Assembly: GCA_934591815.1 (NCBI GenBank)
Contig: CAKTPV010000008.1
Span: forward strand, 1-64,000
Direction of reading: 5' to 3'
DNA length: 64,000 nucleotides
Source of the DNA: an uncultured Oscillospiraceae bacterium
Lineage (GTDB): Bacteria > Bacillota > Clostridia > Oscillospirales > Oscillospiraceae
The notes below the pieces were generated by a model that was not told the DNA's origin, did no database searches, and saw only the letters and a list, made by a program, of their open reading frames with translations. This document shows positions 1-64,000 of the stretch, in pieces; the first letter of the stretch is position 1, and the number at the start of each line of letters is the position of its first letter. The position numbers and the translations under genes were made by a program.

Positions 1-76
1 CGCCTGTAGCTCAGATGGATAGAGCGTTAGACTCCGACTCTAAAGGCCGCTGGTTCGAATCCAGTCAGGCGTACCA
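1..76 (+). tRNA. tRNA-Arg (anticodon CCG), first base cut by window edge
   Basis: The D-arm, anticodon stem TTAGA/TCTAA with loop CTCCGAC (anticodon CCG, reads CGG arginine codons), T-arm CTGG-TTCGAAT-CCAG and acceptor strands CGCCTG/CAGGCG are all visible. CCA is encoded at 74-76. The acceptor position-1 base lies just before the window. The gene runs directly into a long terminator hairpin that includes its CCA. Confidence 0.93.
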
Positions 77-122
77 ACACGAAAAAAGACACGCTTCTGC
101 GTGTCTTTTTTCGTGTTGGTAC
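71..122. terminator. Perfect 24-bp stem terminator after tRNA-Arg
   Basis: Positions 71-94 are exactly complementary to 99-122 around the loop TTCT, with A and T runs inside the stem, so it can terminate transcription in either direction. The 5' arm starts in the tRNA acceptor end. Confidence 0.85.
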
Positions 123-200
123 GGTTTTGCAGCGCAAAACCGGTCGCCTGCGGGCGGGTGACTGAACGCGCAAGGGAAACCCGACTAAGGTTTCCCTTGC
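122..200. repeat. Two perfect hairpins in the tRNA-flanking region
   Basis: 122-130 pairs with 134-142 (9-bp stem, loop AGC), and 170-181 pairs with 189-200 (12-bp stem, 7-nt loop). Neither is followed by a T-run and no credible coding frame covers them. Their role is unknown; they may be debris of old insertions beside the tRNA. Confidence 0.5.
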
Positions 201-259
201 ACACATTCCCTTCCTTGCGATATGCGGGAGTGCGGACAACAAACGTTGTGGGCAATCAC

Positions 260-296
260 AAAAACCGTCTCAAGCAATATGCTTAAGACGGTTTTT
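260..296. terminator. Intrinsic terminator hairpin
   Basis: AAAAACCGTCT at 260-270 pairs with AGACGGTTTTT at 285-295, and an inner AAGC/GCTT extends the stem. The outer stem is the same as in the terminator at 5423-5459, so the GntR/ald module is bracketed by two related terminators. Confidence 0.7.
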
Positions 297-301
297 GCTA
301 T

Positions 302-445
302 ATGGTCAGCAATACCGTGAACATGCACGGGGAGAAAACCATCCCGCTGGTAGGACGATTTTTACGCTTGATGGCCCAGACGCACAAGGAGATCACAGCC
401 GCAGCCACTAAACTGGAAAAATGGAAACTGCGAGGCCGTCGATAG
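302..445 (+). pseudogene. Small orphan reading frame, possible C-terminal remnant of a regulator
   Basis: An ATG-started 47-codon frame is rich in Lys, Glu, Ala and Leu, ending in the segment THKEITAAATKLEKWKL. It resembles the C-terminal dimerisation helix of MerR-like regulators. There is no clear ribosome site, and it sits between a terminator and the GntR promoter, so a decayed gene tail is more likely than a working gene. The family assignment is a guess from residue pattern. Confidence 0.25.
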
Positions 446-521
446 TCGATAGAAGATGGCGGCTAAAAAGAGCGATTTGCTTTTCGTATACAAAATTTCA
501 AATGAAGCAAAAGACAAAATG

Positions 522-553
522 TTGCACAAATATAAAATACCATGTATAATACA
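522..553 (+). promoter_or_regulatory. Promoter of the GntR gene with an overlapping palindrome
   Basis: TTGCAC (522-527), a 17-nt spacer and a perfect TATAAT (545-550) form a sigma-A-type promoter. The -10 lies inside ATGTAT-A-ATACAT (541-553 region), an inverted repeat like those bound by FCD-type GntR proteins. Another GTATAC occurs at 486-491. This suggests autoregulation. Confidence 0.65.
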
Positions 554-588
554 TCTGCTAGGCAAAACGATTGGAATGGAGAATGGCT

Positions 589-1227
589 ATGAAACAGGGA
601 AACCCGGCAGACATCGTTTATGAATATGTGAAAAATCAAATCGTCACAAAATCGCTCTATCCCGGCAATCGAATCATCGAGGAGGATCTCGCGCGGGAGA
701 CCGGTGTCAGCCGCACGCCCATCCGTTCAGCGCTGGTGCGGCTGGCCTATGAAGGGCTTGTGGTCCAGCAGCCCAACAAGGGTTCCTTTGTGGCAAAGCC
801 CTCCTTCACGGATTTACGGCAGGTATATGAGATTCGCGCTGTACTGGAGGTTGGGGCATTCCGCGCAGCTATACAGCGGCGCAGTGATGAAAGCGTCCTC
901 CTGATGGAACAAAATATGGAGAAGCAGCGCCACTTGGGGAGCATCTTCAATATGTCCGATTATGTAGGGCTGAACCGCGAGTTTCACTGGATCATTACCA
1001 TGGAGGCGCAGAATGCCTACTATGAGAAATATCTGAACGAGCTTTACAACAAAGTGGGTACCTATTTGCTCTTTTGGGATAGCTCCACTACCAACACGCT
1101 CTCGCTGGAAACGCACGAATTGATTTACGAAGCGTTCCGCAACAGAGATGAAAAGAAGGGGGTTAAGGCACTTTTGGAGGATATTCAGCTGGCGGAGGAC
1201 AGCGTCCGAGAATCACACCAGCCTTGA
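589..1227 (+). CDS. GntR-family transcriptional regulator (FCD type)
   Basis: This 212-residue protein has an N-terminal winged helix-turn-helix, with the typical GntR sequence PGNRIIEEDLARETGVSRTP and then the wing NKGSFVA. An alpha-helical FCD-like ligand domain follows, with RAVLE and later Asp, His and Glu residues. Start 589 was chosen because GGAGA lies 8 nt upstream; in-frame starts at 583 and 571 are possible. It precedes the alanine dehydrogenase gene, whose promoter carries a TTGTATACAA palindrome, so it probably controls that gene and the downstream amidohydrolase and carrier. The ligand is unknown and may be an amino or keto acid. Confidence 0.85.
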   Translation: MKQGNPADIVYEYVKNQIVTKSLYPGNRIIEEDLARETGVSRTPIRSALVRLAYEGLVVQQPNKGSFVAKPSFTDLRQVYEIRAVLEVGAFRAAIQRRSDESVLLMEQNMEKQRHLGSIFNMSDYVGLNREFHWIITMEAQNAYYEKYLNELYNKVGTYLLFWDSSTTNTLSLETHELIYEAFRNRDEKKGVKALLEDIQLAEDSVRESHQP

Positions 1228-1232
1228 CAAAT

Positions 1233-1284
1233 AAACATACAACAAAGAGCCGCACAGCGATGCGCGGCTCTTTGTTGTATGTTT
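1233..1284. terminator. 21-bp stem terminator after the GntR gene
   Basis: 1233-1253 pairs with 1264-1284, with A-rich and T-rich outer ends. It separates the regulator transcript from the ald promoter at 1375. Confidence 0.85.
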
Positions 1285-1374
1285 AGCGCAAATTAACCAT
1301 TGTACACTTTCACGAAAACACTGCACCGTCGTTTGTTTGACCTAACAAAATAATCAGCTTGACTCAAAACGAAG

Positions 1375-1403
1375 TTGACTTTGAATTCTGAATTGTATAC
1401 AAT
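1375..1403 (+). promoter_or_regulatory. ald promoter with GntR-type operator on the -10
   Basis: TTGACT (1375-1380), a 17-nt spacer and TACAAT (1398-1403). The perfect palindrome ATTGTATACAAT (1392-1403) covers the -10 and fits the GTA-TAC core of FadR/FCD GntR operators. Binding by the upstream regulator would block this promoter. Confidence 0.65.
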
Positions 1404-1483
1404 CGCTACAACAAAATAAAGCTCATTGAATGAAACAATCTGCGATGAGGCGTCGCTGTATTAAAAAAGTGAGGTATAGAAAA

Positions 1484-2602
1484 ATGGTTATTGGTGTTTT
1501 GAAGGAAGTCAAGGCAAATGAATTCCGTGTTGCTGCCGTTCCTGCCACAGTGACGGAAATGGTGCGCCACGGACACACCGTGTATGTGGAGACGGGCGCC
1601 GGTGTCGGCAGTGGTTTCAGCGACAAGGACTACGAGGCTGCCGGTGCGGTGATCGCGGATACCAACACCGTGTGGGAGAAGGCTGATCTGTACTATAAGG
1701 TCAAGGAGCTGTTCCCTCAGGAGTACAAGTGGATGAACAAGGACAAGATCCTGTTCACCTATATCCACTCCAATGCCCATCCGGACGAGACGGATGTGCT
1801 GTTGAACAGCCACGTGTCCGCTGCTGCTTACGAGGATGTGCAGGATGAGAACGGTCGTTTTCCGCTGCTGCGCCCTATGAGCGAGCTGGCCGGAAAGGGC
1901 GGCTTCCTGGCAGCGCTGTACTTTTCCCAGTCCGTCAATGGCGGTCCCGGAAAGCTGCTGGCCAATGTGGTCGGCGTTGAGACTCCGATCATCACGATTC
2001 TGGGCTGCGGCGTGGTAGGTACCGGCGCGGCAGAGCTGGCAGCGGCTTTTGGCAATGAGGTGCGTATTCTGGACGTCAATATGGACACCATGCTGGCCAC
2101 CCAAAAGGTCATGCCCCACAATGTGACCTTCATGATATCCAATCGCAGCAATCTGGAAAAATGCCTGCGGGAATCTGACGTCATTATCAATGGGATCATG
2201 TGGTCTAAGGAGAGAAAAGATCACATCGTCTACCGCGAAGATCTGAAGCTGATGAAACCCGGCGCCATGATCGTGGATGTCGCCTGTGACGAAAACGGCG
2301 CCATCGAAACTTGCCGGGATACCACACATGACGATCCCATTTTCTATGTGGATGGTGTCATGCACTACTGCGTAGACAATATTCCGTCTGCTTTTTCTCA
2401 GACCGCGTCTGTAACGTTGGCCAACGCCACACTGCCTTACCTGCTGCAGATGGCCGACAAGGGCTTCAAGAAGGCCATGGAGGACAATCGTCTGCTGCGC
2501 CTTGGTATGACCTGCTACGACGGGAAGCTGACCTTGAAGGAGACGGCTCTGAAACAGAACCGTGAGTGGACAGATCCTGACGAGCTGGTGAAAAACTGGT
2601 AA
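1484..2602 (+). CDS. ald: Alanine dehydrogenase family protein
   Basis: The 372-residue length matches alanine dehydrogenases, which interconvert L-alanine with pyruvate and ammonia using NAD in the cytosol. Expected features are present: Arg15 in the N-terminal domain, Lys74 in VKE, His95 in FTYIH, the dinucleotide-binding GCGVVG at 174-179, VDVACDENG and the C-terminal block VDGVMHYCVDN. Several usual positions differ (GCG instead of GGG, SNAHP after the catalytic His), so the substrate could be another amino acid. ATG 1484 follows GAGGT at good spacing. It heads a module with an amidohydrolase and a carrier. Confidence 0.82.
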   Translation: MVIGVLKEVKANEFRVAAVPATVTEMVRHGHTVYVETGAGVGSGFSDKDYEAAGAVIADTNTVWEKADLYYKVKELFPQEYKWMNKDKILFTYIHSNAHPDETDVLLNSHVSAAAYEDVQDENGRFPLLRPMSELAGKGGFLAALYFSQSVNGGPGKLLANVVGVETPIITILGCGVVGTGAAELAAAFGNEVRILDVNMDTMLATQKVMPHNVTFMISNRSNLEKCLRESDVIINGIMWSKERKDHIVYREDLKLMKPGAMIVDVACDENGAIETCRDTTHDDPIFYVDGVMHYCVDNIPSAFSQTASVTLANATLPYLLQMADKGFKKAMEDNRLLRLGMTCYDGKLTLKETALKQNREWTDPDELVKNW

Positions 2603-2661
2603 TTGGCCATTTGTCTTCATGATTAGAACCGCGGAAAACGCGGCTTTCGGGAGGAATAACT

Positions 2662-3843
2662 ATGTTTGATCTGAAAAACGAAGTTCTTCTAAACGAGGAA
2701 CTGGTCATCCAGTGGCGCAGGACCCTGCATGCCACGCCGGAGTTGGGCAGCGACCTTCCTAAGACAGAGAATTTCATTTGCGAGCGGTTGACCGAAATGG
2801 GCATTCCCTATCGCAGATACTCCAACGGCGGCATATCCGCAGTGATCGAGGGAAATGGCCCCGGCAAGACCATCGCCTTCCGGGCGGATATGGATGCACT
2901 GCCCGTCCGGGAAGAGACAGGACTCCCCTTTGCATCCACAAACGGGGCAATGCACGCCTGTGGTCACGATGCGCATGTGGCCATGCTGCTGGGCGCAGCG
3001 AAGATCTTATCGTCCCATACGGAAGCCTTCACCGGCAAGGTAGTACTGATCTTCCAGCCCGCAGAAGAAACCACCGGCGGCGCAAAGACCATGGTGGAGG
3101 AGGACTGCCTGACTGATCCGAAGGTGGACCGGTTTATCAGCCTCCACATCGGCAGACTGTTCAAGGATGTTCCCAATGGTTGTATCGGCGTAAAGAAGGG
3201 CTCGATGATGGCATCGATCTCTGCGTTCTATGTGACGGTACACGGCGTAGGCGGTCATGGGGCGTGCCCTCATGAGTGCGTGGATCCCATACTGGTCTCG
3301 TGTGAAATGATTCAATCCCTCCAAAAGCTGGTCAGCAGAGAGCTGAATCCTGTTCACGGAGCTGCCGTGACAGTGGGCATGATCTCCGGTGGCAAGGTGG
3401 AGAACGTCATTCCAGACGAAGTTCAGTTTATGGGAACTGTGCGCGCCCTGACGCAGGAGGATGCGGCACATCTGAAGGAGCGCATCACAACCATGCTGCC
3501 GCGTATCGCGGAGGCGAACCGCGCCACAGCAGATGTCCGCTATGTGTCCTACTATCCCTCGACAGAGAACGATCCTGATGTCACGGAGTTCCTGAAGAAT
3601 TGCGCGGAAAAAGTGGTGGGGAAAGAAAATGTTGTGGACATTGCAGAGCCTACCACGGGTACCGAGGATGTGTCGTATTACATCCGTACGGTGCCGGGAA
3701 GCTTCGGGATACTGGGATCGTGGAAGGCCCATGACGACGGAAAAGTGTATCCGCACCATAACGCGAAATTCCATTTAGACGAATCCACCTTCAAGATCGG
3801 TACAGAGCTTTATGTACAGTGTGTCTTGGATTACTGCAAGTAA
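2662..3843 (+). CDS. M20-family amidohydrolase (hippurate / N-acyl amino acid hydrolase type)
   Basis: The 393-residue cytosolic metal-dependent hydrolase has the dinuclear-site motif ACGHDAH (Cys100, His102), QPAEE (Glu135/Glu136), SLHIG, and a C-terminal TGTEDVSYY followed by PHHNAKFHLDE. This is the pattern of the N-acyl amino-acid amidohydrolase / IAA-amino acid hydrolase branch, which releases amino acids from acyl conjugates. GGGAGG precedes ATG 2662. It lies 59 nt after ald and before a carrier gene, so uptake, hydrolysis and deamination may be linked. The exact acyl substrate cannot be told. Confidence 0.85.
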   Translation: MFDLKNEVLLNEELVIQWRRTLHATPELGSDLPKTENFICERLTEMGIPYRRYSNGGISAVIEGNGPGKTIAFRADMDALPVREETGLPFASTNGAMHACGHDAHVAMLLGAAKILSSHTEAFTGKVVLIFQPAEETTGGAKTMVEEDCLTDPKVDRFISLHIGRLFKDVPNGCIGVKKGSMMASISAFYVTVHGVGGHGACPHECVDPILVSCEMIQSLQKLVSRELNPVHGAAVTVGMISGGKVENVIPDEVQFMGTVRALTQEDAAHLKERITTMLPRIAEANRATADVRYVSYYPSTENDPDVTEFLKNCAEKVVGKENVVDIAEPTTGTEDVSYYIRTVPGSFGILGSWKAHDDGKVYPHHNAKFHLDESTFKIGTELYVQCVLDYCK

Positions 3844-3957
3844 GAACCCCTGATCCTGTCGATCATCCCTGTATTCGTTGTGCACGCGGCTATGGGGGTG
3901 TCAAAGCACCCAGACCCCAAAGCGCATTGAAATGGAAAAGAAAAGGAGAGCGAAAAA

Positions 3958-5355
3958 ATGGAACGACCCGAAAAGAAAAAATTCAAAGTCCTGCACCCAT
4001 ACGCGCTGATCATTGTCCTGATCATCTTCTGCACGGTACTGACCTATATCGTCCCTGCCGGTGTGTATGACCGCTACACCAATGACGCGGGCACAACGGT
4101 GGTTGACCCGGATTCCTTCCACTATGTGGACAAAACGCCTGTTTCCCCGGTGGCCATGGTCGAGGCGATCCCCACGGGCATGGGAGAGGTAGGCTGGATC
4201 ATTTTCCTGATCTTCATCATCGGCGGCTCCTTCGGCATCATCAACGCCACGGGGGCCATCGAGGCGGGACTCGGCGCGTCTATCGAAAAGATGCGGAATA
4301 AAACGGCGCTGCTGATCATCCTGCTCATGGCCATCTTCTCGCTGGGCGGCGCTACCTTCGCACTGGCGGAATCCACGCTGATCTTTATTCCCATCTGTGT
4401 GTTGCTGGCCAAGCGGCTGGGCTATGACTCCGTGGTGGGCATGGCCATCGTCAATGTCGGCGCTGTGTGCGGCTTCGCCGCTGGCTGGATGAATATGTAT
4501 ACGGTAGGTGTTGCCCAGGGCATCGCGGGGCTGCCGCTGTTCTCCGGCATGGGCTACCGCATCGTGACCCATGTGGTCGTGCTGCTCATCGCCATCCTCT
4601 ATGTCCTGCACTACGCCAAAAAGATCAAGGCGGATCCCATGCGGAGCGTCGTGTACGGCGTGGAGAGCGATGTGGACAAGGAGCTGTCGGAAAAGGGCAC
4701 GGAGCTGGTCTTCACCGGCAGACGCAAGGCCGTCCTCATCGTCGTGCTGGTCGGCTTTATCGCACTGGTGTACGGCATTACCCACGGCTGGAGCACCAGC
4801 AAGGAGATCTGCGCCCTGTTCCTGACCATGGGCGTTATCTGCGGCTATGTGGGCGGCCTGAAAACGGATGAGGTCGCCAACGCATTTGTCGAGGGCGCGA
4901 AGTCTGTCACCTACGGCGCGCTGCTGGTGGGCCTCTGCCGCGCGATGGTGGTCATCCTGACGCAGGGACAGATCATCGACACGATCCTGCACGCGCTGGC
5001 CTCCGGGCTGCAGGGCATTCCCGCCGTTTTCGCCGCAGGCCTGATGGTGATTGTCCAGACGTTCATCAACTTCTTCATCAACTCCGGCAGCGGACAGGCC
5101 GCCACGACGATGCCCATTATGGCGCCTCTGGCAGATATCCTCGGCGTCTCCCGCCAGACGGCAGTCCTGGCGTTCCAGTATGGCGACGGCCTTTCCAACT
5201 CCCTGTGGCCCACGTCCGGCGTCCTGATGGCGGGCCTGAGCATGGCCGGTATCCCGTTTGACAAGTGGTTCAAGTGGGTCTGGAAGCTCATGGTCATCAT
5301 GTACGCGGCGGTAACGCTTATGGTCATGCTGAGTGTCATTATTGGATACAATTGA
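3958..5355 (+). CDS. YfcC / DcuC-ArcD-like carboxylate or amino-acid carrier
   Basis: This 465-residue integral membrane protein has about 12 hydrophobic segments. An N-terminal positive stretch is followed by HPYALIIVLIIFCTVLTYIVPAG-like sequence, typical of the YfcC family. The later block around NSGSGQAATTMPIMAPLAD is characteristic of the C4-dicarboxylate/basic amino acid carrier superfamily. An AGGAG-like site precedes ATG 3958. It follows the M20 gene by 114 nt and ends at a terminator, completing the GntR-ald-M20-carrier module. It probably imports the amidohydrolase substrate or exchanges amino acids. Confidence 0.82.
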   Translation: MERPEKKKFKVLHPYALIIVLIIFCTVLTYIVPAGVYDRYTNDAGTTVVDPDSFHYVDKTPVSPVAMVEAIPTGMGEVGWIIFLIFIIGGSFGIINATGAIEAGLGASIEKMRNKTALLIILLMAIFSLGGATFALAESTLIFIPICVLLAKRLGYDSVVGMAIVNVGAVCGFAAGWMNMYTVGVAQGIAGLPLFSGMGYRIVTHVVVLLIAILYVLHYAKKIKADPMRSVVYGVESDVDKELSEKGTELVFTGRRKAVLIVVLVGFIALVYGITHGWSTSKEICALFLTMGVICGYVGGLKTDEVANAFVEGAKSVTYGALLVGLCRAMVVILTQGQIIDTILHALASGLQGIPAVFAAGLMVIVQTFINFFINSGSGQAATTMPIMAPLADILGVSRQTAVLAFQYGDGLSNSLWPTSGVLMAGLSMAGIPFDKWFKWVWKLMVIMYAAVTLMVMLSVIIGYN

Positions 5356-5422
5356 TTCGGATACCGGAAAAGCAAAACAAAAAAGCACGGATTCCTGAAC
5401 AATAAAGCCTGCGAGTATCCAC

Positions 5423-5459
5423 AAAAACCGTCTCAAACATGTCGTTTGAGACGGTTTTT
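5423..5459. terminator. Terminator closing the ald module
   Basis: 16-bp perfect stem (5423-5438 with 5444-5459), A-run before and T-run after. The outer ACCGTCTCAA sequence is shared with 260-295. Confidence 0.85.
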
Positions 5460-5510
5460 ATATGCGAAAAGTAAGGAGAGTTGAAACCTGATTTGACCAC
5501 TATTGCGCGT

Positions 5511-5630
5511 TTTGCGATCCAACTAAGCTATTACGCTATATCATATCTCCAGCATTCCCTGCAAGCCCGCGCTGGCGGCCTTTTTGTTCTTATCGAAGGC
5601 ATGGGTATAAATGTCGAGCGTGGTGGAGGG
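5511..5630. repeat. 120-bp direct repeat, copy 1 (att-like site plus int1 tail)
   Basis: It is repeated at 20071-20190; the first 89 bases differ at a single position, then divergence rises. On the minus strand, the part after the int1 stop reads TAGCTTAGTTGGATC, the D-arm pattern of a tRNA. This suggests the element sits at, or carries, a piece of a tRNA gene used as attachment site. Confidence 0.75.
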
Positions 5631-6713
5631 CTGGCTGTGGCCGAGGATGCCCGCCACCGTGGCCACATCCGTGCCGCCCGCGATCATCAGACTGGCGGCG
5701 GTGTGCCGGAGGGAATGGACGTTCAGCTCCTGCGGCAGGCCGTTCTTCTTGAGGATCAGCTTGAAGCGGTAGGTGAAGGTGGTGGGCGTCATGGGGAGCT
5801 GCGCTCCCTGACGGCGGAACAGGAAGTCATCAGTGGTCAGCTGCCGCTGGTCATAGGTTTCGGTGATGTATGCACATTCCTGCCGGTACTCCCGCAGGAG
5901 ACTTTCCATCTCGGCGGAGAAGTACACATAGCGGTCACCTGCGCGGGTCTTGGGTTCTTTGACGAAGATCTCCTCGTCCGTCACCTTGACCGCGTTGCGG
6001 CAGATGTGGATGGAACGCTGCTCCCAATCAATGTCGCACCACTTCAATCCGCAGCACTCGCCCCGCCGCATTCCCGTGGCGATGATGAGTTTGAAGTAGG
6101 TTTCGTACTTGATGCTCTCGCCCTCCAGCGCGGCGATGATCTTCTGCGCCGTTTCCTCGTCCGCGATCTTCTTTTCGCACTTGCGCCCGGCGTAGCGGTA
6201 GGTGCGCCACGCCGGATTATGCGAAAGAAAGCCACCCTCCACGGCATCAGAGAGGATGCTGCACAGCGTAGCGTGCACGCCCTCAATGGTGTACTCGGAG
6301 AGTGGCTTTTTTGTGTCGGGACGAATGACTTTTCGCAGTTCTGCGTAGAAATTCCGGAAGTGCTCCGGCCGCAGCTCGGTGAGCTTGTAGTGACCCAGCG
6401 CCGGGAGGATACGCTCGATGTCCTGCCGGTCGCGGCGGATGGTGGACTTTGCCAGCTTGCCGCGCGCGATGTCCGTCAGCCACAGGTCGATGTATTTTGC
6501 CAGCGTGAGCTGCTGGACGGGCTGCGGTGTGTGGCGGCATTCCCGCTCAAAGAGAACGGCCTGCTCATTGAGCCACTTTTCGACCTGCCTGGGCGTCAGC
6601 TCCTCCGGCGGGTGGACGGTTTTCTGCCGGGGGTTGATGCGCTTGCCGTTGTAGTCATAGCCCATGGAGACCACGATGAGATAGCTGCTGCCGCGCTTGC
6701 GGATGCTTGCCAT
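5541..6713 (-). CDS. Tyrosine recombinase / integrase 1
   Basis: This 390-residue site-specific recombinase has an N-terminal arm-binding region (MASIRKRGSSYLIVVS), a SAM-like core-binding domain and a C-terminal catalytic domain. Catalytic signatures are TGMRRGE (Arg), HSLRH (His-x-x-Arg), the later GHS and the YTHAF tyrosine. It cuts and joins att sites during integration and excision. Its stop lies beside the tRNA-like att relic, the usual place for the integrase that serves that site. AGAGGT precedes the ATG. A tail copy of about 90 bp recurs at 20101-20190. Confidence 0.92.
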   Translation of the reverse strand: MASIRKRGSSYLIVVSMGYDYNGKRINPRQKTVHPPEELTPRQVEKWLNEQAVLFERECRHTPQPVQQLTLAKYIDLWLTDIARGKLAKSTIRRDRQDIERILPALGHYKLTELRPEHFRNFYAELRKVIRPDTKKPLSEYTIEGVHATLCSILSDAVEGGFLSHNPAWRTYRYAGRKCEKKIADEETAQKIIAALEGESIKYETYFKLIIATGMRRGECCGLKWCDIDWEQRSIHICRNAVKVTDEEIFVKEPKTRAGDRYVYFSAEMESLLREYRQECAYITETYDQRQLTTDDFLFRRQGAQLPMTPTTFTYRFKLILKKNGLPQELNVHSLRHTAASLMIAGGTDVATVAGILGHSQPSTTLDIYTHAFDKNKKAASAGLQGMLEI

Positions 6714-6840
6714 AAAAATGACCTCTCTTTCATTTGACCTCGGTACAGTTGAGGCTTATTTTGCAAGCACAACATACCGCAAGCACGGCGGTAAAGCTAT
6801 CTGTAATTTTTGGAAAAATGAATTTCTACGAAAGCAACAA

Positions 6841-8049
6841 TCATGCGCTGCGCCGCTTCGGAGAACAGGCGGCGGCGAGATTGAAGATCTGCTCGCCGTC
6901 CGGGCGGAGCATGGTGAGCATGGAGTCTGCCGCCTGCTCCTTCTGCGCCTGCTGGGGGTGGCAGTAGGTGCGCTCCAGAAAGCCGGTGTCCGCATGACCC
7001 ACGAGGTCTGCCACCGTCTGCTTGTCCACGCCGCAGTGCAGCAGCGATGTCACGAAGTAGTGCCGCAGGGTGTGCAGGTGGTATTCCCGCGGAAAGCTGA
7101 TGGCGTCATAGATCTTCCGCAGCCGCTTGGTGAAGGTATCCGGGTGGATGAGCTGCCCCTGCTCGTCGGTGAAGAGGTAGGGACTTAGCTTGCGGCGCTG
7201 CTTGTCCGCCTCCATCTGCTTGCGGCGCTTGTAGGTGAGGAGGATGCCCCGCAGGTCAGAGGAGAGGTAGACTTCACGGCTCTTGCCGTTTTTGGTGGCG
7301 CCCTCCACGATGCCCTTGCCGGGAACGCTGCTGCGGGAGCGGCTGACGGTGAGCAGCAGACCGTTTTGCGTGCCGGTGAAGTCCGACCATTGCAGAGCGC
7401 ACAGCTCGCCCCGGCGGCAGCCGGTGTACATGGAGAGCAGATAGAATAGGCGGTAGTGCCGCGGCTCCTTCGCCAGCGCGTCCAGCAGCTTTTCCACCTC
7501 GCTTCGCGTGGGGATGCGCTGCACCGTGCGCTGCGGTGTGGGCAGGTCTAACATCCGCGCGGGATTCTTCTCGATGATCTCATTGCGCTTGGCGTCGCTG
7601 AGCACGGCGGAGACCACGGAGAGGTACCGCTGCGCGGTGGATTCGTTGATGAGCTTTCCGTGGTGCTTGCGCTTACGCAGCACGGAGAGCATATTTTCCA
7701 GTGCCATCGGCCGGAGCTTGTTGAGGCGGATGCCGCCGATCATGGGATACACCACCTCCAGCATCCGTTGGTATGCAGCGATGGTGCTGGGGGCATATTT
7801 CGTCTGCCGCTTCAGCCAGAGGGAGGCGAATTCCTCAAAGGTCATCTCGCCATCCTCGACGTAGCCGGTCTTGAAGCTGCGCTCCAGCTCCTCTGCGGCG
7901 TGGGCGACGAATTGGAAAATGCCGCGCTTGGGGACACCGGACGGGACTTGGATGGTCTTTGCCTTGCTGATCTTTTTGCCGTTGGGCCGGTAGCCATTGC
8001 TGACAGTGATCTTATACCGTCGTTCATCTAATTGCTTGATGCTTGCCAT
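6841..8049 (-). CDS. Tyrosine recombinase / integrase 2
   Basis: This 402-residue phage-integrase-family protein is distinct from integrase 1 but has the same domain order. It carries TGCRRGE, HTLRH, VGHAD and a terminal YCHP tyrosine. GGAGG lies inside the end of the relaxase gene and its start is only two bases after the relaxase stop, so it is translated with the mob genes. The gap to integrase 1 (127 nt) holds no gene. Two recombinases may act as a pair or one may control copy resolution. A 69-bp piece of this gene recurs at 20191-20259. Confidence 0.92.
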   Translation of the reverse strand: MASIKQLDERRYKITVSNGYRPNGKKISKAKTIQVPSGVPKRGIFQFVAHAAEELERSFKTGYVEDGEMTFEEFASLWLKRQTKYAPSTIAAYQRMLEVVYPMIGGIRLNKLRPMALENMLSVLRKRKHHGKLINESTAQRYLSVVSAVLSDAKRNEIIEKNPARMLDLPTPQRTVQRIPTRSEVEKLLDALAKEPRHYRLFYLLSMYTGCRRGELCALQWSDFTGTQNGLLLTVSRSRSSVPGKGIVEGATKNGKSREVYLSSDLRGILLTYKRRKQMEADKQRRKLSPYLFTDEQGQLIHPDTFTKRLRKIYDAISFPREYHLHTLRHYFVTSLLHCGVDKQTVADLVGHADTGFLERTYCHPQQAQKEQAADSMLTMLRPDGEQIFNLAAACSPKRRSA

Positions 8050-8051
8050 TT

Positions 8052-9506
8052 TTAGAGTCCTCCTATTGTTTGCTCGTGCTGATTTTCTTTCTGTTCTTCC
8101 CGCGCGGCGTGTTCATCCAATTTTTCTTTCACCGTCAGAGCCGCGCCTGCAGCGAAGCCGACCACAGCGCCGAAGTTTTCGGCGGCGATTTTCGCCTCCA
8201 TGCGCCGCCGCTTTTCCTCGGCGTCCTCATCCTCATCTATCAATGTCCCCACGGCAGTCAGTCCGGCCACGGCGGGGATCAGAGGAACAGGCCGCGGATC
8301 GCCGTCGCGCCATACCAACCCGCCAGTGCCGCCGTGCCAAGGATCAGCACCAGCATGATCCACTTGAACGCTACGAGCAGACTGAAATCCGGCAGCCACC
8401 GAATCCATTTGCAGGAATACCGCTCGCTCAGGTTCCCAACCCGTTCCAGCAGTTTGTTCATCTCTGTCAGCGATCTCTGCATCTCTGTCAGAGACTGCTG
8501 CACCGGCGTCAGGTCGATGTGTGTTCTCAGACTGGGAAGTGTTTTCCGAATCTCCTCCAACTCCCAATTCATTCCGTCTGCCTGCTCCGTCAATTTGTTC
8601 ATCGCCTGCGGCAGATCGCACTGGATCACAATGGGCTGGATCGGCTGCGGCGCAGCTGGCGGTGCGCTGTTTGGCTGATTCATTCGCTTCAATTCCTCCA
8701 TCGGCTTCCTCTGCTCGATGGAATTTTCTTTTAGCGAACTCTGCTCTGATTCTGAATTCATGCTCCATGGTCTCCTTGCAATACTTTTCCTCGTGCAGTT
8801 TGTTGTCGCGGCATCTCATGCCGTCCGGCGTGGTGTAGGTGATGTATTTGCGGCTGCTCTCCCAGCGGACGGCGTAGCCCTCGGACGCCATCAGCGAAAC
8901 GAAGGCGTCCTTGTCGGCGGCGTATTTCATGCACGCATCGATGGTGTTCATGAGCCGCAGCTTCCAGCTTTGGCCTTTCAGTGCCGTGTGGTATTCCGCG
9001 CCGCTCATGCCGCGGGCCTGCTGTGCGGTCGGCTCAAAGACCGGCAGACCCATCTCCAGACAGATCATGTCATTGCGCCGCATCAACTCTTGCAGTTGTT
9101 CCTTTGCCATGTGCAGCTTTTTGCCGGTGTCGAAATTGACGGAGTTGATGACGCAGTGGGAGTGGATGTGCTCCCGGTCTACGTGGGTACAGACCAGCAC
9201 CTCACAGCCGTCGAAGTATTCCGCCAGCCGCCGTGCGGCTTCGTGAGCCTGCCGTGGATCGACCGCCGCTCCCTTTGGAAAACTCTGCACCATGTGGTAG
9301 AACATCACCCCGCCGTCCTTGTGGTAGAGCAGCTTCGTGTTCAGAAAATCATCGTAGACGCTCTGCGGCTGGCAGTTGATGCCGCTGACGAGCGGCTCCC
9401 CCTCCCATGCGGTTTTCTTTTCCTGCATGACGTAGAGCATCACGCCGCGCATGGCGGCGCGGGATTGTGTGCCCCGCTTGTAGTTCACGAAATGTACGAT
9501 GGCCAT
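8052..9506 (-). CDS. Relaxase / mobilization nuclease (MobA/VirD2-like, MOBP type)
   Basis: This 484-residue protein would nick oriT and pilot the strand in conjugative mobilization. The N-terminal relaxase domain shows the metal-binding histidine motif HVDREHIHSHCVINS (His108, His113, His115, His117) and a candidate nucleophile Tyr25. The start at MAIVHF was chosen because it gives the standard relaxase N-terminus and lies 5 nt after the mobC stop; a longer open frame upstream is antisense or intergenic. Residues about 249-409 are overlapped in another frame by a second gene. The last ~75 residues (EKRRRMEAKIAAENFGAV region) again look like normal protein. Confidence 0.9.
   Translation of the reverse strand: MAIVHFVNYKRGTQSRAAMRGVMLYVMQEKKTAWEGEPLVSGINCQPQSVYDDFLNTKLLYHKDGGVMFYHMVQSFPKGAAVDPRQAHEAARRLAEYFDGCEVLVCTHVDREHIHSHCVINSVNFDTGKKLHMAKEQLQELMRRNDMICLEMGLPVFEPTAQQARGMSGAEYHTALKGQSWKLRLMNTIDACMKYAADKDAFVSLMASEGYAVRWESSRKYITYTTPDGMRCRDNKLHEEKYCKETMEHEFRIRAEFAKRKFHRAEEADGGIEANESAKQRTASCAAADPAHCDPVRSAAGDEQIDGAGRRNELGVGGDSENTSQSENTHRPDAGAAVSDRDAEIADRDEQTAGTGWEPERAVFLQMDSVAAGFQSARSVQVDHAGADPWHGGTGGLVWRDGDPRPVPLIPAVAGLTAVGTLIDEDEDAEEKRRRMEAKIAAENFGAVVGFAAGAALTVKEKLDEHAAREEQKENQHEQTIGGL
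8279..8761 (-). CDS. Nested mobilization-type protein (coiled coil plus C-terminal membrane segment)
   Basis: This 160-residue frame lies wholly inside the relaxase gene in a different frame. It has its own ribosome site (AAGGAG 10 nt before ATG). It encodes a polar N-terminus, a Pro/Gln-rich linker, a heptad-like helix (PVQQSLTEMQRSLTEMNKLL) and one hydrophobic segment (MLVLILGTAALAGWYGATAI) near the end. This layout recalls MobB/MbeB proteins of IncQ and ColE1 plasmids, which are also encoded inside mobA and help relaxosome or membrane docking. The family assignment is by architecture only. Confidence 0.7.
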   Translation of the reverse strand: MNSESEQSSLKENSIEQRKPMEELKRMNQPNSAPPAAPQPIQPIVIQCDLPQAMNKLTEQADGMNWELEEIRKTLPSLRTHIDLTPVQQSLTEMQRSLTEMNKLLERVGNLSERYSCKWIRWLPDFSLLVAFKWIMLVLILGTAALAGWYGATAIRGLFL

Positions 9507-9511
9507 ACGGC

Positions 9512-9817
9512 TCACCGCCCTTCCATGACTAATCGCAGAGCGGCGCTGACCTCGGACAGCTCCTGCGCAACTTTGTCGAGGCCGGTGACCTGCACCTTGC
9601 CCATGTTGGCGAGGACGGTGAGGCGGTTGACATTGCTGCCGATGCCCTTGAGCTGTCGGAGCAGCTCCTTCTGTTCGTCGATGACGATGATCCGCTTGCC
9701 GAGACAGCAGGCGGTGACATAGTCGCTCATGGACATGTGGGCCTTCGCCGCCAGCGTTCTGATCTTCTCGCGGTCGGTGGACGCCATGCGCGTGCTGAAT
9801 TTGATATCTTTTTTCAT
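9512..9817 (-). CDS. mobC: MobC-like relaxosome protein
   Basis: This 101-residue basic protein starts MKKDIKFSTRMASTDREKI, followed by a helix-turn-helix-like segment (MSMSDYVTACCLGKRI) and the MobC signature LKGIGSNVNRLTVLAN. MobC proteins bind oriT and help the relaxase open the DNA. GGAGA precedes ATG 9817. The stop is 5 nt before the relaxase start, the usual mobC-mobA order. Longer in-frame extensions upstream have non-protein-like composition and were rejected. Confidence 0.88.
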   Translation of the reverse strand: MKKDIKFSTRMASTDREKIRTLAAKAHMSMSDYVTACCLGKRIIVIDEQKELLRQLKGIGSNVNRLTVLANMGKVQVTGLDKVAQELSEVSAALRLVMEGR

Positions 9818-10055
9818 GTTTTTCTCCAATCGTAGCTTTAAGTGGGTCCGGGCTTCCGCCCGGAATTTGGGTGCAGGGCTTTGCCCGCTCGGTGCATTTG
9901 GCAGGGCAGCGGCTTCGCCGCAGACCAGACAAATGCGATGCTGGCCGTCGCCGCCACCTGAGTGGGCGACGATTCCCGCGTCCCGCGCCGTGTTCGGTAA
10001 ACAGCTCTCGGGTGGTACACACGCCACCCCAGCCCCTAACCGCGCACACAGCGGC
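9818..10055. other. Intergenic region upstream of mobC, candidate oriT
   Basis: No gene is seen here. The stretch contains several inverted repeats: CCGGGC/GCCCGG near 9847, GCGGC/GCCGC near 9908, and GGGTGG/CCACCC flanking TACACACG near 10012-10027. Origins of transfer of MOBP systems usually lie just before mobC and consist of such repeats beside the nick site. No known nic sequence was recognised, so the call is positional. Confidence 0.4.
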
Positions 10056-11123
10056 TCACACGCCGAAACACGGGGCGTTTTCACCGCCTGAGACAGCGGC
10101 AGGGTCGATAGGGTCAACAGCTTGGGTACCCTGTGCATCGTCACTTTCGGCACGGCGCAGCTCGATGAGCCGCTTGCCGTTGCTGCGGCGCACCACGGCG
10201 GAAATACCGATTTTACTTAGTGCGGCAACGCTTTGCAGGATCAGACGAGACACCTTTTTCGGTGTGACGCCCTCGCTGCCCGCAGGGTCGATCTGCGCGG
10301 ACAGCTCCGTGGGAGTGCCGATAAATTCCGTGCGGTCACGCATCAGTTCAGAGAGAAGAATGACGATCCGGCCGCCCAGCAGCTCCGGCTGTGTCCGGCT
10401 GTCCGACACCAACTCCCACACATTTTCCGCGTTGCGTTCCAGCGTCAGCTCCCGGTACTCGATGTCGCGCCCGATGCAGGAGAGCGTTGCCTTGCCGCTG
10501 CCGCGCTTGTCCTCAATGAGCGTGAAGCTGGAATCCACCGCGCCGCTGATGGCCGTCGTGCCGGAGATGCGGCTGAACACATCGTCGGCAAGCTCCTTCC
10601 GCAGATGGTGGATCAGCAGAATGGCGATGCCGTGGGCATCCGCGATGTGCTTCAGCACGGAGAGGTCACGGTAGTCATTGGCGTAAGTGTTGTCATAACC
10701 GGCGCCGCGGATCATTTGCAGTGTGTCAATGATAATTAGCACCGTGTCGGGGTGCTCAGAGAGGAACGCACAGAGCTGTTCCTCCAGACCCTTGCCAAGG
10801 GTGTCGCTGTTGGTGGTGAAGTGGACGCTGGCGGGAGCGTCCTCCGTGATCTCGAACAGGCGGTTCTGGATGCGGAGGGTGGAATCCTCCAGGCAGAGGT
10901 AGAGCGTAGTGCCCTGCTTCACGCCCATGCCCCAGACGGGATCACCCTTCGCCACCGTGACGGACAACCACAGAGCCAGCCAAGACTTTCCCACCTTGGG
11001 AGAGCCCGCGAGGATGTGCAGACCTTGAGAGAGCAGCGTATCCACCACGAAGTTCAGCGGTGTGAGCGGCTGACTCATCAGCGTTTCTCCGTCGATGGTC
11101 AGCAATCGGTTTTCTTTTTTCAA
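10056..11123 (-). CDS. RepA-like AAA ATPase / replicative helicase
   Basis: This 355-residue RecA-fold ATPase has Walker A GSPKVGKSW (about residues 39-47), Walker B VLIIIDTLQM and the sensor segment ILLIHHLRK. These match RepA/DnaB-type hexameric helicases of plasmids and integrative elements. The C-terminal third is a likely winged-helix region. It probably unwinds the excised circle for replication. It starts at TTG 11123, chosen because GGAGG lies 8 nt upstream and no ATG fits. It is divergent from the DUF6076 gene. Confidence 0.85.
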   Translation of the reverse strand: MKKENRLLTIDGETLMSQPLTPLNFVVDTLLSQGLHILAGSPKVGKSWLALWLSVTVAKGDPVWGMGVKQGTTLYLCLEDSTLRIQNRLFEITEDAPASVHFTTNSDTLGKGLEEQLCAFLSEHPDTVLIIIDTLQMIRGAGYDNTYANDYRDLSVLKHIADAHGIAILLIHHLRKELADDVFSRISGTTAISGAVDSSFTLIEDKRGSGKATLSCIGRDIEYRELTLERNAENVWELVSDSRTQPELLGGRIVILLSELMRDRTEFIGTPTELSAQIDPAGSEGVTPKKVSRLILQSVAALSKIGISAVVRRSNGKRLIELRRAESDDAQGTQAVDPIDPAAVSGGENAPCFGV

Positions 11124-11191
11124 TTTTTGTTCCTCCGGATAAAAGGATAAGGGCAGAGACCTCGCTGCAGTCGAGGCTCTAACCCTTTCAC

Positions 11192-11219
11192 TTGATTATT
11201 CTGTATTTTTTGGTAGAAT
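11192..11219 (+). promoter_or_regulatory. Promoter of the DUF6076 / sigma-factor pair
   Basis: TTGATT (11192-11197), a 16-nt spacer and TAGAAT (11214-11219). The same block is kept in the scarred element copy at 20262-20289, although the gene behind it is different there. Confidence 0.6.
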
Positions 11220-11270
11220 GAGAATATCACAGGACAGTTACAAAACAGATATGGGACAGGGGGCGATGCT

Positions 11271-12380
11271 ATGCCGCTGGGAATACAGCAGAACAACGAT
11301 TTCACGCAGTTCACAATGGATGTCTGGAATGACAAGATCTTTTATCAGGAGAAGGAGTTTCCGGCGGGATTCATGGCGATGTCCATTCTGAACATTCCCG
11401 AAGAAAAACTGCCGGAGCTGATACAGGCCGGCGGCGCACCAACCTTCCTGTTCCCTGTGGTGGTACAGGGCAGCGATGAGGAGGCTGCGGCGGTATTCCC
11501 GCAGCTGCGGGAACGGATATTGTATCTGACTGAACTGCTTTGGAAGTATCCGCCCTTTTGCTACAATGACTATGAGAAGGAAATGCGCCGGATCAATATC
11601 CTGTTTGACGAAAGAAACCTCCTGCAAATACGGACGCCCGATTCGGAGTTCCAGACGGAGTTCCTGAGATTCTGCGTCGGGATCATACGCATCCCTATCG
11701 CTATGTATCACTTCTATGCAGCGGGGCGGTTCTTTGAACTGGATTATCTGCGGCGTCTGAAAAAACGGAACGAAACACATTTTGCCGTGGCCGCGCATGA
11801 CTGCTTCAACAGCGAGCAGTTTTGGGATGAGATGCGGAGTTTACAGAGCTTGGATATGGAGCCGTTCACGGTCTACCCGGAGCTGTCCTCCACCTATGTG
11901 TTTGCCCGCAGTCCGAAAAACGAAAAAGAAATGGTGTTTGTAGAACGGGTGATTTTTCCGCGCCTGACCGATTTCTACACCTATGACCTGATGAACGGAT
12001 TGCACCACGGCCACGCGCCCAGCCAGTGCCAAGGCTGCGGAAGATACTTTCTGACCACCAACGGCCACATCCCAAAGTACTGTGACGGCGTCGCCCCGCA
12101 GGACAATCGCTATACCTGCCGGCAGTACGGCGCGATGATGCACCAGAAGGAGCAGAACAAACAGCACCCGGTCTACCGCCTGTTCAATACCCGAACCGGG
12201 ACGATCCGCAAGCATCACCAGCGAGGGAAGATCTCCGATGACCTGCGGCGGGAGGCACTGTATCTGGCGGGGAGCTACCGGGACAAGGCACTGATGGACA
12301 ACGACTATGCCGCTGACGGATATGCGCGGGACATGGAATTGGAACACATTTACGCGGAGGCAGAAAAGCGGCTGAAATGA
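11271..12380 (+). CDS. DUF6076-type protein with C-terminal zinc-binding cluster
   Basis: This 369-residue protein is found typically in Clostridia integrative elements next to sigma-like genes. The N-terminal two thirds is a mixed alpha/beta region without known motifs. Residues about 255-300 contain CQGCGRYFLTTNG, HIPKYC and later YTCRQYGA, a treble-clef-like Cys cluster that may bind zinc and nucleic acid. AGGGGG precedes ATG 11271; the sigma-like gene follows after 16 nt, suggesting an operon. Function is not known. The family name is from memory of similar sequences. Confidence 0.7.
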   Translation: MPLGIQQNNDFTQFTMDVWNDKIFYQEKEFPAGFMAMSILNIPEEKLPELIQAGGAPTFLFPVVVQGSDEEAAAVFPQLRERILYLTELLWKYPPFCYNDYEKEMRRINILFDERNLLQIRTPDSEFQTEFLRFCVGIIRIPIAMYHFYAAGRFFELDYLRRLKKRNETHFAVAAHDCFNSEQFWDEMRSLQSLDMEPFTVYPELSSTYVFARSPKNEKEMVFVERVIFPRLTDFYTYDLMNGLHHGHAPSQCQGCGRYFLTTNGHIPKYCDGVAPQDNRYTCRQYGAMMHQKEQNKQHPVYRLFNTRTGTIRKHHQRGKISDDLRREALYLAGSYRDKALMDNDYAADGYARDMELEHIYAEAEKRLK

Positions 12381-12396
12381 GGAAGGGGGCGTTCCT

Positions 12397-13338
12397 GTGA
12401 CGAAAAATATGTACACCGTTGCCGGGGACGCCCCCTGCAATGAAGAGCTGGCTTTGCGGATACAAGCCGGAGACAAAAACGCCGCGGAGCGGCTCCTCTC
12501 ACAGAACGAGGGCTACCTCACCAAGCTGGCGCGGGCGTACACACCGTGGTGTGAGCTGGAGGATTTGAAGCAGGAGGCGGCGTTGGCGCTGCTGGACGCG
12601 GCGAGGCGCTTTGATCCCGCCTTCGGAACGAAGCTGCTGACCTATGCGACGCCCGCGATAGAAGCGGCGCTGTCCGACTATGCCGCGCGGTATTCTTCCT
12701 CTCTGCCCATTCCCATCAGCCGGTACAATCAACTGCGCAGAGTGGCATACCTCTGCGCCGAGGCACAGGATACCTCCGAGTCGGAATTGACCAAGGCGGT
12801 GTGCGAAAAGCTGAAGGTATCCTCCAAGGCAGCTGAGACACTGTTGAAGGAATACCAGACGCTGTGCTGCACACGGCAGTTGGGAGATGATGTGTTCTCC
12901 ATCAGCTGCGGCGGCGATCCCGCCGTGGCCTATGACCGCCTCATGCGCCGGACGCTTCTGATGCAGCGAATGGAGGAGGTGCTGACGCCCAGAGAGCTGA
13001 ATCTGGTGCGAAGCTACCTTGGCATCGGTCAGCCGGACGAGGTCGGCATGACCTTTCAGGAGCTGGCGATCCGCCTCAACTACAACGGCTCCAGCGGAGC
13101 GGAGAAGGCGTACAAGGCCGCGCTGCGGAAGCTGAAAAGGGACTTATACGGCGGGGCCTACGGTCGGTGGCTCTCTGCACAGAAAGCCATCCGTGCCGCC
13201 AAAGCGGAAGCAGAGCAGACCACGGGACAGCACACAACGCCGCAGAGAACATGGTGGGAGGAGCAAGCACTGGCGAATCGGTTTGCCTGCGAGGTCGCAG
13301 CACTGATCCGTGTTTACGAGGTGCTCAGAGGAGCTTGA
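12397..13338 (+). CDS. Sigma-70-like factor carried by the mobile element
   Basis: This 313-residue protein has a sigma region 2-like segment (LEDLKQEAALALLDAARRF, then LLTYATPAIEAAL) and a region 4-like helix-turn-helix (LTPRELNLVRSYLG...MTFQELAIRLNY). A basic C-terminal extension (AQKAIRAAKAEAEQ, then RTWWEEQALANRF) follows. It starts at GTG 12397 behind GGAAGGGGG. It may direct polymerase to element genes or act as a DNA-binding partner. Its last ~58 codons recur as a fragment at 21039-21212. Confidence 0.78.
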   Translation: MTKNMYTVAGDAPCNEELALRIQAGDKNAAERLLSQNEGYLTKLARAYTPWCELEDLKQEAALALLDAARRFDPAFGTKLLTYATPAIEAALSDYAARYSSSLPIPISRYNQLRRVAYLCAEAQDTSESELTKAVCEKLKVSSKAAETLLKEYQTLCCTRQLGDDVFSISCGGDPAVAYDRLMRRTLLMQRMEEVLTPRELNLVRSYLGIGQPDEVGMTFQELAIRLNYNGSSGAEKAYKAALRKLKRDLYGGAYGRWLSAQKAIRAAKAEAEQTTGQHTTPQRTWWEEQALANRFACEVAALIRVYEVLRGA

Positions 13339-13530
13339 TCAAAAAAGTTTTTAAGTCCAAATGTAATAAATCATCCTGTTATCCGTGCATTACACGGACA
13401 ACAGGAGACGGAATCCTACTCTTGACATGGAGTAGTGTGACATAGGTCTCTAAAAAACGGAAAACAACTGTGATGGAAAATGACATCCAGAAGGTCGTGC
13501 TGCGCGGATAAAACCGATTTGGTCAGCGCC
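13339..13530. other. Element right-end region without a gene
   Basis: 13339-13403 is similar to 21213-21275, including the small palindromic stretch CCGTGCATTACACGG. Further on, CTACTC-TTGACAT-GGAGTAG (13419-13436) combines an inverted repeat with a -35-like TTGACA. ATG 13473 opens only 12 codons (MENDIQKVVLRG) before a stop and may be a truncated gene start. Confidence 0.45.
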
Positions 13531-13576
13531 AAATGAGGGAGGAACTTTCGCACAAGCGAAAGCTCCTCCCTCATTT
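13531..13576. terminator. Terminator shared by element end and sirtuin gene
   Basis: AAATGAGGGAGGA...CTTTCG pairs with CGAAAG...TCCTCCCTCATTT around CACAAG. The inner CTTTCG/CGAAAG plus GGAG/CTCC core recurs in terminators at 24855-24886 and 40104-40137. Confidence 0.75.
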
Positions 13577-14444
13577 ATGAAAGCTCCTGCAAAGCATTGC
13601 CGAGGTCTATGTTGATGCAGATCGCCTGCCGCTGGATCTCCTGCGGACAAACTGCCTGCCCTTGGTTGATACAGGCGTAGATTGCGTTTGGGTTCTTCGC
13701 GGTCATCTGCCAGAATGGATACTTGATGATGACTGGTGTATTATACCCAACGCCCAATTCCAGAAAGAGGATTTTCCCACCCGCTCGGGTACGGAGGAAA
13801 TTCTCATACCGTTCCGCTGCTCTGTGCCAGCCTTCGTCCTCGACAAACTTATTGTCGGAACGCAGGTTCATGGTCAAAGGCTTGCCGCAGTGTGGACAGA
13901 CAGGGAGCAGCTCTGTCGGGACTTTCATATCCTCCTGCCGTGTGACCATTTCACGAATCGCGGCTTCGTTCTCAAAGGTTTCCTGACAGCACGGTTCGCT
14001 GCACTGGAACAAGCCGTAGTCGCCCTGCGTGTAAAAAAGCCGTTTCTTGTCAAAGCCCGCCTTCTGAAAGCAGTGGTCAACATTCGTGGTGATGACAAAG
14101 TAATCCTTATCCCGCACCAGATTCAAAAGATCCTCATAGACCGGTTTGGGGGCATCCAGATAGCGGTTGATGTAGATATACCGGCTCCAATAGGCCCAGA
14201 ATTCTTCCATTGTAGGGAAGGGATAGAAGCCGCCGCTGTACATATCCTGAATGCCGTACTTCTGAGCGAAATCAGAGAAGTGCTGTTCAAACCGTTCACC
14301 GGTGTAGGTGAAGCCCGCCGCCGTGGACAGTCCGGAACCGGCACCGATCACAACAGAGTCACAGTCCTGCAAAACCGTTTGCAGCCGTTCAATCGGCTCG
14401 GAGTTGCTTTTCATAGATAGTTTTGTCCAAATCCTTGAAAACAT
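13575..14444 (-). CDS. SirTM-type macrodomain-linked sirtuin (protein ADP-ribosyltransferase)
   Basis: This 289-residue Sir2-fold protein binds NAD through GAGSGLSTAAG (about 34-44) and TTNVDH. The segment FYTQGDYG has Gln where ordinary sirtuins have the catalytic His, as in class M sirtuins (SirTM). Two Cys pairs (CSEPCC, CPHC) form the zinc site. SirTM enzymes ADP-ribosylate a lipoyl-carrier protein. The 14444 start has a near-perfect ribosome site (AAGGTGATC) and overlaps the macrodomain gene by 56 nt; MKSNSEP at 14414 is an alternative. No GcvH-L or ligase gene is adjacent. Confidence 0.85.
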   Translation of the reverse strand: MFSRIWTKLSMKSNSEPIERLQTVLQDCDSVVIGAGSGLSTAAGFTYTGERFEQHFSDFAQKYGIQDMYSGGFYPFPTMEEFWAYWSRYIYINRYLDAPKPVYEDLLNLVRDKDYFVITTNVDHCFQKAGFDKKRLFYTQGDYGLFQCSEPCCQETFENEAAIREMVTRQEDMKVPTELLPVCPHCGKPLTMNLRSDNKFVEDEGWHRAAERYENFLRTRAGGKILFLELGVGYNTPVIIKYPFWQMTAKNPNAIYACINQGQAVCPQEIQRQAICINIDLGNALQELS

Positions 14445-15168
14445 TGAAGATCACCTTCTTGACACTGGTTTGCTTTTTGAGAAATTCTTTGACGGTCTGC
14501 ACTGCAATCTCCGCCGCTAAGTCATTGGGGAAATGAAACTCTCCCGTGGAAATGCAGCAGAACGCCACACTTTCCAAGCCTTTTTCCGCCGCCAGCTCCA
14601 AGCAGGAGCGGTAGCAGGAAGCCAGCAGTTCTTTGTCCTTTTTTGTCACTCGCCCGTCGATGATCGGTCCGACAGTGTGCAGCACATACCGGCAGGGCAG
14701 ATTGAACGCCGGAGTGATTTTCGCCTGTCCGGTGGGTTCGGGATAGCCCTGCTGCTCCATCAATTCTTCACAGGCAAGCCGCAGCTCCACGCCCGCAAAG
14801 GTGTGAATGGCATTGTCGATGCAGCGATGATTGGGAATATAGCAGCCGGTCATGCCGGAGTTTGCAGCGTTCACGATAGCATCGCACTTCAGCGTCGTGA
14901 TATCGCCCTGCCAGAGATACAGCCCCGGCTGAATGGGCGTCAGGTCGGCAATATCCGTGATGCCCTTTGCGACGGTTTCGCCTTGCAGGTATGCGTCCTG
15001 TGTTTTCAGAAAATCTGCTTCAATGCGCTGCGGCGCGCGAATATTCATCAGCCCCCGCAAAAGCTGACGCTGACTGTTTGTATCTGCCGGTATGCCCATA
15101 TCCCGATACTGCGGTTGTTCCTTCAAAAGCGACTGGATCAGAAACAAACGTTTTTCACTTTGGTTCAT
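14389..15168 (-). CDS. Zinc-dependent macrodomain ADP-ribosyl hydrolase
   Basis: This 259-residue protein has a helical N-terminal extension (~1-85) and a macrodomain with QGDITTLKCDAIVNAANS. It carries the Cys-His-Cys zinc motif of SirTM-linked macrodomains (GCYIPNHRCIDNAIH) and ends in FNVFKDLD. Such Zn-macrodomains remove ADP-ribose placed by SirTM. ATG 15168 was chosen (GAGGG 8 nt upstream); a TTG two codons earlier is less likely. The start region overlaps the stop of the ferredoxin-flavoprotein gene, and its end overlaps the sirtuin start, so the three are translationally coupled. Confidence 0.88.
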   Translation of the reverse strand: MNQSEKRLFLIQSLLKEQPQYRDMGIPADTNSQRQLLRGLMNIRAPQRIEADFLKTQDAYLQGETVAKGITDIADLTPIQPGLYLWQGDITTLKCDAIVNAANSGMTGCYIPNHRCIDNAIHTFAGVELRLACEELMEQQGYPEPTGQAKITPAFNLPCRYVLHTVGPIIDGRVTKKDKELLASCYRSCLELAAEKGLESVAFCCISTGEFHFPNDLAAEIAVQTVKEFLKKQTSVKKVIFNVFKDLDKTIYEKQLRAD

Positions 15169-15170
15169 AG

Positions 15171-15779
15171 TCAAACCCTCTTTTCGATCACCTGCTTAGG
15201 ACAGGTTTCCGCACATCGCCCGCAGTGGAGACAGTGGTGCTGGTCAATCGCCACAGGCTTCTTTGTAATGTCGATGCACTTCTGCGGACAGACAGAATAG
15301 CACAGCTTGCAGCCGATGCAGCCTTCCCCCACATAGTAGCCTGGTACTTCCTGCGCTTCTTTTCCAATGGTGAAGCTGTCCCGGACGATGTGCGCCGGGT
15401 CGCTGATGTCAAAATACTCGCCGTCCGCTTCGTACAGGCAAAACACCTCTAACGCACTGCGGGTATCGCCGGGATAGATGGACTGCATATAAGTGTTTTT
15501 CTCAAAAATCTCATTCAGCTTCTCACTGCCGATGTTTTTGATCTTACCCCGCAGGGAGATCGAGAGCTTGTCCTTGGTGGCGGACAGGGCGATGAACCCC
15601 TGCTCCATGAGCTGGGCATAGAATGCCTTGCCCTTAGCGGTAAGGAAATACACGCCCTGCTCGTCATAGAGCATCATGTCAATCACACGGGTCTGGGGAT
15701 GCCCATCTGTTCCGATGGTGGCAATGGTGGTGGAGTGGATATTTTCCACCAGTAATCCTAAATAATCTTGTTTCTGCAT
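15171..15779 (-). CDS. PNPOx-fold flavoprotein fused to two 4Fe-4S clusters
   Basis: This 202-residue protein has a pyridoxamine-5'-phosphate-oxidase-like FMN-binding barrel (residues ~1-130, with TIATIGTDGHPQTRVIDMM). A C-terminal ferredoxin domain follows, with CIGCKLCYSVCPQKC and CLHCGRCAETCP. It probably transfers electrons between ferredoxin clusters and flavin on an unknown substrate. ATG 15779 is behind AGGGG; the in-frame ATG 15797 lacks one. It is the first gene of the macrodomain/sirtuin operon, with stop and next start overlapping. This points to a redox partner for ADP-ribosylation. Confidence 0.83.
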   Translation of the reverse strand: MQKQDYLGLLVENIHSTTIATIGTDGHPQTRVIDMMLYDEQGVYFLTAKGKAFYAQLMEQGFIALSATKDKLSISLRGKIKNIGSEKLNEIFEKNTYMQSIYPGDTRSALEVFCLYEADGEYFDISDPAHIVRDSFTIGKEAQEVPGYYVGEGCIGCKLCYSVCPQKCIDITKKPVAIDQHHCLHCGRCAETCPKQVIEKRV

Positions 15780-15846
15780 CGTTTCAATACCCCTCATTAT
15801 AGAATTGCAGCAGCCCTTGTATTTCTTAAGGCTGCTGCATATTTTT

Positions 15847-16242
15847 TTAGAACTCGTAGGGAGGGTTGCCGGAGAAGTCAGCGATAACGCCGTGGGCATT
15901 ATCCAGATAAAACACCTCGAAGATGGGGTTGGTGGCCTCACCGTACTGACCCTTCACGATGGGGTTCTGGATGCACATTTCCTTGGCAGCCATGTTGTTC
16001 TCGAACACAGCCTTGCCGTGCAGACGGATCCATGCGTATTCCGGGCTGGAAACGGAGATCTCCACCTCCGGGTTCTCCTGCATATCCTTGTAGACATCCT
16101 TGGTGTTGTTGGTGCAGAACCACAGCTTGCCGTCCAGTTCGCCCGCGAACATGAAGGGGCGGCACTTTGCCTTGCCGTCACGACCGACGGTAGCCAGATA
16201 CTGCACAGGGTTGGCATTCAGAAATTCTACGACTTTGTTCAT
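15847..16242 (-). CDS. Small PNPOx-fold FMN-binding protein
   Basis: This 131-residue split-barrel flavin protein starts MNKVVEFLNANPVQYLATVGRDGKAK and ends in a conserved PPYEF-type tail. It contains FCTNNTKDVYKDM and the dimer-interface segment of this family. It is likely to be a flavin-dependent reductase or oxidase of small molecules. GGAGGT gives start 16242. A palindrome-containing operator lies about 72-99 nt upstream and matches one near the HxlR regulator gene, so control by that regulator is probable. Confidence 0.8.
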   Translation of the reverse strand: MNKVVEFLNANPVQYLATVGRDGKAKCRPFMFAGELDGKLWFCTNNTKDVYKDMQENPEVEISVSSPEYAWIRLHGKAVFENNMAAKEMCIQNPIVKGQYGEATNPIFEVFYLDNAHGVIADFSGNPPYEF

Positions 16243-16313
16243 GATAAGTACCTCCAAATAATTTTTGTTTTCTCTTGATGGGTTTATTGTAATGGGATTT
16301 GTGCGGCTTGTGA

Positions 16314-16341
16314 AGTACGCACAATATTGTGGTATGGTTAC
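16314..16341. promoter_or_regulatory. Candidate HxlR operator, copy 1
   Basis: The palindrome GCACAATATTGTG at 16319-16331 is preceded by GTA and followed, at the same distance as in copy 2, by GTTACC. It lies upstream of the flavoprotein gene at 15847-16242. Confidence 0.6.
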
Positions 16342-16354
16342 CTCCGGGTAACGA

Positions 16355-17261
16355 TCAGAACTTGCCGTTCTGATTCTGCCAGGTGGACTGGTCTGCGATG
16401 GTCTCCATCACATCCCAATGCTCGGCGATCTTGCCGTTCTCCACGCGCCACAGGTCATAGTAGCTGGTGGGCGCACCGCCGAAGGTGCCTTCGCTGACGG
16501 CAAGGACGAAATTGCCCTGCGCCAGAACCATGTGGACTTCATCGTACACCATGGAAATGCCCTGCTCCGCCAAAGCGCCCAGCGCGGCGTTCAGACCGGA
16601 CACGCCATCGGCAATACCGGTGTTGTGCTGGATGTAGGCATCACCGTCAAAATAGTCCGGAGTCTTATCAAGGTTGTTGCCCTGCATGACATCGTAGAGG
16701 AAATTCTCGACCAGCTCACGGTTTTCCTCGGTCTTGTCCAGATCCGTGACCTCCATCGTGCCGTCCGTCTGGGTATGACCGGAGGGATTCGGCTCAGCCA
16801 GCGCCGCCAGATTGTCCCAATGCTCGGCGATCTTGCCATTTTCGTCAAAGCGGAAGATGTCAAAGGCGACCTGCTCACCGGCCCCGGCGAAATTGTACAC
16901 CGTCTGCAAGAATACCTTGTCACCGTCCTCAAAAGCACGGATGTTGTTCACAGTGGTTTTCACATCAGTGGATGCGAGATATTCTACGGAGCCAATGAAG
17001 GCATCCGCACCGGTGCCGTATGCCAGATTGTGCTGGATGTAACCATCCGCCAACAGGCTGCGGGCGGTGTCCGTATCGCCGGTGGCAAAGGTGTTGATGA
17101 GCGCCAGCGCCTTTTCGGTCTGGCTCTGTTCCTGCTGGACAGGCGTCGTCTGCTGGGTATTATCAGCGGGTGTTTTGGTCGCAGCGTCCTTAGAGCCGCA
17201 GCCGGTGAGAGCCGTGCCGAGCATGGCAAGAGCCAGAGTGAGAGAAAGAATTTTTTTCATT
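16355..17261 (-). CDS. Lipoprotein with two tandem SnoaL-like (NTF2-fold) domains
   Basis: This 301-residue protein has a lipobox signal peptide (LTGC at residues ~18-21), a Thr/Gln-rich linker and two repeats of about 120 residues. Each repeat holds an IQHN segment and ends in a KIAEHWD motif, typical of SnoaL-like polyketide-cyclase folds. It is exported and lipid-anchored. AAGGAGGT sets start 17261. It is divergent from the HxlR gene and shares an operator region with it. The reaction, if any, is unknown; it may bind or isomerise a small hydrophobic compound. Confidence 0.82.
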
Positions 17262-17340
17262 TTGAGTGACCTCCTTGGTAATTGGGCTTGCTTTCGTTTG
17301 CCTCTGGCGTTATAATAATGCCGTAGCTCCCATTCGTAAA

Positions 17341-17368
17341 GTAAGCACAATATTGTGCCGTAGTTACC
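17341..17368. promoter_or_regulatory. Candidate HxlR operator, copy 2
   Basis: The perfect palindrome GCACAATATTGTGC (17345-17358) is flanked by GTA and TAGTTACC as in copy 1. It lies between the divergent lipoprotein and HxlR genes. A second TAGTTACC follows at 17386-17393. Confidence 0.65.
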
Positions 17369-17470
17369 AAATGGAAACTAATGGGTAGTTACCAGAAAGA
17401 AACGATTGCGCCGTTGCTGGGTTTTCCGGCAATTTGGTGCATCCAAAAAATTTTATGGAGGGTTTCAAAT

Positions 17471-17803
17471 ATGAGCGAAATGACCGCAAAAGCCGCTCTT
17501 CCTGCCTGTCCTGTGGAGACCACGCTGACGCTCATCGGGGACAAGTGGAAGGTGCTGATCCTGCGTGACTTACTGCCGGGAACGAAGCGGTTCGGGGAAC
17601 TGAAAAAGTCCGTAGGCAATGTGTCTCAAAAGGTTTTGACCGCCCAGCTCCGAGCAATGGAGGAAAGCGGACTGGTAAACCGCAAGGTCTACGCCGAAGT
17701 CCCGCCGAGAGTGGAATATTCTCTGACGGAACTCGGCAAGAGCCTGAAGCCCATTCTGGATTCCATGTGGGCATGGGGGGAAGCATATAAGGCTAAACAG
17801 TAA
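17471..17803 (+). CDS. HxlR-family transcriptional regulator
   Basis: This 110-residue winged-helix protein has the family pattern: N-terminal Cys ([15 protein letters not shown]), [35 protein letters not shown] and the wing [13 protein letters not shown]. These regulators often sense electrophiles or redox stress through the N-terminal Cys. GGAGG lies 9 nt before ATG 17471; longer upstream extensions are not protein-like. The divergent lipoprotein and the nearby flavoprotein share its likely operator. Confidence 0.9.
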
Positions 17804-17845
17804 AAAAGCCGAAGCAGCACTGTAAAGGTACTGCTTCGGCTTTTT
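17804..17845. terminator. Terminator after hxlR
   Basis: AAAAGCCGAAGCAG pairs with CTGCTTCGGCTTTT, followed by more T residues. Confidence 0.85.
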
Positions 17846-17959
17846 CTTATGTTGAAGTCAAATCATTCCAAAATGTTTCAATGCCTCCGTGATTGCCTTT
17901 TCCTTCTCCGGTGGGCACTGCAGCTGCCTGAAATGGTAATGCGGTGTCAAACCTTCAAC

Positions 17960-18002
17960 GCCCCTTTTAGGGGCAGGTCAAACCACCAGTTTACTGGTGG
18001 TT
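17960..18002. repeat. Pair of tight hairpins between convergent genes
   Basis: GCCCC/GGGGC at 17960-17974 and AACCACCAGT/ACTGGTGGTT at 17981-18002 (2-nt loop). They could serve the leftward cupin-regulator gene as transcript ends, or be the end hairpin of a lost IS200/IS605-type element. No transposase is present. Confidence 0.4.
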
Positions 18003-18006
18003 ATGA

Positions 18007-18558
18007 TTACGGATTATACAGGATCATGTGCAGAATGGTGGTTTGGTCGGAGATATTGCGGTAGGCGTGGGTGGTGTCGCCCTGAAAGCGGACGCTTTCA
18101 CCCGCCTGAACAACAATTTCCTTCTGATCAGCCGTGATTTCGATTGCACCGGCGAAAAGGGTGACAAACTCGGTGGTACCCCGCAGATGCGGCTCCGACT
18201 GCCAATGGCTGCCGGGAGCCAGCTCCATATAGTAGACGGAGAACTTCCGGTTTTCATCGTCCGGAAAAAGGCAGTAGTTCTTTACCTTGCCGCCGTCCTC
18301 CAAGATGGGCTGCATCTCCGCAGTTCGCACCACCTCATAGGGGGCCTTGGGGGAAACGGTCAGCGCGTTGAAGGGAACTTTCATGCCGTTGGAGAGCTTC
18401 CACAGGGTGGAAAGCGTCGGGTTACCCTCACCGCGTTCCACCTGTGCCAGCATACTTTTGCTGACATCACTGAGCTTAGCCAACTCGTCCATACTCAGTT
18501 TCTTTTCTTCTCGCAGTCGTTTGATATTTCGTGCGACGATTAAATTCATTGAGTTCAT
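18007..18558 (-). CDS. XRE-family regulator with C-terminal cupin domain
   Basis: This 183-residue protein has a helix-turn-helix domain (residues ~7-62: RLREEKKLSMDELAKLSDVSKSMLAQVERG) and a cupin barrel (~105-183, with PGSHWQSEPH and later GDTTHAYRN). Proteins of this design (SutR/PuuR-like) sense small ligands such as amino acids or sulfur compounds. AGGAG precedes ATG 18558. It is divergent from the MalY-type lyase gene at 18694, its most likely target. Confidence 0.88.
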   Translation of the reverse strand: MNSMNLIVARNIKRLREEKKLSMDELAKLSDVSKSMLAQVERGEGNPTLSTLWKLSNGMKVPFNALTVSPKAPYEVVRTAEMQPILEDGGKVKNYCLFPDDENRKFSVYYMELAPGSHWQSEPHLRGTTEFVTLFAGAIEITADQKEIVVQAGESVRFQGDTTHAYRNISDQTTILHMILYNP

Positions 18559-18573
18559 TGTATACTCCTACTA

Positions 18574-18602
18574 TTGACAATATAATGCACATGATATATT
18601 GT
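18574..18602 (+). promoter_or_regulatory. Candidate promoter of the MalY-type lyase gene
   Basis: TTGACA (18574-18579), a 17-nt spacer and TATTGT (18597-18602). The AT-rich region around it (18577-18605) has overlapping imperfect inverted repeats that could bind the divergent cupin regulator. Confidence 0.5.
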
Positions 18603-18693
18603 TATATCGCACAAGTAACGATAGTATTATACCGCAAACAAGAAGAAAAGAAAAGGACTTTGTTCCGCACGTTTTGAAGCAAGGAGGCAGCGC

Positions 18694-19893
18694 ATGAAAT
18701 TTGATTTTGACCAGAGGATCGACCGCACCCAAAGCATCTCTATCAAATGGTCGCCGGAGCTGCGGCAGCAGATGTACGGTGAGAGAGATATTATCCCCAT
18801 GGGCATTGCGGATATGGACTTCAAAACCGCTCCGGCCGTGGCGGAGGCCATTCAGCGCCGCGCCGCTCACGAAACCTACGGCTATGGCTATCCCGCGCCG
18901 GAATATTTACAGGCGTGCGCGGACTGGCAGAAGCGCCGCAACCATTGGGATGTGAAGCCTGAGTGGATCGTCTATACGCCCGGCGTCAATATGGCGCTGG
19001 TGTGCGCGATCGAAATGTATACGCAGCCGGGCGACAATGTGATCATCCAGTCGCCGGTCTATTACCCTTACTATGACTATGTGCGCGGGACGGGGCGCAA
19101 TGTGGCGCTGAACGCACTCGTTAACCGCGAGGGCTATTATGAAATCAATTTTGCAGAGCTCGAAGCGCTTGCAAAAAAGCCGGAAACAAAGCTGATGCTG
19201 CTCTGTAACCCGCACAATCCCGTAGGCAGAGCGTGGACAAAGGAAGAGCTGGAGCGCGTGGGGCGGATATGCCTTGATAACGGTGTGATGATCGCGGTCG
19301 ATGAGATCCACGGGGATCTTGTTCTGCCGCCCCACCGTCATACGCCCTTTGCCACGGTGTCCGAGGAGCTCGCGCAGCACTGCATCGTATGCACCTCGCC
19401 CTCCAAGACCTTTAATCTGGCGGGACTTCTGGTGTCAGACATCATCATTCCCAACGATGCGATCCGAGAAGCCTTCTGCAAGAAGATGGCACCTTACTAC
19501 CTGTGGCCGGGAAATTTCGGAGCTGTGGCACAGATCGCAGCCTACACCGAGGGTGAAGAGTGGCTGGAGGCGCTGCGTGCATACCTGAAGGAAAATGCGG
19601 AGTATATTGCGGCGTTTATTGCGGAGCGGATGCCGCAGGTAAAGTATCGTATCCCGGAGGCCACCTATCTTGCTTGGCTGGACTTCCGCGCTCTTGGTAT
19701 GAGCGATGAGGCGCTCTGGCACTTCATGCGCCATGAGGCGAAGGTTGCAACGGACAACGGTGTGATGTTCGGCTTGAACGGAGAGGGAAATGGCTTCCAG
19801 CGGTTGAACTTCGCCTGTCCGCGCAGCCAACTGAGCGAAGCCCTGAACCGCATCGCAGATGCGCTGGATACGCGGCTTTTGTACAATAACTGA
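18694..19893 (+). CDS. MalY/PatB-type PLP-dependent C-S lyase or aminotransferase
   Basis: This 399-residue fold-type I PLP enzyme starts MKFDFDQRIDR, has GIADMDFKTAP, the substrate/PLP segments CNPHNPVGRAW and VDEIHGDL, and the Schiff-base lysine in SPSKTFNLAGL. Family members cleave cystathionine or cysteine conjugates to pyruvate, ammonia and a thiol. AAGGAGG sets the start. It is divergent from the XRE-cupin regulator. A paralogue lies at 46808-47992. Confidence 0.88.
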   Translation: MKFDFDQRIDRTQSISIKWSPELRQQMYGERDIIPMGIADMDFKTAPAVAEAIQRRAAHETYGYGYPAPEYLQACADWQKRRNHWDVKPEWIVYTPGVNMALVCAIEMYTQPGDNVIIQSPVYYPYYDYVRGTGRNVALNALVNREGYYEINFAELEALAKKPETKLMLLCNPHNPVGRAWTKEELERVGRICLDNGVMIAVDEIHGDLVLPPHRHTPFATVSEELAQHCIVCTSPSKTFNLAGLLVSDIIIPNDAIREAFCKKMAPYYLWPGNFGAVAQIAAYTEGEEWLEALRAYLKENAEYIAAFIAERMPQVKYRIPEATYLAWLDFRALGMSDEALWHFMRHEAKVATDNGVMFGLNGEGNGFQRLNFACPRSQLSEALNRIADALDTRLLYNN

Positions 19894-19968
19894 CTTGCGT
19901 AGAGGTGCTCAGTTGAACCGAGTCGCATGACCTGCGAGGCGCGCAGACTACTATTTGACTACTATCGA

Positions 19969-20014
19969 GAAAAACCTCGGAAGCCCTGCCCCACAAGGCT
20001 TCCGAGGTTTTTCT
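19969..20014. terminator. Terminator after the lyase gene
   Basis: AAAAACCTCGGAAGCC pairs with GGCTTCCGAGGTTTTT around CTGCCCCACAA; strong stem with a T-run. Confidence 0.85.
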
Positions 20015-20070
20015 TCAAAATGCCGGAAATTTGTGCAGCACCAACCAAACCCTTGCGCCGCAGGGCACAT

Positions 20071-20190
20071 TTTGCGATCCAACTGAGCTATTACGCTATA
20101 TCATATCTCCAGCATTCCCTGCAAGCCCGCGCTGGCGGCCTTTTTGTTCTTATCGAAGGTGTGGGTGTAGATATCCAGTGTGGTGGAGGG
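20071..20190. repeat. 120-bp direct repeat, copy 2 (att-like site plus int1 tail fragment)
   Basis: It matches 5511-5630. On the minus strand it keeps the end of the integrase frame (SAGLQGMLEI then stop) and the tRNA-like TAGCTCAGTTGGATC, here with the more canonical D-arm sequence than in copy 1. Confidence 0.75.
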
Positions 20191-20398
20191 CGTCATAGAC
20201 CTTCCGCGGCCGCTTGGTGAAGGCATCCGGGCGGATGGGCTGCCCGTGCGCATCGGCGAACTTGATTATTCTGTATTTTTTGATAGAATGAGCATATCGG
20301 ATGGCGGGCGTGAAGCAGATACGCGAATCTGCCGATATAAGGCATAATGGATGTGCTGTGTTTGATAAATTGTGATTTACGTGGAGGGTACTTTGCTG

Positions 20399-21022
20399 AT
20401 GCGCTATTTGCTTGCGGGATTTCTCGGATTCCTTCTGAGTGGGGTCTGGTTTGGAATGCAACTATGGCTGACGCACGTCTTTTTTAAGAAAGGCTGCAAC
20501 CATCTCACGTACTTTTCGCCACTATTTGCTGCATGTATTCCCCTTGTGCTTATCATCCGCTTGTGTGGTGGATACTCTCTCAATTTATCGACTCTATCAA
20601 ACGGTGGGTTGTGGGCGCTTACTGCGGCAACGCTTTTTGCTGCGTGCCTGATAAAGGGGTTGAGCGAAAAGAAGTGCCGAACTGCGGAGAAACAGGAGCT
20701 TGCGTGGATATATATGGAAGCTGCATTTGTTGAGATCGCACAGCGTCTGATGATGCAGTCCTTTGTGATGTATTTGCTGGATACGTGGGACTGTGCCACG
20801 ATTTGGTGCGTTTTCCTCAATGCTCTTATCTGGTGTGCAGGAATCGTCGTCCAGGGGCTTCTCTCAAAACAGACAATGGGGAAAAATCTTGTTCTTGATT
20901 TGAGTGCTTCGTTCGTTTTTTCCATCGGCTGCGGCTATGTATTTTACCTATCCGGGTGCATCGTTTTTTCGATAGCTGCACATGTGACCGAGCGATTTGT
21001 TATGACAAAGTTAAATCGGTGA
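20399..21022 (+). CDS. Multi-pass membrane protein, possibly CPBP-like
   Basis: This 207-residue protein has about six hydrophobic segments. Around residues 110-125, EAAFVEIAQRLMMQSFVM resembles the Glu/Arg motif of CPBP (Abi) membrane proteases, but only weakly; a later His is in SIAAHVTERF. ATG 20399 was chosen for GGAGGG upstream; a GTG at 20372 is in frame. Its GC content is clearly lower than the flanks, and it sits between element remnants behind the retained element promoter, so it looks like acquired cargo. Function is unknown. Confidence 0.6.
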   Translation: MRYLLAGFLGFLLSGVWFGMQLWLTHVFFKKGCNHLTYFSPLFAACIPLVLIIRLCGGYSLNLSTLSNGGLWALTAATLFAACLIKGLSEKKCRTAEKQELAWIYMEAAFVEIAQRLMMQSFVMYLLDTWDCATIWCVFLNALIWCAGIVVQGLLSKQTMGKNLVLDLSASFVFSIGCGYVFYLSGCIVFSIAAHVTERFVMTKLNR

Positions 21023-21038
21023 TCAGATAGTGGGAGAC

Positions 21039-21212
21039 AGGTGGCTCTCTGCACAGAAGGCCATCCGTGCCGCCAAAGCGGAGGCGGAGCAGGACGCGGG
21101 GCATCACGCAACACCGCAGAGAACATGGTGGGAGAAACGGGCGCTGGCAGATCGCTTTATCTGTGAAACAGCAGCGCTTGTCCGCGTTTACGAGGTGCTC
21201 AGCGGAGCTTGA
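21039..21212 (+). pseudogene. 3' fragment of the element sigma-like gene
   Basis: About 58 codons align with the end of the gene at 12397-13338: WLSAQKAIRAAKAEAEQ, TPQRTWWE and RVYEVLSGA with the stop. The sigma domains are missing, so it is a truncated relic of the second element copy. Confidence 0.85.
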
Positions 21213-21285
21213 TCAAAATTTTTCATTCCGACTGCAATAAATCGTCCTTTCCGTGCATTACACGGATGACAGGAGAAAAAAGCCC

Positions 21286-21858
21286 ATGCTCAGTATGCTG
21301 ATGAAAACAGAATATGCGCCGGCAGAGGATCGACACGAGCTGCAGCAGTTGTTGCTCCACGTTGCCGGCGGGGAGCGTGACGCGCTGGCGGCGCTGTATC
21401 AGCGCACGCGGACGGCGGTGTACGGCCTTGCGCTGTCCTACCTCAAAAACGCGCAGGACGCGCAGGATCTCACGCAGGACGTCTATGTGCAGGTGTGGGA
21501 CTGCGCGGCGCAGTACCGACCCACCGGCTCGCCCATGGGCTGGCTGCTGACCGTGTGCCGCAGCCTGTGCCTGATGCGCCTGCGGCGGGAAGAACGCCAT
21601 GCCGCCCTCAGCGAGGAGGAATGGGACGCCATTCCCGCGCAGGAGTGCGGACTGGACGCCGACGAGCGCGCGCTGCTGCAAGGCGCATTGGCAAACCTCG
21701 CTGACGAGGAGCGGCGCATCGTGCTGCTCCACGCGGTCACGGGCATGAAGCACCGGGAGATCGCGGCGCTGCTGGCGCTGCCGCTCCCTACCGTCCTGTC
21801 GAAATATCACAGAGCATTGAAAAAGATGCGCAGCCTTCTGGAAGGAGATGACGCCTGA
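21286..21858 (+). CDS. ECF-type RNA polymerase sigma factor
   Basis: This 190-residue protein has region 2 (LYQRTRTAVYGLALSYLKNAQDAQDLTQDVYVQVW) and region 4 (LADEERRIVLLHAVTGMKHREIAALLALP). AGGAG sets the start at 21286. Its stop overlaps the start of the next gene by one base (TGATG), the usual arrangement for a sigma factor and its membrane anti-sigma partner. The 60 nt before it come from the end of the mobile element, so its native promoter may have been lost or replaced. Confidence 0.9.
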   Translation: MLSMLMKTEYAPAEDRHELQQLLLHVAGGERDALAALYQRTRTAVYGLALSYLKNAQDAQDLTQDVYVQVWDCAAQYRPTGSPMGWLLTVCRSLCLMRLRREERHAALSEEEWDAIPAQECGLDADERALLQGALANLADEERRIVLLHAVTGMKHREIAALLALPLPTVLSKYHRALKKMRSLLEGDDA

Positions 21859-23063
21859 TGACCAATGAGAAAATGGAGCAGAGACTGGCTGCGGCCCTTG
21901 AAAAGACCGCGCCGGACGATATGAGCGGCGTTCTCTCCCGCTGTGAAGCGCGGAAAGGAACGGTCATTCCCATGACAACAAAGAAAACGGCAAATCGAAA
22001 ATGGACAACGCTTGCGGCTGCCTGCCTTGCGGTGATGCTGCTGTGCGGCGGAGGCGTGTTCTATCAGCAGGCCCATGCGGTGGCATCCGTGGTGTCGCTG
22101 GATGTGAACCCCAGCATTGAGCTGAAAGTGAATCGGAGCGAAAAGGTGCTTGTCTGCACCCCGCTCAACGAGGATGCAAAAGCCATCCTTGCGGATATGG
22201 GTAACGGTGCTGACCTCAAGGGTGCAAAGCTGGATGTGGCGGTGAACGCCATCGTGGGTAGCCTCGTGCGAAACGGCTATCTCGACAGCATTTCCTCCGC
22301 CATCATGATCTCGGTGGAGGACACGGATGCAGCCCGTGCGGAAAAGCTCCAGCGTGAGCTGACCAGCGCCGTGGACGGCGTGCTGCAGACCAGCGAAGCG
22401 AAGGCCGCCGTCCTGACGCAGACGCTGACGCAGGATGCGGGACGGGAGCAGCAGGCACGGGAAAACAACATTTCCACCGGCAAGGCGGCACTGGTGAACC
22501 GCGTCCTCGCCATCAACCCGTCGCTGAAGTTTGACGCGCTGGCAAAGCTCTCGGTGGAGGAGCTGAAGGACCTTGCGGAAGCGGGCGCGCCCGCCATGCC
22601 CATCGGCAGGGATGCCGCCGCTTACGCCGCAGAGCAGTATGCCGGGACAACGGCGCTTGACTCCGTCACGGCGGAGGTCGATTCCGAGCTGGACGAATTC
22701 CCCGCGCACTACGAGGTGGAGCTGCACACGGCATGGGGTGAGTTTGAGTATCTGGTGGACGCCTACACAGGGAACGTGCTCAGCGGGCAGAAGGACTTGC
22801 CGGCCACGGCCCCTGTAGGGGATGAGACGGCAAAGCCCACCGCGCCCACCGGCGATATCGGCCATGCCAAGGCAAAGTCCATCGCCCTGAACCACGCGGG
22901 CGTGAGCGAGAACAAGGCGTATGACATGGAGATCGAGCTGGACGATGAGGACGGCACGCTCGTATACGAGGTCGAGTTCAAATCCGGCAATATGGAATAC
23001 AGCTACGAGATCAACGCCGCCACCGGCGCGATCCTCAAGCACGAGGCGGAGTTGGAGGACTGA
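21858..23063 (+). CDS. RsgI-like membrane anti-sigma protein with two PepSY-type repeats
   Basis: This 401-residue protein has a cytoplasmic N-terminus (~1-47) and one membrane helix (TLAAACLAVMLLCGGGVFY). An RsgI-like extracellular domain follows, starting VVSLDVNPSIELKVNRSEKVL. Two PepSY-like segments near 210-265 and 290-400 each end in the pattern Y-x-V/I-N/D-A-x-T-G. It should hold the ECF sigma factor at the membrane and release it on an external signal. The two genes are translationally coupled. What the outer domain senses is unknown. Confidence 0.83.
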   Translation: MTNEKMEQRLAAALEKTAPDDMSGVLSRCEARKGTVIPMTTKKTANRKWTTLAAACLAVMLLCGGGVFYQQAHAVASVVSLDVNPSIELKVNRSEKVLVCTPLNEDAKAILADMGNGADLKGAKLDVAVNAIVGSLVRNGYLDSISSAIMISVEDTDAARAEKLQRELTSAVDGVLQTSEAKAAVLTQTLTQDAGREQQARENNISTGKAALVNRVLAINPSLKFDALAKLSVEELKDLAEAGAPAMPIGRDAAAYAAEQYAGTTALDSVTAEVDSELDEFPAHYEVELHTAWGEFEYLVDAYTGNVLSGQKDLPATAPVGDETAKPTAPTGDIGHAKAKSIALNHAGVSENKAYDMEIELDDEDGTLVYEVEFKSGNMEYSYEINAATGAILKHEAELED

Positions 23064-23400
23064 CGCGAAAATGGAAAGTATGCGGCGCAGGCGCACTTGC
23101 CAGACAGAGTGATATTTAGAAGTGCAGAGAATAATCTGAACATAACATAACCTGCGCTTGATGAAACCACATAAGTGGCTTCTGATTTAGAAAGAAAGTC
23201 CGGGCGGAAAACCGCTCGGACTTTTCCTTGCATCATACTTATATAAAAGTTGTGGTAGAATTGTTTACAGTTTTTATGATATGATCCGAATATACCTTTG
23301 CTGTGGGTATTTCGTAAGAAAATGAATGACAAGAAATGATAGACCTTCAGTTTTCCTGTGATAAAAAAGAAAATCGGAAGTGACAAAGGAGTGCGATGAT
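23064..23400. other. Gene-free stretch with a terminator and an AT-rich upstream region
   Basis: A hairpin GTCCGGGCGG/CCGCTCGGAC at 23198-23221 followed by TTTTCC ends the sigma/anti-sigma transcript. The AT-rich part from about 23230 to 23380 should hold the promoter of the next gene, but no good -35/-10 pair stood out. Confidence 0.6.
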
Positions 23401-23862
23401 ATGAAAAAAACGATAGGCTTGATAGCCTTGCTGGTTTTAATGATGGGGCTGGTCGGCTGCAACGGGGAAACGGTCAATATCGACTTTCCCTTTGAAGTTG
23501 GAGATGTTGAAAATATTGAAGTGTATCGCTACGCAGGAGTACCTGTATCCGCAGAAAAGAAAGTAGTTGTTGCAGCAACTGACATAGCAAACTTGTATGA
23601 TAGGTTTGAGGACTTATCATTGAAAGAAAAACAAGTTGAGGAAAACACAGGAGCAGATGTGACCAGTTTTCGATTTAGCCTTTCGGATGGGACAAACTAC
23701 GAACTGATCTATGTCTGTAATGGAGTCAAAAACGGAAAACTGAAATCTTTCACGGGCAATTTTGCATACTTTACAAGTTCAGATATTGGCTCATACTGGT
23801 CCGATATTGACCTTGAAGCAGTACCGGTTGAAGAAAGCGAATTGCCAAAGCAGCCCGACTAA
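23401..23862 (+). CDS. Small lipoprotein of unknown function
   Basis: This 153-residue protein has a signal peptide and lipobox (LVGC at ~17-20), so it is exported and lipid-anchored. The mature part has alternating beta-strand pattern (ENIEVYRYAGVPVSAEKKVV, ATDIANLYDRFEDL) and an acidic tail. The GC content is much lower than that of neighbours, which suggests recent transfer. AAAGGAG sets ATG 23401. It is not recognised as a known family. Confidence 0.72.
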   Translation: MKKTIGLIALLVLMMGLVGCNGETVNIDFPFEVGDVENIEVYRYAGVPVSAEKKVVVAATDIANLYDRFEDLSLKEKQVEENTGADVTSFRFSLSDGTNYELIYVCNGVKNGKLKSFTGNFAYFTSSDIGSYWSDIDLEAVPVEESELPKQPD

Positions 23863-23986
23863 TTCTGGTTTGCCAAACAGATACCCCCTTAAGAACGAAA
23901 GGACGCTCTACTCTTGCAGGAGCCTATTGCTCCGTTTGGATGGCGCTCCGCAGGGAAACACGATTCAGGAGGGCAAAAGGAAGACG

Positions 23987-24829
23987 ATGAAACGCAATAA
24001 CGGATCTCGCAAATATGTGCCGTCCTTGCTGCTATTCTTGCTATTTGAAGCGGTGGCGGTCACACTGTGGCTCACGAAGGACAATCTGTTCTACCTGCTG
24101 AATTTCAGCTACATCGGAGCCTGCCTTGGACTGGGGACGGCGCTGTTTACAGCCGGGAAGCGCTACGCCCGGCATTTCGTGCAGCTGGCGGTGGGCAGCT
24201 ATATGCTGCTGTACCTCGGTGTCATCTCCCACGAGAATATGCAGATCGAGGGGTTCTGGTACTACCTGTTCCTTGGCGTATTTGAGGCGGCGACCATCCA
24301 CTACGCCGTGGCGAAGATCTTCGGGCCGCTGCTGTTCGGGCGCGGCTGGTGCGGCTATGCCTGCTGGACGGCCATGGTGCTGGACTTTCTTCCCTACAAG
24401 CAGCCGCAGAAGCCGCGAAAAGAAAAACTGAGCGTGCTGCGCTATGTCATGTTCGCCCTGTCGCTGGCGCTGGTATCCGGCCTCTTTTTGATGAAAGTTG
24501 CGCACTTGGAGCAGATCATGTTCTGGCTGTTCCTCGCCGGAAACGCGCTTTACTATGCGGCGGGCATTGCGCTTGCCTTCGCGTGCAAGGACAACCGGGC
24601 GTTCTGCAAGTATCTGTGTCCCATCACGGTGTTCCTCAAGCCTATGAGCTATTTTTCCCTGCTGCGTGTCCACTGCAACGAGGAGAAGTGCATCCACTGC
24701 GGGAAATGTCTGCGGGTCTGCCCCATGAACGTGGAGGTCAACAGGGAATCCCGCAGGCGGAAAAACGGAACGGAGTGCATCCTCTGCTACGAGTGTACGA
24801 AGGCTTGCCCCACCAAGGCGCTGCGCTGA
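23987..24829 (+). CDS. NapH/NosR-like membrane 4Fe-4S protein
   Basis: This 280-residue protein has about five or six membrane helices and the GRGWCGYACW motif (residues ~118-127) and FCKYLCP. Two C-terminal ferredoxin motifs follow, CIHCGKCLRVCP and CILCYECTKACP. Proteins of this type pass electrons across or along the membrane. The start at 23987 (AAAGGAAG) was chosen; an upstream extension overlapping the lipoprotein gene is not protein-like. No obvious redox partner lies adjacent. It is convergent with the histidine kinase gene. Confidence 0.83.
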   Translation: MKRNNGSRKYVPSLLLFLLFEAVAVTLWLTKDNLFYLLNFSYIGACLGLGTALFTAGKRYARHFVQLAVGSYMLLYLGVISHENMQIEGFWYYLFLGVFEAATIHYAVAKIFGPLLFGRGWCGYACWTAMVLDFLPYKQPQKPRKEKLSVLRYVMFALSLALVSGLFLMKVAHLEQIMFWLFLAGNALYYAAGIALAFACKDNRAFCKYLCPITVFLKPMSYFSLLRVHCNEEKCIHCGKCLRVCPMNVEVNRESRRRKNGTECILCYECTKACPTKALR

Positions 24830-24854
24830 CCGTCCAACCACCCTGCCGCATAAC

Positions 24855-24886
24855 AAAGGAGCTTTCGTGCAAGCGAAAGCTCCTTT
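24855..24886. terminator. Bidirectional terminator
   Basis: AAAGGAGCTTTCG pairs with CGAAAGCTCCTTT. It separates convergent genes. Nearly the same hairpin occurs at 40104-40137, and a decayed one at 34270-34296. Confidence 0.85.
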
Positions 24887-24894
24887 TCTGCTGT

Positions 24895-26127
24895 CTACCG
24901 GCAGAGGGTGACCTGAAACACAGTACCGCCCTCCGCGGAGCTGGACACGGAAATTTCCCCGCCCAGTTTTTCCACCATCTCCTTTGTGATGGCAAGGCCG
25001 AGGCCGAAGCTGCCGGATTCGTTTTTCCGGCTCTTGTCGCTGCGGTAAAAGCGGTCGAAAACATGGGGGAGGTCTTCCTCCGGGATGGTGCTGCCGAAGT
25101 TTTGAACAGAGAGCCGCGCCTTCCTTTTGTCCTGCGTGAGCGTCAGCTGCACCCGCCCGCCTGCCGGCTCATATTTCAGGGCGTTTTCCAGCAGGCTGCT
25201 GACGATGCGCTGCAAGTAGTCCGGATTGCCGCGCAGGATACAAGCCGCGGGGAGTGCCGTTTCCAGCGTGACGCATTTCTCATAGGCGATGGATTCCATC
25301 TCCAGCGCCGCCTTTGTGGCGATGGCGGCAAGGTCGACAGGCCGCATGGAAAGCGCCGTGCCCGGTCGCTCCACATCGGCGAGCGTGAGCATCTGGGAGA
25401 TGAGCTGCTGCATCCGCTTGGCGGCCTCCTGCGAGCTGTCCACCCAGCGGCGGACGCTGCCCACCGGCGCTTCCAGATTCTCTAATAAAATAGCGTTGTT
25501 CGCCAGAATCACGGACAGGGGCGTTTTCAGATCGTGGGAGGCGTCCGCGATGAACTGCTTTTCGCGCTGTATGGCGTCCTCCATCGGCTTTGCGGCGAGG
25601 GCGGAGAGCCTGATGCTGACGGCAAAAAACAGCAGCATGGCGCTAAGCCAGATGGCCAGCAGCACCAATGCTAAATTCGCCATGGAGCGGGTGATGTAGT
25701 CCGTGGAGGCGATGGCGATGCGGCAGGGCTCACCCCCGCTGCGGTAATAGATGACGCGGCTCTGGCGCAGTGTGCCGAAGTCGTCCTTCTGAGAAACGAT
25801 GGCGCTCAAAAGCGAACGCAGCTCCTCGTCTGTAAAGGCGTTGTTCGGCGATAAAACCGAATATGCGCCGCTTTCCGGGGAGTAGAACACCGTGAGGATG
25901 TCCTTTTTCTGCTGGGCGCGCTCCTGCTCGGGCTTTTCCCTCGGCGGCTCGCCCTTCGGCGGCTGGGAGAAGCCCTGCAGGGGGGCCACCACCTGCTCCA
26001 TGGTCACGCGCAGGCTGTTGTAGTAGTCGTTCACCATGTACACGGCCACCGCCGCTACCATGACGGTCAACACGATGCCGATGAGCAGCATATTGAACTG
26101 TACAAAGCGTTTCCGATAGGGACTCAT
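24895..26127 (-). CDS. Sensor histidine kinase
   Basis: This 410-residue membrane kinase has TM1 (~11-33), an extracytoplasmic sensor of ~115 residues with a Pro/Glu-rich stretch, and TM2 (~150-172). The HisKA box ASHDLKTPLSVI has His198, followed by the N box (ENALKYEP), DRFYRSD and GLGLAITKEMV. It overlaps the response-regulator gene by 4 nt. The pair is divergent from the VTC/DUF4956 operon, its likely target. A 3' fragment of this gene is duplicated at 40104-40300. Confidence 0.92.
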   Translation of the reverse strand: MSPYRKRFVQFNMLLIGIVLTVMVAAVAVYMVNDYYNSLRVTMEQVVAPLQGFSQPPKGEPPREKPEQERAQQKKDILTVFYSPESGAYSVLSPNNAFTDEELRSLLSAIVSQKDDFGTLRQSRVIYYRSGGEPCRIAIASTDYITRSMANLALVLLAIWLSAMLLFFAVSIRLSALAAKPMEDAIQREKQFIADASHDLKTPLSVILANNAILLENLEAPVGSVRRWVDSSQEAAKRMQQLISQMLTLADVERPGTALSMRPVDLAAIATKAALEMESIAYEKCVTLETALPAACILRGNPDYLQRIVSSLLENALKYEPAGGRVQLTLTQDKRKARLSVQNFGSTIPEEDLPHVFDRFYRSDKSRKNESGSFGLGLAITKEMVEKLGGEISVSSSAEGGTVFQVTLCR

Positions 26128-26798
26128 GGCGCGGCCTCCAACCGGTAGCCGATTTTCTGTAGGTTTCTGATGGTGACCCTGGAGCCGAGATACCGCAGCT
26201 TTTTGCGCAGGAAGGAGATGTAGGCCTCCACGTTATTGTCTGTGGCCTCGGAATCCAGCCCCCAGGCGCGGCTGATGAGAAGATCCTTGGAATAGGTCAT
26301 GCTCGGCTGGGAGAGCAGCAGCCGCGCCAGCGCGAACTCCTTGGGGCTGAGCTGCACATCCCGCACTCCGCAGCGAAGCGTGACGGTGTTGAGATCGAGG
26401 GTCAGATCCTGAAAGGAGAGCTCGTTCAGCACCATCGCGCCCTTCCGGCGGGTCATCGCGCCGACTCTTGCCAGCAGCTCCTCCGGGTCAAAGGGCTTGG
26501 TGAGATAGTCGTCCGCCCCGGCGTTCAGTCCCGCCACCTTGTCGGGAACGGTGGTGCGGGCGGTGAGCATCAGCACAGGGGTCTGCACGCCCTCGCTTCG
26601 CATCTGCCGCAGCACACTGAGCCCGTCCAGCCTCGGGAGCATGATGTCCAGCAGGACAAGGTCATACGCGCCGGCGCGGATATAGTCCAGCGCGGACTGT
26701 CCGTCTGCCACCCGGTCTGCGCTGTGTCCCGCCTTGCGGAGAATGTGCGCCACCGCCTCCGCCAGGGCGGTTTCATCTTCTACAATGAGAATATGCAA
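26124..26798 (-). CDS. OmpR-family response regulator
   Basis: This 224-residue protein has a receiver domain (acidic pocket Glu7/Asp8, phospho-acceptor Asp51 in LLDIMLPRLDG, Lys near 100 in YLTKPF). The winged-helix DNA-binding domain contains LSPKEFALARLLL and ends RNLQKIGYRLE. It is partner of the adjacent kinase. Direct repeats with 11-bp period in the divergent promoter region fit binding by this family. Confidence 0.93.
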   Translation of the reverse strand: MHILIVEDETALAEAVAHILRKAGHSADRVADGQSALDYIRAGAYDLVLLDIMLPRLDGLSVLRQMRSEGVQTPVLMLTARTTVPDKVAGLNAGADDYLTKPFDPEELLARVGAMTRRKGAMVLNELSFQDLTLDLNTVTLRCGVRDVQLSPKEFALARLLLSQPSMTYSKDLLISRAWGLDSEATDNNVEAYISFLRKKLRYLGSRVTIRNLQKIGYRLEAAP

Positions 26799-26839
26799 AG
26801 GAATCCCTCCTTTTTCTTGTCCCTATTGTACGCGGAAAC

Positions 26840-26889
26840 CTGAAATCGTTCTGAAAAAAGTTTGTATTCGCTTTTCAGTATTTTTTCAG
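26840..26889. promoter_or_regulatory. Candidate response-regulator binding site
   Basis: CTGAAA occurs at 26840-26845 and 26851-26856, and TTTCAG at 26873-26878 and 26884-26889. Each pair has an 11-base start-to-start distance and the two pairs face opposite ways. OmpR-type dimers bind direct repeats spaced like this. It lies between the divergent regulator and VTC operons. Confidence 0.6.
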
Positions 26890-26936
26890 AAGCCCGTGGA
26901 TAATGAGGGACAACGAAAGCAAAAGGAGGCAGCACG

Positions 26937-27662
26937 ATGAAAACCTATCAGGCCGTATTCAAACGGAAGGAAGTAAAGTACCTGCTGACGGAGGCGCAGC
27001 TTGCCGCCCTGCGTCCGGCGCTGGAGGCGCACATGGAGCCGGACGCCTTTGCACACAGCAGCATCTATAACCTCTATTACGACACGCCGGATGATCGCTT
27101 GATCCGCCGCTCGCTGGAAAAGCCCGCCTACAAGGAAAAGCTGCGCCTGCGCAGCTACGGCGTGCCAGACGAGGAGACGCAGGTGTTTCCGGAGATCAAG
27201 AAGAAGGTACGGGGCATCGTCTATAAGCGCCGCGTGAGTATGCCCTACGGCGACGCGCTCCGCTATTTATCGCGCAGGCAGTCCGGCGGCGACGGACAGA
27301 TCTTTCAGGAGCTCAACTGGCTGCTCACCGCCTACGGCGGCCTTGCGCCGCGCATCTTTCTCAGCTATGAGCGGGATTCGTGGAGAGGGAGGGAGGACAC
27401 CCCTCTGCGCCTGACGCTGGACCGCGAGATCCTCTGGCGCACCGAGGCGCTGGATCTGCGCTGCGGCGCGTGGGGCGAGCCGCTGTTAGCGCCGGGGCAG
27501 GTGCTCATGGAGGTGAAGATCGCCAACGCCGCCCCGCTGTGGCTGGCGGAGGCGCTTTCGGAAAACGGGATCTTCCCCATCTCGTTTTCCAAGTGCGGCA
27601 GGGCGTTTGAATCGCTCTGCAAACATAAACTCGATGAAACGGAGATGAGACGATATGCTTGA
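26937..27662 (+). CDS. VTC-domain (polyphosphate-polymerase-like) protein
   Basis: This 241-residue tunnel-fold protein has basic, phosphate-facing strands typical of VTC domains: FKRKEVKYLLT at the start, YKEKLRLRSYG, EIKKKVRGIVYKRR, FLSYERDSW, LTLDREILWR and LMEVKI. In yeast the domain makes polyphosphate from ATP; bacterial versions usually sit beside DUF4956 membrane proteins as here. GGAGG sets the start. The stop region overlaps the next gene by 8 nt. Confidence 0.85.
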   Translation: MKTYQAVFKRKEVKYLLTEAQLAALRPALEAHMEPDAFAHSSIYNLYYDTPDDRLIRRSLEKPAYKEKLRLRSYGVPDEETQVFPEIKKKVRGIVYKRRVSMPYGDALRYLSRRQSGGDGQIFQELNWLLTAYGGLAPRIFLSYERDSWRGREDTPLRLTLDREILWRTEALDLRCGAWGEPLLAPGQVLMEVKIANAAPLWLAEALSENGIFPISFSKCGRAFESLCKHKLDETEMRRYA

Positions 27663-28329
27663 CGGGATTTTCGCGTCCCTTTATACGACCTCGGTGACGG
27701 CGCCGGTGTTCCTCGCCGTCTGTCTGCTCTCAGTGGCGCTGGGCTTCGGTATCGCGCTGGCCTACCGGAAGATCAGCGGCGAGGGCGGCACGATGGTTTC
27801 GGCGCTGACGGTGCTGCCCTTTCTGGTGCAGCTGGTCATTCTGCTGGTCAACGGCAATCTCGGCGCAGGCGTGGCGGTGGCGGGCGCGTTCAGCTTGGTG
27901 CGCTTCCGCTCCGCTCCCGGCTCCGCCCGGGACATCATGGCCATCTTCCTCACCATGACCGTGGGCCTCTGCTGCGGCATGGGCTACTGCGCCATGGCGG
28001 TGCTGGCGGCGCTCGTGACCTGCATGATTTTTCTGCTGCAAGGAAGGCGGGCAGCGGACGTTCGCGAGCGGGACATTCGCGTGACCGTTCCGGAAAATCT
28101 GGATTACAGCACCCTGTTCTCCGACCTTTTTGCAGCGTATACCACATCCTCCAAGCTGCTGCGGGTCAAGACCGTGAACATGGGGAGCCTGTATAGCCTC
28201 CACTATCGGGTCACGCTGAAGAATACGGATAAGGAAAAAGAATTGCTGGACGCCATGCGCTGCCGCAACGGGAATCTGGAGATCTCCTACGGCATCGCCG
28301 CAGACGGCAGACAGGGGGAGGTTTTATGA
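27655..28329 (+). CDS. DUF4956 membrane protein
   Basis: This 224-residue protein has about four membrane helices in its first 125 residues, including the conserved block NGNLGAGVAVAGAFSLVRFRS and PGSARDIMAIFL. A soluble C-terminal domain follows. DUF4956 proteins pair with VTC proteins and may form a membrane channel or anchor for polyphosphate handling. It overlaps both neighbours by 8 and 4 nt, so the operon is tightly coupled. Confidence 0.85.
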   Translation: MLDGIFASLYTTSVTAPVFLAVCLLSVALGFGIALAYRKISGEGGTMVSALTVLPFLVQLVILLVNGNLGAGVAVAGAFSLVRFRSAPGSARDIMAIFLTMTVGLCCGMGYCAMAVLAALVTCMIFLLQGRRAADVRERDIRVTVPENLDYSTLFSDLFAAYTTSSKLLRVKTVNMGSLYSLHYRVTLKNTDKEKELLDAMRCRNGNLEISYGIAADGRQGEVL

Positions 28330-29897
28330 AACGATCGGCAATCATTCTTGCACTGGTGCTTACCTTGAGCCTGCTGGCGGGCTGCGCTGCCAACCAAGCG
28401 GAGAATACCGCGACCGTCAGCGGCACGGAAATCGCATTCAGCGACGGCAAGATCACGGCATCCCCCACAGACGGCGTGGAGATCGACGGAACGGCGCTGA
28501 CCATTACCGCCTCCGGCACCTATGTGCTCTCCGGCAGCTGCACCGACGGCAGCGTGACGGTGGAAAAGGGCGTGGACGGCGTGACGCTGGTGCTGAACGG
28601 GCTGACGCTCACCTCGGAAACCACCGCGCCCATCGTCTGCGGCAAGGGCAGCGGGGTCACCATTGAAGCCGCCGCGGGGACGGAAAACACGCTGACGGAT
28701 ACGGAGAGCAACAACGACGAGACCGGCAATGCCGACGCGGAAAACGCCGTCATCAAGTGCAAGGACGGCTCGCAGGTGGTGCTCTGCGGCGCGGGGACGC
28801 TGAACGTGCAGGCAAACGGCAAAAACGGCGTTAAGTCCGGCGCAACCACGGAGGACGGCGAGGCATCTTTGACCATCCGCGACCTGACGCTGAACATCGA
28901 CGCGCCGGTGAACGACGCGGTGAACGCGGAGGCGGCGCTGGAGGTAGAGAGCGGCGCCCTCACCCTCTCGGCGGGGGATGACGCGCTGCACTGCGACTAC
29001 ACGTTGAACATCGGCGCGGAGGGGACGGACGGCCCCAGCGTGACGATCACCTCCTGCTATGAGGGACTGGAGGGCGCCGCGGTCAACGTCTTTTCCGGCA
29101 GCATCAGCATCCAGTCCACGGATGACTGCATCAACGCCGCCAACGCCGATCTGACCGGCTACTCCTATGAATTGAACATCTTCGGCGGGACGATCACGGC
29201 ACACTCCGACAGCGGCGACGGCTTTGATTCCAACGGCGGTCTGACGATCTCCGGCGGCAGCGTGACCGTCTGGACCGCCAACGCCGCGGACAACGAGCCT
29301 TTGGACGCGGACGGCGCGGTGACCGTTTCCGGCGGCACGGTGCTGGCAGCGGGCGGCAGCGGCGGTATGGGCATGAGCCTTGCGGCAGCGCAGCCCTGCG
29401 TGATCTTCGGCGGCACGACGGAAATGCCGGGTGAGAATCTACAGAACGGGCAGCCCGGCGCGGGCGGACAGCCCAATGGGAAGGAGCCACCCAGCGGCGA
29501 AGAGCGTCCCGATGGGGAAGATCGACCCGCGCAGGGCGGCTTTGGCGGCGCGTCGCTACTGACACAGGATAACAGCTTTGCCATTGCGAACAGCGGCGGC
29601 GCGGTGCTTTATACAGGCGAGGCGGCCTACAACGCGTCCTTTGTGTTCTTCTCGTCCGCTGATCTTTCGGATGGAGAGAGCTATACGCTCACCTCCGGCG
29701 AGACCCAGACGGAGAGCACCGCTCAGACCGGTACGGTAAGCATCGGCATGGGCACTATGGGCGGCCCCGGCGGACAGAGGCCGGACGGCACGCCGCCCTC
29801 CGGCGGCGGAGGCGGCCAAAAACCGAACGGCAGTACCCCACCGGAAAAATCCGTGGGGGCGGACAGTCAGAATAACGGCAGCGACGCCAAGGCATAA
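28326..29897 (+). CDS. Carbohydrate-binding-type lipoprotein (DUF4353)
   Basis: This 523-residue exported lipoprotein has lipobox LAGC (~17-20) and a long repetitive beta-helix of short strands rich in Gly, Thr and Asp (ITASGTYVLSGSCTDGSVTV, LTISGGSVTVW, AVTVSGGTVLAAGG). Low-complexity Gly/Pro linkers near 380-400 and at the C-terminus (GGPGGQRPDGTPPSGGGGG) follow. DUF4353 proteins commonly accompany VTC, DUF4956 and CotH genes; no CotH is present here. It is likely a cell-surface adhesin or carbohydrate binder. Confidence 0.83.
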   Translation: MKRSAIILALVLTLSLLAGCAANQAENTATVSGTEIAFSDGKITASPTDGVEIDGTALTITASGTYVLSGSCTDGSVTVEKGVDGVTLVLNGLTLTSETTAPIVCGKGSGVTIEAAAGTENTLTDTESNNDETGNADAENAVIKCKDGSQVVLCGAGTLNVQANGKNGVKSGATTEDGEASLTIRDLTLNIDAPVNDAVNAEAALEVESGALTLSAGDDALHCDYTLNIGAEGTDGPSVTITSCYEGLEGAAVNVFSGSISIQSTDDCINAANADLTGYSYELNIFGGTITAHSDSGDGFDSNGGLTISGGSVTVWTANAADNEPLDADGAVTVSGGTVLAAGGSGGMGMSLAAAQPCVIFGGTTEMPGENLQNGQPGAGGQPNGKEPPSGEERPDGEDRPAQGGFGGASLLTQDNSFAIANSGGAVLYTGEAAYNASFVFFSSADLSDGESYTLTSGETQTESTAQTGTVSIGMGTMGGPGGQRPDGTPPSGGGGGQKPNGSTPPEKSVGADSQNNGSDAKA

Positions 29898-29955
29898 AAG
29901 CACGGAAAGAGCTCACCGAACCTCTATGATGCCTACACACAGACTGCGTAGAAGC

Positions 29956-30004
29956 AAAAAGACTCCCGGCATACCACACACGCGGTATGCCGGGAGCCTT
30001 TTTT
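29956..30004. terminator. Terminator closing the VTC operon
   Basis: CTCCCGGCATACC pairs with GGTATGCCGGGAG, flanked by AAAAA and TTTTTT; it works in both directions for the convergent phosphoketolase transcript. Confidence 0.88.
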
Positions 30005-30016
30005 CGCGAATTTTAT

Positions 30017-30116
30017 AGGTGTATGACGCGGCGCAGGTCAGAACGCGAGCAGGTTCAGTCCCGTGTCCGGGTCGTGCCCGCTGCCCACCGCGCCGGGAAT
30101 GACCTCTGCGATCACC
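30017..30116 (-). pseudogene. Fragment copied from the 3' end of the PPC-domain gene
   Basis: About 95 bases are similar to 33663-33760, the last ~25 codons and downstream flank of the PPC-domain gene, on the same strand. It sits directly after the phosphoketolase stop. Confidence 0.75.
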
Positions 30117-30121
30117 AAATC

Positions 30122-32536
30122 TCACTCGGCATGGTTCAGACCTTCATCCCACTTCCAGTTGCGGATCTCGGGCAGATCCACGCCGTTGTCGCGGATGTAC
30201 TGGCGATGCTCCACCAGCTTATCCTGCATCTTCTGGACGAGGTATGCACCGCGATTGCCCAGCTGCGGCAGACGGCGCACCGTGTCGATGACCAGATCAA
30301 ACCGGTCAATGTCGTTGAGGACCCGCATATCGAAGGGCGTGGTGATGGTGCCCTCCTCCTTGTAGCCGCGGACATGGAGATTCTTATTGTGGCGGCGATA
30401 GGTCAGCTCGTGGACAAGGGTAGGATACCCGTGATAGGCGAAGATAATGGGCTTATCCTTGGTGAACAGGCCGTCGTACTCCTCGTCGGTCAGACCGTGG
30501 GGATGCTCCGTGTGGGGCTGGAGCTTCATCAGATCCACCACATTTACCACGCGGATCTTCAGCTCCGGCAGCTCCTTGCGCAGGATGCTGACGGCAGCCA
30601 GCGTTTCCAGCGTGGGTGTGTCGCCGCAGCAGGCCATGACCACATCCGGCTCCTCGCCCTGATCGTTGGAGGCCCAGCTCCAGATGCCGATGCCCTGTGT
30701 GCAGTGCTTCACCGCCTGCTCCATGGTCAGCCACTGCTGGCGGGGGTGCTTGCTGGCCACAATGACATTCACATAGTTGCGGCTCTTGATGCAGTGGTCA
30801 AAGCAGCTCAGCAGGCAGTTGGCATCCGGCGGCAGATACATCCGCACCACATCCGCTTTCTTATTGGCCACATGGTCGAGGAAACCGGGGTCCTGGTGGG
30901 TGAAGCCGTTGTGATCCTGCTGCCACACATTGGAGGCGAGGATATAGTTGAGGGAGGCGATGTCGTGCCGCCAGGGCAGCTCGCTGCACATCTTCAGCCA
31001 CTTGGCGTGCTGGGCAAACATGGAGTCCACGATGCGGATGAACGCCTCGTAGCTGTCAAAGAAGCCGTGGCGTCCGGTGAGCAGATAGCCCTCCAAAAAG
31101 CCCTCGCAGAAATGCTCGGAGAGCATGGAATCCATCACCCGTCCATCGGGGTCGAGGTGGTCGTCAATGCCGGGGATCTGCTGGTCAAGGAAACGGCGGC
31201 CGGTCACGTCGAAAACGGCCTGCAAGCGGTTGGACGCCGTTTCGTCCGGCGCGAAAATGCGGAAGTTCCGGGCGTCCATGTTCAGCTTCATCACATCCCG
31301 GACATAGGTGCCGAGAACATACATATCCTGCGCCTCCACGGAGCCGGGGGCTTTGACGTCCACGGCATAGTCCCGGAAATCGGGAGTACGCAGATCCCGC
31401 AGCAGCAGACCGCCGTTGGCGTGGGGGTTTGCACCCATCCGTCGATTGCCCGCAGGCGGGAAGGACGCTACCAGCTCCACGGGCGTACCGTCGGCGTTGA
31501 ACAGCTCCTCCGGCTTATAGGAACGCAGCCATGCCTCCAGCTGGGCAAGGTGCTTTTCCGTGTCCGCACCCATGGAGATAGGCACCTGATGGGCGCGCCA
31601 GCAATCCTCCACCGGCAGTCCGTCCACCTCCTTGGGGCCTGTCCAGCCCTTGGGGGTGCGCAGCACGATCATGGGCCAGCGGGGACGCTTGGCTTCACCG
31701 CTCTTTCGTGCCTCCCGCTGGATGCGCTTGATCTCGCGGATCGCCGCGTCGAGAACGGCTGCCATCTGCTGGTGCATGGTCATGGGGTCGCTGCCCTCCA
31801 CAAAGTAGGGCTTCCAGCCGCAGCCGAGGAAGAAGCACTCCACCTCCTCGTGGCTCATGCGGGAGAAGATGGTGGGATTGGCGATCTTGAAGCCGTTGAG
31901 ATGCAGAATGGGCAGCACCGCGCCGTCGGTAATGGGGTTGACGAACTTGTTGCCGTGCCATGAGGTGGCCAGCGGGCCGGTTTCCGCCTCGCCGTCGCCC
32001 ACCACGCAGGCAGCAATGAGCTCGGGGTTATCCGCCACGGCGCCGAAGGCGTGGGCCAAGGAATAGCCCAGCTCACCGCCCTCGTGGATAGAGCCGGGGG
32101 TCTCCGGCGCTACGTGGCTGGGAATACCGCCGGGGAAGGAGAAGCGCTTGAAGAGCTTCTGCATACCCTCCTTGTCCCGGGTGATATTGGGATAGATCTC
32201 CGTGTAGCTGCCGTCCAGCCAGTCCTGCGCCACCATGGCGTTGCCGCCGTGACCGGGGCCGGAGAGATAGATCATGTCCAGATCATCGCGCTTGATGACC
32301 CGGTCGAGGTGCGTATAGATGAAGTTCTGTCCGGGGCAGGTACCCCAGTGACCCACCACGGTCTGCTTGATGTCGCCCTTGACGAGAGGGCGCTCCAGCA
32401 GGGGGTTATCCAGCAGATAGAGCTGGCAGGCGGTCAGATAGTTGGCAGCACGCCAATAGGCGTCGATCTGCCGGAGTTCCTGTTCGCTCAGGGGCGCCTT
32501 GCTGCCAAGGCGCACGCGGGATCTCAATGCGGACAT
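30122..32536 (-). CDS. xfp: Phosphoketolase (xylulose-5-P / fructose-6-P)
   Basis: This 804-residue cytosolic thiamine-diphosphate enzyme is full length for the family. Both phosphoketolase signatures are present: [20 protein letters not shown] (152-171) and GDGEAETG (180-187), with catalytic histidines in GHWGTCPG and GPGHGG. It splits xylulose-5-phosphate (or fructose-6-phosphate) with phosphate into acetyl-phosphate and glyceraldehyde-3-phosphate (erythrose-4-phosphate). It is single-gene and divergent from an HTH-AbrB regulator, with a palindrome in the shared upstream region. Confidence 0.96.
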
Positions 32537-32909
32537 GGGAATTCCTCCTTATAAAACAAAATATGAGATCGCTGTGGATGAAAGAAAACATACGGTCACA
32601 AAGGTGGCGCACGGCTGCGCCGTCAGATGTGGAGGGCCTCCTTTTCTTTACATAGGCCGGGGTTTCACTCATGGCAGCTTGCTTCTTTACTTATACATTC
32701 TTTCTTATGTATAACATAGTACGAAAGCCGCTCTGCGTCAAGAAAGAACTTCCGTGCAGTACATGGAAAAGGGCTGAGAAAGCAGCTTCTAAAAGGGCAT
32801 AATCGCGCAGGCAAAACGAACACAAAAAGCACTTTTCTGACAAGTTTGTATGGTGGAAGCTTTCCTTTGTGTGCTGTATAATGATGGCACAGACAAGGAG
32901 GTGGTCAGT
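32537..32909. promoter_or_regulatory. Divergent control region of xfp and the HTH-AbrB gene
   Basis: TTATACAT-TCTTTCTT-ATGTATAA (32691-32714) is a perfect 8-bp-arm palindrome on the xfp side. A TATAAT at 32876-32881 is the likely -10 of the regulator gene, followed by AAGGAGG. No gene is seen in this stretch. Confidence 0.55.
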
Positions 32910-33347
32910 ATGCTGGCAGAGAATCTGGCGCTCCTGCGAAACATCCGCGGCATGACGCAGGAGGAGGTGGCGGAGGTCATCGGCATCTCGCGCCAGTCCT
33001 ACTCCAAGTGGGAGCAGGGCGAAACGATCCCCGACGTTGAAAAATGCGACCGGCTGGCAAAATTCTACGGGGTCTCCATCGACGCCCTTATCCATCAGGA
33101 TGAGGAGGTCGGCAAGGCGCGGGTGGCGCCCGCCCCGGTGGGCAAGCATCTGTGGGGAACGGTGGCGATGGGCGCCAAGGGGCAGATCGTCATCCCCAAG
33201 GCCGCGCGGGATACCTTCCACCTGAGCGAAGGCGACCGCATGGTCGTCCTCGGCGACGAGGAGCAGGGCATCGCGCTCATCAAGGCGGAGGTCTTTGAGG
33301 AACGAATGCAAAAGGCCCTGCGTGCAGGTCAGAAATCCAACGAATAA
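32910..33347 (+). CDS. HTH regulator with C-terminal AbrB-like domain
   Basis: This 145-residue protein has an XRE helix-turn-helix (residues ~1-65, MTQEEVAEVIGISRQSYSKWEQG) joined to a SpoVT-AbrB swapped-hairpin domain (MGAKGQIVIPKAARDTFHLSEGD). Two DNA-binding domains in one chain suggest tight control of a nearby promoter, most likely xfp. AAGGAGGT sets the start. A zinc-ribbon gene follows after 14 nt. Confidence 0.88.
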   Translation: MLAENLALLRNIRGMTQEEVAEVIGISRQSYSKWEQGETIPDVEKCDRLAKFYGVSIDALIHQDEEVGKARVAPAPVGKHLWGTVAMGAKGQIVIPKAARDTFHLSEGDRMVVLGDEEQGIALIKAEVFEERMQKALRAGQKSNE

Positions 33348-33361
33348 AAGAAGGTGCGATC

Positions 33362-33577
33362 ATGAAATGTCCCGAATGTGGAAAGGAAATGCGGGAGGGG
33401 TATCTCTTTTGCAGCAAGGACGGCGCGTTCAGCTTTGCAAACGAGGTGCCGGGCGTGTTTGAGAACGCGAAGAATGCCGACGGCTTTGTGAAGATCACAG
33501 ACCTCAAGGCCAGCCACCGGACGAGAGTTCCGGCGTCCATCTGCGAGGAATGCAGGACGGTCATGCTCAAGTATTGA
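33362..33577 (+). CDS. Small zinc-ribbon protein
   Basis: This 71-residue protein has an N-terminal CPECGKEMREGYLFC, a Thr/Val-containing middle and a C-terminal CEEC, together a four-cysteine zinc site. It resembles the short PF20097-type zinc-ribbon proteins of Firmicutes. It is co-transcribed with the HTH-AbrB regulator and ends at a terminator. Role unknown. Confidence 0.72.
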   Translation: MKCPECGKEMREGYLFCSKDGAFSFANEVPGVFENAKNADGFVKITDLKASHRTRVPASICEECRTVMLKY

Positions 33578-33600
33578 GTGACGCTGCCGTTTCCAACCGA

Positions 33601-33643
33601 AAAAAGTCCCCAAGCCGTTGTGTCACAACGGCTTGGGGACTTG
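33601..33643. terminator. Terminator between convergent genes
   Basis: AAGTCCCCAAGCCGTTGTG pairs with CACAACGGCTTGGGGACTT, with an A-run on the left side serving the leftward gene. Confidence 0.85.
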
Positions 33644-33678
33644 CAATATTTGCTTTCTCTGGTATGACGCGGCGCAGG

Positions 33679-34098
33679 TCAGAACGCAAACAGGTTCAGC
33701 CCCGTGTCCGGGTCATGCGCTCTGTCCACCGCACCGGGAATGACCTCTACGATCATTTCGCAGGTGGCGCTGACCACAGCCCGGTTTAAGTGGCCGCCAA
33801 ACACCTGCCCCTTGTCGTTTCCGGCACTCATGTGCAGGTGGGTGTAGAACGCGCCGTCCATGGTGTTGATGGTGCCGGTCAGGGAGACGATCTCAAAATT
33901 GCCGCGGAACTCGTTTGCGTAGTACCGCTGCTCCTCCACCTTGTAAACGCCCACCGTAAAATCGTCGGTCGCGCCCAAGGCGGTGACACTGGCCAGTGTG
34001 ATGCTTTCCCTGTGCGCAAGCTCTTTTACCTGCTCGAGGATCTCCTCGCCTCTGTCGATCCGCACCACGATTTTATCGCCAAATCTTCTGTATTCCAT
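33679..34098 (-). CDS. PPC-domain (DUF296) protein
   Basis: This 139-residue PCC/PPC-fold protein starts MEYRRFGDKIVVRIDRGEEI and has the family blocks ITLASVTALGATDDFTVGVY, YTHLHMSAG and GGHLNRAVVSATCEMIV. The three His residues suggest a metal site. Bacterial members are trimeric and of uncertain role; plant relatives bind DNA. AAGGAG sets start 34098. Its 3' end is copied at 30017-30116. Confidence 0.85.
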   Translation of the reverse strand: MEYRRFGDKIVVRIDRGEEILEQVKELAHRESITLASVTALGATDDFTVGVYKVEEQRYYANEFRGNFEIVSLTGTINTMDGAFYTHLHMSAGNDKGQVFGGHLNRAVVSATCEMIVEVIPGAVDRAHDPDTGLNLFAF

Positions 34099-34733
34099 CG
34101 TAAGCCACTCCTTGCGTTTCGATTTTCCCTGTGGTATTTTCATAATAGTACCTGCACTTGGCTTTCTGTCAAGATGCATTTGAAAATTTTGAGGGGTTTA
34201 TGTGCTTGACCGAACGGGGGAGAGCTGTTCGGCCTACTCATCGACCGCCCACCACCCCTGCCGCATAACAAAGGAGCTTCCGCATGAGCGGATGAGGCGG
34301 CACGAAGCCGCATAGAGTTGATCGTGCGTTCGCGGGTAAAGCAAAACGGTGTGACGGAGGAGCAGGAAGCCGAAAACCAAATGGCATGGGCGCGGCAGCC
34401 GAACGCTTGCAGGGCACGGGCGGAGGAAGTCGTAAAGGAGAAAACATCATAAGCTGAACGGGGCGCTTCCGACCGCGCAGACGACCACGGCATTTCAAGA
34501 AGCCCTGTCCCACGGGCAGGTCACAGAGAAGCAGAAAGCACTGCGGGAGTTTGTCCTGTCCGCTTACGGCGACACGGAATGACGGCGCACATAAGCAAAG
34601 AGGCAAAAGACCATTTCCGGTCTTTTGCCTCTTTGCTTGCTTCGGGACTATTCTGTAATAGTCCTTTTACATATGTGAGGGGGGAGAAAAACAGCGTGTT
34701 CTAAGTCGCGTGCTGCGCTGTGCCGGCAGCGTC
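34099..34733. other. Gene-free stretch with decayed fragments
   Basis: 34241-34283 resembles 24828-24868 (end of the 4Fe-4S gene and its terminator). A plus-strand run ending in the residues ALSHGQVTEKQKALREF and a stop at 34582 looks like the tail of a lost gene. A 20-bp perfect terminator stem (34593-34612 with 34619-34638) follows. No intact gene with a ribosome site was found. Confidence 0.6.
34593..34638. terminator. 20-bp stem terminator
   Basis: 34593-34612 is exactly complementary to 34619-34638, loop ATTTCC. It lies downstream of the leftward amidohydrolase operon. Confidence 0.85.
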
Positions 34734-36362
34734 TTACAGGGCGGCGCGGTCAAAGACCAATTCGCCGTTGAGATAGGTCTGCAGGACCTTGATATCCTTG
34801 ATGGCGTCCGGCTCCACGGCCAGCAGATCCGCCGACAGCACGGCGAAGTCCGCCACCTTGCCCGGCGTGATGCTGCCCTTGCGATCCTCGGAGAAGGAGG
34901 CATAGGCGCCGCCCATGGTGAAGCTCTCCAGTGCATCCTCGACGCTGATACACTGCTCCGGCCGCCAGCCGCCGGCGGGCTGACCGCTCAGCGTCTTGCG
35001 CGTCACGGCGGAGTAGATGTTCTCCATGATGTCCAGCGACTCTACCGGACAGTCGGAACCGCCGGAGATGGGGATACCCTTATCCAGGAATTCCTTCCAG
35101 TTATAAGATGTGGACGCCCGCTTGCTGCCGATGCGGTCTTCGATGATACTGATGTCGTAGTTCAGGAAAATGGGCTGAATGTAGGCAATGAGATCCATGG
35201 CCTTCATGCGGTCCAGCTGATCGTGGGACGTGACCTGACAGTGAATGATACCGTGGCGCTCACCGGTTCTCGGATACTGGCGGCGAGCCTTCTCCATGGC
35301 GTTCATCACCATGTCCATGCCGGCGTCACCGATGGCGTGAATGGCGATCTGCATACCGGCGCGGTGTGCCTCTAAAATCAGGGCGTCCAGCTCCTCCTGA
35401 CTGAAGAAGGGAATACCGCGGGTGGTAGACACGTCGGTGTACGGCTCCCGCAGATAGGCGGTTCGCGCACCCAGCGCACCGTCGGAGATCACCTTGAACG
35501 GCCCGATGCGGAACAGCTCGTCGCCGTAGCCGGTGTTGTAGCCCCGGCCAAGGAAGTCCCGGAGCTTTTCCAGTACCGGCAGGTTGCACTGCTCATATAC
35601 GCGGATCTTCAGGTTGCCCTCAGACCGCAGTGCTTCGTATACGTCGATGACCTTTTGAAAATTGGTGGGCACGTCCTTGAAATCGTCGGACTGGATGGTG
35701 GTCACACCGTGAGACAGTGCCTCCTGCGTTGCCAACTGGATCAGTTCCCGGATTTCCTCGGTGCTCTTTTCCGGGATGGCATCCAGCACCAGCTGGCGCG
35801 CCTGTTCGCGGAAAATACCCAACGGCCGCCCGTTTTCGTCCACATCGATCTGTCCGCCCTCGATCTGCTGCGCACTCTCGGTCATGCCAATGAGCTTCAG
35901 TGCCGCGGTATTGACGGAGATAACATGTCCGCAGGTGCGGGTAAAGGCGATGGGGCAGTCCGGCGAGATGCGGTCCAAATCGTCCCGCGTCAGGAACCGT
36001 GCCTCGTCCTGAAACTTATCATGGTTCCAGCCGCGGCCGCGGATCCACGTTCCCGGCTGAATGTGGTGCTCCTCAATGTAGGCGCGTCCACGCCGCACGA
36101 CCTCCTCGATGCTGTCCGCTGTGTGCAGGCTCACGTCCTTCAGAAACATACCCAGCGACAGCACGTGCATATGGGAATCGCAGAAGGCGGGGGTCACCGT
36201 GCGCTGCTGCATATCGACGCGAACCGCGTCGCCGGCCAACCGGGCCAGGTCATCAAGCGTGCCGACAGCCTGAATGGTGCCGTCCTCTACCAGCACAGCC
36301 TCTGCACGGGGCTGTGCTTTGTCTACCGTGATAAAATTACCGTTATGAAATAGTGTTTTCAT
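34734..36362 (-). CDS. YtcJ-type amidohydrolase
   Basis: This 542-residue metal-dependent hydrolase has the fold: a small beta domain (KTLFHNGNFITVDKAQ), the first metal pair CDSHMH, VISDGALGART, IHAIGDAG, CQVTSHDQ and GGSDCPVESLD near the end. The family acts on amide or ester bonds of varied compounds. It is the last gene of a leftward operon after nhaC, madL and madM. The carrier subunits suggest a carboxylate or amide substrate, but this is inference. Confidence 0.87.
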   Translation of the reverse strand: MKTLFHNGNFITVDKAQPRAEAVLVEDGTIQAVGTLDDLARLAGDAVRVDMQQRTVTPAFCDSHMHVLSLGMFLKDVSLHTADSIEEVVRRGRAYIEEHHIQPGTWIRGRGWNHDKFQDEARFLTRDDLDRISPDCPIAFTRTCGHVISVNTAALKLIGMTESAQQIEGGQIDVDENGRPLGIFREQARQLVLDAIPEKSTEEIRELIQLATQEALSHGVTTIQSDDFKDVPTNFQKVIDVYEALRSEGNLKIRVYEQCNLPVLEKLRDFLGRGYNTGYGDELFRIGPFKVISDGALGARTAYLREPYTDVSTTRGIPFFSQEELDALILEAHRAGMQIAIHAIGDAGMDMVMNAMEKARRQYPRTGERHGIIHCQVTSHDQLDRMKAMDLIAYIQPIFLNYDISIIEDRIGSKRASTSYNWKEFLDKGIPISGGSDCPVESLDIMENIYSAVTRKTLSGQPAGGWRPEQCISVEDALESFTMGGAYASFSEDRKGSITPGKVADFAVLSADLLAVEPDAIKDIKVLQTYLNGELVFDRAAL

Positions 36363-36384
36363 GTCCAGTTACTTCCTTTCGCTA

Positions 36385-37164
36385 TCAAGTCAGCCAAAGT
36401 ACCAGATATTTGCACAGAACGTGCAGCACCGTGGGACACAGCAGGCAGCCCAGTCCCAGATAAAACGTGGCCATCATGGCACCGTAGGGTACCAGCGTCT
36501 CGTCGGCGGCGGCCAGTCCGGCGGACACGCCGCTGGTGCTGCCCATCATAGCGCCGTAGATCATGGCCGATTCCGGATCGTGCAGGCCGATCCGCTTGGC
36601 CACCAGCGGCGTGCCGATCATAATGGCGATGGACTTTATCAGTCCCGCCGCGATAGAGACAGCCACCGCACCGGAGTGTACGTTCAGCGCCGTAGCCGTC
36701 ACCGGTCCCACGATAAACGTGACCGCACCGGCGGCGATAACGGTGATCTCCTCGGCATCTCGGTAGCCGAAGGCCAACGCGACCACCATGCCCATCACAA
36801 AGGACAGGGCCACGCCGGCAAACAGGGCGACGATGCCCTTGAGTCCGCAGCGCTTGATCTCCCGCAGATCCGCGTGGAACGCGGTGGTGATAATGGTAAA
36901 ATCCCGAGCCAGCGAGCCGCCCAGCGACCCCATGCCCGACAGAAGTGCCACGTCTGCGATGCCATGCTCGCCGCCGGTGGTGATACCACCCAGTACAGCG
37001 ACCGCAAGGCCCATGACAATGGCAAGTGCGGACGTATATTCCGGCCGGTGCAGCAGCTTCTCTGCTACGGCGCGGGCGGCGATCATGATCACGCCCACTA
37101 CGATCACGGACAGCAGAAGGCTGTTGCCGATCAAAAGGTCATGGACCCACTCAAATCTCGACAT
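36385..37164 (-). CDS. madM: Malonate carrier subunit MadM
   Basis: This 259-residue protein has about eight membrane helices and matches the MadM family of the two-part Na+-dependent malonate carrier: LLSGMGSLGGSLARDF, TFIVGPVTATALNVHSG and GAMMGSTSGVSAGL. Its start overlaps the end of madL by 14 nt. No malonate decarboxylase genes are in the window, so the carried acid may be malonate or a related product. Confidence 0.85.
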   Translation of the reverse strand: MSRFEWVHDLLIGNSLLLSVIVVGVIMIAARAVAEKLLHRPEYTSALAIVMGLAVAVLGGITTGGEHGIADVALLSGMGSLGGSLARDFTIITTAFHADLREIKRCGLKGIVALFAGVALSFVMGMVVALAFGYRDAEEITVIAAGAVTFIVGPVTATALNVHSGAVAVSIAAGLIKSIAIMIGTPLVAKRIGLHDPESAMIYGAMMGSTSGVSAGLAAADETLVPYGAMMATFYLGLGCLLCPTVLHVLCKYLVLWLT

Positions 37165-37525
37165 GGCCCCCGCTTTCTCCGCGATGTGACGGCAGCAGCG
37201 CCATCACCAGCCATACGGCGCCCACGGCAGCTACGCCCGCCAGCACCGCGATCAGGCCCTCCGACAGCGCCGATATCACATTCTGCGTGCAGGCCATGGC
37301 GACCACCACGGGGATGTACATACCCCGCCAGAAGCTGATGCTCCGTGTTGTCGACTCACTGACACCGCCGCGCCGCTCCAGCCATGTCTTGGCAAGCAGC
37401 AGCAGCACCATGGCGATACCGACGCCTCCGATATCTGTCCCGGTGCCCATCAGGGCACCGAGACAGCGACCGGCCAGCTTTCCCGCCACCATGCAGAATG
37501 CGACCAAAGCCGTTCCAGTTATCAT
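37151..37525 (-). CDS. madL: Malonate carrier subunit MadL
   Basis: This 124-residue protein has four membrane helices and family blocks LAGRCLGALMGTGTDIGGVG and SFWRGMYIPVVVAMA. It is the partner of MadM, with which it overlaps. It lies 27 nt after nhaC in the same operon. Confidence 0.85.
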   Translation of the reverse strand: MITGTALVAFCMVAGKLAGRCLGALMGTGTDIGGVGIAMVLLLLAKTWLERRGGVSESTTRSISFWRGMYIPVVVAMACTQNVISALSEGLIAVLAGVAAVGAVWLVMALLPSHRGESGGHVEI

Positions 37526-37552
37526 ATTTCCTTCCTTTTCCCGAATATGTGC

Positions 37553-38965
37553 TTACTCGGCATCCGCCTTCTTGGCGCGCTTGATCTTGATGCCGGTGAT
37601 GATGTAGAACGCACCCACGACGAAGCTCAGATAGGTGATGGGCGCAAACAGAATGAACTGGCTGGTGCTCTCAAAGCCCAGAGTAGAGGCATAGTACGCA
37701 CCGGACAGACCCCAGGGGATGATGGGAGCGATGGCCGTACCGGTATCCTCCAGCGTTCTGGAGAGGTTGGCGCGGTCGATGCCGTACTTGTCGTACAGAT
37801 CCTTGGTCATGTTGCCGATGATGATGAAGGACACGTAGTAGCTGACCACAATGACAAACAGCACCATGTGCAGCAGACCGACCAGGAGCATCATCTGCTT
37901 CTCGTTCTTGGCCATTCTATCCAGCTTGGCCACGATGACCTGCACCGTGCCGCTGGCCTTCAGGGGCGCACCGAAGATACCGGCTGCCAGCACCAGGCCG
38001 ACAGTGTCCAGCATGCTCTTCAGACCGCCGCGGATGACCATCTTATCCACGATGGCAACGCCGGTGGACTCAGTATAGCCGGAGGTCATGGCTGCCAGTG
38101 TGTCGGCGAAGGAGGCACCCTGGAAGACCATGGCCAAGACGATGGCCACCACGATACCGGCGAAGAAGGTGGGCAGCGTGGGCTTTTTCAGGGCGATGAG
38201 CGCCACCACCACGATGGGCGGGATCAGCAGAACGGGATTGATCTTGAACGTTGTGTGCAGGGTGTCCAGCAGATTCATGTACTCAGCGCCCTCAATGGCG
38301 GAGTTGCCGTGACGGATACCCAGAACGATGTACAGCACCAGAGAGATCACCAGGCAGGGCACGGTGGTCCACAGCATGTACTTGATGTGATCCACAATGT
38401 CCACCTCCGCCACGGCGGAGGACAGCACGGTGGTGTCAGACAGGGGAGACAGCTTATCGCCGAAGATAGCGCCCACGGTGATAGCACCGGCGGTGTAGGC
38501 CAGAGGGATCTGCAGGCCGGCGGACACGCCCATCAGCGCCACACCCACGGTGGCTACGCTGCCCCAGGAGGTGCCGGTCATCAGGGACATCAGCGCCGTG
38601 ATGAGGCAGGCCATTACCAGGAAGATGGAGGGGGAGAGGATCTTCAGGCCGTAGTAGATCATGGTGGGGATGGTGCCGCAGGCGATCCAGATACCCACCA
38701 TCATGCCCACGAACATCAGAATAACGATGGGCACGGTCATGGACTTGAAGTTTTCTTTCATCTGCTCCTCGATCTCGGACCACTTGATGCCCCAGATCAG
38801 AGACAGAGCCGCCACGATCGCGGCGTCAATAATGAGAACGATGGTGATGTTGCCGCCGAGGATCACCTTTCCGACGACGATGCCGAGGATCGACACTACC
38901 AGCAGGACCACTGCCTGCCAGGTGTTCACTGTCTTTTCCGGTGTAACAGCAGGATTTTCCTTCAT
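37553..38965 (-). CDS. NhaC-family Na+/H+ antiporter
   Basis: This 470-residue protein has about 11-12 membrane helices. NhaC signatures are MTGTSWGSVATVGVALMG and IFGDKLSPLSDTT. ATG 38965 was chosen (AAGGAG upstream); the open frame beyond it is not membrane-like. It is first in the operon with MadL, MadM and the amidohydrolase, where it could set the Na+ gradient used by the carrier. It may instead exchange organic acids, as some NhaC relatives do. Confidence 0.87.
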   Translation of the reverse strand: MKENPAVTPEKTVNTWQAVVLLVVSILGIVVGKVILGGNITIVLIIDAAIVAALSLIWGIKWSEIEEQMKENFKSMTVPIVILMFVGMMVGIWIACGTIPTMIYYGLKILSPSIFLVMACLITALMSLMTGTSWGSVATVGVALMGVSAGLQIPLAYTAGAITVGAIFGDKLSPLSDTTVLSSAVAEVDIVDHIKYMLWTTVPCLVISLVLYIVLGIRHGNSAIEGAEYMNLLDTLHTTFKINPVLLIPPIVVVALIALKKPTLPTFFAGIVVAIVLAMVFQGASFADTLAAMTSGYTESTGVAIVDKMVIRGGLKSMLDTVGLVLAAGIFGAPLKASGTVQVIVAKLDRMAKNEKQMMLLVGLLHMVLFVIVVSYYVSFIIIGNMTKDLYDKYGIDRANLSRTLEDTGTAIAPIIPWGLSGAYYASTLGFESTSQFILFAPITYLSFVVGAFYIITGIKIKRAKKADAE

Positions 38966-39104
38966 GTGATCGTTTCTCCTTTTGGTTATTTTGTTTAACT
39001 CTCTCTCACAGGTGGTCGACTCACCTGTGCTTTGTGTACATAATACACTTGACAAATCATAATGTCTAATATATATATTTATATATTACCATATATTTTT
39101 TGTT
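38966..39104. promoter_or_regulatory. Divergent control region of nhaC operon and lysR gene
   Basis: TTGACA (39049-39054), a 17-nt spacer and TATATA (39072-39077) drive the lysR gene. Inverted repeats ACAGGTG/CACCTGT (39008-39028 region) and GTGTA-CATAA-TACAC (39034-39048) are candidate binding sites for the LysR protein on the nhaC side. Confidence 0.55.
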
Positions 39105-39119
39105 ATGGAAGTGAAAATG

Positions 39120-39998
39120 ATGAATCTGACGCAGCTGGAATATTTTTACAAAGTAGCCCACAGCCCCACCCTGACGGAGGCCGCCTCAGAGCTGCACGTT
39201 TCTCAGCCGGCGGTCAGCAAGAATATCCGTGATCTGGAGGAGGAGTTCCATACCCGCTTTTTCACCCGCAGTGGCCGGCGAATGTACCTGAACGAAGAGG
39301 GCCGTGTACTGCTGAAACATGCCACAGATATTCTCTCGTCTGTGGACGCGCTGCGCGCTGAATTGCAGGACACCCGGCAGAGGGAGGACATGACGCTCCG
39401 CCTCGGCGTATTTGCCGCCTCGGCGCTGGTGCCCGACATCATCAGCAGCTTCAGCAAGGATCACCCCAATATCAAAATACAGCTCATCATGCACGGCGGA
39501 TACGGCCGCTCCGAGGACAACCGCGCACTGGACATGGTGCTGGCCGCCGCCCATGAGCTGCCGCAGCAGGGCAAGGTTCGGCTGCTCATCAAGGAGCATA
39601 TCAAGCTGGCTGTACCGGCAGGGCATCCGCTGTTGAAACGGGACAGCGTCGCCTTGCAAGAGTTGACCAACGAGGCATTTATCAGTCTCTCCAAGGGGAA
39701 GATCCTACGCACCATCATGGATCACTACTGCGGTCAGGCAGGGCTGACGCCCAATGTAGTGCTGGAAAGCGACGATCCCTACATGATCCGTAATCTGGTG
39801 TCCTACGGCTTCGGTGTGGCCTTTGTGCCGGAGATCACATGGAAGTACAGCACCCGCGGCCCACAGGTCTGTCTGGACGAGGCGCATCCCTGCATGCGCT
39901 ATCTCTACTGCCAGATGCCGGACGACACCTATACCAGCACCGCCAGCCGTCTGTTCCTGTCCTATTTGCAGGCATATTTCAAGAACCTGCGTCTCTAA
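39120..39998 (+). CDS. LysR-family transcriptional regulator
   Basis: This 292-residue protein has the LysR helix-turn-helix (MNLTQLEYFYKVAHSPTLTEAA, LHVSQPAVSKNIRDLE) and a substrate-binding-type effector domain (LRLGVFAASALVP, later YGFGVAFVPE). ATG 39120 gives the standard LysR N-terminus; ATG 39105 is also possible. It is divergent from the nhaC-madLM-amidohydrolase operon, which it most likely activates in response to a carboxylate. Confidence 0.9.
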   Translation: MNLTQLEYFYKVAHSPTLTEAASELHVSQPAVSKNIRDLEEEFHTRFFTRSGRRMYLNEEGRVLLKHATDILSSVDALRAELQDTRQREDMTLRLGVFAASALVPDIISSFSKDHPNIKIQLIMHGGYGRSEDNRALDMVLAAAHELPQQGKVRLLIKEHIKLAVPAGHPLLKRDSVALQELTNEAFISLSKGKILRTIMDHYCGQAGLTPNVVLESDDPYMIRNLVSYGFGVAFVPEITWKYSTRGPQVCLDEAHPCMRYLYCQMPDDTYTSTASRLFLSYLQAYFKNLRL

Positions 39999-40103
39999 GC
40001 ATGGCGTGAAGTGCGCAGCACCCGCGTTTCAAAGGATTTGTCGAAAAGCTGGTGGCGTTATTGCGGAAAGCCTTGCTTCGTTAGGCTCGCAGCTGCACTA
40101 TAG

Positions 40104-40300
40104 AAAAGGAGCTTTCGCTTGAGCGAAAGCTCCTTTTTTGCTGTTGCCGGCAGAGGGTGACCTGAAACGCGGTGCCGTCCGCCGCAGAGCCGGATGCGGA
40201 TATCTCTCCGCCCGGTTTTTCCGCCATCTCCTTTGCGATGGCAGGGGTGAGGCCGAAGCTGCCGGACTTGCGCGGAGAGAAGGACTGATACATGAAGTTC
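40104..40300 (-). pseudogene. Terminator plus 3' fragment of a histidine kinase gene
   Basis: The terminator at 40104-40137 and about 50 codons to its right match 24855-25040, the end of the histidine kinase gene. The protein fragment reads SGSFGLTPAIAKEMAEKPGGEIS and ends FQVTLC. The GLGL glycine box is changed to GLTP, and no kinase core precedes it, so it is a relic. Confidence 0.82.
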
Positions 40301-40304
40301 TCCG

Positions 40305-40332
40305 TTGACATTGCCGCGGGGTCTCGTATAAT
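40305..40332 (+). promoter_or_regulatory. Strong promoter of the lipoate operon
   Basis: Perfect TTGACA (40305-40310), a 16-nt spacer and perfect TATAAT (40327-40332), about 60 nt before the first ligase gene. Confidence 0.75.
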
Positions 40333-40394
40333 GTTATGTGCAACATACAAAATCAGGCGTGACATAAAGCGCGGGCGAAAGGCGGTGTCTGTGT

Positions 40395-41339
40395 ATGCTT
40401 ACGGTGCGGAACGTTTCCCACGATCCGTTTTACAACCAAGCCTTTGAGGAATATGTCTACCAGACGTATCTGGACGATGATATTTTCCTGCTGTGGCAGA
40501 ACTCCCCGGCGGTGGTGGTGGGCAGCTATCAGAACATCTGCCGGGAGGTCCACGTGGAGGCACTGCGGCAGCGGGGGATCCCCGTGGTGCGCCGGATCAG
40601 CGGCGGCGGGACGGTCTATCACGATCTGGGAAACGTGAATTACACGTACATCGTCCGCGCTGGCACGTTGGACTACGACGCCGTGCTCTCTCCCGTGATC
40701 GCGGCGCTGAACGCCATCGGCGTTCCCGCCCGGAAGAACCGGACCTGTGACATCGCCATCGGCGATTTGAAGATCTCCGGCAGCGCCCAGCGGATGACAA
40801 AGGGACGGCTGCTGCACCACGGCACACTGCTGTTTTCCTCCGACCTCGGCGTGCTGGATCAGATCACCACCCACCGGAAAAACGACTGCTTCCAGAGCCG
40901 GGGGACGCAGTCCGCCATCTGCACCGTCACCAATATACAGGAGCATCTGGCAAGCCCCATGACCATTGAGGAGTTTCAGGACCGGCTGCTGGCGCAGATG
41001 GTGCCGCCCGGATGTCCCCATCTGACGCTGACGGCGGAGCAGGAGGCAGAGGTCTGCCGCTTGCGGGACGAGAAGTACCGCAGCTGGGAGTGGACGTGGG
41101 GCAAGACGCCCGCCTTTACCTACGAGAAATCCGGACAATTCCACGGCGCGCCTATCCGCGTCGCCTACCAAGCCAAGCGCGGTATCGTTTCAAGCGCGGT
41201 CATCGACTGCGATGCTATCGATGGCGCGCTGGCGGCGCAGCTGCTCAACGGCGCGCGCTTAGACCCGGAGGGGTTTGCCGCCATCTGCCGCCGTCTGGCA
41301 GGCGATGAGGCGGAAGAATTGATGGACTGGCTCATGTGA
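40395..41339 (+). CDS. lplA: Lipoate-protein ligase A family protein 1
   Basis: This 314-residue cytosolic enzyme has the ligase signature RRISGGGTVYHDLGN (67-80) and the catalytic lysine Lys126 in GDLKISGSAQ, plus HHGTLLFSSDL. It has a C-terminal accessory domain, so it may do both activation and transfer. It is the first of four genes in a lipoate operon with a free lipoyl carrier, LipA and a second ligase. Confidence 0.88.
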   Translation: MLTVRNVSHDPFYNQAFEEYVYQTYLDDDIFLLWQNSPAVVVGSYQNICREVHVEALRQRGIPVVRRISGGGTVYHDLGNVNYTYIVRAGTLDYDAVLSPVIAALNAIGVPARKNRTCDIAIGDLKISGSAQRMTKGRLLHHGTLLFSSDLGVLDQITTHRKNDCFQSRGTQSAICTVTNIQEHLASPMTIEEFQDRLLAQMVPPGCPHLTLTAEQEAEVCRLRDEKYRSWEWTWGKTPAFTYEKSGQFHGAPIRVAYQAKRGIVSSAVIDCDAIDGALAAQLLNGARLDPEGFAAICRRLAGDEAEELMDWLM

Positions 41340-41400
41340 AGCAGCGATTAAATCGCTTTTGAAAATCGTATCGCCGGGTACGGCAGAAAGGAACAGCACG

Positions 41401-41640
41401 ATGGAAAAGAAGATCAATATGCCCAAGCTGGCCCCCGAAATGGAAAGCGGCGTTTTGTGCGCGTGGCTGAAGGAGGAGGGCGACACCGTCGCCGCAGGCG
41501 AGCCGCTCTTTGAGATCGAGACCAACAAGGTGGTCAATCAGGTGGAGGCCACCATCTCCGGCGTGCTGAAAAAGCAGCTGGCGGAGGAGGGCGACACCGT
41601 CTGTGTGGACACCGCCGTAGCGGTGCTGGAGGCGGAGTAA
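41401..41640 (+). CDS. Free-standing lipoyl (biotinyl-like) carrier protein
   Basis: This 79-residue protein consists of a single lipoyl domain as at the N-terminus of E2 subunits (INMPKLAPEMESGVLCAWLK). The acceptor Lys43 lies in FEIETNKVVNQVEA, with the paired Gly turn further on. TNK instead of TDK is within family variation. It has no linker, E1-binding or catalytic domain, so it is a small carrier. AAAGGAAC precedes ATG 41401. It lies between two ligases and LipA, which should install its lipoyl group. No 2-oxoacid dehydrogenase or glycine cleavage genes are near. Confidence 0.85.
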   Translation: MEKKINMPKLAPEMESGVLCAWLKEEGDTVAAGEPLFEIETNKVVNQVEATISGVLKKQLAEEGDTVCVDTAVAVLEAE

Positions 41641-41643
41641 GGC

Positions 41644-42504
41644 ATGGAAAAGAAACCGGAATGGCTGAAGGTGCGCTATAACCAGGACGCCGTCAACGAG
41701 GTGGCGGCGCTGATGCGGGACCTGAAGCTGAACACCGTCTGCAAGGAGGCCAACTGCCCCAATCTGGGTGAGTGCTACCAGAAGCACACCTCCACCTTTA
41801 TGATCCTCGGCAGCGTCTGCACCCGGAACTGCCGGTTCTGCAACGTCACCACCGGCCATCCGCTGCCGCCCGATCCGGAGGAGCCGATGAACGTGGCAAG
41901 AGCCGCCAAAAAGCTGAATCTGCGGCACGTGGTGCTGACCTGCTCCACCCGCGACGATCTGCCGGACGGCGGCGCGGAGCAGTTCGCCAAGTGCGTCCGT
42001 GCCATTCGGGAGGTCTGCCCAGGCACCACGGTGGAGACGCTGATCTCCGACATGAAGGGCGACCACGCCTCCCTGGACACGGTGATCGCCGCCCATCCGG
42101 AGGTGCTGAACCACAACGTGGAGACGGTGCGGGAACTGCAAAGCGCCGTGCGGCCCCAGGCACGGTACGAGCGGTCTCTGGGCGTGCTGCGCTACTGCAA
42201 GGAGCAGGACCCCACGCTGCTGACCAAGACCGGCTTCATGGTGGGGCTGGGAGAGACGGAGGAGCAGATCAGCCGTCTTATGGACGACATTCTGGAGACA
42301 GGCTGCGACATCCTCACCATCGGGCAGTATCTCCAGCCCTCGCCCCAGCACTACCCGCTGGCGCGGTACGCCACGCCGGAGGACTTCGTCCGCTGGAAGG
42401 AGCTGGCGCTGGCCAAGGGCTTCCGCCATGTGGCGTCCGCGCCGCTGGCCCGCAGCTCCTACAAGGCGTGGGAGGCACTGGAGGACGTGCATGATCTATA
42501 TTGA
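41644..42504 (+). CDS. lipA: Lipoyl synthase
   Basis: This 286-residue radical SAM enzyme inserts two sulfurs into the octanoyl chain on a carrier lysine. The auxiliary cluster cysteines (Cys33, Cys38, Cys44) and radical SAM cysteines (Cys59, Cys63, Cys66) are all present, as are DDLPDGGA, GFMVGLGE, YLQPS and the C-terminal RSSY serine ligand. It starts 3 nt after the lipoyl-carrier stop and overlaps the second ligase by 14 nt. Confidence 0.95.
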   Translation: MEKKPEWLKVRYNQDAVNEVAALMRDLKLNTVCKEANCPNLGECYQKHTSTFMILGSVCTRNCRFCNVTTGHPLPPDPEEPMNVARAAKKLNLRHVVLTCSTRDDLPDGGAEQFAKCVRAIREVCPGTTVETLISDMKGDHASLDTVIAAHPEVLNHNVETVRELQSAVRPQARYERSLGVLRYCKEQDPTLLTKTGFMVGLGETEEQISRLMDDILETGCDILTIGQYLQPSPQHYPLARYATPEDFVRWKELALAKGFRHVASAPLARSSYKAWEALEDVHDLY

Positions 42505-43471
42505 GACAGGCTCCACGGATGTGTACTATAACTTCGGGCTGGAATACTATTTCACGCTGGAAAAGCGTCTGCCGGAGACGGTGTTCCTTTTCTGGCGCAC
42601 CACGCCGACCCTGATGGTGGGCAAGTACCAGAATGTGCTGGAGGAGATCAACAAGCCCTACGCCGACGAGCACGGCATCCATCTGGTGCGCCGCATGAGC
42701 GGCGGCGGCACCATCTATACGGACATGGGCGGCTGGCAGTTCACCTTCATCCAGCACAAGGAGGCCGGGGAGATCGAGTTCAGCCAGTACATCGCCCCGG
42801 TCATCGACGCGCTGAGGGAGATGGGAGTCAACGCCGCCTTCAATGGCCGCAACGACCTGACCATCGACGGCAGGAAGTTCTCCGGCAACGCCCAGTACCG
42901 GCTGGGCGACTGCATCGTGCACCACGGCTCGCTGCTGTTCGACACGGACATCGCGCAGATGGTGGCGTCCACCACGGTGGACAGCTACAAGATCACCTCC
43001 AAGAGCATCAAGTCCGTCCGGGACCGCGTGACCAACATCTCCGAGCATCTTCCCGCCCCCATGGACGCGGAGACGTTCAAGGCGGCCATGGTGCGCCACA
43101 TCATGAACGGCAGCGCCGACACCTACACCGTCACGCCGGAGGACGACGCCCGCATCCGGGAGATCGCCGGGGAGCAGTTCCAGAGCTGGGAGCGGATCTT
43201 CGGCAGAAGCCCGAAGTTCACCATCGACCGCACGGGACGCTTTGCCGGCGGGAAGGTACAATTCAAGCTGGACGTGCAGAAGGGGCTTATCCGGGACGCC
43301 GCCGTATACGGCGACTTCTTCTCCACACTGGACGCCGACACCCTCTGCGCCGCGCTGATGGGCTGCCCCTATGAGCGGGGAGCGGTGCTGGAAGCCCTCC
43401 GCAGCCACGGCATCGACGGCGCGGTGTACCGCATTTCCGCCGAGGAGCTGGCGTCGGTGGCGGTCGACTGA
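42491..43471 (+). CDS. lplA: Lipoate-protein ligase A family protein 2
   Basis: This 326-residue ligase has RRMSGGGTIYTDMGG (67-81), the catalytic Lys129 in DGRKFSGNAQ and HHGSLLFDTD. A C-terminal accessory domain of ~80 residues is present. ATG 42491 overlaps the lipA end. It is clearly diverged from the first ligase, so the two may have different donors (lipoate versus octanoate) or different target carriers. Confidence 0.88.
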   Translation: MIYIETGSTDVYYNFGLEYYFTLEKRLPETVFLFWRTTPTLMVGKYQNVLEEINKPYADEHGIHLVRRMSGGGTIYTDMGGWQFTFIQHKEAGEIEFSQYIAPVIDALREMGVNAAFNGRNDLTIDGRKFSGNAQYRLGDCIVHHGSLLFDTDIAQMVASTTVDSYKITSKSIKSVRDRVTNISEHLPAPMDAETFKAAMVRHIMNGSADTYTVTPEDDARIREIAGEQFQSWERIFGRSPKFTIDRTGRFAGGKVQFKLDVQKGLIRDAAVYGDFFSTLDADTLCAALMGCPYERGAVLEALRSHGIDGAVYRISAEELASVAVD

Positions 43472-43494
43472 CCCGCGACCACCCCTTACGGGGC

Positions 43495-43650
43495 GTGATC
43501 GTGGGCGGAATAGCAGGGGGTCTATGGCTGGCCGCGCCGCTTTTATCCGGCGGTGCTTGCAAGATAGAGGGAAGTCTGATCGTCCTGCTGGTAAATGTGG
43601 GCCTGATCGCGGCGCTTGCGGTTTTGCGGCGCAGGTGCAAGGCGGCGTGA
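43495..43650 (+). CDS. Possible small membrane protein
   Basis: A GTG-started 51-codon frame has two hydrophobic stretches (GGIAGGLWLAAPLL and SLIVLLVNVGLIAALAVL) and a basic tail RRRCKAA. There is no strong ribosome site. It lies between the second ligase and a terminator. It may be a real small protein of the lipoate transcript or a fragment. Confidence 0.35.
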   Translation: MIVGGIAGGLWLAAPLLSGGACKIEGSLIVLLVNVGLIAALAVLRRRCKAA

Positions 43651-43659
43651 CAATATACT

Positions 43660-43707
43660 GTATAAACAAGAACCCCCCTTCGTAAGAAGGTGGGTTCTTG
43701 TTTATAC
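43660..43707. terminator. Terminator between lipoate operon and asparaginase gene
   Basis: GTATAAACAAGAACCC...CTT pairs with AAG...GGGTTCTTGTTTATAC. The inner CCTTCGTAAGAAGG core is the same as in the terminator at 57293-57330. Confidence 0.85.
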
Positions 43708-43760
43708 TGCTTTCTGGTGAAGGGGCAGATACGCTCTATTTTTGTGTGCAGGCGATACTG

Positions 43761-44768
43761 TTAACAGAAAGGCTCCAGCTGAAAGGCCAGCTCGGTGCGG
43801 CCCACGACGGTATGGTGGTTGTTGTAAAGGTTTCTGTCGTGAAAGCGGGGCAGGGAGCAGGCTTCCTCCGGCGTGATGACGCCGAGCTGGGTGAGAACCG
43901 AGAGAATGGCATACGGGACGATGGAGGAGGCGCCGTCCTCCATTTTGAGGGCGATGCCGATCCCCTTATCCTTGATACCCACGGCATAGAATGCACTGGC
44001 GCCTGATTTGCAGAAGATGCGGTCGCCGAAGGCGGCCATCAGCTGGGTGCAGATGCGATCGGTTCCTGCCACCATTTCCGGATGTGCTGTCATGGCGGAC
44101 GTGATGCGCCGGAGGACAGCGGCCCGGGTGGGGTCAAAAAGCGTGGGCAGGGACATACGGGCGTAGCCTTGTGCCAGCCGGTAAAGGGGCAGCGCGTGGA
44201 CTGGAACGCCGCAGCCGTCCACGGCCAGATGGATGTCTGAGGTCTCCACGCCGCACATTTCGGCAAACACCGAGAGGATGCGCTGCTGGACAGGGTGCTC
44301 CAATGCGGTATAGCCTTCCAAAGACTCCCTTAAATGGCGGGCGGTGATGAGCATACCGGCGTGCTTTCCGGAGCAGTCGCAGTAGATGGGCGCACGGGGG
44401 ATGCCGGCGATCTTCAAGGCATCCTCGGCGGGGACATACATGGGGTATTCCGACCCGCAGCACAGCTGGTCGGGGGAGAGCCCGGCCTTGTGCAGGATGC
44501 TCTCCACGGCCTTTACATGAAAGGGCTCTCCGTTATGGGAGGAGCAGATGACAGCCAGCTCCTGTGGGGTAATGCCATAATGCTCCAGCGCACCGCTTTC
44601 TGCCACGGGAATCGCCTGAAGGGGCTTGGCGGAGGAGCGGGCAAATGTAAGACGCTCCGGATCACCGAGCTTCCAAAGGATCTTGCCTGTGTGATCCGTT
44701 ACCGCAATGTGTCCCCGGTGGACCTGATCCACCAGCTCGCCGCGGTACTGATAGGCAATAACAGCCAT
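43761..44768 (-). CDS. L-asparaginase II family protein
   Basis: This 335-residue protein of the PF06089 family (Rhizobium AnsA-like), unrelated to type I/II threonine amidohydrolases, hydrolyses asparagine to aspartate and ammonia. Family blocks are RSSAKPLQAIP, CSSHNGEPFH, CSGKHAGML, VDGCGVPVHALP and CKSGASAFYAVG. It follows the M55 peptidase gene by 18 nt, so both belong to one leftward operon in an amino-acid/peptide-use locus. Confidence 0.88.
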   Translation of the reverse strand: MAVIAYQYRGELVDQVHRGHIAVTDHTGKILWKLGDPERLTFARSSAKPLQAIPVAESGALEHYGITPQELAVICSSHNGEPFHVKAVESILHKAGLSPDQLCCGSEYPMYVPAEDALKIAGIPRAPIYCDCSGKHAGMLITARHLRESLEGYTALEHPVQQRILSVFAEMCGVETSDIHLAVDGCGVPVHALPLYRLAQGYARMSLPTLFDPTRAAVLRRITSAMTAHPEMVAGTDRICTQLMAAFGDRIFCKSGASAFYAVGIKDKGIGIALKMEDGASSIVPYAILSVLTQLGVITPEEACSLPRFHDRNLYNNHHTVVGRTELAFQLEPFC

Positions 44769-44786
44769 AGCATATACCTCCGTTTC

Positions 44787-45587
44787 TTAGATCACAAAGT
44801 AGAAAAAGCGCAGCACATCACCGTAATCGCCGGCATCAAAGGCTACGGTGGTGGGAGAGATGAGGCTGGCGCCGGGATAGTGGGAGCATCCATAGGCGTC
44901 ATAATGGTGTACATAGGTGACCTCCACATGGAAGTGATCGGGAAGTGCCGGAGGTGTGGCTGTCTTTGCGGCCGCCACAGCCTTAGCCATCATACCTTCG
45001 ATCTCCTCGCGGACAAGCTCCGGGGTCTTTGTCAGAACGCCGTAGCCGTGGCCGGATTTAGTGGGCACGGTCAGGAGACCGGGTACGGTGCGCGCCGCAG
45101 ATGCACACATCCCCTCATCACCGCTGGCGAATAGGGTGGGAACGCCCCGGTAAGCGGCGGCATAGGCGTACATCTCGAATTCTCCCCACAGGGTGCCATT
45201 GACCATAAGACGGAAAATGCGGGAGCTTACCATCGTGTGGGAAGCGGGATTTCCGGAGGCCGAGGCGGCATCATGAAAGCCGATCATCAGCATACCGTCA
45301 TAGCTCTCGTCAAAAATGCCGGTAAGGCCCAAGATGTCGTGGGTGATCCCCCGAAGGAGACGGGCGTCCCGGGGGAGCAGGGAGCAGTCGATATTGCAGC
45401 CGTCTCCGTGCATATCCTCGATGATGACCTCGTCGGCTCCGCCGGAGAAAAGGCCGCGGGCTGCGGCGGCAGCCTCTAACGTCATCTCCCGTGCCATAGG
45501 CGCATAGCAGGCGTTGGCGGGACGCGCCTCATCCCAGCAGGCCAGGGAAGCCACGCCTTCAATGTCGCAAGGAACGTAAAATTTCAT
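44787..45587 (-). CDS. M55-family D-aminopeptidase (DppA-like)
   Basis: This 266-residue zinc peptidase shows the metal-binding start PCDIEGVA (Asp8, Glu10), DMHGDGCNI, MLIGFHDAAS with the central His, and the catalytic GDEGMC. B. subtilis DppA, same family, cleaves D-Ala-D-Ala and D-Ala dipeptides. It is first in the operon with asparaginase and near a DauR-type regulator, which suggests use of D-amino-acid peptides such as cell-wall fragments. Confidence 0.87.
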   Translation of the reverse strand: MKFYVPCDIEGVASLACWDEARPANACYAPMAREMTLEAAAAARGLFSGGADEVIIEDMHGDGCNIDCSLLPRDARLLRGITHDILGLTGIFDESYDGMLMIGFHDAASASGNPASHTMVSSRIFRLMVNGTLWGEFEMYAYAAAYRGVPTLFASGDEGMCASAARTVPGLLTVPTKSGHGYGVLTKTPELVREEIEGMMAKAVAAAKTATPPALPDHFHVEVTYVHHYDAYGCSHYPGASLISPTTVAFDAGDYGDVLRFFYFVI

Positions 45588-45716
45588 GCTTGAGCCCTCC
45601 TGTAAAAGCGTAATCGTGATAAATGCAGAGGAATAGGGGTCGAGAAGCGCTGGGCAAAATGCCGGGGATCAAACGATGGACGCTGTTCGTCAGATGTGCT
45701 TGGGGCGTTTTACATA

Positions 45717-46379
45717 TCAAGATGCCGTTTCGCTGCGGATACGCCGCAGATAGCGGTAGACCGTAGGCTCGGAGATGTGGAGCTCCTTGGCGACCTGGCC
45801 GATGGAGCCCTTGGTCTGGAACACGCCCTGCGCCTCCAGAGAGCGGAGTATATCCAGCTTGTCACTGGTATGCATGGCATCGGAGGGGATGCCATAGCCC
45901 AGAATGGTGGAGTGGATCAAATTGCTGGACAGCTCCGGGATGGAGTCATCCAGGTTTTCGGTATAGCCGGAGCTCTCCTCCTCTTGCGGAAGAGAAAAGG
46001 AATGGAGCAGGTTGGAAAGATGCTCCGAGAGTACCAGAATATCCTCTACGTCGTGGTTCACGCAGATCAGCCCCACCAGTTGGCCCTTTTCCTTAATAAA
46101 ATAGGTGGAGGAGACGAAGCGCTTGCCTCCCCGGGTGCGGCCCTCGTAGTTGGCCACATAGTTGTGCTCCTTATAAGCCTCGGTGCGCAGCAGCTCCTTG
46201 GCGAGCTCCGTCATAGGATCGCCCACCCGGCGTCCACTGAGATGCTCGTTGCAGGCGGCGATCACCGAGCGCTCCGGTGTGGAAACATCGTGGAGGATGA
46301 TCTCGTAGTTTTTTCCGCAGATCCTTCCCATAAATTCCACCACGGGAATATACCGCTCAAGGCAGGCGTAGTTGCTCAC
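45717..46379 (-). CDS. YheO/DauR-type regulator (PAS-like plus HTH)
   Basis: This 220-residue protein has an N-terminal YheO-like PAS domain (RICGKNYEIILHDVS, KRFVSSTYFIKEKGQLVGLICVNHD) and a C-terminal helix-turn-helix (IGQVAKELHISEPTVYRYLRRI). It starts at GTG 46379. DauR of Pseudomonas, of this family, responds to D-arginine. Placed between the M55/asparaginase operon and the large peptide-import operon, it probably controls one or both. A GACAAAAATTTGTC palindrome lies at 46561-46574. Confidence 0.84.
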   Translation of the reverse strand: MSNYACLERYIPVVEFMGRICGKNYEIILHDVSTPERSVIAACNEHLSGRRVGDPMTELAKELLRTEAYKEHNYVANYEGRTRGGKRFVSSTYFIKEKGQLVGLICVNHDVEDILVLSEHLSNLLHSFSLPQEEESSGYTENLDDSIPELSSNLIHSTILGYGIPSDAMHTSDKLDILRSLEAQGVFQTKGSIGQVAKELHISEPTVYRYLRRIRSETAS

Positions 46380-46807
46380 TGTATCCCAACTTTCTCGACA
46401 ATAATTTTTTTGCCTGATAAAAAACAGTCACGCGTTGCTGCTGAAAATTAGTATATCTAAAATTTGCAGATAAATCAACACCCAATGTATCGGAAAATGG
46501 TGGCAGCGTAATATTTTTTTTGCAGGGAGCCGCAAAAACAGCCGTTAAGACAGCGCTTTAGACAAAAATTTGTCAAACTTCTTGGCGCATATGCGAGATT
46601 GACAAGAACGTTGTGATAAATTATAATCAGAGCCATAATAAAATTATCAGAAGGACGGCGTGAGTCACATCCCTCGCACAGCAAATTCTGTCGGCGTATG
46701 ATCGTCTCCTTCGTGCATGTGCAAGGCGGAGCAGCGCGCCCGTACCACCGATAAGCTGCTGCGTGGCGAAACGGCTCCCGTGACGGGCACTGAGATGGAG
46801 GTGCTGT
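46380..46807 (+). promoter_or_regulatory. Control region and long leader of the peptide-import operon
   Basis: Perfect TTGACA (46599-46604), a 17-nt spacer and TATAAT (46622-46627) form a consensus promoter. A 14-base palindrome (46561-46574) lies just upstream. The predicted leader of about 170 nt holds pairing segments (GCCCGT/ACGGGC, with inner CCAC/GTGG) before GGAGGTG. It matches no riboswitch I know. Confidence 0.65.
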
Positions 46808-47992
46808 ATGAAATACGATTTTGACACACCCATTGACCGCAGAAACACCTTCTCCTTCAAGTGGGACTGCGGTATGGACTACTTCGGTCTCGACGACGTG
46901 ATCCCCATGTGGGTGGCAGACATGGATTTTGCCTGCGCTCCCTGCATCGTGGAGGCCGTACAGAAGCGCGCCGCCCACCCGGTCTACGGCTATGGCGTGC
47001 GCCAGCAGCCCTATTACGACGCGGTGATGGGCTGGCTGAAAAAGCGCCACGGCTTCGAGGTCAACTATGAGCATCTGGCCTTTGCGCCTCCCGGCGTGAT
47101 CTACGCCATGAATGTGGTGCTCCGCATCCTCACCAAGCCCGGCGACAAGGTCATGGTCCCCATGCCCAACTACGATCCGCTGTTTGACATGGTCACCCGC
47201 GGCGGCCGGGAGCTGGTGGAGACGCCGCTGGTCTGGAAGGACGGGCGCTACACCTTCGACTTCGCCGACATGGAGGCAAAGGCTGCCTCCGGCGTGAAGG
47301 TTCTGGTGCTCTCCAGTCCCCACAACCCCACCGGCCGGGTATGGACCCGTCAGGAGCTGGAGGGTGTGGCGGAGATCTGCCTGCGGCACAACATCTTCAT
47401 GCTGGTGGACGAGATCCACTGCGACTTCGTGCCGCCGGAGCATCCCCATACCACCTTTGGCCTGCTGGGTGAGGATGTGCTGCGCCACGCCATGGTCTGC
47501 TACTCCTCCAACAAGGGCTTCAATCTGGGCGGATTGGGCATGGCCACCCTCGTGCTGGCGGATGACGACCTGCGGTGCAAGTTCAACGAGGAGATGTCCA
47601 TTGCCCAGACGCGGCTGGACAACATCTTCGGCATGGCTGCCCTCATAGCCGCCTACAACGACGGCGAGGAGTGGCTGGATCAGGCCATTGCCTATGTGTC
47701 TGACAACAAGGCGTATCTGGAGCAGTTCCTGCGGGAGCGCATCCCTCAGATCCGCATGATCCCCTCCGAGGGTACCTATCTGGTCTGGCTGGATTGCTCC
47801 CAGCTGCCCTACCGGGGCATGGCGCTGGAGCACTTCATGATCAACGAGGCCAAGGTGGCGTTCTGTGCCGGCTATGAGTTCGGCGAGCAGGGAGAAGCCT
47901 TCCTGCGCATGAACGTGGCCTGCCCCCGGTGTACCCTGACAAAGGCTCTGGAGCAGATAGAAAAAGCGGTCAACGGTCTGGCTCTTCAGTGA
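46808..47992 (+). CDS. MalY/PatB-type PLP-dependent C-S lyase or aminotransferase
   Basis: This 394-residue paralogue of the enzyme at 18694-19893 has MKYDFDTPIDRRNTFSFKWD, WVADMDFACAP, SSPHNPTGRVW, VDEIHCDF and the PLP lysine in YSSNKGFNLGG. It is the first gene behind a consensus promoter, followed after 59 nt by the peptide-binding protein gene. It may degrade cysteine- or cystathionine-type products released from imported peptides. GGAGGTG sets the start. Confidence 0.88.
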   Translation: MKYDFDTPIDRRNTFSFKWDCGMDYFGLDDVIPMWVADMDFACAPCIVEAVQKRAAHPVYGYGVRQQPYYDAVMGWLKKRHGFEVNYEHLAFAPPGVIYAMNVVLRILTKPGDKVMVPMPNYDPLFDMVTRGGRELVETPLVWKDGRYTFDFADMEAKAASGVKVLVLSSPHNPTGRVWTRQELEGVAEICLRHNIFMLVDEIHCDFVPPEHPHTTFGLLGEDVLRHAMVCYSSNKGFNLGGLGMATLVLADDDLRCKFNEEMSIAQTRLDNIFGMAALIAAYNDGEEWLDQAIAYVSDNKAYLEQFLRERIPQIRMIPSEGTYLVWLDCSQLPYRGMALEHFMINEAKVAFCAGYEFGEQGEAFLRMNVACPRCTLTKALEQIEKAVNGLALQ

Positions 47993-48051
47993 TCCCTGTA
48001 AACGACGCACCATGCGAAGTGAGAAAAAATTTTTTTAAAGGAGAAACAGCT

Positions 48052-49641
48052 ATGAAAAAGAGAACCATTGCACTTATCCTGTCCGTAGCTCTGTGTCTCT
48101 CGGTGGCCTTGACCGGCTGCGGGGCAGGCGATTCGCAGCAGAGCAACCCCGCTGATGACGGCAAAAAGAGCCTGACCATCGCGGTGCTGAATGATGTTGT
48201 CTCGCTGGACCCGGCGGTAAAGGACAGCAGCGCCGAGATGCAGATGGCGTCTCATCTGTATGACCCCCTGGTGGACTACGATACAGATCTGGGCAAGAAG
48301 CCCGGTCTGGCAGAGAGCTGGACTGTTCTGGACGACGGCGTGACCTGGGAGTTTAAGCTCCGTCAGGGTGTGAAATTCTCCAACGGAAACGACTTCAATG
48401 CCGATGACGTGGTCTTCAGCTTTGAGCGCATCCTCAATGATCCTACCCTGGAGATGGGCGTGTACCTCATGCGTCTTCAGGAGATCAAGAAGGTGGATGA
48501 TTACACCGTGCAGCTGGTGACCAAGATCCCCTATCCCGTGTTTGCCGGCAGCCTGATCCACATCATGATGCTTGACAAGGAGACCTGCGAGGGTCTTACC
48601 AGCGAGGAGATCGCAGCGAACCCTGTGGGTACCGGCCGTTATCGGCTGGTGGAGCATGTGAAGGAATCCTATATCAAGCTGGTCCGCAACGACGAGTACT
48701 GGGGCGAGCTGCCTGAAGCGGAGACCGTGGAGTTCCGCGTTATCGCCAATGCAGCTACCCGCACCACCGCTCTGATCAACGGCGAGGTGGACTTCATCTC
48801 CAACATCCCCGTGATGGACGTGGAGCGCCTGAAGAACGACCCCAATGTGCAGGTCGTTACCAACCCCAGCCTGTCCTGCAGCTACATGGGCTTTGACCTG
48901 CTCAACGAGCATGGCTCCGCCGGCACCGACGATCCCAACCCGCTCCTCAATGTGAAGGTCCGTCAGGCCATCTACCACGCCATTGACATTCAGACGATCG
49001 TCGATACCGTCATGAACGGCTATGCCACCGTGGCCAACTCCTATATGCCCAGCATCTGTGTGGGATATAATGCCGACGTCGAGCGTCCCGCTTACGATCC
49101 CGAGCTTGCCAAGCAGCTCCTGACGGAGGCCGGCTATCCCAATGGCTTCTATCTCCGCATCGATGCCCGCAGCGACAGTGACATGAACGCCGATCAGGTG
49201 TCTCAGGCCATCGCCAGCTATCTGGAGAAGGTGGGCATCAAGACCGAGGTGAACCTGCTGCCTCGCGCCTCCTTCTATGAGAAGGTAAGCGCAGAGAACC
49301 TCCAGTCCTCCTTCTTCATGGCAGGATGGGGCGACAGCTCCGGCGAGGGCATGGTCATCTTCAACGATATGCTCTACACCTACGACGGCAAGCCCGGCAT
49401 GGGCGAAGGCAACAAGGGCCATTACAGCAATGCCGAGGTGGACGCGCTGCTGGATCAGGCATCTGTTGAGCCCGATCAGGCCAAGCGTGCAGCTCTGGTA
49501 GAGCAGGTGGATCAGATCGCCCGGGACGAGGCTGCCTACATTCCTCTGTTCTTCAAGGACAACATCTTTGGCGTACGTGCCGGCATCCACTACACCCCCA
49601 GTGCCGATGACCATATTCTGGCTTGGGACTTCACCTTCTAA
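48052..49641 (+). CDS. Peptide ABC transporter substrate-binding lipoprotein (DppA/OppA family)
   Basis: This 529-residue family-5 solute-binding protein has signal peptide and lipobox (LTGC near 21-24). Family blocks are SWTVLDDGVTWEFKLRQGVKFSNG, NPVGTGRYRLVEH and VRQAIYHAIDIQTIV. It captures peptides outside the membrane and delivers them to the two permeases encoded downstream. AAAGGAG precedes ATG 48052. Confidence 0.92.
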   Translation: MKKRTIALILSVALCLSVALTGCGAGDSQQSNPADDGKKSLTIAVLNDVVSLDPAVKDSSAEMQMASHLYDPLVDYDTDLGKKPGLAESWTVLDDGVTWEFKLRQGVKFSNGNDFNADDVVFSFERILNDPTLEMGVYLMRLQEIKKVDDYTVQLVTKIPYPVFAGSLIHIMMLDKETCEGLTSEEIAANPVGTGRYRLVEHVKESYIKLVRNDEYWGELPEAETVEFRVIANAATRTTALINGEVDFISNIPVMDVERLKNDPNVQVVTNPSLSCSYMGFDLLNEHGSAGTDDPNPLLNVKVRQAIYHAIDIQTIVDTVMNGYATVANSYMPSICVGYNADVERPAYDPELAKQLLTEAGYPNGFYLRIDARSDSDMNADQVSQAIASYLEKVGIKTEVNLLPRASFYEKVSAENLQSSFFMAGWGDSSGEGMVIFNDMLYTYDGKPGMGEGNKGHYSNAEVDALLDQASVEPDQAKRAALVEQVDQIARDEAAYIPLFFKDNIFGVRAGIHYTPSADDHILAWDFTF

Positions 49642-49665
49642 GCGTATATAAAGAACAATCAATGG

Positions 49666-49697
49666 GAGGAGGCAGAAGGGGATCTTCCCTTCTGCCT
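49666..49697. repeat. Intra-operon hairpin without T-run
   Basis: GGAGGCAGAAGGG pairs with CCCTTCTGCCTCC around GATCTT. Such hairpins after a binding-protein gene often protect its mRNA and lower downstream expression. Confidence 0.7.
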
Positions 49698-49736
49698 CCC
49701 ACCAATAGGGTGTAAGCCCGTAAATGAGGTGTTACC

Positions 49737-50702
49737 GTGTTCAAGTATTTCCTGAAGCGGCTGGCGCAAATGGTAGTTACACTTTTCATTGTGTCCATTC
49801 TGGTATTTGTTCTGGCCAACTTCATTGGCGACCCCGTCAATATGCTGGTCTCTCCCAAGGCTCCGCCTGAGGTTCGAGAGCAGGTTCGAGAAGAGCTGGG
49901 GCTCAACAGACCGATCCTGGAGCAGTATGTATCTTTTGTCAGCAATGCGTTCAAGGGAGATTTCGGCAAGTCCTATATCTATAAGGTGGATGTGCTCTCC
50001 CTGATTGCCCAGCGGGTGCCTGCTACGCTGGAGCTGGTTTTTGTATCAGTCGTGCTGGCTCTCGTCATCTCCATCCCACTGGGTGTATATGCGGGCGCTT
50101 TTCCCAAACGAAAATCCAGCACACTGGTGATGGGAGGTTCCATTCTGGGCATTTCCCTGCCCTCCTTCTTCATCGGCATCATGCTGATCTACATTTTCTC
50201 CCTGAAGCTGCATTGGTTCCCCTCCTCGGGACGGGGCGCAACAACGTCGTTCCTGGGAATGAATTTCAGCTTGTTTGCACCCGGTGGGCTTAAGTACATT
50301 ATCCTGCCTGCCCTCACGCTGTCTGTGACCAACATCGCGTCTCTGGTACGGCTTACCCGTGCCGGCGTGATGGAGAATATGCGGCAGGACTATATCAAGT
50401 TTGCCCGAGCAAAAGGTGTGTCCACCCGAAAGGTTCTCTTTGGACACGCTCTGAAAAATGCCCTGATCCCGGTTATTACGGTGTTCGGCATGGAGATCGG
50501 CTCTCTGATCGCCTTTACGACGGTGACCGAGACCATCTACTCCTGGCCGGGGCTCGGCAAGCTGCTCATTGACTCCATTAACTCGGTGGATCGGCCGATC
50601 ATTGTGGCCTATCTGATTCTCACTACGGTGTTGTTCGTGTTTATCAATTTTGTGGTCGACCTTCTGTATACAGTCATCGACCCGAGAATCGAATTCAGGT
50701 GA
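49737..50702 (+). CDS. dppB: Peptide ABC transporter permease 1
   Basis: This 321-residue protein has six membrane helices, the N-terminal FKYFLKRLAQMVVTLFIVS typical of DppB, and the EAA-type loop (YIKFARAKGVSTRKVLFGHALKNALIPVI). It starts at GTG 49737 behind GAGGTG. It forms the membrane channel with the second permease. Confidence 0.93.
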   Translation: MFKYFLKRLAQMVVTLFIVSILVFVLANFIGDPVNMLVSPKAPPEVREQVREELGLNRPILEQYVSFVSNAFKGDFGKSYIYKVDVLSLIAQRVPATLELVFVSVVLALVISIPLGVYAGAFPKRKSSTLVMGGSILGISLPSFFIGIMLIYIFSLKLHWFPSSGRGATTSFLGMNFSLFAPGGLKYIILPALTLSVTNIASLVRLTRAGVMENMRQDYIKFARAKGVSTRKVLFGHALKNALIPVITVFGMEIGSLIAFTTVTETIYSWPGLGKLLIDSINSVDRPIIVAYLILTTVLFVFINFVVDLLYTVIDPRIEFR

Positions 50703-50708
50703 TGCGCT

Positions 50709-51626
50709 ATGGGTGAAATGAAAAAAATGGGCGCTGCCCCTAACAAGAGCTTGTTCCGGCGCCTCGCTGAGTCTGAGTTCTTTCACAATTACAAGCGCAG
50801 TCCGTCCGCCATCATCGGCACGGTGATCGTGGTACTGGTGCTGTTCATTGCCCTTTTCGGGCCGTTGTTTGCGCCGCAGAACCCCTATGATGTGGCCTCT
50901 CTTTCCCTCACGGATTCCTACAAGCCGCCTGCATGGGAAGCGGGAGGTGACGCCCGGTTTATTTTTGGCACCGACAGCCAGGGACGGGATATTTTCAGCT
51001 CTCTTATTTACGGAAGCCGTATCTCCCTCTTTATCGGCGTTGTCGGTACGCTGCTGGCCTGTGCCGTAGGCATCACGCTGGGACTGATCTCAGGCTATTT
51101 CGGCGGGAGAGTAGACGCTATCATCATGCGTTTGGCAGATATCCTGCTCTCTTTCCCCGATATTCTTGTGGCGCTCTTCATCATGACCATGTTCGGACGG
51201 GGCGTAAGTAAGCTGCTGGTCGTGTTTACGATCATCGGGTGCGTCACATACATCCGTACCGTCCGAGCCGAGGTGCTGACGGTGAAGCAGATGGAGTATG
51301 TGGATGCAGCCAGAGTCATCGGCATCCCCAATATCCTGATCATTGCCAAGCATGTGCTGCCCAATGTTATGACCACCGTCATCGTTCTCTCCACTATGAA
51401 GGTGGGCGGTCTTATTCTGGCAGAAGCCACGTTGAGCTTCCTGGGCGTAGGCGTTCCGGTCACGGAGCCCTCTCTGGGTATGCTGGTCAAGAATGGCTTC
51501 GACGTGCTGTTCAGTGGATACTGGTGGATCGCGGTGATGCCGGGTCTCTACATCATGCTGATCGTGTTCGGAATCAATCTTTTGGGAGATTTCCTGCGCG
51601 ATGAGTTCAATCCTAAGCTGAAGTAA
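50709..51626 (+). CDS. dppC: Peptide ABC transporter permease 2
   Basis: This 305-residue permease has the DppC-type N-terminal segment (SPSAIIGTVIVVLVLFIALF), FGTDSQGRDIFSSLIYG and the EAA loop (YVDAARVIGIPNILIIAKHVLPNVM). Its ribosome site overlaps the dppB stop. It partners the first permease. Confidence 0.93.
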   Translation: MGEMKKMGAAPNKSLFRRLAESEFFHNYKRSPSAIIGTVIVVLVLFIALFGPLFAPQNPYDVASLSLTDSYKPPAWEAGGDARFIFGTDSQGRDIFSSLIYGSRISLFIGVVGTLLACAVGITLGLISGYFGGRVDAIIMRLADILLSFPDILVALFIMTMFGRGVSKLLVVFTIIGCVTYIRTVRAEVLTVKQMEYVDAARVIGIPNILIIAKHVLPNVMTTVIVLSTMKVGGLILAEATLSFLGVGVPVTEPSLGMLVKNGFDVLFSGYWWIAVMPGLYIMLIVFGINLLGDFLRDEFNPKLK

Positions 51627-51639
51627 GGGGGGAAGTGAG

Positions 51640-52629
51640 ATGAGCGAAACACTGCTGCAGGTGGAAAACCTGCGAACCTACTTCCACACCTTTCGCGGTG
51701 TGGTCAAGGCGGTGGATGGCGTTAGCTTTTCCCTGGATGAGGGACAGGTGCTGGGCATCGTGGGCGAGTCGGGCAGCGGTAAATCCGTTAGCAGCTTTTC
51801 CATTCTGAAATTGATCGAGCCGCCCGGAGTGGTGGAATCGGACAAGATCCTTTTCCAGGGTGAGGATATCAGCAAAAAGAGCGAACGGGAAATGATGAAG
51901 ATCAGAGGCAAGGCGATCTCCATGGTGTTCCAGGATCCTATGACCTCCCTGAATCCGCTCTATACCATCGAAAAGCAGATCACCGAGATGCTGGATCTCC
52001 ACCAGAAGCAGATGACCAAGCAGGAAAAGCACGCGCGCTGTGTGGAATTGCTGCAAATGGTGGGCATCCCCAACCCGGAGGACCGGCTGAAATCCTACCC
52101 CCATCAGTTTTCAGGCGGTATGCGGCAGCGGGTCATCATTGCGATCGCCTTGGCTGCCAACCCGAAGCTCATCATCGCCGATGAGCCCACCACTGCGCTG
52201 GATGTGACCATACAGGCGCAGATCCTCAAGCTCATGGATAAGCTGGTGAAGGAGCAGGACGCTTCCCTCATTTTGATCACCCATGACTTGGCGGTGGTTT
52301 CCCAGATGGCGGATCGTATCATCGTTATGTACTGCGGCAAAATCGTGGAAAACGGCTCTCGGGATGACGTGATCCGCCGTCCCAGCCATCCGTATACCGT
52401 GGGACTTCTTAACTCCATCCCCAGAATGGGAGAGGAGCAGAAACGATTGGAGTCCATTCCGGGTATGGTTCCCAGTATGCTGGATCTGCCCCAAGGATGT
52501 TACTTCGCTCCCAGATGCAAATACTGCCAGGATATTTGCCGTACCGTGGCGCCTGAAAACCATGAGGTGGGCCCGGGGCATTGTGCGGCTTGCCACTTTC
52601 CGCTGACAGGAGGCGAGAGCCATGAGTAA
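51640..52629 (+). CDS. dppD: Peptide ABC transporter ATPase 1
   Basis: This 329-residue ATPase has Walker A GESGSGKS, Q-loop FQDPMTSLNP, signature FSGGMRQRV and Walker B LIIADEPT. The oligopeptide-type C-terminal Cys motif (CYFAPRCKYCQDIC) may hold a 4Fe-4S or zinc site. It overlaps dppF by 8 nt. Confidence 0.94.
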   Translation: MSETLLQVENLRTYFHTFRGVVKAVDGVSFSLDEGQVLGIVGESGSGKSVSSFSILKLIEPPGVVESDKILFQGEDISKKSEREMMKIRGKAISMVFQDPMTSLNPLYTIEKQITEMLDLHQKQMTKQEKHARCVELLQMVGIPNPEDRLKSYPHQFSGGMRQRVIIAIALAANPKLIIADEPTTALDVTIQAQILKLMDKLVKEQDASLILITHDLAVVSQMADRIIVMYCGKIVENGSRDDVIRRPSHPYTVGLLNSIPRMGEEQKRLESIPGMVPSMLDLPQGCYFAPRCKYCQDICRTVAPENHEVGPGHCAACHFPLTGGESHE

Positions 52630-53617
52630 GATTCTTCAGGTGGAAAACCTGGTGCAGGAGTTTAATCTCACCAAGGATTTTCTGGATAAGGTAAAATTCA
52701 AAAAAGGCCATTTTTCACTGGAAAATCGAGTGGTTCACGCGGTCAACGGCGTCAGCTTCGACGTGGAGCAGGGCGAGGTGTTCAGCTTGGTGGGCGAGTC
52801 CGGCTGCGGAAAGTCTACCACGGCCCGTACCATCATCAAGCTGATCGAGCCAAAGTCCGGCAAGATCATATTTGACGGACGCGATATCACCCGGCTCAAG
52901 CCGCAGGAGATGCGCCCCATCCGTCGAGAGATGCAGATGATCTTCCAGGACCCCTATGCCTCCCTGAATCCCCGGCAGAAGATCATGGAGATCCTCACCG
53001 AGCCGATGCTGTTTCACAAGCTGTGCAGCAGCAAGGCAGAGGCAGAGGAGAAGGCGATTCAGCTGCTGGAGCGTGTTGGACTCAGCTCCGAGCAGGCCAA
53101 CCGGTATCCGCATCAGTTTTCCGGCGGTCAGCGTCAGCGCATCGGCATAGCCCGGGCGTTGGCGGTCGAGCCGAAATTCATCATAGCGGATGAGCCGGTA
53201 TCTGCTTTGGATGTGTCCATTCAGGCGCAGATCCTGAACATTCTTATGGATCTGAAGGATGAATTTCATTTTTCCTATCTGTTCATTGCACACGACCTGA
53301 GCGTGGTCAAGCACATCAGCGACAGCTTGGGTGTCATGTATCTGGGATCTATCGTGGAGCGGGCTCCGAAGAAGCTGCTGTTCTCCAACCCGGTTCACCC
53401 TTATACCAAGGCGCTCTTTTCCGCTGCACCAACGATTGACGAGGGCAATATTGCCGAATCGCAGGAGCTGCGCGGAGAGATTCCCAGTCCGATCCACCTG
53501 CCCACCGGCTGTCCCTTCCACGACCGCTGTCCTGTGGCTTGCCCGGACTGCGCGCGGGAGGTCCCAGGGTTCAAAGAGGTGGAGTCCGGACACTTCGCGG
53601 CCTGCCATCTGCTGTAA
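52622..53617 (+). CDS. dppF: Peptide ABC transporter ATPase 2
   Basis: This 331-residue ATPase has Walker A GESGCGKST, FQDPYASLNPRQ, signature FSGGQRQRI, Walker B IIADEPVSALD and the C-terminal CPFHDRCPVACPDC motif. It completes the importer. A strong terminator lies 43 nt after its stop. Confidence 0.94.
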   Translation: MSKILQVENLVQEFNLTKDFLDKVKFKKGHFSLENRVVHAVNGVSFDVEQGEVFSLVGESGCGKSTTARTIIKLIEPKSGKIIFDGRDITRLKPQEMRPIRREMQMIFQDPYASLNPRQKIMEILTEPMLFHKLCSSKAEAEEKAIQLLERVGLSSEQANRYPHQFSGGQRQRIGIARALAVEPKFIIADEPVSALDVSIQAQILNILMDLKDEFHFSYLFIAHDLSVVKHISDSLGVMYLGSIVERAPKKLLFSNPVHPYTKALFSAAPTIDEGNIAESQELRGEIPSPIHLPTGCPFHDRCPVACPDCAREVPGFKEVESGHFAACHLL

Positions 53618-53659
53618 AAAAAGGGGATTTGGCGCGGGTGCATTCCCTCGCACACCCCT

Positions 53660-53690
53660 GCGGGGGCGGCTATGCCGCCCCCGCTTTTTT
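53660..53690 (+). terminator. Strong terminator between importer and peptidase genes
   Basis: GCGGGGGCGGC pairs with GCCGCCCCCGC (3-nt loop), followed by TTTTTTT. The peptidase genes beyond may be read at a lower level or from their own promoter. Confidence 0.88.
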
Positions 53691-53731
53691 TGATTGGTTA
53701 TCATGGAATAGACCATAAGGAGGAAGAAAAA

Positions 53732-55213
53732 ATGGAACTGCAACTTGTGAAACAGTATGACGCCAGAGCTTGGGACGGTGTGGTGGTCCCGCTGGGAGAA
53801 GGCAACCTGAACGGCTATCAGGGCCCTTGGGAGCAGGAGCTCGCCGCAGTTCGTGCCTCGGGGCGGTTTGAAGGAAAAACAGGCGAGGTCTACCGCTTTT
53901 CTGTTCTTTCGGAGGGCGCATTGACCCAGATCTTCCTGCTGGGACTGGGAAAGGACTGGAGTCTGGAGCAGGTGCTGGAGAACTGTGCCAAGGTGTATCG
54001 TCAGTGTCACGAAATGGATCTGCGCGCGGTGTGCACCGATCTGCGGGGTGTGTGTCCGCAGTTCACGCCGGCGCAATTCCAAAAGGTGGCAGAGGCGGCA
54101 GCTCTTACCAGCTACCGCTTTGACAAGTACAAGACGACCCCTGCGCCGACGGGGATCGAAACGGCTGCGTTCCTCTGCGAGACGCCGGGGTGCTATGAGG
54201 CCGCTCTGACGGAGGCTGAGGTGGCTGCTAAGGCCACCTGTATCGCACGGGATCTGATCAATGAGCCTCCGACGGTGCTCACCCCTGCCAAGCTTGCGCA
54301 GGCGGCGCAGGAGCTTTTTGAGGGGACACCGGTGAAGGTGACCGTTTACGGCAGAGATGAGGTAGAGCGTATCGGACTTACCGCTTTTCTGGAGGTCGGA
54401 AAGGGCTCGATCCACGAGCCGAAGCTCATTGTCATGGAATATACCGGCGCTCAGGACGTGGAGAGCCGCTTGGGGCTGATCGGCAAGGGCCTTACCTACG
54501 ACAGCGGCGGATACTCCCTCCAGTCGTCTGAGTTTATGGAGACCATGCAGCACGATATGAGCGGCGCGGCTGCGGTGATGGGCTCCCTGTGGGCGGCGCA
54601 GAAGCAGGGGCTTCGGATCAATATTACCGGCGTGGTGGCGGCTTGTGAGAATAAGCTCTCCGCAACCGCCTATGTGCCGGGCGATGTGATCCGCTCTATG
54701 TCCGGACGGTATATCGAGGTAAACAATACCGATGCCGAGGGCCGCATCACGCTGGCTGACGCTGTGACGTATACCAAGCAGTGCTGCGGCGTGGATCGTA
54801 TCGTGGATATCGCCACGCTCACCGACGGTATCCAGACAGCTCTGGGAAACCGCCGCTGCGGAGCGTTCACCAACAACCGGGCCTTGACCGCGCAGGTGGA
54901 GAAGGGCGCTGCCGCTGCCTGTGAGCGGATGTGGGAGCTGCCCTGTGATGAGAATCTCCGCCGGGTGCTGGATTCCCGTGTGGCCCATCTGAAGAACAGC
55001 GCGATGGGCTCCAGCGTGGGCGGATATGCCACGGTAGGCGCCATGTTCGTGAAGGAATTTGTCGAGGAGACGCCTTGGATCCATTTGGACATCGGCGGTA
55101 CCGCATGGACCACCGAATGCGAGGGGATCTATACAAAGGGCGGCATCGGGTTTGGCACGCGGATGCTCTATGAGACGTTTAAGGTGATGGAAAAGGAGGG
55201 AACGCAGGTATGA
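53732..55213 (+). CDS. M17-family leucyl aminopeptidase
   Basis: This 493-residue cytosolic enzyme has the dinuclear-metal motifs GKGLTYDSGGYSL (near 251-263), MQHDMSGAAAV and NNTDAEGRITLAD (near 330). It removes N-terminal residues from peptides. Some positions differ from PepA, so specificity is uncertain. AAGGAGG sets the start, and the stop overlaps the next start by 4 nt. It logically follows peptide import. Confidence 0.9.
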   Translation: MELQLVKQYDARAWDGVVVPLGEGNLNGYQGPWEQELAAVRASGRFEGKTGEVYRFSVLSEGALTQIFLLGLGKDWSLEQVLENCAKVYRQCHEMDLRAVCTDLRGVCPQFTPAQFQKVAEAAALTSYRFDKYKTTPAPTGIETAAFLCETPGCYEAALTEAEVAAKATCIARDLINEPPTVLTPAKLAQAAQELFEGTPVKVTVYGRDEVERIGLTAFLEVGKGSIHEPKLIVMEYTGAQDVESRLGLIGKGLTYDSGGYSLQSSEFMETMQHDMSGAAAVMGSLWAAQKQGLRINITGVVAACENKLSATAYVPGDVIRSMSGRYIEVNNTDAEGRITLADAVTYTKQCCGVDRIVDIATLTDGIQTALGNRRCGAFTNNRALTAQVEKGAAAACERMWELPCDENLRRVLDSRVAHLKNSAMGSSVGGYATVGAMFVKEFVEETPWIHLDIGGTAWTTECEGIYTKGGIGFGTRMLYETFKVMEKEGTQV

Positions 55214-57195
55214 AAAAGCTGGCATTGACGGATTTTGCCAAATACCGGTATCCTTCTGCGCTGGAGCTGTCTCCGGACGGAAGATATCTGGCCTTTTCGC
55301 TTAAGGATGTCGACAGGGAAGGGGACGGCTATCGCTGGAATCTGTGGCTGTATGATCTGGAGAACAAAGAGTGCCGGCAGATCACCCGAGGAGACTCCCA
55401 GCGGAAGGCTGTTTGGGAGGATAACACCCATATTCTCTACAAGACCACGGAGCTGGACGAAGCGCTGCAGGTGCGGGGCTTTGAGGAAGAGTGGTCGGTG
55501 TATCACCGCCTGAACGTATGCACAGGTGAAGAGAGCGAGGCATTCCGCCTCCCCATGTCCGTATCCGGGCTTTGGAGAATGGACGAAGGCCGCTATGTCT
55601 TTACGGGCGAGACCCATTTGGACCGGCCGAATCTTCTGGAGCTGACGGGCCAGGCGCTGGAGAAGGAGCTCGTTCGCCGTCAGCAGACCAAGGGCTATAA
55701 GGTTTTGACGGAATTGCCCCTGTGTGAAAACGGGGTCGGGATGTTCAATCAGACCAGAAATACGCTGTTTCTCTATCTGGAGGCGACCGGAGAATATCGC
55801 CGGATCACGCCGGAGGAGTATGATGTAAATCATGTGAATGCCCGGCCCGGTCAGGTACTCTTCACGGCGTTTCCTTTCCGGGATGTAAAGCCGGTCACCG
55901 AGGGAATGTATCGCTGGGACGCGGAGCGCAACGAGACGGAGACGCTGATCACGCCCGACAAATACAGCATCGACTATGTAGGGCATTTGGGCCGGAAGGC
56001 GCTCTGCCTGGGACTGGTCATGCGGGACTATGGCGTGTACGAGCATCCCACATTCTTTGTGGTGGACGAAAAGGGAGAGGAAAATCTGGGGCGTTATGAC
56101 CGCCGGGTCAGCTCCGAGGTGGTTACCGACTGCTTCTCCGGCGCTACCACGGGACAGAGAATGGTGGGCGAGACGCTGTATTTCCTCAATACGGACGGCG
56201 TGGGCTCCGGTTTGTGTGTATGGGAGCGGGAGACCGGCGTGCAGACGCTCTTCAGCAGCGATGACTATCTCATTGATTTCGATACCAAGGACGGAAAGAG
56301 ATTCCTCTTCTCTGCGGCTGTGGGATTGAAGCTCCCGGAGGTGTACCTTTGGGATGGCGGCGAGCTGGAGCAGCTGACGGATTTCAACGGGGCAGCGCTG
56401 GAGGGCGTGACCATTTCCGTGCCGGAGCGGCTTACCTTTACGAACACCGACGGCGTGGATATCGACGGCTTCGTGATGAAGCCGGTGGGCTACGAGCCGG
56501 GCAAACGGTATCCGGGCATCCTTCATATTCACGGCGGGCCGAAGATGGTGTTTGGCCCGGGCTTCCACCATGAGATGCAGCTTTGGGCGGCCTCCGGCTT
56601 TTTCGTATACTACTGCAACCCCAGAGGAAGCTGCGGCAAGGGAAATGCGTTTGCTGACCTGCAGGGCAAATACGGAGAAGTGGACTTCCAGGATCTGATG
56701 GAGTTCACGGACGAGGTGCTGCGGAGATATCCCGAAATAGATGCAGAGCGGATGGGTGTTGCCGGCGGTTCCTACGGCGGCTTTATGACCAACTGGGTCA
56801 TTGGTCACACGGATCGTTTCCGCTGTGCGGTGTCCCAGCGGAGTATTGCCAACTATGTGGGGGACTATCTCCTCTCGGATATCGGCTACTACTATGTGCC
56901 CGACCAGCAGCTTGGCACCATTTGGGATCACCCGGAGCGTTTGTGGAAGGCGTCGCCCCTTACCTATGCCGACCGGGTCAAGACGCCCACGCTCTTTATT
57001 CACGCAGATAAGGATTATCGCTGCACGCTGGCAAATGGTCTGGAAATGTTCGCGGCGCTCAAGCTCCATGGCGTGGAGAGCAAGCTGTGTATGTTCTACG
57101 GCGAGAACCACGGCCTGAGCCGCGAGGGAACGCCCTCCAACCGCATCAGCCGGCTTCGTGAGATCCTGCACTGGATGGAGGAGCACCTGCAGTAA
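55210..57195 (+). CDS. S9-family (acylaminoacyl/prolyl oligopeptidase-type) peptidase
   Basis: This 661-residue protein has an N-terminal beta-propeller (~1-400) and a C-terminal alpha/beta-hydrolase domain. The nucleophile is in GGSYGGF (Ser near 520), the acid in HADKDYRC and the His in ENHGLSREG. It has no signal peptide, so it acts in the cytosol on short peptides. It is coupled to the M17 gene. Confidence 0.92.
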   Translation: MKKLALTDFAKYRYPSALELSPDGRYLAFSLKDVDREGDGYRWNLWLYDLENKECRQITRGDSQRKAVWEDNTHILYKTTELDEALQVRGFEEEWSVYHRLNVCTGEESEAFRLPMSVSGLWRMDEGRYVFTGETHLDRPNLLELTGQALEKELVRRQQTKGYKVLTELPLCENGVGMFNQTRNTLFLYLEATGEYRRITPEEYDVNHVNARPGQVLFTAFPFRDVKPVTEGMYRWDAERNETETLITPDKYSIDYVGHLGRKALCLGLVMRDYGVYEHPTFFVVDEKGEENLGRYDRRVSSEVVTDCFSGATTGQRMVGETLYFLNTDGVGSGLCVWERETGVQTLFSSDDYLIDFDTKDGKRFLFSAAVGLKLPEVYLWDGGELEQLTDFNGAALEGVTISVPERLTFTNTDGVDIDGFVMKPVGYEPGKRYPGILHIHGGPKMVFGPGFHHEMQLWAASGFFVYYCNPRGSCGKGNAFADLQGKYGEVDFQDLMEFTDEVLRRYPEIDAERMGVAGGSYGGFMTNWVIGHTDRFRCAVSQRSIANYVGDYLLSDIGYYYVPDQQLGTIWDHPERLWKASPLTYADRVKTPTLFIHADKDYRCTLANGLEMFAALKLHGVESKLCMFYGENHGLSREGTPSNRISRLREILHWMEEHLQ

Positions 57196-57292
57196 GAAGC
57201 GGCACCCCGTGGCAGCAGCCTATTACATGGATCAATTCCGGCGGACAGCGGCCACAGCGCTGCGTCATACAGGTACCGCTTGGAAGCATTAC

Positions 57293-57330
57293 GTCAAGAG
57301 CCCACCTTCGTAAGAAGGTGGGCTCTTGAC
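57293..57330. terminator. Bidirectional terminator
   Basis: GTCAAGAGCCCACCTTC pairs with GAAGGTGGGCTCTTGAC around GTAA. It shares the core of the terminator at 43660-43707. Confidence 0.85.
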
Positions 57331-57350
57331 ATAAAAGCGCGAAGGGCGCT

Positions 57351-58661
57351 TTATTTCTTATCAAACAGGATGAACAGCAGGCTGGACAGGCACAGCAGGA
57401 AGGGGTAGAACAGCAGGGGGATGATGTCAAAGGCGCTGATGGCGTAGCCGAGGGTGGCACAGGTGGAGATGGCCACCAGCATCTGGGCGCCGTAGGGGAT
57501 GATGCCCTGGAAGATGCAGGAGAAGGTGTCCAGCAGGGAGGCGGAGCGCTTGGGGCTGATGCCGTACTCCTCCGCCACCTCCTTGGCGATGGGGCCGGCC
57601 ATGACGATGGCCACGGTGTTGTTGGCGGTGGCGATATCCATGAGGCCCACCAGCAGGCCGATGCCCAGCTGACCGCCCCGTTTGCCCCGGAACACACGGC
57701 GGATGAAGGCGAGGATGCTCTCAAAGCCGCCGTAGGCGCGGATAAGGCCGCACAGGGAGGCCACCAGCAGCGTCACCAGAATGGTCTCGAACATACCGGA
57801 TACGCCGCCGCCCATGTTGCCCATGAGCTCCAGCGCCGTGACCTGCCCGGTGATGAGGGTGATGGCGGCGCCGGCGGCGATGCCGATGAGCAGCACCACG
57901 AACACATTCAGGCCGATGATGCCGCCGATGAGCACCAGCACATAGGGGATGATCAGCACCAGATCGTGACCGCCGGATACGGCGCTCTGTACATCGGTGC
58001 CGAGAGAGACCACGATGATCAGCACCAACGCCGCCAGCGCGGCAGGCAGGGCGATCTTGAAGTTGGCGCGGAACTTGTCCTTCATCTCCGTACCCTGCGT
58101 AGAGCAGGCGGCGATGGTGGTATCGGAAATGAAGCTGAGGTTGTCGCCGAACATGGCGCCGCCCATGACGGAGGCGATGCACAGCGGCAGGTCAAAGCCG
58201 GAATCGGCGGACACAGCCACGGCGATGGGCGCCAGCAGGGTGATGGTGCCCACGGAGGTGCCCATGGCCATGGACACGAAGCAGGCCACCACGAACAGCA
58301 CGGCAACCGCCAGCTTCACCGGGGCGATGGACAGCAGGAAGTAGGCCACGGCCTCGGCGCTGGAGCGGCCGGTGACGCCCACGAAGATACCGGCGACGAG
58401 GAAGATGAGGATCATGGTGACGATGTTCTTATCACCGATGCCCTGTCCCATCAGCTCCAGCTTTTCATCAAAGCTCACGCCGCGGTTTTGCAGGCAGGCC
58501 ACCAGCAGCGCCACCAAGAAAGCCACGACGATGGGGATCTGATAGAAGCCCATCTCAATTTTCAGGACATACTCCAAAATAATACCCAGCACCAGATACA
58601 GCACCAGAAATACAGCCACGGGCAGCAGAGCGATCGCCCGAGGGGTCGGCTTTTTTTCCAT
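57351..58661 (-). CDS. NhaC-family Na+/H+ antiporter
   Basis: This 436-residue protein has about 11 membrane helices. Family blocks are MGTSVGTITLLAPIAVAV, GGAMFGDNLSFISDTT and LMDIATANNTVAIVMAGPIA. It is a monocistronic gene with its own promoter. It is distinct from the NhaC at 37553-38965 and possibly serves an amino acid or organic acid exchange role. Confidence 0.88.
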   Translation of the reverse strand: MEKKPTPRAIALLPVAVFLVLYLVLGIILEYVLKIEMGFYQIPIVVAFLVALLVACLQNRGVSFDEKLELMGQGIGDKNIVTMILIFLVAGIFVGVTGRSSAEAVAYFLLSIAPVKLAVAVLFVVACFVSMAMGTSVGTITLLAPIAVAVSADSGFDLPLCIASVMGGAMFGDNLSFISDTTIAACSTQGTEMKDKFRANFKIALPAALAALVLIIVVSLGTDVQSAVSGGHDLVLIIPYVLVLIGGIIGLNVFVVLLIGIAAGAAITLITGQVTALELMGNMGGGVSGMFETILVTLLVASLCGLIRAYGGFESILAFIRRVFRGKRGGQLGIGLLVGLMDIATANNTVAIVMAGPIAKEVAEEYGISPKRSASLLDTFSCIFQGIIPYGAQMLVAISTCATLGYAISAFDIIPLLFYPFLLCLSSLLFILFDKK

Positions 58662-58707
58662 AAATTTCTCTCCTTAATAAAAACGTCGGCGTTTACCGCC
58701 GTTTTTG

Positions 58708-58736
58708 ATGGTATCATGAGGGAAAGAAAATGTCAA
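58708..58736 (-). promoter_or_regulatory. Promoter of the second nhaC-type gene
   Basis: On the minus strand, TTGACA (58736-58731), a 17-nt spacer and TACCAT (58713-58708). Confidence 0.6.
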
Positions 58737-58867
58737 CGCAAAGACACCTGCACCTTATCCGATTTATCTGGCACGGCCGGATAAAACCACCGCGCCGCCG
58801 GAAAAAACAGGCGCGGCGCAGCCGGTGTAGCGACCTGATCGAATCAGATAAAAATACGCCAAACAGG

Positions 58868-58890
58868 AAAGCACCGGTGACCGGTGCTTT
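58868..58890. terminator. Hairpin downstream of the HerA-like gene
   Basis: AAAGCACCGG and CCGGTGCTTT form a perfect stem; on the minus strand it ends the HerA-like transcript. Confidence 0.6.
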
Positions 58891-58915
58891 CATACTGTCT
58901 ATTCTCCTGCGGTGA

Positions 58916-60547
58916 TCACCGCTTTTTCAGCACGCCCAGAAGGCCGCGCTTGAGCACCTGCCCGCCTGCGGAGATGAGCTGGGACTCGATCTTGGCGGCG
59001 CGGCGCTCCGCCTTGCGCTTGGCCTCAGCCTCCAGCTTTTCCTGCTGGCGCTCGGCCTTGCGCCGCGCCTCATCCGCCAGCTTCTGCTGACGGCGGCGCT
59101 CCTCGTCGGCCAGCTTCTGCTGGCGGCGGCGCTCCTCATCCTCCAGCTTCAGCTGGCGCTTGCGGTCGGCCTCCTCCTCTTTCAGACGCTGCTTCTCCGC
59201 CTCGGCCTCCGCCTTTTCCTGCGCCTTGCGGTCGGCCTCGGCCTGCTTGGCGGCCTCGGCTCGTTCCGCCTCCTCCGTCAGCACCTCGTAGGCCGATACG
59301 TTGTCCACGAAGTCGTCGTATTTCTCCATGCCGTCGTGCATCATCACCCTGGCGCGCACCATCGGCTCCGGCGGCGCCATCAGGCTCTGGGGGCAGATGA
59401 TCTTGGTGCGCTCCACCATGGCGGGTACGCCGTTTTCGTCCAGGAAGGAGGTCAGCGCCTCGCCCACGCCCAGCTCCATGATAGCGTCCTCCGCCTGAAA
59501 AGCGGGGTTGGCCCGGAAGGACTGGGCCGCCACCCGGACGGCCTTCAGCTCGGCGGGGGTATAGGCCCGCAGGGCGTGCTGCACCCGGTTGGACAGCTGC
59601 GCCAGCACGGAGTCGGGGATGTCGCTGGGACTCTGGGTCACGAAGTACACGCCCACGCCGCGGGAGCGAATGAGCTTTACCGTCTGCTCCACCTTTTGCA
59701 GCAGCACGGCGGGCGCATCCCGGAAGAGCATATGGGCCTCGTCGAAGAAAAACACCAGCCGGGGCTTGTCCATGTCGCCGGCCTCCGGCAGACTTTCAAA
59801 CAGCTCCGAGAGCATCCACAGCAGGAAGCTGGCGTACAGCGTGGGGTTCTGCACCAGCTTGACGCAGTCCAGCACGTTGATCATGCCCCGGCCGTCGGCG
59901 TCGGTGCGCATCCAGTCGTGGATGTCCAGCGCCGGCTCGCCGAAGAACAGGTCGCCGCCCTGCTGCTCCAGCGGCAGCAGCGCCCGGAGAATGGCCGCCA
60001 CCGACTGGGGCGTGATGTTGCCGTAGGTCATCATGTACTCGGCGCGGTGCTCGTTTACATAATTCAGCATGGCCCGCAGATCCTTCAGGTCGATGAGCAG
60101 CAGCCCCTTGTCGTCGGCAATGCGGAACACGATGTGCAAAATGCCCTCCTGTACCGCCGTCAGGCCGAGGATCCGGCTGAGAAGCTCCGGCCCCATGTCG
60201 CTGACGGTGGCCCGGATGGCGTGGCCGCCCTGCTGGTAGATATCCCAGAAGGTGGTGGGGTAGCCCCGGTAGGCAAAGCGCTCCCGCAGGCCGAACTTGT
60301 CGATGCGCTTTTCCATGCCCTCGCTGCTCTGTCCCGGCGCGCAGATGCCCGCCACATCGCCCTTTACATCGCACAGAAACACCGGCACGCCCGCGTCGGA
60401 AAAGGACTCCGCCATCACCTTCATGGTGATGGTCTTGCCGGTGCCGCTGGCGCCGGCGATGAGCCCGTGGCGGTTGCACATATTCAGCGCCAGCTCCACA
60501 CGCTTGTCGCCTGCCAGACCCATATAGATCTTACCGTTCTCGTACAT
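58916..60547 (-). CDS. HerA-like ATPase / helicase (DUF853 family)
   Basis: This 543-residue protein has Walker A GASGTGKT (32-39), CDVKGDVAG, Walker B LVFFFDEAHML and the arginine-containing TQSPSDIPDSVLAQL. A long charged coiled coil of Lys/Glu/Arg repeats (~440-520) ends in a basic tail. It resembles E. coli YjgR. HerA-type hexamers translocate DNA and often work with nucleases. GGAGG sets ATG 60547. It is divergent from the CARF-nuclease gene across 176 nt. Confidence 0.88.
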   Translation of the reverse strand: MYENGKIYMGLAGDKRVELALNMCNRHGLIAGASGTGKTITMKVMAESFSDAGVPVFLCDVKGDVAGICAPGQSSEGMEKRIDKFGLRERFAYRGYPTTFWDIYQQGGHAIRATVSDMGPELLSRILGLTAVQEGILHIVFRIADDKGLLLIDLKDLRAMLNYVNEHRAEYMMTYGNITPQSVAAILRALLPLEQQGGDLFFGEPALDIHDWMRTDADGRGMINVLDCVKLVQNPTLYASFLLWMLSELFESLPEAGDMDKPRLVFFFDEAHMLFRDAPAVLLQKVEQTVKLIRSRGVGVYFVTQSPSDIPDSVLAQLSNRVQHALRAYTPAELKAVRVAAQSFRANPAFQAEDAIMELGVGEALTSFLDENGVPAMVERTKIICPQSLMAPPEPMVRARVMMHDGMEKYDDFVDNVSAYEVLTEEAERAEAAKQAEADRKAQEKAEAEAEKQRLKEEEADRKRQLKLEDEERRRQQKLADEERRRQQKLADEARRKAERQQEKLEAEAKRKAERRAAKIESQLISAGGQVLKRGLLGVLKKR

Positions 60548-60586
60548 CGTGTCACCCTCCGTCGTTTGTTGATGCTCGTTTCTGCC

Positions 60587-60694
60587 ATTATACGCCCTCT
60601 CACGTCCCGGCGCAAGAAAAAAGCGTACCGCCTCCGTTTTTTCCACAGGATGGTGCGGCCGTCTCTTGTGCTTTTTGCCAAAACGCTATATACT
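60587..60694. promoter_or_regulatory. Back-to-back promoters of the HerA and CARF-nuclease genes
   Basis: The leftward promoter is TTGCGC (60615-60610), 17 nt, TATAAT (60592-60587). The rightward promoter is TTGTGC (60666-60671), 17 nt, TATACT (60689-60694). The -35 boxes are 50 bases apart, so one factor could affect both. Confidence 0.6.
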
Positions 60695-60723
60695 GTTGGA
60701 AAAAGAAGGGAGGCGGAGGGTGC

Positions 60724-61905
60724 ATGAATACGCTGATCGAGCTGTACGACGAGCGTGCCATTGAGAATATACTGGCGCCGGATATGTTCCGCCCCCGGCG
60801 CATTGTCTACCTCTGTCCCGGCGAGGTCATCCGGGACCGCAGACGGCAGGAGACGTTGGCGGCGTTTTTCCGGTGCCGCGGCTGGGAGCCGGAGCTTATC
60901 TTTGTGGAGGCGAGCCTGTTCAAGGCGGATCGTATCCTGCGGCAGCTCTGCGCCATCGGTGAGCAGTACCCGGACTGCGCCATCGACGTCACCGGCGGCA
61001 GCGACGCGGCGCTGTTTGCGGCGGGGATGTTCGCCGCCCGGAAGGGCGTACCGGCCTTCACCTACTCCCGTAAGAAGAACCGCTTCTATGACATCTCCGG
61101 CGCGGCCTTTGCCGACGAGCTGCACTGCGATCTGACCTACTCCATCGAGGAGTTTTTCCTCATGGCGGGCGGTACGCTGCTGCCCGGCCGGGTGGACAAC
61201 CACATACTGGCGCAGTATCTGCCGGACTTCGACCGGTTTTTCGACTGCTTCCTCCGCTTCCGCCGGGAGTGGCCCGATATCATCTCCTACATTCAAAGGG
61301 TGTCGCCCTCGGAGTACGGGCAGACCCCGCCCCTGTCCGTGCAGGGCGGGTACACCGTGAAGGGCGAGCGCGGGACGCGGAACACCGTCAATGAGGCCGC
61401 CCTGCGGGAGCTGGCACGCATCGATTTTATCCGGGAGCTGGACATCGTCCCCGACCGGCAGGTCTCCTTCCGCTTCCGGGATCTGCACACCAGAGCGTGG
61501 CTGCGGGATGTGGGCAGCGTGCTGGAGCTGTACACCTACAAGGCCTGCGTGGATACCGGGATCTTCCACGATGTGATCAGCAGCGCCGTGGTGCGTTGGG
61601 ACGAGGTGCTGGGTCACGGCAGCGTCTCCAACGAGATCGACGTGATGGCCGCCCGCGGCGTGGTTCCGCTGTTCCTGAGCTGTAAGGCCTGCGACATCAA
61701 AACGGAGGCGCTGAACGAGCTGGCCATCCTGCGGGATCGCTTCGGCGGCAAGGGAGCCAAGGCCGCCATCGTCACCACCGAGGCCTGCAATGCCGCCGCC
61801 CGCCACCGCGCCGCCCAGCTGGGGATCGCGGTGATCGATCTGGAAGAGCTGAAGGCTGGTCAGCTCCTGCACCGGCTGAAGGTGATCATGAAGGCGGAAC
61901 GGTAG
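60724..61905 (+). CDS. CARF-domain nuclease (Card1/Can2-like, DUF1887)
   Basis: This 393-residue protein has an N-terminal Rossmann-like CARF domain, with the ligand-site motif DVTGGSDAALFAAG (88-101). A middle winged region follows, then a C-terminal PD-(D/E)xK-type nuclease fold with Glu304 and Asp306 in SNEIDVMAARG and Lys321 in LFLSCK. Ser319 stands where many nucleases have Glu. In type III CRISPR, relatives cut nucleic acid when cyclic oligoadenylate binds the CARF domain, but no cas gene or array is in this window. The GGAGG site overlaps the region before ATG 60724. Confidence 0.83.
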   Translation: MNTLIELYDERAIENILAPDMFRPRRIVYLCPGEVIRDRRRQETLAAFFRCRGWEPELIFVEASLFKADRILRQLCAIGEQYPDCAIDVTGGSDAALFAAGMFAARKGVPAFTYSRKKNRFYDISGAAFADELHCDLTYSIEEFFLMAGGTLLPGRVDNHILAQYLPDFDRFFDCFLRFRREWPDIISYIQRVSPSEYGQTPPLSVQGGYTVKGERGTRNTVNEAALRELARIDFIRELDIVPDRQVSFRFRDLHTRAWLRDVGSVLELYTYKACVDTGIFHDVISSAVVRWDEVLGHGSVSNEIDVMAARGVVPLFLSCKACDIKTEALNELAILRDRFGGKGAKAAIVTTEACNAAARHRAAQLGIAVIDLEELKAGQLLHRLKVIMKAER

Positions 61906-61967
61906 CGGAATAGGGAAAAACGCGAAAAGCGCCGTTTTCGGCGCTTGGCGAAACCTCCGCGCACTGC

Positions 61968-61973
61968 TATACT
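61968..61973 (+). promoter_or_regulatory. -10 box of the HTH-TPR regulator gene
   Basis: TATACT lies 17 nt after TTGGCG (61945-61950). The hairpin AAGCGCCG/CGGCGCTT (61926-61945), just after the CARF-nuclease stop, may end that transcript. Confidence 0.5.
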
Positions 61974-62004
61974 GTAAAAAACACGGGATACGGGAGGACG
62001 GGGC

Positions 62005-63135
62005 ATGAGCTATTACGGCAATTTGATCCTGCGCGAGCGTTTGGCACGCTCATGGAGTCAGGCGGGACTCTGCAAGGACATCTGCACGGTGTCCTACCTC
62101 TCCAAGATCGAGACGGGGAAGGCGCAGCCCTCCGCCGATGTGCTGCGGCTGCTTCTGGCGCGGCTGGGTCTGCACACCGACCCGGCGCTGGAGGCGGCGG
62201 GGGCGCGCTGTGCGGAGGACGGCTATGAGCGGCTGTTCACCGGACGGTTTGGGGAGCTGGCCGCCGCGCTGCCGGCGGTCTCTGACGAGACGTACCGCGC
62301 CACCGCCGCGTGGACGGATCTCCTCCTGCTGCGGCAGCTCGACACGGACGGCGGGGCGCTGGACGCCGGGCTGGAGGCGGGCATGACCCAGCGGCAGCTG
62401 GCCATGCAGCGGCTTTTGCAGGGGCGGTGGGATGAGGCGCTGGCGCTGCTGCCCAACGCCTTCTGCCACTGGCGCATCGGCGTGTCCGCGTATGAGGCGG
62501 GACGCTACGAGGACGCGGTGGAGCATTTGCAGGCCGGCTACGATCTGGCGGCACGGGACGGTGCGGCGCGGCTGATGCTGCTGTGCCGGGCGTACATGGG
62601 GAATTGCTACTGCAACCGCCGGGATATAGAGCGTATGCGCCCCCACTACACTGCCGCGAGACGGCTGGCGCAGGCACTGGGCGAACAGGAGCTGCTGGAC
62701 TCCATCGCGTACAACACCGCCGCCGTGCAGATCGAGCGGGGGCAGTTCGAGGAGGCGTATGGGTATTTCTCCGCGCTGGATGACCCCGGCGTGCTGGCGC
62801 TGCACAAGCTGGCCATCTGCTGTGAAAAGACGGGGCGGACAGCGGAGGCGCTGGCGGCGCTGGAGCGCGCCGAGGCGGCGGAGACAGCGGAGCAGCGGTC
62901 GGAGGCAGTGGAGAAGATGCTGGCGGTGGTGCGCTTCCGTTTGGCGCACCCGGACTATCTGCACTGCGACGCGTACGGGGCGCTGCTGCTGGACTGCTTC
63001 ACCTGCTGCCGCACCCGGCTTCCCCAGGGCTACGCGGCGTTCCATCTGCCGTGGGTGGTGGAGTGGTACACCGCGGCGCGGCAATACAAGAAGGTCTGCG
63101 AGCTTCTGACGGAGTTTCCTGATATACGGCTTTAA
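62005..63135 (+). CDS. HTH-TPR regulator (PlcR/Rgg-like layout)
   Basis: This 376-residue protein has an N-terminal helix-turn-helix (~1-55: LARSWSQAGLCKDICTVSYLSKIETGKAQPSADVL) and a long TPR-like helical array. The array includes AFCHWRIGVSAYEAGRYEDAVEHL, YNTAAVQIERGQFEEAYGYF and LAICCEKTGRTAEALAALERA. Such regulators are often switched by peptides. The target is unknown; the MFS gene downstream is a candidate. GGGAGG sets the start. Confidence 0.83.
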   Translation: MSYYGNLILRERLARSWSQAGLCKDICTVSYLSKIETGKAQPSADVLRLLLARLGLHTDPALEAAGARCAEDGYERLFTGRFGELAAALPAVSDETYRATAAWTDLLLLRQLDTDGGALDAGLEAGMTQRQLAMQRLLQGRWDEALALLPNAFCHWRIGVSAYEAGRYEDAVEHLQAGYDLAARDGAARLMLLCRAYMGNCYCNRRDIERMRPHYTAARRLAQALGEQELLDSIAYNTAAVQIERGQFEEAYGYFSALDDPGVLALHKLAICCEKTGRTAEALAALERAEAAETAEQRSEAVEKMLAVVRFRLAHPDYLHCDAYGALLLDCFTCCRTRLPQGYAAFHLPWVVEWYTAARQYKKVCELLTEFPDIRL

Positions 63136-63145
63136 AATACACTTA

Positions 63146-63183
63146 CCGGCACATTTTTGGCAAAGCTTTCCCAAATGTGCCGG
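63146..63183. terminator. Terminator after the HTH-TPR gene
   Basis: CCGGCACATTT pairs with AAATGTGCCGG, followed by GTTTCTTTTT. Confidence 0.8.
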
Positions 63184-63235
63184 GTTTCTTTTTGCGGAAG
63201 CCATGTGGTATGATATGCGCAGAGGTGATGAAGCA

Positions 63236-64000
63236 ATGAAAAAACCGACGGTACAGCTTTGGACACGCAACTTTACACTGGTCACGATCGCCACGGCGCT
63301 GGGTGCGGCGGGCGGCATCGCCGGGGGCTTTGCCCTGTCCTTTCTGGTCTTTGACGAGACGGGCAGCACGCTGGCCTCCGCGCTGATCGTGGCCATCCAG
63401 CTTGTCCCCAATATTTTTATCCCGTTCCTCGTGGCGCCGCTGATGGACAGGCTGCCACGCAAGGCATTTCTGGTGGGCGGCGATATCTGCAACGGCATCG
63501 TCTATGGAGGCATGGGACTTTGGCTCATGCGGTTCGACTTCTCCTACGTCGGGTATCTGGGCATTTCGGTACTCCTCGCCTGTCTCAGCTCCGTTGACCG
63601 CCTCGCCTACACCAGCATCTACCCCCAACTCATCCCCAACGGCGCGGAGCAGAAGGGCTACGCCGTCTCCTCCATGCTCTATCCCATCCTGACGGTCATC
63701 ATGACGCCGCTGGCAGCCGTTCTGCTGGACACGCTGGGCGTTCCGCTCCTGCTGGTGCTGCAGGGTGCGCTGTCCCTTGCCGCCGCGCTGACGGAGAGCT
63801 TCATCCGGCTGGAGGAGCGCCGGCAGGCGCAGCGCCAGCGCTACACCATGGCCGCGTGGCGGGCGGATATCCGGGAGGGGCTAGCCTACCTCAAGGAGGA
63901 GCGGGGCGTGCGCAGTATCTACGAATATATGTCCGTGACCAACGGCGTGGCCGGCGGCTATGCGCCGATCCTGGTGGCTTTTTTCCGCACCATGCCCGGC
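63236..64000 (+). CDS. MFS transporter, cut by the window end
   Basis: The first 255 codons show repeated hydrophobic helices (LVTIATALGAAGGIAGGFAL, IVAIQLVPNIFIPFLVAPLM), the MFS loop motif MDRLPRKAFLVGGD between helices 2 and 3, and a long central basic loop. This pattern fits drug or metabolite efflux MFS proteins. AGAGGTGATG gives ATG 63236. The C-terminal half is outside the window, and no stop is seen. Confidence 0.85.
   Translation, partial: MKKPTVQLWTRNFTLVTIATALGAAGGIAGGFALSFLVFDETGSTLASALIVAIQLVPNIFIPFLVAPLMDRLPRKAFLVGGDICNGIVYGGMGLWLMRFDFSYVGYLGISVLLACLSSVDRLAYTSIYPQLIPNGAEQKGYAVSSMLYPILTVIMTPLAAVLLDTLGVPLLLVLQGALSLAAALTESFIRLEERRQAQRQRYTMAAWRADIREGLAYLKEERGVRSIYEYMSVTNGVAGGYAPILVAFFRTMPG

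Follow-up and report, generated by a model that had tools for sequence, protein, structure and literature searches.

A probable gene nested in the +1 frame of a relaxase gene in Clostridia

The relaxase locus and its nested reading frame

The window, i.e., the whole stretch of 64,000 nucleotides that was analyzed, carries on its minus strand a relaxase gene (8052..9506) that forms the outer frame of the locus, encodes 484 amino acids starting with MAIVHF and begins at an ATG at position 9506 (MAIVHFVNYKRG). The frame is open throughout and the product matches PF03432 with E 2.3e-33 (115.7 bits, curated cut-off 24.6). All neighboring genes that were read lie on the minus strand as well. A MobC/NikA-like relaxosome protein is encoded at 9512..9790 (PF21983, E 1.1e-15; PF05713, E 3.3e-9) and an AAA_25 ATPase of the element at 10056..11123 (PF13481, E 1.7e-27). 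Directly downstream of the relaxase gene lies a tyrosine recombinase gene (6841..8049; PF00589, E 7.4e-23), followed by a second one (5541..6713; PF00589, E 2.1e-30), so that a tandem pair of tyrosine recombinase genes at 5541-8049 adjoins the relaxase gene. As no secretion-system gene is present among these five genes at 5.5-11.1 kb, the element looks mobilizable rather than conjugative. The ends of the element were not found, the regions 4801-5600 and 10051-12600 sharing only repeats of 11 and 10 bases.

Wholly within the open relaxase frame, and +1 relative to it, lies a second ATG-initiated reading frame of 160 codons (8279..8761, minus strand), which encodes a mobB-like candidate protein and spans relaxase residues 249-409, in agreement with the relaxase ATG at 9506. 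It is preceded by an AAGGAG ribosome-binding site (8772..8777, minus strand) that is located inside relaxase codons for Lys-Glu, with a spacing of ten bases between its last base and the nested ATG at 8761. The most hydrophobic 19-residue window of the nested protein comprises residues 128-146 (8324..8380, minus strand; Kyte-Doolittle 2.34) and is predicted to be a C-terminal transmembrane segment. The preliminary description of this DNA had reported the nested frame with its own AAGGAG, its span and the terminal membrane segment, and these were recovered, the last of them as a prediction. It had also reported a heptad-patterned helix; the AlphaFold2 model is indeed helical, with the terminal helix being best supported, but it is poor (mean pLDDT 59.8, pTM 0.20), so that the heptad-patterned helix stands as a prediction.

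In its relatives the nested protein begins with a conserved stretch (consensus MNSxSExxLSMEELKxxNxP), which is followed by a predicted helical middle part and the C-terminal hydrophobic segment. Over the 55 loci of the comparative set described below, the best hydrophobic window reaches at least 1.6 in 50, the lowest value being 1.48. In all 55, Lys/Arg are more abundant in the 25 residues preceding the segment than in the shorter stretch following it, a distribution that suggests that the N terminus is cytoplasmic.

Relatives of the locus and conservation of the nested frame

For the nested protein, 4863 of 4933 candidates in the protein database matched at E 0.001; for the relaxase there were at least 8000 candidates. 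Scanning genome contigs with the relaxase gave 13 loci, with identities from 82% down to 37%, and a +1 ORF was seen at the corresponding place in all 13 (judged by eye, some being near-copies). Among 300 genomes of the family of the Flavonifractor locus, 91 contained a relaxase match at E 1e-20, and 80 regions were retrieved among the places listed from this search. The comparative set comprises 94 loci including the window, 65 closer ones and 29 that are too distant for counts in the overlap; in none of these 29 do the place, the start and the anchor of the nested gene occur together.

An analyzable intact +1 nested ORF at the homologous place is found in 55 of the 65 closer loci, window included. 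Left out of these counts were L045 with a frameshift in both frames, L082 with a stop in the nested frame, L064 and L088 with a relaxase frame broken in the assembly, L013 and L094 with a partial relaxase match in the presence of the nested ORF, and L089, L090, L091 and L093 that have no nested gene. The 55 loci include identical or near-identical copies, 15 of which were removed for the analysis of conserved islands (40 left) and kept in the first tree.

A start codon is present at the conserved site in 52 of the 55 loci (37 ATG, 13 GTG, 2 TTG), and L004, L079 and L085 have no standard start codon there. AAGGAG is located exactly at -16 to -11 in 48 of 55. Where the relaxase has Lys-Glu at this place, the pair is encoded by AAGGAG in 57 of 61 overlapping loci, compared to 27 of 68 Lys-Glu pairs at other positions of these relaxases and one of seven loci that have Lys-Glu at the place and lack the nested gene. 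As this codon choice is dispensable for the relaxase protein, it points to selection on the start signal.

Across the phylum, 24 of 398 genomes matched the relaxase at E 1e-30. Of 35 places listed from this search 13 were retrieved, and the nested gene is present in four of them (L127-L130; L128 is probably the same contig as L007) and absent in nine. In the Chakrabartyella family, seven of 58 genomes matched at E 1e-55, and of seven further places one has the nested gene with an unread run inside (L140), four lack it (L141-L144) and two carry a partly overlapping gene (L145, L146). No relative of the nested protein was found in the viral contigs, plasmids or phages searched, none of the relaxase alignment in the viral contigs and none of the region's DNA in the plasmids. 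Literature matches listed, mostly papers available without subscription, contained no description of a nested relaxase gene in Clostridia. The relaxases of L134 and L136 are about 1000 residues long with repeats after the nuclease part that may be of the Sel1/TPR type.

Selection on the two reading frames

When the relaxase codons of the window were shuffled among synonyms, the nested frame stayed open in 26.5% of 1000 shuffles, and distant relaxases without the nested gene also hold long +1 open frames, e.g., 209 codons in L104. Openness of the nested frame alone is therefore weak evidence, and the case against chance comes from the relatives. The reciprocal test is strong: when the nested codons of the window were shuffled, none of 1000 shuffles kept the relaxase frame open, 4.8 stops being expected.

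Over the 55 loci, shuffling the nested codons among synonyms predicts 197.7 stops of the relaxase frame in the overlap and none is observed, while the third frame contains 513 stops with 530.2 expected. Shuffling the relaxase codons predicts 82.5 stops in the nested frame and again none is observed, the nested frames here having been chosen as open. These counts, from which L045 was excluded beforehand, are to be read as totals with no probability attached, because the loci are related and the set was picked for open frames.

The substitution pattern changes at the overlap. In the six closest pairs, change at relaxase codon positions 1, 2 and 3 amounts to 0.024/0.022/0.110 before the overlap and to 0.070/0.037/0.023 inside it, i.e., the peak moves from relaxase position 3 to relaxase position 1, which is position 3 of the nested frame. 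At kappa 1, the lower end of the range used, omega (with bootstrap bounds) over twelve disjoint close pairs was 0.23 (0.16-0.32) in the nested frame versus 0.49 (0.33-0.69) in the relaxase frame. At kappa 4, the upper end, the values rose to 0.36 (0.24-0.50) and 0.71 (0.48-0.99), respectively, so that the upper bound for the relaxase frame reaches 0.99. Changes silent in the nested frame that would introduce a stop into the relaxase were observed 0.5 times with 12-13 expected. The preliminary description had proposed looking for purifying selection in both frames, and omega below 1 in each agrees with it; the nested frame is the more constrained of the two readings. The nested ORF is thus very probably a real gene.

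The relaxase reading of the overlap

The relaxase frame shows local conservation inside the overlap. The motif TGWEPER (8424..8444, minus strand) is encoded by bases that also encode part of the nested ERVGNLSE; its GWE is present in 55 of 55 loci, and the motif is more conserved than under a null in which the nested protein is maintained. With this null, three islands stand out in the 40 loci: the start of the overlap (EFRIR-like), the TGWExER stretch and a late LG..LE stretch. Among the most divergent pairs (508) the excess over the null is 0.61 BLOSUM units for the relaxase frame and 0.23 for the third frame, where it reflects common ancestry. Among the closest pairs (47) the two values lie nearer to each other, at 1.73 for the relaxase versus 1.45 for the third frame.

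Where the nested gene is present, GWE lies 67-200 residues (median 97) downstream of the nested start, which is located near residue 249. In loci lacking the gene the GW motif is already found at relaxase residues 266-281 (seven measured; L144 is partial and was excluded). The nested gene is probably the reason for the long linker, which the relaxase can do without. Past the end of the nested gene the relaxase continues with a C-terminal tail (8055..8278, minus strand) that is conserved in 20 close relatives. Another kind of tail is also present in relaxases without the nested gene. Nested-gene loci themselves show two kinds of tails, a hydrophobic Ala/Gly-rich one in the window and L005-L010 and one with a KKIAxGHKxDDHE-like motif in L002-L004 and L011-L013.

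The poor conservation of a large part of the relaxase frame over the overlap, together with the much shorter linker in relatives without the nested gene, would fit a situation in which the nested gene is the sole functional reading and the relaxase frame is kept open merely to reach the tail. This is rather unlikely given GWE in all 55 loci, the EFRIR-like start and the other islands above a null that keeps the nested protein, and a relaxase omega below 1, if narrowly so at kappa 4. Together, the islands and the omega values indicate that part of the overlap probably carries a relaxase function.

Exceptions, relatives without the nested gene and phylogeny

The preliminary description had named stops in close relatives as evidence against the nested gene. 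Such a stop beside an intact relaxase was found in L082 alone, and in L045 one frameshift disrupts both frames. The nested gene is absent in eight sampled relatives that form two groups, L090, L091 and L143 on the one hand and L089, L093, L141, L142 and L144 on the other, so that not all relaxases of this family depend on it. Both groups have a short linker and they differ in the kind of relaxase tail. In both trees they fall inside the nested set (L144 is not part of the second tree, from which listed near-duplicates and distant rows were removed by hand). Three changes were counted on the first tree, which can be explained by a single gain and two losses. Support for the base of the whole set is moderate in this tree (82/90), and the second tree does not resolve it; a single origin of the nested gene is therefore tentatively favored.

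Comparison with known nested layouts

The layout resembles that of plasmid RSF1010 (IncQ), a twin of R1162, in which mobB encodes a small protein with a C-terminal hydrophobic segment and lies +1 in a relaxase gene that continues past it. The hydrophobic window of RSF1010 MobB has a Kyte-Doolittle value of 2.38 at residue 99 of 137, and for the 55 loci the median value of the segment is 2.31 with a median of 14 residues after it. In contrast to the relaxase described here, that of RSF1010 belongs to MOBQ, and the five plasmid records listed are all of Gram-negative bacteria. A passage on RSF1010 describes that mobB and repB overlap mobA (PMC5572225), the title of Parker and Meyer (2007) states that the transport signals of the R1162 relaxase require MobB, and overlapping mobA, mobB and mobC ORFs are mentioned for Paracoccus plasmids (PMC3832669).

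In ColE1, mbeB and mbeD are likewise located +1 inside the MOBP-type relaxase gene mbeA, the host relaxase here being a PF03432 protein; the differences are that ColE1 has two nested genes instead of one and that the hydrophobic segment of MbeB lies mid-protein. The mob region of staphylococcal pC221 resembles the locus in having MobC, then the relaxase, with a membrane protein ORF nearby, but this ORF follows the relaxase in the record as written (a start across the record join excepted).

No kinship of the nested protein to RSF1010 MobB, ColE1 MbeB or pC221 MobB was found. A hhalign comparison of the single RSF1010 MobB sequence with the 39-row profile of the nested protein gave a probability of 5.4%, and the values for ColE1 MbeB, the ColE1 protein covered by the profile comparison, and pC221 MobB were 0.5% and 0.4%. 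The search against profile databases that had been proposed earlier gave no fitting family in Pfam or NCBIfam: matches were weak and scattered, with at most three of 39 members per family (DUF2730), the NCBIfam models for the secretion or conjugation proteins DotA/TraY, IcmG/DotF and TraP each matched one member weakly, and no MbeB or MbeD model occurred among the matches at E 0.01.

The parallel to RSF1010 mobB and ColE1 mbeB/mbeD drawn in the preliminary description holds for the arrangement, which is nested and in the same +1 phase in all of them. Of its two proposals, a parallel or an ancient version of that layout, the low profile probabilities fit the parallel one better and speak against an ancient relative of MobB, though the nested gene is old within its own relaxase family. 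The nested protein thus appears as a new family within a known layout.

Proposed function of the nested protein

From its position and anatomy, the nested gene can be assigned a putative mob function. With moderate confidence, we favor a real gene with its own start whose product is a membrane-anchored, MobB-like accessory protein that helps to deliver the relaxosome to a helper channel, the relaxase reading the shared bases as a tolerant linker. On this view, translation would initiate at the nested start within the relaxase mRNA and yield a small protein that is helical on the cytoplasmic side and anchored in the membrane by its C-terminal part. Like RSF1010 MobB, the anchored protein would bind the relaxase or the relaxosome and help to pass the relaxosome on to the coupling protein that a helper conjugative element provides. 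In the relaxase, the overlap would form a long linker from the nuclease domain to the conserved GWE motif and the tail. The coupler role is assigned by analogy with RSF1010 MobB, which has the same order of anatomical parts and the same +1 nesting; expression of the nested protein, relaxase binding and a part in transfer are what we infer.

The main functional rival to the coupler role is exclusion, in which a real nested gene encodes a membrane protein for entry or surface exclusion that prevents another copy of the element from entering. Being small, helical and membrane-bound would suit either role, and one of the nested +1 genes of ColE1 is named MbeD family mobilization/exclusion protein in its record. 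The C-terminal anchor, however, resembles that of MobB, and wherever the gene was found it resides inside a relaxase gene, as would rather be expected of a partner of the relaxase. No exclusion family occurs among the Pfam and NCBIfam matches of the 39 members at E 0.01. These points speak weakly against exclusion, which is given a low probability.

Translation mainly as a relaxase fusion by +1 frameshifting, with the separate start being secondary, would accord with the +1 phase in every case, with the three of 55 loci without a standard start codon at the conserved site and with a +1 frame that is open tens of codons before the start in some loci (18 in the window). This is very improbable, since five codons upstream of the start the +1 frame is already closed in other loci, e.g., L003, L047 and L050, which leaves little room to slip, and AAGGAG and its spacing are conserved beyond the need of the amino acids.

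A non-coding ORF that results from the codon composition of the relaxase would accord with the open shuffles of the window and the long +1 frames of distant relaxases, but this reading is hardly credible, being contradicted by comparative data, namely the substitution pattern, the nested-frame omega, the synonymously conserved ribosome-binding site and the recurrence of place, start and C-terminal hydrophobic segment, the full set of which is seen in 0 of 29 distant loci; a chance ORF was ruled out by the same kinds of evidence.

Partly overlapping +1 genes in Clostridia

In L145 and L146 the relaxase frame ends earlier, and a +1 gene whose start has the geometry of the nested one continues beyond this stop. 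The same partial overlap is seen on plasmid pCD-METRO (L147) and on a Waltera plasmid. L145-L148 form a well-supported branch in the second tree (100/100), and their relaxases end with, e.g., GWELER in L146 and NWEPER in L148. Searching 299 genomes of the phylum with the L146 relaxase at E 1e-40 yielded no further partial overlap and only two relaxases of the nested type.

As with the nested gene, the partly overlapping genes have AAGGAG, ten bases and then ATG or GTG inside a related relaxase gene, and they encode a coiled-coil-like part followed by membrane segments. They differ in that the relaxase stops early and the gene extends beyond it, in four loci. The partly overlapping gene of pCD-METRO belongs to DUF6040 (PF19506, E 3.3e-50), a family with no match among 39 nested proteins at E 0.01 and for which the literature search gave no paper. 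As no sequence kinship was found between the L146 protein and the nested protein, homology rests on position and start geometry only. The partial overlaps may preserve the state before full enclosure or may be shortened relaxases.

Tentatively, and with somewhat less than even probability, the nested proteins can be viewed as an undescribed family of membrane-anchored relaxosome couplers that are encoded wholly inside relaxase genes of mobilizable elements of Oscillospirales and Lachnospirales, that originated at a start site in common with the partly overlapping mobB-like genes of Clostridia plasmids, that became enclosed as the relaxase reading continued and that were lost at least two times. 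If this is true, RSF1010, ColE1 and the nested family would constitute three convergent solutions, all in +1. The locus adds a Gram-positive case to the RSF1010/ColE1 layout, again in +1 and again with a membrane protein of no detectable kinship, which makes it testable why relaxase genes repeatedly host a +1 membrane partner. Dual coding in the relaxase gene has been held over large divergence, with thousands of homologues in the database, and the relatives are numerous enough for testing each frame separately.

The pCD-METRO gene also indicates an annotation gap. Its DUF6040 gene (1625-2695) is annotated from 1994, yet the frame is open from 1625 and AAGGAG occurs at 1666, ten bases before an in-frame GTG that lies within the relaxase gene. 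The signal points to a start about 300 bases upstream of the annotated one, which has probably been placed too late. Residues 128-296 of the L146 relaxase query are 99.4% identical to stretches in plasmids of Campylobacter jejuni and C. coli, which suggests a recent transfer between phyla.
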